DNA of 15,307 nucleotides, from the NCBI GenBank assembly GCA_024691045.1, contig JAILOC010000111.1, positions 1 to 15,307 on the forward strand, written 5' to 3'. The DNA comes from Lachnospiraceae bacterium. Lineage in GTDB: Bacteria > Bacillota_A > Clostridia > Lachnospirales > Lachnospiraceae. A model generated the notes under the pieces. The model was not told the DNA's origin, did no database searches, and was given only the letters and a program-made list of their open reading frames with translations. A program made the position numbers and the translations under genes. Below are positions 1 to 15,307 of the stretch, piece after piece. Numbering within the stretch: the first letter of the stretch is position 1; each line of letters opens with the position of its first letter.

Positions 1-206
1 GCTGCCTCTACCATCTTAACAAGATAGGTGTGGTTTGCGTAAGCACGCGCACCCTTGGAAACCTGAAGGATAACAGGGCTCTCAAGCTCTCCTGCAGCTT
101 CGGTGATACCCTGAACGATCTCCATGTTGTTGACGTTGAAAGCACCTACAGCGTATCCGCCGTCGTAAGCTTTCTTAAACATCTCTTTGGTTGTTACCAA
201 TGCCAT
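1..206 (-). CDS. fba: Class II fructose-1,6-bisphosphate aldolase, N-terminal part (runs off window)
   Basis: Read on the minus strand, an ATG at 206 opens a frame that stays open to the window edge (68 complete codons). It begins MALVTTKEMFKKAYDGG and continues with GAFNVNNMEI near residues 21-30 and SPVILQVSKGA near 43-53, the N-terminal signature of class II (zinc-dependent) fructose-bisphosphate aldolase. This enzyme reversibly splits fructose-1,6-bisphosphate into glyceraldehyde-3-phosphate and dihydroxyacetone phosphate in cytoplasmic glycolysis and gluconeogenesis. The zinc ligands and active-site residues lie beyond the edge and cannot be checked. An AAGGAGG ribosome site (216-222) sits nine bases before the start. 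A near-consensus sigma-A promoter lies upstream, as expected for a highly expressed glycolytic gene. It is divergent from metF. The family call is secure; whether the gene is intact is unknown. Confidence 0.93.
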   Translation of the reverse strand, partial: MALVTTKEMFKKAYDGGYAVGAFNVNNMEIVQGITEAAGELESPVILQVSKGARAYANHTYLVKMVEA

Positions 207-260
207 AACGAAAAACCTCCTTAAAAGTGAATGTTTTTACGAAAAGACTCGTATGTATCA

Positions 261-289
261 ATAATAATTTGTGAGGGGTTTTAAGTCAA
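261..289 (-). promoter_or_regulatory. Sigma-A promoter of the aldolase gene
   Basis: On the minus strand, TTGACT (284-289) is followed by a 17-base spacer and TATTAT (261-266), close to the consensus in both boxes and spacing. Transcription would start near 254, giving a leader of about 48 bases that includes the AAGGAGG ribosome site. Just upstream of the -35 box is a small inverted repeat, ATTGG (291-295) and CCAAT (304-308). It could be an operator shared with metF, but it is short. Confidence 0.8.
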
Positions 290-347
290 TATTGGTATTT
301 TGCCCAATGAACGTGGTATAGTATTGCTTGTTTGGGAGAAAAATAAC

Positions 348-1208
348 ATGAAGCTTACTGAAATCTACACTAATAAAGACAGAGTCCTGTCATTTGAGAT
401 ATTCCCGCCCAGGGCGGCTGAGGAGCTTGAGAACATCGACGAGACTCTTGAGATCCTCTGCGACCTGAAGCCCGACTATATCAGCGTCACATTCGGTGCA
501 GGCGGAAGCTCCAACAATAACAAGACTATAGCCATCTGCAGGAAGATCCGTGAGAAGTACCATACCGAGGCGGTCGCCCATCTGACCTGCCTTTGCTATG
601 ACGAAAAAGAGATCGACGCATTCTGTAAGGAACTGCAGGATAACGGGATCGAGAATATCCTGGCTCTGAGGGGTGATGCCAATCCCAACGCTCCCGCAAA
701 GGGAGTGTTTGCCCATGCATCAGATCTTATTACATATATAAGACCCAGAACGGACTTTTGCATAGCGGGAGCGTGTTACCCGGAGAACCACCCGGATTCA
801 CCTGACCGGATCGCGGAGATGGCGGCTCTCAGAAAGAAGGTCGAGGCGGGTGCCGAGGTGCTTCTCAGCCAGCTTTTCTTTGATAATGAGGATTTCTTCA
901 GATTCGTTGAGGATGCGAGGATTGCGGGAATAGATGTCCCCATAACACCGGGAATAATGCCCTGCCTTTCGGCGAAAACCATAAACAGAATGGTCACCAC
1001 CTGCGGTGCAAGGCTTCCCGAGAGATTTAAGAGAATACTTGATAAATACGGTGAAAAGAAAGAAGCTCTTTTTGATGCAGGTCTCTATTACGCGATAAGC
1101 CAGATAATAGACCTGATAGCGACGGGATCCGACGGGGTTCATATCTATACGATGAATAATCCCACGGCGGCGCGCAGGATCTGCGACGGCATCAAGAATA
1201 TCATCTGA
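348..1208 (+). CDS. metF: Methylenetetrahydrofolate reductase (MetF family)
   Basis: The 286-residue product matches the single-domain bacterial MetF family, which uses FAD to reduce 5,10-methylene-tetrahydrofolate to 5-methyl-tetrahydrofolate for methionine synthesis, or in the Wood-Ljungdahl methyl branch of acetogens. Visible motifs are SFEIFPPR (15-22, with E17 matching the catalytic glutamate of the family), YISVTFGAGGS (44-54), NILALRGD (103-110, with D110 matching the flavin-site aspartate), GACYPENHPD (141-150), SQLFFDN (174-180) and GIMP (202-205). The start was set at ATG 348 because GGGAG at 334-338 sits nine bases upstream. An in-frame TTG at 300 would add 16 residues that do not resemble the family. 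It appears monocistronic: the convergent AraC gene ends only 12 bases downstream, and no clear terminator or SAM riboswitch is visible. The electron donor cannot be read from the sequence. Confidence 0.93.
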   Translation: MKLTEIYTNKDRVLSFEIFPPRAAEELENIDETLEILCDLKPDYISVTFGAGGSSNNNKTIAICRKIREKYHTEAVAHLTCLCYDEKEIDAFCKELQDNGIENILALRGDANPNAPAKGVFAHASDLITYIRPRTDFCIAGACYPENHPDSPDRIAEMAALRKKVEAGAEVLLSQLFFDNEDFFRFVEDARIAGIDVPITPGIMPCLSAKTINRMVTTCGARLPERFKRILDKYGEKKEALFDAGLYYAISQIIDLIATGSDGVHIYTMNNPTAARRICDGIKNII

Positions 1209-1220
1209 TAAACCTACATC

Positions 1221-2033
1221 TTAAGTATAGTGGTGCTCCTTCATATAATCCGTGGGGGGGCACCCTTTTTCTTTTTTGAACTGTCTGTTGAAATGCTCGA
1301 TCGTTTCGTATCCGCAGACCGATGCTGCTTCCGCTACGGAGAGGTTTCTGTTCCTGAGAAGGTAGATCGCGTATTCTATCCTTGCGGAGATCAGGTCTCT
1401 GGTGACCGGCACTCCATAGAGAGCCTTGTAGATGTGCTGGAAGTAGGAGATGCTCATATTCATTTCGGAAGCAAGCTCGGATACTTCGCCTATCCTGGCG
1501 GCTTCCCCGCCCTGGTAAATTCTTCCCCTCAGAACATTGAACCTGCTTCTGTAGGATTCGAGCGTGCCTGATTTAAATTCCGATTCTTCCTTTACCTTGC
1601 TGAGATCGCTTATCTTGTATATTAGGAGCCTTGCAAGGCTGTCCATTATCATATCGTGGTTATCGCTGTTTTTTCTAGCTTCCGCGGCGATATTCTGCAT
1701 TATGGCCGAAGCCTCCGAATGGTCGTAGACCGTCAGTGCCTTCGCAAATTCAAGGCCCATTCCTTCAAACAGCTCTTCCAGTTCGCCTTCGTCCGCCTCA
1801 AGATGTATCCAGTCATCCGTATAGGGTGCATTCCGTAAATAAAAATGTTCCGGATCCGAGGGTCTGTAAAACAGAAAAGCCGGCCTGTTGACATAAACAT
1901 TCTTACCGCCTTCTTCGTACCAGAAGGGATTCCTGATCATAATGATGCTGTAGAATTTCGTTCCGTCAGGGCGGTTTATCTCCCAGCCGTTTTCGTGATA
2001 ATAGTTGTAGCCTGCATATGGAATCTTTATCAT
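1221..2033 (-). CDS. AraC-family transcriptional regulator
   Basis: This 270-residue protein has an N-terminal region of about 100 residues resembling the cupin-like ligand-sensing domain of AraC regulators (start MIKIPYAGYNYYHENG). A linker follows, then a C-terminal AraC/XylS DNA-binding domain (about 165-265) with two helix-turn-helix units: the first in EVSELASEMNMSISYFQHIY (183-202), the second in SVAEAASVCGYETIEHFNRQ (232-251), followed by GCPPTDY. The start at 2033 was chosen because the sensing domain begins there. The same frame is open back to 2174, but those 47 residues resemble no known domain and would overlap the divergent ABC gene's leader. The ribosome site is weak. The gene is divergent from a two-gene ABC exporter, so it plausibly controls that operon, perhaps in response to an exported compound; this is inferred from position only. 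Confidence 0.88.
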   Translation of the reverse strand: MIKIPYAGYNYYHENGWEINRPDGTKFYSIIMIRNPFWYEEGGKNVYVNRPAFLFYRPSDPEHFYLRNAPYTDDWIHLEADEGELEELFEGMGLEFAKALTVYDHSEASAIMQNIAAEARKNSDNHDMIMDSLARLLIYKISDLSKVKEESEFKSGTLESYRSRFNVLRGRIYQGGEAARIGEVSELASEMNMSISYFQHIYKALYGVPVTRDLISARIEYAIYLLRNRNLSVAEAASVCGYETIEHFNRQFKKEKGCPPTDYMKEHHYT

Positions 2034-2089
2034 AGTCTGATTCTGGCATCTCAAAGCAGAAAAAGTCAAGTATAAAGCATATAAAATCA

Positions 2090-2117
2090 TTGTATTTATA
2101 ACAGATTGCCTTAATAT
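2090..2117 (+). promoter_or_regulatory. Possible promoter of the ABC exporter operon
   Basis: TTGTAT (2090-2095), a 16-base spacer and TAATAT (2112-2117) form a plausible sigma-A promoter facing the ABC genes. The predicted transcript would carry a leader of about 60 bases with a GC-rich hairpin (2146-2162) just before the ribosome site. The -35 box is imperfect, so this is tentative. Confidence 0.35.
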
Positions 2118-2120
2118 CAA
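2093..2120 (-). promoter_or_regulatory. Possible promoter of the AraC-family gene
   Basis: On the minus strand, TTGATA (2115-2120), a 16-base spacer and TAAATA (2093-2098) make a plausible sigma-A promoter. Transcription would start near 2086, leaving a leader of about 50 bases before ATG 2033. That would exclude the in-frame ATG at 2090. Its -35 box overlaps the -10 box of the divergent candidate promoter, so the two would compete for polymerase. Confidence 0.35.
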
Positions 2121-2145
2121 TTGTATATGAAAACAGATGATATGT

Positions 2146-2162
2146 CCGGGAGACGGTCCCGG
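2146..2162 (+). repeat. Perfect inverted repeat in the leader of the ABC operon
   Basis: CCGGGA (2146-2151) and TCCCGG (2157-2162) are exact reverse complements around the loop GACGG. As RNA this is a stable six-pair hairpin ending 10 bases before the AAAGGGG ribosome site. There is no T-run after it, so it is not an intrinsic terminator. It could be a regulator site on DNA or an mRNA-stabilising or translation-tuning hairpin. Confidence 0.6.
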
Positions 2163-2185
2163 TGATCTCATCAAAGGGGTTTCGA

Positions 2186-3964
2186 ATGAAAAACAGACTT
2201 AACGATCCCGAATGGAAGAGAGCCATGAAATGGTTCTATCGGTATCTTTCCAAATATAAATGGAAGGAAGCGGTAGGACTGATCCTGGTTACGATCTGCG
2301 CGGTCCTTAATATAATCAATCCCAAGATCATGGGAATCATAGTCGATGATGTCATCGGAGACGGTGAGGGAATAGCGGAGAGGATGGGAATCCTTCCCGT
2401 TGCCGTTGCCCTTATGATCGGATGCCAGTTTGTCAGAGCCGTCATCAGGCTTTTTTCGCAATGGCTTTTCGAAACCTGTTCCCAGGATATGCTCTATGAC
2501 ATGAGGGACGGAGTATACAGAAGCCTGCTTCAGAAGGATTTCTCCTTTTACAACAGAAACAGGACCGGAGACCTGATGAGCCGCCAGACCGGAGATATGA
2601 TGGCCATCAGGCATTTCGTCGCTTATGTCATATACTCCATTTATGAAAATGTCCTTCTTTTCGTGATAGCGCTCATAATGATCTTCTCGGTTGACTGGAG
2701 GATCGGAATCGCTATGATGAGCGTTCTTCCCATAAGTGCGTTTGTAACTTATCTTCAGTCGAAGGCCATAAAACCCAAGTTCATGAAGATCAGGGACAGA
2801 TTTTCGTCGCTCAACGCTTTTGCCCAGGAGAACATCAGCGGTAACCGTGTGGTCAGGGCGTTTGCCAAGGAAGAGTACGAAATAGAGAAATTCGACGCCG
2901 AAAATGCGGCATACCGTGACTCTGAGCTTGATGCGGCAAAGGTGTGGACTAAGTATGTACCCATATTCGAAGTCTGTGCTACTTTTCTGACCGTTATCCT
3001 GATGCTGGTAGGCGGAATAATGTGCGTTAAGGGTGCGATGACGCTCGGAGATATGGTAATCGTCAATTCTTATCTCTGGATGCTCAACATGCCGCTGAGG
3101 ATGTTCGGATGGCTGATCAACGACTATCAGAGATTCACGACTTCCGTTGTCAAGATATACACGACCGTATCCGAAAAGCCGAAGATCACCACACCTTCCA
3201 AACCTAAGAATGAAAAGAGGATAAAGGGCGAGGTTGAGTTTAAGGATGTCTCTTACAATGTGGAAGGAGAACCGATACTCGATCATGTTTCCTTCAAGGT
3301 AAACCGCGGTGATACCATAGGAATACTCGGTGCGACCGGCTCAGGCAAGACCACGATCATGAATCTGATCTGCAGATTCTATGATGTTACGGACGGGGCG
3401 GTCCTTGTCGACGGTATAGATGTAAGGGATATGGAACTTCACACGCTCCGCGACGGAATAGGTCTTGCAATGCAGGATGTCTTCCTTTTCTCGGATACGA
3501 TAGAGGGAAATATCGCATACGGAGATCCGGACTGTACGCTTGAGCAGGTAAAGTGGGCCGCGAAGATGGCCGATGCCGACGGTTTCATAAATGAGATGCC
3601 TGACGGATATGACACTGTCGTCGGAGAAAGAGGAATCGGACTTTCGGGCGGACAGAAGCAGAGAATCGCGCTTGCAAGAGCAATTCTTAAGAAGCCTGCG
3701 ATAGTCATACTCGATGACACGACATCCGCCGTTGATATGGAAACCGAGTCGCAGATACAGAAGGATCTTAAGCTTCTTGAAAATGAGACCGTTTTCATAA
3801 TCGCACAGAGGATCTCATCTCTCAAGGATGCGGATATGATACTCGTTGTCGAAGACGGAAGGATCACCCAGAAGGGAACCCACAGGGAGCTGATCGCCGA
3901 AGACGGATATTACAGGACTGTCTATGAGCATCAGCTCGGAAATCTTAAGTCGCAGACGGCATAA
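2186..3964 (+). CDS. ABC exporter subunit with degenerate ATP site (heterodimer partner 1)
   Basis: This 592-residue half-transporter has six predicted membrane helices (about 29-310), then an ATPase domain (about 348-592). Visible motifs are Walker A GATGSGKTT (382-390), Q-loop Q430, signature LSGGQ (486-490) and Walker B AIVILDD (505-511). The catalytic glutamate is replaced by aspartate (D511), and the H-loop histidine by glutamine (Q541, in IIAQRISSL). These two changes are typical of the non-hydrolysing site in heterodimeric exporters such as TM287/288, BmrCD and LmrCD. The start at ATG 2186 follows AAAGGGG (2173-2179) at ideal spacing; an earlier in-frame start at 2162 lacks a ribosome site. 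The second subunit follows 55 bases downstream. The substrate is not readable; relatives export drugs, peptides or lipids. It is divergent from an AraC-type regulator. Confidence 0.92.
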   Translation: MKNRLNDPEWKRAMKWFYRYLSKYKWKEAVGLILVTICAVLNIINPKIMGIIVDDVIGDGEGIAERMGILPVAVALMIGCQFVRAVIRLFSQWLFETCSQDMLYDMRDGVYRSLLQKDFSFYNRNRTGDLMSRQTGDMMAIRHFVAYVIYSIYENVLLFVIALIMIFSVDWRIGIAMMSVLPISAFVTYLQSKAIKPKFMKIRDRFSSLNAFAQENISGNRVVRAFAKEEYEIEKFDAENAAYRDSELDAAKVWTKYVPIFEVCATFLTVILMLVGGIMCVKGAMTLGDMVIVNSYLWMLNMPLRMFGWLINDYQRFTTSVVKIYTTVSEKPKITTPSKPKNEKRIKGEVEFKDVSYNVEGEPILDHVSFKVNRGDTIGILGATGSGKTTIMNLICRFYDVTDGAVLVDGIDVRDMELHTLRDGIGLAMQDVFLFSDTIEGNIAYGDPDCTLEQVKWAAKMADADGFINEMPDGYDTVVGERGIGLSGGQKQRIALARAILKKPAIVILDDTTSAVDMETESQIQKDLKLLENETVFIIAQRISSLKDADMILVVEDGRITQKGTHRELIAEDGYYRTVYEHQLGNLKSQTA

Positions 3965-4019
3965 GCACCGGCAGGAAATGGTTTGGCCGGACGGCTGATT
4001 CGCCCGGCGGAGATATAAA

Positions 4020-5834
4020 ATGGCAAGAAATAAGATTAACGAAGATGAATATCTTGAGGAGTCATTTAACTTAGAGCAGCTCAAGAGGCTCGGACATTAT
4101 GTCGGAGCCTTCAAGGGCAAGCTGACGTTTACGGTAGTGATAATGATCATATCCAGCGGACTTACGATGCTCATTCCCATATTCATGAAGAATGTCATGG
4201 ATGTGATCACTGAGTCCAACTTCGGAAACGGATTGTCGGAATCGGATGCAATCAGCAAGATTGTTTTTTACTCTGTGCTGACATTCCTTATCACCGTTGT
4301 ATGTGCGGTCATCACGAGAGTCAAGATCAAGCTCACATCCCAGGTCGGCCAGGGCGTTATATACAATCTCAGAAGGGAACTGTTTGTTCACCTTCAGGAG
4401 CTTCCCTTCTCGTATTTTGATGACAAGCCCCACGGCAAGATCCAGGTAAGGGTGGTCAACTATGTAAACAATCTGTCCGATCTTCTGTCCAACGGTATCG
4501 TAAATACGATCACGGATATCTTCTCGATGATGTTCATCGTGGTCTATATGCTGTACCTGGATGTGAGGTTCACGCTGATAGTACTGTGCGGAATGCCGGT
4601 ACTTGCGACGATAATTGTTTTCATCAAGAGCAGACAGCACAAGGCATGGCAGATACAGTCCAATAAACAGTCGAACCTGAACGCCTACATTGCGGAATCC
4701 GTAAACGGCATACGCGTTACACAGTCTTTTGTCAGGGAAGATTACAATACGGATTATTTTAATGTGCTCAATAAGGAGGCACAGAGATCCTGGCTTACCG
4801 CGGTCAAGTACAACTTCATTCTCTGGCCCGTTATCAACAACATAAACACGATATCCGCGAGCGTTATATATGTTCTCGGAATCGGCTGGCTCGCAAGAGG
4901 CAATGTGACCATAACCGCCGGATTGCTCATAGCATTTGCGGGATATGCCGCAAGATTCTGGCAGCCCATCATGACTCTGGCGAATTTCTACAATTCCCTC
5001 CTTACTGCGATCTCGTATCTGGAGAGGATATTCGAAACGATCGATGCGCCCGTGCTTGTCAAGGATAAAGAAGGTGCGGGACAGATGCCTGCCATAAAGG
5101 GTGAGGTCGAATACAGGGATGTAAGATTTGCTTACGAAGACGGCGTGGAGATACTGCACGGTGTTTCGTTCAGGGTAAATCCCGGAGAAAGCTATGCAAT
5201 AGTCGGACCTACCGGTGCGGGCAAGACGACGATCGTCAATCTGATCAGCAGGTTCTATAACGTAACATCCGGTGAGATACTGATAGACGGAGTAAATATT
5301 GAGGATGTTACCATTAAATCACTCAGGACACAGATGGGTGTAATGATGCAGGATTCATTCATCTTCTCCGGAACGATAAAGGATAATATAAGATACGGCA
5401 ACAAGACTGCCACGGATGATGATGTCATAAGGGCTGCCAAGACCGTATGCGCACACGACTTCATTATGTCTCTCGAAAAGGGATATGACACCGAGGTGAA
5501 TGAGAGAGGATCCAGACTGTCCGCGGGACAAAGACAGCTCATCTCTTTCGCCAGGGCGGTTCTCGCCGATCCCAAGATCCTGATACTCGATGAAGCTACC
5601 GCTGCGATCGATACCGAAACCGAGATCCTCCTTCAGGAAGGCCTTGCAAGAATGCTGAAGGGAAGGACGTCATTTATCATCGCACACAGACTCTCCACCA
5701 TCAGGAATGCCGACTGCATCATGTATGTCGACCACGGAATGATAGAGGAAAAGGGAACTCATGACGAACTTATGAAGATAGAGAACGGTAATTACAGAAG
5801 GCTGGTCGAATCCCAGCTGGATGCCTTTACCTGA
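4020..5834 (+). CDS. ABC exporter subunit with consensus ATP site (heterodimer partner 2)
   Basis: This 604-residue half-transporter has an N-terminal membrane domain of six predicted helices (about 35-335) and an ATPase domain (about 360-604). Motifs are Walker A GPTGAGKTT (396-404), Q444, signature LSAGQ (500-504), Walker B ILILDE with catalytic E525, and H-loop H556 in IIAHRLSTI. It therefore supplies the full catalytic Walker A/B set, completed by the canonical LSGGQ of the upstream subunit. Its own altered LSAGQ faces the degenerate site of the partner, exactly as in known heterodimeric exporters. GGAG (4009-4012) lies seven bases before the ATG. The 55-base spacer from the first gene contains GCCGG (3986-3990) and CCGGC (4004-4008), a possible hairpin that could tune relative expression. 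Its 3' end overlaps the convergent DUF5688-like gene by eight bases. Substrate unknown. Confidence 0.92.
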   Translation: MARNKINEDEYLEESFNLEQLKRLGHYVGAFKGKLTFTVVIMIISSGLTMLIPIFMKNVMDVITESNFGNGLSESDAISKIVFYSVLTFLITVVCAVITRVKIKLTSQVGQGVIYNLRRELFVHLQELPFSYFDDKPHGKIQVRVVNYVNNLSDLLSNGIVNTITDIFSMMFIVVYMLYLDVRFTLIVLCGMPVLATIIVFIKSRQHKAWQIQSNKQSNLNAYIAESVNGIRVTQSFVREDYNTDYFNVLNKEAQRSWLTAVKYNFILWPVINNINTISASVIYVLGIGWLARGNVTITAGLLIAFAGYAARFWQPIMTLANFYNSLLTAISYLERIFETIDAPVLVKDKEGAGQMPAIKGEVEYRDVRFAYEDGVEILHGVSFRVNPGESYAIVGPTGAGKTTIVNLISRFYNVTSGEILIDGVNIEDVTIKSLRTQMGVMMQDSFIFSGTIKDNIRYGNKTATDDDVIRAAKTVCAHDFIMSLEKGYDTEVNERGSRLSAGQRQLISFARAVLADPKILILDEATAAIDTETEILLQEGLARMLKGRTSFIIAHRLSTIRNADCIMYVDHGMIEEKGTHDELMKIENGNYRRLVESQLDAFT

Positions 5835-5848
5835 ACGCATCTTTTTTT
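5820..5848 (+). terminator. Weak intrinsic terminator spanning the end of the ABC operon
   Basis: GATGC (5820-5824) pairs with GCATC (5837-5841) around a 12-base loop, directly followed by seven T residues (5842-5848). The hairpin includes the stop codon. The stem is only five pairs (six with a G-U), so efficiency may be low, but the position and T-run fit. Confidence 0.42.
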
Positions 5849-6687
5849 CCGCCACAGCTTCTTTTCCAGTCCAATAATTTATTTCTGGTTTCAGGATCCC
5901 CCCAGGCGCTTGCTATGCAGCCTCGGGGGATATTTGTTTCCTTGGGCGGTTCGGTATCCGGAGCCTCTTTTTCGGGCGAGTTGTCCAGGAGGAGTTTGTT
6001 TTTTCTCAAATACTTATATATCCGGGGTTCCGGAGAATCCTTGCCGAACCGTTCGCAGTATCTTGCGGCGTATCTTTCTATAGCCTTTCTTTTCACACCA
6101 TCGAACACAAAAAGCTTCCCCGGTTCGCAGATAAGAATGGCCGGATCCGTCCGCAGAACTCTTCCTATGGTCAGCAGCATATCGGGATACAGGATCGGGG
6201 TGTCTCCGACAAGGGGAGATGTGGTAACTATGAGTCTTAAACCGGACGATCGCCCCGCCGATACGGCATCATAGATCCCCTGGCTTTCGGCTGCCGCGGA
6301 CACGGATCTTGTGTTTTCGAAATCATAGGCCACAGAGTGTTTCTCCGAATAATCTATGTAGCCCGAAGTTTCCAGATCGTAGATCTTCGGCGGAAACAGG
6401 GCGGCTGTGTTTGCAATCGCCTCATCGAATATTGCATTTAACGGCACGTTCCATTCTGCGGTATCACACCTGCTTACGGGGATCAGGAGGTGCTCGCCGC
6501 CTTGAAATGCATATCTGTGCAGCGTGACAAGGATTCCCTTTTTTATCATGGAGACTTTCGAGATCTCCGTGACAAGTCTTCCCTCAGGCGCCGAACCGGT
6601 CACGCACAGACTGCTTTTGACATCAAAATAATCTTTTTTGGCTCTGTTTATCCAGAGCAGGGGATCGTCTTTATTTTCTGAGATCAT
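5827..6687 (-). CDS. DUF5688-like protein of unknown function
   Basis: This 286-residue soluble protein has no signal peptide or membrane helix. A central and C-terminal pattern, with WNVPLNAIFDEAIANTAALF (beginning near residue 78) followed by TPILYPDMLLTIGRVL (beginning near 163), reminds me of the DUF5688 family of Clostridia, where a tryptophan, an A-x-x-N-T-x-x-LFP stretch and a Y-P-x-x-L stretch recur. The usual PSS-I-H-E-like motif is not present; CEPGKLFVFDG occupies that place, so this would be a divergent member. The tail is rich in Pro, Glu and Lys. ATG 6687 was chosen because AAAGGTGA sits just upstream (6693-6700); a GTG at 6696 lies inside that ribosome site. It follows the XRE gene by 21 bases, so the two are probably co-transcribed. 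No catalytic residues are recognised. The family assignment is from memory and moderately sure; the function is unknown. Confidence 0.6.
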   Translation of the reverse strand: MISENKDDPLLWINRAKKDYFDVKSSLCVTGSAPEGRLVTEISKVSMIKKGILVTLHRYAFQGGEHLLIPVSRCDTAEWNVPLNAIFDEAIANTAALFPPKIYDLETSGYIDYSEKHSVAYDFENTRSVSAAAESQGIYDAVSAGRSSGLRLIVTTSPLVGDTPILYPDMLLTIGRVLRTDPAILICEPGKLFVFDGVKRKAIERYAARYCERFGKDSPEPRIYKYLRKNKLLLDNSPEKEAPDTEPPKETNIPRGCIASAWGDPETRNKLLDWKRSCGGKKDAFR

Positions 6688-6708
6688 TTCCTTCACCTTT
6701 GCTTTCTC

Positions 6709-7179
6709 TCAATTATGATATCTGGAGTGAGTCATAAGCAGATCAAGATGATCACTTAGAACTTCGTATCCGTATGTATTAAGCATTGAGCAGACATAAA
6801 TGTATTTCTGGTCCGTCGGTCTGGCGGCCGGGTTTCCCATGCCAAAGAACGCATTCTTGTTGATATCCGGCACGTAACCGAACAGTCTTACGATCTCCGG
6901 GGTTGTTATCATCCTGTTTCCGTTTTCGATATTTGAAACCGCCGGCTGGTCTATCCCCAGCACCATTCCGAGCTCATCCTGCGTGTGATTTATACTTTCC
7001 CGTATGATCTTCACGCTGTTTCCCAGAGTGATCTTCAGTTCTTCGCTTCCTTCCGGCCGGACCGGATATTCACGGATGCCGGCCCGCCCTTCCAGGAATT
7101 TTATGATTGCACTGTACTTTTCTTCTTTTGTCATCTTCGGACGGATCTCGCAAAGTATTCCGCACACAATAAAATCCAT
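6709..7179 (-). CDS. XRE-family helix-turn-helix protein
   Basis: This 156-residue protein has a Cro/C1-type HTH at about residues 52-106. It includes SVKIIRESINHTQDELGMVL and GIDQPAVSNIENGNR, the standard XRE pattern of a T-Q-x-E-L first helix followed by a V-S-x-I-E-x-G recognition region. The N-terminal 50 residues (MDFIVCGILCEIRPKMTKEE onward) and the C-terminal 45 are not recognised and may mediate oligomerisation or partner binding. The start at 7179 is supported by GGGAG seven bases upstream; an internal ATG at 7134 lacks a comparable site. It precedes the DUF5688-like gene by 21 bases and is divergent from the TIR gene across 205 bases. Divergent placement suggests it may bind the shared intergenic region, where two palindromes lie, but targets cannot be proven from sequence. 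An antitoxin-like role is another possibility. Confidence 0.85.
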   Translation of the reverse strand: MDFIVCGILCEIRPKMTKEEKYSAIIKFLEGRAGIREYPVRPEGSEELKITLGNSVKIIRESINHTQDELGMVLGIDQPAVSNIENGNRMITTPEIVRLFGYVPDINKNAFFGMGNPAARPTDQKYIYVCSMLNTYGYEVLSDHLDLLMTHSRYHN

Positions 7180-7300
7180 ACGATTTCTCCCTCTATATAC
7201 ACTTCAACGTGACGAAACGGCATCAGTAACCGTCTGTATAAATGGTAAAGAAGGAATGATGCGGATTCCATACGGCGGGAGTTATATTTTTTCGCAGAAA

Positions 7301-7319
7301 TTATCACTCAGAGTTATAA
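7301..7319. repeat. 19-bp near-perfect palindrome upstream of the TIR gene (candidate operator)
   Basis: TTATCACTC (7301-7309) and GAGTTATAA (7311-7319) are reverse complements at eight of nine positions around a central A. The palindrome reaches into the -35 region of the TIR promoter. Its left arm contains TATCAC, which recurs as GTGATA in the second palindrome at 7336-7348, suggesting one protein may bind both. The divergent XRE-type protein is the obvious candidate, by inference. Confidence 0.5.
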
Positions 7320-7335
7320 AAAAACAGCCCTTTAC

Positions 7336-7348
7336 GTGATATAATCAC
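7336..7348 (+). promoter_or_regulatory. Extended -10 promoter of the TIR gene inside a palindrome
   Basis: A perfect TATAAT (7340-7345) preceded by TG at 7337-7338 forms an extended -10 element. The -35 position (about 7317-7322, TATAAA) is poor, as is usual for extended -10 promoters. The whole element lies in the perfect palindrome GTGATATAATCAC (five-base arms, three-base centre), so a dimeric protein bound here would block polymerase directly. Transcription would start near 7352, giving a leader of about 33 bases. Confidence 0.65.
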
Positions 7349-7384
7349 TATGTATGTGCGGCATTTGCGCCCGGAGGACGAAAA

Positions 7385-10300
7385 ATGGCAAATAAGTACA
7401 ATGCATTCATTTCATACAGACATGCCCCCGAAGACATAAAGATTGCTTCGGAAGTGCAGAAATCGCTTGAAAGATTTAAGATTCCGCCTGCCATTCAGCA
7501 GAAGACGGGGATCAGGAGATTCGAGAGAATATTCCGCGATAAGGAAGAACTTCCCATCACCGCGGACCTTAACGATGATATAGATGAAGCTATCAAGAAT
7601 TCGGATAACCTGATCGTTATCTGCTCGACCAGGACGAGTGAATCCATCTGGGTAAGGAAGGAGATCGAGACCTTCCTTAAGTACCATACGAAAAAAGAGA
7701 TCTTTACCGTACTTGTCGACGGTGAGCCCGAGGATGTCATACCCGACATCCTGCAGCATGACACGATAACCATAAAGAAGGCTGACGGAACCACGGAAAC
7801 CAGGGAAGCGCTCATAGAGCCCCTCAGCTGTGATTACAGGATCGGAATAAAGAAGGCACGCAAGGTGGAGCTTCCCAGACTTGCGGCTTCACTTCTGGGA
7901 TGCTCGTATGATGAGCTTGTTCAGAGAAGAAGACAGTATGAAAGAAGAAGAAATGCGATAATCGGAACGGTTTCCACATGTGCCGGACTCAGCATTATGG
8001 CATACCTTGTATGGAGCCTTCTTCAGATCAGGATGAATTATGACCTGGCGCAGCAGAATTATGAGATGGCACAGAATAACCTGGCTCTTGCTCAGGCCCA
8101 TTACGAGACTGCCCAGGCGAATTATCAGGAATCTCTCAGAAATCAGTCCGAGTTCCTTGCGACCGTATCGGGGCAGCTGCTTGAAAAAGATGACAAGGTA
8201 AATGCAGTACTGCTCGCACTTGCGGCGCTTCCTTCCGAGGGTGATAGCAGGCCTGTTACCACCAGGGCGGAATATGCGCTTACAAATGCCCTCGGATGTT
8301 ATCTTTCACCCGGCGCCTTTGGAATGGAGCCCATCTGGAAGTACAGCACTTCCTATAAGATCGAAAAATACATTGTCACTCAGGATATGACAAAACTCAT
8401 TGCGCTTGATTCCTACGGAGATGTCACGATATGGAATCTCAGTGATCACAGCATTTATAAGGTGATACCGCGTGAGGGAACCGAAGCCCATGATTTTGCC
8501 ATAAACAGGGAAGGTACGATTGTCATACATTATCATGAAAAACTGGTTGCATATGACAGTAAATATGAAAACATGCTCTGGAGCATAGATCTTGATTCCG
8601 ATCATATGGGCTATTCCGATCTGAAATCCGTCTATATGATAACGGAAGGCGAAGAGGTTCTGTATTCAGGATTGACCCACGCGATGGTGGTGGATATCGG
8701 GACCGGTTCTGTTGAACTTGACCTGGATATTGAAAGTGAATTTCCCACGGATGATTATTCGGTGTACCAGCCCTCTATCAGTATGGTAAAAGCATCCCAG
8801 GACGGCAGGCTGATCGCCGTTTCACTTGGATCTTCATATGACTCAATACGTATCTGTGTATATGACAGGGATTCTTCCGAATGGAACGAGATGGCGGATA
8901 CATTCTGGTATGTTTATTTCATGAAGTTCACATCTGATAATGAGCTTGTCATTTCTTATGAAACGGACAGTTCTGAATCTATGAATTTTTCAATAGGTGC
9001 AATGGAATATCTCACCGACAGAATCCGTACCGTAGGAAAATTTAACCCCCATTCCGGAAAGAAAGAATGGGATGAACAGATTCCCTATACCTTATCAAGC
9101 GGAACGAGTCAGATCCTTCTGTGTGAATTCAGTGATTCCGGTGAAAAAGTTCCGGCCGCCGCTGTTATCTTCTCCAATAAGCTGTATGTATTGGGACTGA
9201 AGGACGGAAAGGTATTATCCCGTAATGAGATGACGGGCGAGCATATCACGTCATATATGACCACAAATGGTGATGGTATCGTGGTGGTTCTGAAATCGGG
9301 CAAGTACATGTTCGTTTCCCTGTCGGACGATTCGGTCCACATCGGTTCTTTCGATTTTTTCCTTAACGGCGTAACCGATGCATGCGCATATTATTGCGAA
9401 GAAGAACAGGACAATCATTATCTGATCAAGTATGCGGATCAGAACGGAATAATAGAATACGACTACGAGTATTATGATGACAGTTATAAAGCGGTCGAAG
9501 GTGTGGAGGATGGTGAAACCCTGTGTTCTTCAATCGTGGCCGGAGACAAGGTTCTGTTGTTTGGCGATATGATGAATCTGTATTGCTTCGATCCGTCATC
9601 GGGAACTATTGATTGGAAGAAAAAAATTGAAGGAAGCAGTTACGCATCCATGAGGTTTGTATATGCCGCTCCTGACGGTATCGTGTACCTGATCTATTCA
9701 GGCGTTCTTGAGGGCGAGGACAGAATGGGAGATAAGCTGTTTGCACTGGATATTTCCGACGGCAGTATGAGCCGTGTGGAAAACATTCCATACTGCAGAT
9801 CCATAGACGAATGCTGTGCCGATAACAAGATATTCATGGCTATCACCGGAGATGCCGAATATCCTTCGGGAATATATGTTTATGATTGTTCATCACATAC
9901 GGCAGAGATGCTGGAACTTCAGGCGACCGAAGACACGTCTTTTGGTCATGGCGAGCTGTCGGTTTCTCCCGACGGCAAAAAGGCGGTCTTTATTCCGTAT
10001 GAATATAATTATATACCTATAAATGCATACATCATTGATCTGGAAACAAGAGAATATAAAACGGTATCCTGCATCTCACATTCACATGCGGCATGGGATA
10101 TGGATTCCGGGAAATACGCTATAGGAAACGTAAATTATGTTGTCGTGTATGATTATACGGACGGAGAGTTCCTTACGATTCCCAGGGGTGATTCCGACAT
10201 AGTAAGCCTGGCTTTTTGCGAAAAAGGTCTTATAACCTACTCCCAGATGGATAACCTCTCGCTGTATGATCTCGAAGGAAACATGATCGGGAATACCCAG

Positions 10301-10618
10301 CTGCAGGGATTGGGAAATCCTCAATATGACAGTATTACAATTACCGACCTGGGAGATGAACTGCTTGTCCGCTGTGATGTGTATGACAGCATAATCAATA
10401 AGGAAGATTTCGAAATACGGACACATATTTACGGTCTTATGTGTTACGATAACGAAAACGGAAGATTTTTTGTCAAGACATTTGCCCATCTTAAGGGTGT
10501 TCCGAATTTCATATATTATGACAGGCTTTCGGTAGATGAGCTTATCGAAAAGGGCAGGGAATATATTGGTGAAGTGACACTCAGTGAAGAAATGAAAAAT
10601 CTGTACGGAATCTCATAA
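7385..10618 (+). CDS. TIR-domain membrane protein with heptad coiled coil and beta-propeller-like ectodomain
   Basis: The product has 1077 residues. An N-terminal TIR domain (about 5-130) starts YNAFISYRH, continues with RIFRDKEELP (48-57) and LIVICS (76-81), and carries SIWVRKEIE (87-95). E93 aligns with the glutamate used by NAD-cleaving TIR domains such as SARM1 (W-V-x-K-E-I). A basic stretch (RRRQYERRRN, 181-190) precedes one membrane helix (191-213). By the positive-inside rule, TIR is cytoplasmic and the rest outside. Five heptads (218-252) suggest a coiled coil. A helical linker with VNAVLLALAALPSE (272-285) follows, then about 750 residues of WD40/PQQ-like blades, for example DVTIWNLSD (346-354), KLVAYDSKYENMLWSIDLD (about 386-404), LYVLGLKDGK (about 600), LYCFDPSSGTIDW (about 731-743) and SVSPDGKKAVF (about 859-869). 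GGAGG (7373-7377) sits seven bases before ATG. It appears monocistronic, with its own promoter and terminator. Likely a sensor or effector; ligand and output are unknown. Membrane orientation is predicted only. Confidence 0.9.
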   Translation: MANKYNAFISYRHAPEDIKIASEVQKSLERFKIPPAIQQKTGIRRFERIFRDKEELPITADLNDDIDEAIKNSDNLIVICSTRTSESIWVRKEIETFLKYHTKKEIFTVLVDGEPEDVIPDILQHDTITIKKADGTTETREALIEPLSCDYRIGIKKARKVELPRLAASLLGCSYDELVQRRRQYERRRNAIIGTVSTCAGLSIMAYLVWSLLQIRMNYDLAQQNYEMAQNNLALAQAHYETAQANYQESLRNQSEFLATVSGQLLEKDDKVNAVLLALAALPSEGDSRPVTTRAEYALTNALGCYLSPGAFGMEPIWKYSTSYKIEKYIVTQDMTKLIALDSYGDVTIWNLSDHSIYKVIPREGTEAHDFAINREGTIVIHYHEKLVAYDSKYENMLWSIDLDSDHMGYSDLKSVYMITEGEEVLYSGLTHAMVVDIGTGSVELDLDIESEFPTDDYSVYQPSISMVKASQDGRLIAVSLGSSYDSIRICVYDRDSSEWNEMADTFWYVYFMKFTSDNELVISYETDSSESMNFSIGAMEYLTDRIRTVGKFNPHSGKKEWDEQIPYTLSSGTSQILLCEFSDSGEKVPAAAVIFSNKLYVLGLKDGKVLSRNEMTGEHITSYMTTNGDGIVVVLKSGKYMFVSLSDDSVHIGSFDFFLNGVTDACAYYCEEEQDNHYLIKYADQNGIIEYDYEYYDDSYKAVEGVEDGETLCSSIVAGDKVLLFGDMMNLYCFDPSSGTIDWKKKIEGSSYASMRFVYAAPDGIVYLIYSGVLEGEDRMGDKLFALDISDGSMSRVENIPYCRSIDECCADNKIFMAITGDAEYPSGIYVYDCSSHTAEMLELQATEDTSFGHGELSVSPDGKKAVFIPYEYNYIPINAYIIDLETREYKTVSCISHSHAAWDMDSGKYAIGNVNYVVVYDYTDGEFLTIPRGDSDIVSLAFCEKGLITYSQMDNLSLYDLEGNMIGNTQLQGLGNPQYDSITITDLGDELLVRCDVYDSIINKEDFEIRTHIYGLMCYDNENGRFFVKTFAHLKGVPNFIYYDRLSVDELIEKGREYIGEVTLSEEMKNLYGIS
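8036..8140 (+). repeat. Five 21-bp (seven-codon) repeats encoding a coiled-coil stalk
   Basis: Residues 218-252 of the TIR protein fall into five heptads: NYDLAQQ, NYEMAQN, NLALAQA, HYETAQA and NYQESLR. Each spans 21 bases, starting at 8036, 8057, 8078, 8099 and 8120. Tyr or Leu at position 2 and Ala at position 5 recur, giving a regular apolar stripe directly after the membrane helix. Codons vary between copies, so the repeat is held at the protein level more than at the DNA level. Confidence 0.8.
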
Positions 10619-10630
10619 AAGTATAAAATG

Positions 10631-10665
10631 AAAAAAGCCAGGAGAGGTTATCTCCTGACTTTTTT
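10631..10665. terminator. Strong bidirectional intrinsic terminator
   Basis: CAGGAGA (10639-10645) pairs with TCTCCTG (10651-10657) around the loop GGTTA. It is extended by AAAAAAG (10631-10637) against CTTTTTT (10659-10665), with one C/A mismatch. The T-run follows the stem on either strand, so it can end both the TIR gene from the left and the DHH gene from the right. Confidence 0.92.
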
Positions 10666-10686
10666 GTTTTGAGCGATATGTACAGA

Positions 10687-12213
10687 TTATTTTACCAGCT
10701 TGTATGATTCCTTGAAGAGATCCTTGCCGATGATATATACATCGTCCTGATCCGACGCTTTCATTGCGAGATAATCTCCGATCTCTCCGTTTAGATAATC
10801 GTTCTTGAGCCACTTGGTAAATACCTTTGCCCTTCTCTTGAGAGGCTTAGCAAGGATGTGGTTTCCGCCTGTGGATACACACATTTTCGCTACGGGAATC
10901 AGATTGAGGATCTCACTGGTTGACAGGATCCTTACGGTGGGTGAGTATTCCAGCTTCAGGTTGTATTTGCCTGCAAGCTTTTTATAATTCTTTTTAAATA
11001 CGGTCTGGGTTGAAGGATAAACCTCGCCTCTTATTCCGATCATTATGACAGTATCTTCTTCGACTGTCAGATAGATATCGCCTTCCAGTGTTCTGACGAG
11101 AACTTTGGTTCCGATGGGAAGGAATTCCTTCGGGATCGCATATCCCTGTTTGATGGGCATCTTGACGTATTCCTTCATTCCCTTTGTTGTCACTTTAGTC
11201 TTGCCCGCATATATGACGTCCACGCTTGTGAAATAATCGTGGAGCCTTTCACGTAGAATGGAAGTGACCGCTGCGGCTTTTTCTTTTTCGGATGATTCGG
11301 CGTATCTTTTGTATTCCTGTTCAAGGAGCTCGTTCTGAATGAAACCGCCGGCCTTGTTTACATGTCCGCCGCCGCTTCCGATCTTTTCGGATATGTATGA
11401 TGCGAGCTCATCTGCACGTACTTCCGCGTAGTCGCTTCTGATGGAGAACTTGACACCGTAATCAAGTACGGAGAATACGAGACATACATTGACCGTATCG
11501 ACTGCCAGGAAGAAATCGCTTATAAGGCCGAGTATATTGGGGTCGCAGGGCTGTGCTTCGAGGATCGCATAATTGTGATCCTGATGGTATTCCACACCCA
11601 GAAGAGCGACACCTGCGATCTTCGCCTCTTCGAGGGAGATGTTCATTCCGTTCAGTCTTCTGAGAAGAACCTGATCCACATATAATTCTTCCAGCATATC
11701 CTTATCCAGGGGATGGAATAATTCGGAGAGGGAATTGGTGTCGGTGAACAGGCCGTAATACATTGCCGACGAAACTTCCGGCCCGGGCTGGTATTTTTCC
11801 TTTTTCATCATATCCCAGATAACGGTACAGCATGAGCCGATTCCGGATCTGATCTCGTGAAGCTTCGGAAGTCTCTTGCCGGGAGCAACCTGGTGGTGGT
11901 CTATTATCGCAATCTCCTTGGCATCGAACATGGTAACATTGCTCTCACCGTACTGGCAGTCACAGGTTAAGAGCAGATCCGGATTTCCTATATTCGATGT
12001 TTCGAATTCGATGGGAATCTCAAGAGCTTCGACCAGATATTCAAGATTTGACTTGGATATCTTTTTCTTGCCCGAATAGATGAAACGGACCTTTTTTTCC
12101 TTTTCCTTAAAGTACGAATATAGGGCAAATCCGGAGCCTATGGCATCTGCGTCGGGGTTGTCGTGGCACTGGATAACGATATTGTCGAACTTGAGAAGAT
12201 CGGACAGTTTCAT
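10687..12213 (-). CDS. DHH-family phosphoesterase with C-terminal extension
   Basis: This 508-residue cytoplasmic protein has the DHH/DHHA1 core of NrnA and RecJ relatives. Motifs are HDNPDADAIGSG (17-28), LTCDCQYG (82-89), the namesake IDHHQ (104-108), GLFTDTNS (154-161), and the DHHA1 glycine-rich GSGGGHVNKAGG (279-290). Such enzymes use paired divalent metals to cleave short oligonucleotides, pAp or cyclic-dinucleotide products; the exact substrate cannot be told here. NrnA proteins are usually about 310-340 residues, so residues from about 335 to 508 form an additional module. That region holds two similar endings, RGEVYPSTQTVFKKNYKKL (395-413) and a stretch finishing KDLFKESYKLV (497-507). 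The start at 12213 is set by GGGAG six bases upstream; an ATG at 12228 overlaps that ribosome site. It appears monocistronic, ends at the shared terminator at 10631-10665, and is divergent from the SDR gene. Confidence 0.9.
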   Translation of the reverse strand: MKLSDLLKFDNIVIQCHDNPDADAIGSGFALYSYFKEKEKKVRFIYSGKKKISKSNLEYLVEALEIPIEFETSNIGNPDLLLTCDCQYGESNVTMFDAKEIAIIDHHQVAPGKRLPKLHEIRSGIGSCCTVIWDMMKKEKYQPGPEVSSAMYYGLFTDTNSLSELFHPLDKDMLEELYVDQVLLRRLNGMNISLEEAKIAGVALLGVEYHQDHNYAILEAQPCDPNILGLISDFFLAVDTVNVCLVFSVLDYGVKFSIRSDYAEVRADELASYISEKIGSGGGHVNKAGGFIQNELLEQEYKRYAESSEKEKAAAVTSILRERLHDYFTSVDVIYAGKTKVTTKGMKEYVKMPIKQGYAIPKEFLPIGTKVLVRTLEGDIYLTVEEDTVIMIGIRGEVYPSTQTVFKKNYKKLAGKYNLKLEYSPTVRILSTSEILNLIPVAKMCVSTGGNHILAKPLKRRAKVFTKWLKNDYLNGEIGDYLAMKASDQDDVYIIGKDLFKESYKLVK

Positions 12214-12229
12214 GTTACGCTCCCTCATA

Positions 12230-12265
12230 AACTATGTTAATATAGTTACTGCCTTATTATACAAT
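12230..12265. promoter_or_regulatory. Overlapping divergent promoters and palindrome between DHH and SDR genes
   Basis: For the plus strand, TTAATA (12237-12242), a 17-base spacer and TACAAT (12260-12265) face the SDR gene, with a predicted start near 12272. For the minus strand, a perfect TATAAT (12256-12261 on the complement) faces the DHH gene with a poor -35. A palindrome, AACTAT (12230-12235) and ATAGTT (12242-12247), lies in the same stretch. The two promoters cannot both be occupied at once. Confidence 0.45.
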
Positions 12266-12297
12266 ATGTGCGGGATATGAGAAAGCGGGTATTTGTA

Positions 12298-13179
12298 ATG
12301 GACATCCTGGTGCTCGGAGGGAGTTATTTCCTCGGACCTAAGTTTATAAAGAAGGCTCTGGATACCGGGCATGGTATTACCGTGTTCAACCGTGGATCCA
12401 ATCCGCTGAATGTTCCGGGCGTAACGGAGATCCGCGGTGACAGAAGCCGCGAAGATGATCTCAGGAAGATCACGGGAAAATATGACGCGACTGTCGATCT
12501 CTGTGCATATGTCAGGGGTGATATAAAGCGTGTTAAGGATGTTCTTGCTCGGCGCACCGGAAGATATGTCTTTGTTAGTACCGTTGATGTCTATAGAAGA
12601 GGGACGGGAAAGCTCCTTGACGAATCTGCGGAATTTGAAAACAGGGACTTCGGCGGTGAGGCCGGGGCTTACATCCTCGGGAAAGCCGCTTTGGAAAAAG
12701 AGATAGGGGATATAGAGGACCGCTGCGTATTAAGACCTTCCATAATATATGGTCCCGGAAATTATGCTCCGAGGGAAAATATATATTTCAAATGGATAAG
12801 TGCCGCGGGGCAGATACTTGAACCGTCGCCTTCCGACGGCTCCTTCCAGATGGTGAGCGTATCGGATGTTGCAGAGGCTCTTCTGAAAGCATGCAGTGAT
12901 GAAGCTTTTAAGGGACAAGCCTTCAATGTTACTCCGAATGAACAATATACTTATGAGAGCTTTACACAGATCCTTAAAAATGCCTGCGGAACCGGTTTTG
13001 AGGTGATAAAGATCACACCGGATGAAGCAATGGCCGGACAGGTACCGTTTCCTTATCCGATATCTTCCGCAGAATCCGAAAGGTACGACGGAAGTGCTCT
13101 TGAAAAAACGGGATTTGAATATACCGATATAACAGAAGGCTTGAAAGAGGCTTGGGAATTTTATGTACATAGCAGATAA
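12298..13179 (+). CDS. NAD-dependent epimerase/dehydratase-like (extended SDR) protein
   Basis: This 293-residue Rossmann-fold protein begins MDILVLGGSYFLGPKF, a slightly altered G-x-x-x-x-x-G nucleotide-binding loop. It continues with FNRGSNP (30-36), where the residue after the second strand points to NADP or NAD specificity, a VFVSTVDVY strand (91-99), the catalytic pair YILGK (Y125, K129), and LRPSIIYGPGNY (145-156), typical of extended SDRs acting on sugar nucleotides or related compounds. The substrate is not deducible. The first usable ATG by homology is 12298. Earlier in-frame starts at 12268 (GTG) and 12277 would lie at or before the predicted transcript start. The ribosome site is weak for all of them. 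It overlaps the downstream methyltransferase gene by 17 bases, so the two are probably translationally coupled. Confidence 0.82.
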   Translation: MDILVLGGSYFLGPKFIKKALDTGHGITVFNRGSNPLNVPGVTEIRGDRSREDDLRKITGKYDATVDLCAYVRGDIKRVKDVLARRTGRYVFVSTVDVYRRGTGKLLDESAEFENRDFGGEAGAYILGKAALEKEIGDIEDRCVLRPSIIYGPGNYAPRENIYFKWISAAGQILEPSPSDGSFQMVSVSDVAEALLKACSDEAFKGQAFNVTPNEQYTYESFTQILKNACGTGFEVIKITPDEAMAGQVPFPYPISSAESERYDGSALEKTGFEYTDITEGLKEAWEFYVHSR

Positions 13180-14059
13180 CTGGAAAGATTATGAAGTGCT
13201 TGATACCGGAAACGGCGAAAAGCTCGAAAGATGGGGGGAGTTTATCCTGGTAAGACCCGATCCGCAGGTGATCTGGCAGACCGATCATAAGAATCCCGGA
13301 TGGAAAAATGCAAACGGGCATTACCACAGGTCGTCAAAGGGCGGCGGAGAGTGGGAATTTAAGGGGCTTCCGGATGAGTGGAGCATAGGATATGCATTCA
13401 AAAGCATGGAATATGAACTCACCTTCAATCTCAAGCCTTTTGCGTTTAAGCATACGGGCGTTTTTCCCGAGCAGGCATCCAATTGGGAATGGACTTCTTC
13501 CATAATAAAGAAGGAAGCGGAAAAGAGACCTGAGGGCGATCCCGTAAAGGTACTCAACCTCTTTGCATATACGGGCGGAGCCACATTGTCGGCACTGGCA
13601 GCAGGCGCAAGCGTTACCCATGTCGACGCATCGAAGGGGATGGTTGGCTGGGCCAGGGAAAATGCCGTAAGCAGCGGACTTGCTGAAAGACCTGTAAGGT
13701 GGCTTGTCGATGACTGCGGAAAGTTCGTCGAACGCGAGATCAGGCGCGGGAATAAATATGATGCCATCATAATGGACCCTCCCTCATACGGGAGAGGCCC
13801 CAAGGGAGAGATCTGGAAGATCGAAGAGAGCATCTGGCCTTTCCTTGAAAACTGCGTAAAGCTTCTTTCCGACAGACCTCTTTTCTTCCTAATTAATTCA
13901 TATACGACGGGACTCCAGGCCGGAGTGCTCGATCATATGATGGGAAAGCTGATAGTGCCTGAGTTCGGCGGAAGCTGCGCTTCGGATGAGGTCGGACTTC
14001 CCGTGAGCGGAAACGGCCTGTTCCTTCCGTGCGGTGCAAGCGGAAGATGGCAGGCATAA
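13163..14059 (+). CDS. RlmI-like class I SAM-dependent methyltransferase
   Basis: This 298-residue protein has an N-terminal beta-rich region, then a Rossmann methyltransferase core: SAM-binding VLNLFAYTGGATL (130-142), acidic D155 ending strand 2 (THVDASKG), LVDDCGKFV (181-189), and DPPSYGRGPKGE (205-216), matching the D-P-P-S/A-F/Y motif of the RlmI/COG1092 group. HTGVFPEQASNWEW (97-110) is also typical of that group. RlmI itself methylates C5 of a 23S rRNA cytosine, but this protein is shorter and no N-terminal PUA domain is obvious, so the RNA or other substrate is uncertain. The start codon lies inside the end of the SDR gene with a modest GGGA upstream, implying coupling. No convincing terminator follows; the S10 operon has its own promoter 136 bases downstream. 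Confidence 0.85.
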   Translation: MYIADNWKDYEVLDTGNGEKLERWGEFILVRPDPQVIWQTDHKNPGWKNANGHYHRSSKGGGEWEFKGLPDEWSIGYAFKSMEYELTFNLKPFAFKHTGVFPEQASNWEWTSSIIKKEAEKRPEGDPVKVLNLFAYTGGATLSALAAGASVTHVDASKGMVGWARENAVSSGLAERPVRWLVDDCGKFVEREIRRGNKYDAIIMDPPSYGRGPKGEIWKIEESIWPFLENCVKLLSDRPLFFLINSYTTGLQAGVLDHMMGKLIVPEFGGSCASDEVGLPVSGNGLFLPCGASGRWQA

Positions 14060-14112
14060 AGAAACCGGCGGATTTTTTCATTTTATATTGCGGGAAGTAT
14101 CATTCATTTATT

Positions 14113-14160
14113 GTGGTCATGTGAGTTCCGGACCACTACAGATTGTGCTCCCGGACTCAT
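14113..14160. repeat. Two interleaved inverted repeats between the methyltransferase gene and the S10 promoter
   Basis: GTGGTC (14113-14118) pairs with GACCAC (14131-14136). GAGT-T-CCGG (14122-14130) pairs with CCGGACTC (14151-14158), with one bulged T. Because the second repeat's left arm lies in the first repeat's loop, with the next bases shared, the two folds compete or form a pseudoknot. No immediate T-run follows. Role unknown. Confidence 0.5.
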
Positions 14161-14194
14161 TGGAAAATTTTTACAAAAAAACTTTAAATTTTTC

Positions 14195-14223
14195 TTGCAT
14201 TTATTTTCAAAGACGAGTATTAT
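14195..14223 (+). promoter_or_regulatory. Sigma-A promoter of the S10 ribosomal operon
   Basis: TTGCAT (14195-14200), a 17-base spacer and TATTAT (14218-14223) form a strong sigma-A promoter, preceded by an A/T-rich stretch (about 14161-14193) that could act as an UP element. Transcription would start near 14230, so rpsJ has a leader of about 295 bases. Confidence 0.8.
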
Positions 14224-14229
14224 ATCAAA

Positions 14230-14524
14230 TGCTGTGACGTGATAGCTGTGAAGCGTGAGGTTGCTGCTTCGGAGTGATCTTAAGCAGGTTTTTACGCGGA
14301 GCGAATGTCAAGTTACAAAACTGACGACAAGTCACTGTACCATTACAGTCTGCCAAGGGCAGAAACGACGTGTGGTCCTAAAAGGAACCGGGGCCAAGGT
14401 TTCACCTCCTGAAGAGGTAGGAAACACACGGGCAAGTGTACAGTCACCGCTTGTCGCAAGATTGCGGGATAACTTCTAATAAAAGGAGATCCTGCGAAAT
14501 CGCGAAAAGGAGGCGACTTTTTTT
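14230..14524 (+). promoter_or_regulatory. Long structured 5' leader of the rpsJ (S10) operon
   Basis: Together with the promoter and repeats above, this fills the 465-base gene-free stretch after the methyltransferase gene. Helices found by eye: GAAGC/GCTTC (14250-14254 with 14266-14270); outer CGACAAG/CTTGTCG (14325-14331 with 14450-14456); ACTGTAC/GTACAGT (14334-14340 with 14438-14444); hairpin TCTGCC/GGCAGA (14349-14363); CGTGTG/CACACG (14369-14374 with 14425-14430) enclosing GGTCC/GGAACC (14374-14389) and GTTTC-ACCTC/GAGGT-GAAAC (14399-14425). Then comes a long hairpin TTGCGGGAT/ATCCTGCGA (14462-14470 with 14489-14497), and TCGC/GCGA (14500-14503 with 14513-14516), whose loop holds the AGGAG of the ribosome site and which is followed by seven T. 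This suggests a regulatory leader, perhaps bound by a ribosomal protein. I do not recognise a named RNA family. No open frame here looks like a gene. Confidence 0.7.
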
Positions 14525-14842
14525 ATGGCAAAATCAGTAATGAGAATCACACTTAAGGCTTATGAGCATGAACTCGTTGATGCATCCGCAGCAAAGATCA
14601 TCGAGACTGCAAAGAAGACCGGTTCTAAGGTTTCCGGACCTGTACCCCTTCCCACCAAGAAGGAAGTAGTTACCATTCTTCGTGCAACTCATAAGTATAA
14701 GGATTCCAGAGAGCAGTTCGAGCAGAGAACTCACAAGAGACTCATCGATATCATCAATGCTTCACCTGCTACCAAAGAATCCCTTCAGCGCCTTGAGATG
14801 CCTGCCGGTGTCTTCATCGATCTCAAGATGCTTAACAAATAA
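14525..14842 (+). CDS. rpsJ: 30S ribosomal protein S10
   Basis: The 105-residue product matches bacterial S10 (usually 102-105 residues) along its whole length. Motifs include [20 protein letters not shown], then [10 protein letters not shown] and a C-terminal [12 protein letters not shown] followed by [14 protein letters not shown]10 is part of the 30S head and, with NusB, also takes part in transcription antitermination. AAGGAGG (14507-14513) lies 11 bases before ATG, a slightly long spacing, because a C and seven T separate them. It is the first gene of the conserved S10 operon, followed here by rplC. Regulation probably acts through the long leader. Confidence 0.98.
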
Positions 14843-14952
14843 GGCAAGTAACAAATAATAAACCTCTACTAGACACGAACGCCTTACGGCGGTCCACTAT
14901 GTAGAAAATGAGTGCCATAAGGCCCGGGCACTGATTAAGAGAGGAAAAGGAA
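14843..14952 (+). promoter_or_regulatory. Structured rpsJ-rplC spacer that may mask the rplC ribosome site
   Basis: In 110 bases there are CGCC/GGCG (hairpin around TTAC, about 14880-14891), AGTGCC/GGCACT (about 14911-14932) and an enclosing CCTCT (14863-14867) with AGAGG (14940-14944). That last arm contains the GAGG ribosome site of rplC. An alternative pairing, GCCTTA (14881-14886) with TAAGGC (14918-14923), excludes the two inner hairpins. No promoter or terminator is evident. Confidence 0.5.
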
Positions 14953-15307
14953 ATGAAAAAGGCAATACTTACAACAAAGGTCGGAATGACTCAGATCTTT
15001 GCAGATAACGGAGAACTTATCCCCGTTACCGTGCTTCAGGCAGGTCCCTGCGTCGTTACTCAGGTTAAGACCACCGAGAACGATGGCTATGAAGCAGTCC
15101 AGGATGGCTTTGTCGACATGAAGGACAAGGTCGTTGAGAAGGACGGAAAGGGCGATAAGAAGATCGCACACAGAAACGGCGCTACCAAGGCTGAAGCAGG
15201 ACACTTCAAGAAGGCCGGAGTAAGCTCCAAGAGATATGTCAGAGAGTTCCGTTTTGAGAACAGCACCGAGTACAACGTAGGTGATGAGATCAAAGCAGAC
15301 ATCTTCG
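14953..15307 (+). CDS. rplC: 50S ribosomal protein L3, N-terminal part (runs off window)
   Basis: An open frame from ATG 14953 to the window edge gives 118 complete codons. It begins [20 protein letters not shown], the hallmark N-terminus of L3, followed by [20 protein letters not shown] and later GHFKKAGV with a REFRF stretch, all as in bacterial L3. L3 is an early-assembly 50S protein whose central loop approaches the peptidyl-transferase centre; that loop lies beyond the window. GAGG (14941-14944) sits eight bases before the start. A lysine- and aspartate-rich stretch around residues 55-72 fits a variable surface loop. It is the second gene of the S10 operon. Confidence 0.97.

Follow-up and report, generated by a model that had tools for sequence, protein, structure and literature searches.

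To our knowledge, bacterial TIR defenses sense infection inside the cell. NAD-cleaving TIR enzymes carry a catalytic Glu with a Trp four residues before it, and the bacterial TIR NADases, among them ThsB of Thoeris and SpbK, are soluble proteins that are paired with ThsA or work alone. Here we describe a gene in a 15,307-nucleotide stretch of Lachnospiraceae DNA (the window) whose product has the TIR fold with W...E in common with these enzymes and passes the Pfam ThsB_TIR cut-off, but which is predicted to be a single-pass membrane protein with a propeller ectodomain and a DHH neighbor.

Thoeris has ThsA next to the TIR gene; no PADLOC model for ThsA matched among the 10 window proteins, the conserved neighbor being DHH. 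CBASS TIR effectors have a CD-NTase nearby and are joined to SAVED or STING domains; no CD-NTase model matched among the same 10 proteins and Pfam found neither SAVED nor STING on the receptor. PADLOC matched the receptor with weak TIR models only, and its SAVED_TIR hit (E 7.2e-8) covers just profile positions 16-149 of 404, that is, the receptor's TIR. The TIR conflict systems of multicellular bacteria, as outlined in passages of PMC7159879 and PMC8195603, combine a TIR nucleotide-signal effector with variable sensors, as here; the present receptor differs in having no NTPase domain in Pfam, and the word DHH does not occur in the texts of those two papers.

Toll-like and IL-1 receptors are alike in their single pass, cytoplasmic TIR and external ligand-binding domain (excerpts of PMC7075850), whereas here the protein is bacterial, the TIR is N-terminal, propellers stand in for LRR or Ig domains, and W89/E93 are conserved. 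The original prediction saw the topology of a Toll-like receptor in reverse domain order. The similarity of layout stands, but a Toll-like receptor has an N-terminal LRR ectodomain, a membrane span and a C-terminal TIR; LRRs are absent here and the TIR is the only shared domain, so that the likeness is an analogy of layout and not membership. As for the neighbor, DhhP/GdpP/NrnA-type DHH-DHHA1 phosphodiesterases have their fold and motif residues in common with it, whereas it has an additional domain of some 170 residues at its C-terminus and pairs with TIR genes. A DHH-DHHA1 nuclease (Zhao 2020, as cited in PMC7824862) that breaks down a second messenger of type III CRISPR likewise clears an immune nucleotide signal, with a different signal source. 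Among the literature titles and abstract openings searched, a body that lies outside subscription journals and preprints, neither a membrane TIR-propeller receptor nor a TIR-DHH pair appeared.

Architecture and Distribution of the Receptor

The receptor gene and its parts are as follows.

7385..10618, + strand: gene encoding the 1077-aa TIR receptor
7385..7834, +: predicted cytoplasmic TIR domain, residues 1-150 (Pfam TIR_2/ThsB_TIR; model; profile match to plant TIRs and 7uxr)
7649..7663, +: candidate NADase motif W89...E93 (homologue alignment and profile match)
7835..7954, +: residues 151-180, a juxtamembrane region that is conserved, with the basic stretch 181-190
7955..8023, +: membrane helix, residues 191-213 (hydropathy; helix 175-214 in the structure model)
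8036..8140, +: five heptads, residues 218-252, with Asn (once His) at each seventh residue
8035-8074: 21-bp tandem repeat overlapping the heptad region
8186..8317, +: helical adaptor, residues 268-311 (structure model)
8268..10617, +: window equivalent of the ectodomain cassette shared by loci L001 and L002, residue 295 to stop
8321..9472, +: propeller 1, residues 313-696
9473..10522, +: predicted propeller 2, residues about 697-1046 (model strands; weaker structural match)

The layout first proposed for 7385-10618 (TIR, basic stretch, helix, heptads, propeller) holds: the reading frame runs from TIR through basic stretch, one membrane helix and heptad coil to two predicted beta-propellers, the domain order is conserved among homologues, the structure model supports the propeller fold, and none of the counter-evidence that the original prediction had named was found, topology being judged here by the positive-inside rule and the TIR fold from sequence profiles. 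To it we add the DHH-DHHA1 partner, interspecies exchange of ectodomains and a coil whose length changes in heptad steps.

Comparisons drew on 120 listed homologues (117 of them in alignment A1, which leaves out P0046, P0081 and P0085), on the loci of the best 80 of 554 confirmed relatives, a set that hence leans towards this receptor, and on 199 proteins comprising the 120 plus 79 locus ORFs of >850 aa with TIR identity >40%; some of the 199 are present twice, and 186 distinct rows were kept in one comparison. Among the loci, L029 had no TIR call in the ORF table. The phylum survey gave 5 of 398 genomes. Phages gave no match, viral contigs held no confirmed relative of the receptor or the DHH protein, and 10 plasmid records matched the N-terminal part only, none of them covering 80%. 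Searching PDB sequences with the full-length receptor returned one irrelevant row. The source bacterium is a relative of rumen species, and genome-level comparisons were made on related genomes.

A Putative NADase and Its Candidate Phosphodiesterase Partner

The N-terminus scores as a member of the TIR superfamily in Pfam (TIR_2, 45.5 bits against a cut-off of 28; ThsB_TIR, 40.2 against 21.2), as originally predicted. W89 and E93 are invariant in all 120 listed homologues and align with the W...E of 7uxr (a bacterial TIR domain protein), Roq1 and AT1G72930, the profile matches to plant TIRs and 7uxr being weak but consistent (E 0.0012-0.0032). E93 had been placed at the catalytic Glu, and these alignments agree; the TIR is thus a candidate NAD-cleaving enzyme that would act through W89/E93.

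The convergent neighbor has the following parts.

10687..12228, - strand: gene of the partner, a 513-aa DHH-DHHA1 phosphodiesterase extended at its C-terminus
11212..12222, -: residues 3-339, the catalytic DHH-DHHA1 part, in which the motif residues are conserved
10690..11211, -: C-terminal domain, residues 340-513, kin of stand-alone proteins adjoining nucleotidyl cyclases

In this protein the residues of the DHH motif and the GGGH motif of DHHA1 are intact: across 93 DHH sequences H22, D26, D28, D90, D110, H111, H112, D163, R264, G286-G288 and K292 are invariant, and H289 is found in at least 90%. PADLOC gave no match to the protein, and PGDYG (PF14083) had no match in it at E<=1 and reached 17.4 bits, below the cut-off of 27, in a stand-alone relative. 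A gene of this kind lies next to that of the TIR receptor in 56 of the 81 loci compared, and its relatives also adjoin other TIR proteins.

Taking these data together, we propose a surface receptor that is diversifying; once clustered, its TIRs would produce a nucleotide signal or consume NAD, and the DHH protein would switch the signal off or read it. We give this reading an even chance. Two external propellers would bind a variable ligand, and a helix of whole heptads would connect them through the membrane to the cytoplasmic TIR; on binding, the chains would cluster or re-orient and the TIRs assemble, cleaving NAD+ via W89/E93; this would yield a nucleotide signal (a cyclic phosphate or one of the cyclic ADP-ribose type) or drain NAD to a harmful degree. 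The DHH-DHHA1 enzyme would be the matched phosphodiesterase that removes the signal, as off-switch or threshold, or alternatively its C-terminal domain would read it. The ectodomain could be swapped whole between species, with TIR and DHH kept in place. More tentatively, the locus may represent a system of innate immunity or kin recognition distinct from Thoeris, CBASS and STAND, in which an ectodomain cassette exchanged in frame between species sits on a fixed helix-coil-TIR chassis that writes an NAD-derived message and is paired with its own phosphodiesterase eraser.

Several observations count against this explanation. The DHH neighbor is missing in 16 of the 72 loci with enough flank, and five of 13 genomes checked had no DHH match at E<=1e-10. 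The survey's 46 TIR places (all matches at E<=1e-10, shorter paralogues included) leave 25 of 42 long-DHH genes without an adjoining TIR place; these 42 have identity of at least 40% at near full length, together with a 283-residue piece in G105, and are counted without the N-terminal pieces in G221, G124, G143 and G247 and the forms of about 330 residues near 30% identity. Around the pair, no gene was identified whose product could be the effector of a TIR signal. Finally, the structures that best fit the DHH part point to c-di-AMP/pApA hydrolysis, and we know of no TIR that makes c-di-AMP or pApA.

A rather unlikely alternative is that the TIR is a scaffold and not an enzyme, the clustered receptor recruiting or allosterically switching the DHH protein and so altering a housekeeping dinucleotide pool (c-di-AMP or c-di-GMP/pGpG). 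The structural resemblance of the DHH part to c-di-AMP/pApA phosphodiesterases favors it (alignments over residues 2-338; 17-20% identity to TM1595, GdpP and Rv2837c), as do the C-terminal domain's relatives, which adjoin or are fused to nucleotidyl cyclases, and the GGDEF-EAL neighbors of two long-DHH genes (L107 and L108) among the 24 non-adjacent ones examined (G248 was left out, and L087 has one neighbor before the contig end), which suggest that the enzyme may act in a different nucleotide pathway. Yet a pure scaffold would not readily account for the invariance of W89/E93, and the cyclase operons also contain TIRs with no predicted membrane helix.

If the signaling receptor proposed above is real, its exchangeable outside sensor would let bacteria read contact or an extracellular cue, and the receptor would parallel Toll-like receptors in function while using the domain that both share. 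The substrate of the matched DHH enzyme should be the TIR's product, so that this enzyme would offer a route to the signal. The authors of a review (PMC12072042) found no reports of bacterial phosphodiesterases degrading messengers of the CBASS/Thoeris type; the TIR-DHH pair is a candidate for one.

Exchange of the Propeller Ectodomain

Propellers can move as a cassette between species. Loci L001 and L002, from two species, differ at 1.2% of bases from residue 295 to the stop codon and at 18.8% of aligned bases around it. In a second pair, seen at the protein level, P0009 and L004 are 98.4% identical in the propeller and 87.9% in the TIR. Among 188 proteins (near-duplicates removed), 106 pairs with TIR identity of at least 95% have propeller identities of 32-99% (median 56%). 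Natural chimeras with similar chassis and different sensors exist, which makes the ligand question testable. Block replacement would fit a receptor under diversification driven by recognition, whether of phage, rival bacteria or kin.

The divergence could instead be due to relaxed constraint or fast protein evolution, with the L001/L002 similarity an assembly artefact, which we regard as improbable. Propeller loops tolerate change, and L002 is a metagenome-assembled genome. Propeller synonymous divergence lies near that of flanking genes in WIN-L001 (0.72 against 0.49-0.64) and shows no excess in L001-L003 (0.60 against 0.54-0.64), while amino-acid divergence in both is far higher; this weakens any claim that propeller divergence exceeds fast protein evolution. 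On the other side, in WIN-L002, WIN-L003 and L002-L003, propeller pS (0.73, 0.72 and 0.61) is above that of the TIR (0.24, 0.30 and 0.30), the DHH gene (0.44, 0.48 and 0.40) and the MTHFR, AraC and ABC genes (0.42-0.61, 0.46-0.62 and 0.36-0.39). Since the synonymous excess is moderate outside L001/L002 and absent in L001-L003, much of the divergence could nevertheless be fast protein evolution. Against an artefact, the cassette lies in its own context in each locus, with adjoining windows 77-90% identical on both sides and junctions at residue 295 and the stop codon, and the P0009/L004 pair is a second case.

Diversity-generating retroelements (cf. excerpts of PMC10907252) were rejected as the origin of this variation; none of the window proteins scanned belongs to a reverse transcriptase family.

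Membrane Topology and the Heptad Coil

By hydropathy, 117 of the 120 homologues have one membrane helix, and in 116 of these 117 the more basic flank is on the TIR side. Under the positive-inside rule, the source of this topology, the receptor would be a single-pass surface protein with its TIR in the cytoplasm and its sensor outside, in line with the earlier proposal. It is very improbable that the whole protein is cytoplasmic or its propellers face inward, the hydrophobic segment being a mere anchor and the propellers scaffolds as in STAND/WD40 proteins: the segment in this member does have a modest mean hydropathy (1.8), the closest solved propellers are mostly intracellular and eukaryotic, and an N-terminal hydrophobic stretch occurs in only one of the 120, but this reading has against it the near-uniform basic flank and an exchanged block that comprises the propeller part alone, as for an exposed recognition surface.

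Coil length varies by whole heptads in 197 of the 199 proteins; the exceptions, L114 and L116, both lack the anchor tyrosine. These steps could be a product of slippage in the 21-bp repeat, and the Asn ladder may be a core that sets the oligomer.

Gene Neighborhood

It is hardly credible that the DHH gene is an unrelated housekeeping enzyme kept there by local synteny: the whole neighborhood is indeed conserved among the nearest loci, but among best-match homologues DHH is present in 55 of 80 loci and the other window genes in 4-14 of 80, the pair occurs in two orientations with short gaps or slight overlaps, almost no adjacency is expected by chance, and in a set of 249 genomes the co-occurrence of TIR and DHH has a Fisher p of 1.2e-10 (the related genomes not being independent). 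Two further features flank the receptor gene.

6709..7179, - strand: divergent XRE-type HTH gene, found at this position in 10 loci
10631..10665, no strand assigned: hairpin resembling a terminator, flanked by T runs on either strand and lying between the two convergent genes

The XRE-type HTH gene may be a member of the system. Convergent transcription of receptor and partner may act as antisense control, the hairpin lying between them. Hairpins of terminator-like pattern number seven in all, against 4.4 expected for what is a pattern match only, and the Rfam result is an S10 leader alone.

Exchange and divergence of the ectodomain

All results are computed; the loci compared are mostly metagenome assemblies and the structure predictions are of single chains. 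The decisive case concerns L001 (AC2028) and L002, which represents a different species and is a metagenome-assembled genome from a one-genome-per-species collection. Most 150-base windows across 12 kb of these loci are 75-91% identical, and those just before the receptor gene 55-76%, against 98.8% along 2350 bases. A two-breakpoint fit places the ends of this cassette at window-equivalent positions 8268 (residue 295) and 10617 (the stop codon), with 28 differences in 2350 positions inside and 1862 in 9886 outside (log-likelihood gain 331). Synonymous divergence (pS) is 0.02 in the propellers, 0.49 in TIR, 0.54 in DHH and 0.54-0.64 in the flanking MTHFR, AraC and both ABC genes. These breakpoints and the low propeller divergence show that the two lineages exchanged the ectodomain and only the ectodomain. 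A second case, P0009/L004, is seen in protein only (TIR 87.9%, propeller 98.4%).

Among 188 proteins (near-duplicates removed), 106 pairs have TIR domains at least 95% identical, with propeller identity ranging from 32 to 99% (median 56%) and below 65% in 69 pairs; P0011/P0017 and P0055/P0083 combine TIR identity of 100% with propeller identity of 48% and 51%, respectively. The opening 570 bases of the receptor gene are 92-97% identical between window and L002 DNA, most of DHH 85-91% and the propellers 52-77%. Six near relatives form 15 pairs: propeller pS lies at 0.60-0.73 in 13 of them (exceptions: window-L121, 0.35; L001-L002, 0.02) and TIR pS at 0.24-0.49. Amino-acid-changing divergence (pN) is much greater in the propellers in every comparison, at 0.26-0.31 in those same 13 pairs vs 0.00-0.02 in TIR.

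As evidence for exchange vs protein evolution, the divergent pairs are mixed. Propeller pS clearly exceeds that of flanking genes in window-L002, window-L003 and L002-L003, slightly in window-L001 and not in L001-L003; together with the high propeller pN, this suggests that both the import of older alleles and rapid protein evolution may contribute. TIR pS lies below flanking-gene pS in most pairs so compared, so the TIR itself may be the unusually similar part. Labels marking the propeller as the closer region in deeper pairs were rejected as exchange evidence, both regions being near saturation.

Some genomes carry paired nearby TIR receptor genes with differing ectodomains (L018:3157-10130, L053:7986-17818); those of L053 lie 3.5 kb apart, with TIR DNA 87% and propeller DNA 56% alike. 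Upstream of the receptor, an XRE-type regulator and a weakly DUF5688-like gene (window 5827-7179) hold position in 10 loci and diverge far more than surrounding genes (pN 0.10-0.36 vs 0.01-0.11 in MTHFR, AraC and ABC genes).

TIR domain, topology and coil

The original prediction placed E93 at the catalytic glutamate of NAD-cleaving TIRs, and this holds: a profile of our TIR alignment weakly matched plant Roq1, AT1G72930 and the bacterial TIR domain protein 7uxr (E 0.0012-0.0032), the printed alignments setting E93 against a glutamate and W89 against a tryptophan in each, residues that are catalytic in all three. Both are invariant in 120/120 homologues among the matches listed (933 further homologues lie outside that list) and in all 35 sequences of the partly overlapping TIR alignment (window plus 34 loci). 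By sequence, the domain belongs to the TIR superfamily with its enzyme motif and is likely catalytic.

The predicted topology, TIR inside, also agrees with the positive-inside rule: of the 117 homologues whose residues 170-240 include a hydrophobic segment, 116 carry more K/R on the TIR side. Heptads directly follow the membrane helix, with Asn (once His) at each seventh place from 218 to 253. The length from Tyr207 to 260 equals 26+7k in 120/120 listed homologues and in 197/199 of a larger, partly redundant set, both exceptions being distant members. On the TIR tree (186 distinct rows) coil length changed at least 17 times, twice in class modulo 7, whereas six of the variable control spans changed 18-64 times each, nearly always altering class; at least 15 of 17 class-preserving changes has a probability of 2e-11 at a 1-in-7 chance per change. 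Hence the linker lengthens by whole helical repeats. One 21-bp repeat is visible in the coil DNA and slippage of 21-bp units could cause such steps, so that selection for rotational phase is something we only infer.

The DHH-DHHA1 partner gene

10687-12228, minus strand: DHH-DHHA1 phosphodiesterase gene (513 aa), convergent neighbour of the receptor gene

The homology search for conserved neighbours, called for at the outset, found one. In 81 loci chosen as best matches (the window plus the 80 best of 554 confirmed relatives), a DHH homologue adjoins the TIR gene in 56, with one ORF between in two of these; other window genes have homologues in just 4-14 of the same 80 loci. DHH lies downstream and convergent in 36 loci; in the other 20 it sits upstream on the TIR gene's own strand, often overlapping that gene by a few bases. 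It is missing from 16 loci whose flanks extend 1.7 kb or more in each direction; contig ends truncate eight others, and one has no call. Among the 13 genomes behind DHH-less loci, eight carry a long DHH at another site, and five gave no match. With absence counted as a state, the 61 TIR-tree tips require at least 11 changes of arrangement (shuffled-label mean 25), so the pairing outlasted rearrangement. In the nearest genus, DHH adjoins the receptor in 13/13 loci reaching far enough (L131-L141, L144 and L145, the last with just the 3' part of the receptor).

A family survey of 249 genomes (a first-look filter, one genome per species) gave TIR matches at E<=1e-10 in 36 (46 places, shorter paralogues included) and long DHH in 40 (42 places). 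Both occur together in 21 (Fisher p 1.2e-10, without correction for relatedness). The two are adjacent at 17 places, with ~0.006 expected at 2,700 genes per genome.

Between the convergent genes, a 15-pair hairpin with T runs on both strands (window 10631-10665) is possibly a shared two-way terminator.

Proposed mechanism and alternatives

The simplest interpretation is a receptor at the cell surface that keeps its signalling chassis conserved while its sensor diversifies. Ligand binding outside would be relayed via the coil, leading the TIRs to assemble and cleave NAD, and the DHH enzyme would erase or read the TIR product; the outcome may be death, dormancy or gene regulation. The leading rival makes the TIR a scaffold controlling the DHH enzyme and so a housekeeping dinucleotide; the GGDEF-EAL and cyclase genes that neighbour DHH relatives favour it, but the invariance of W89 and E93 counts against it. 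Thoeris, CBASS and Toll-like receptors fall away: among the ten window proteins no ThsA model matched (Thoeris), CD-NTase, SAVED and STING domains were all not found (CBASS), and domain tests ruled out Toll-like receptor membership.

Searches of phage and viral collections found no relative, so the receptor looks like a chromosomal trait. Neither a TIR-propeller membrane receptor nor a TIR-DHH pair is described in the titles and abstract beginnings searched, and the words WD40 and propeller are absent from a TIR survey (PMC7075850).

Related arrangements

Proteins with TIR, hydrophobic helix and DUF6273 directly precede a long DHH gene at L092:4436-5956 and L093:137-1555, the same chassis idea with another second domain. 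DHH genes also directly adjoin large GGDEF-EAL proteins (L107:5935-10124, L108:3358-7517 and L110:3233-6962, the last DHH a short form).

A recurring row of three genes, possibly another nucleotide-signalling system, combines TIR (246-313 aa) and a class III nucleotidyl cyclase (~500 aa) with a free-standing protein of 300-342 aa related to the DHH C-terminal domain:

L101:4453-7768, three-gene row
L103:5969-9365, three-gene row
L104:6032-9419, three-gene row
L105:3696-6835, three-gene row
L106:5986-9482, three-gene row

Both of its TIR proteins checked lack a hydrophobic helix; a GGDEF-like gene lies beyond the TIR on the far side in L104, L105 and L106, and in L102 the cyclase is fused with the C-terminal-domain relative. 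Of 17 genomes with the long receptor, 7 also contain a second TIR match, which lies in an open frame of 788-823 aa (G001:C7:253766, G002:C34:11419, G003:C4:142796 and others).
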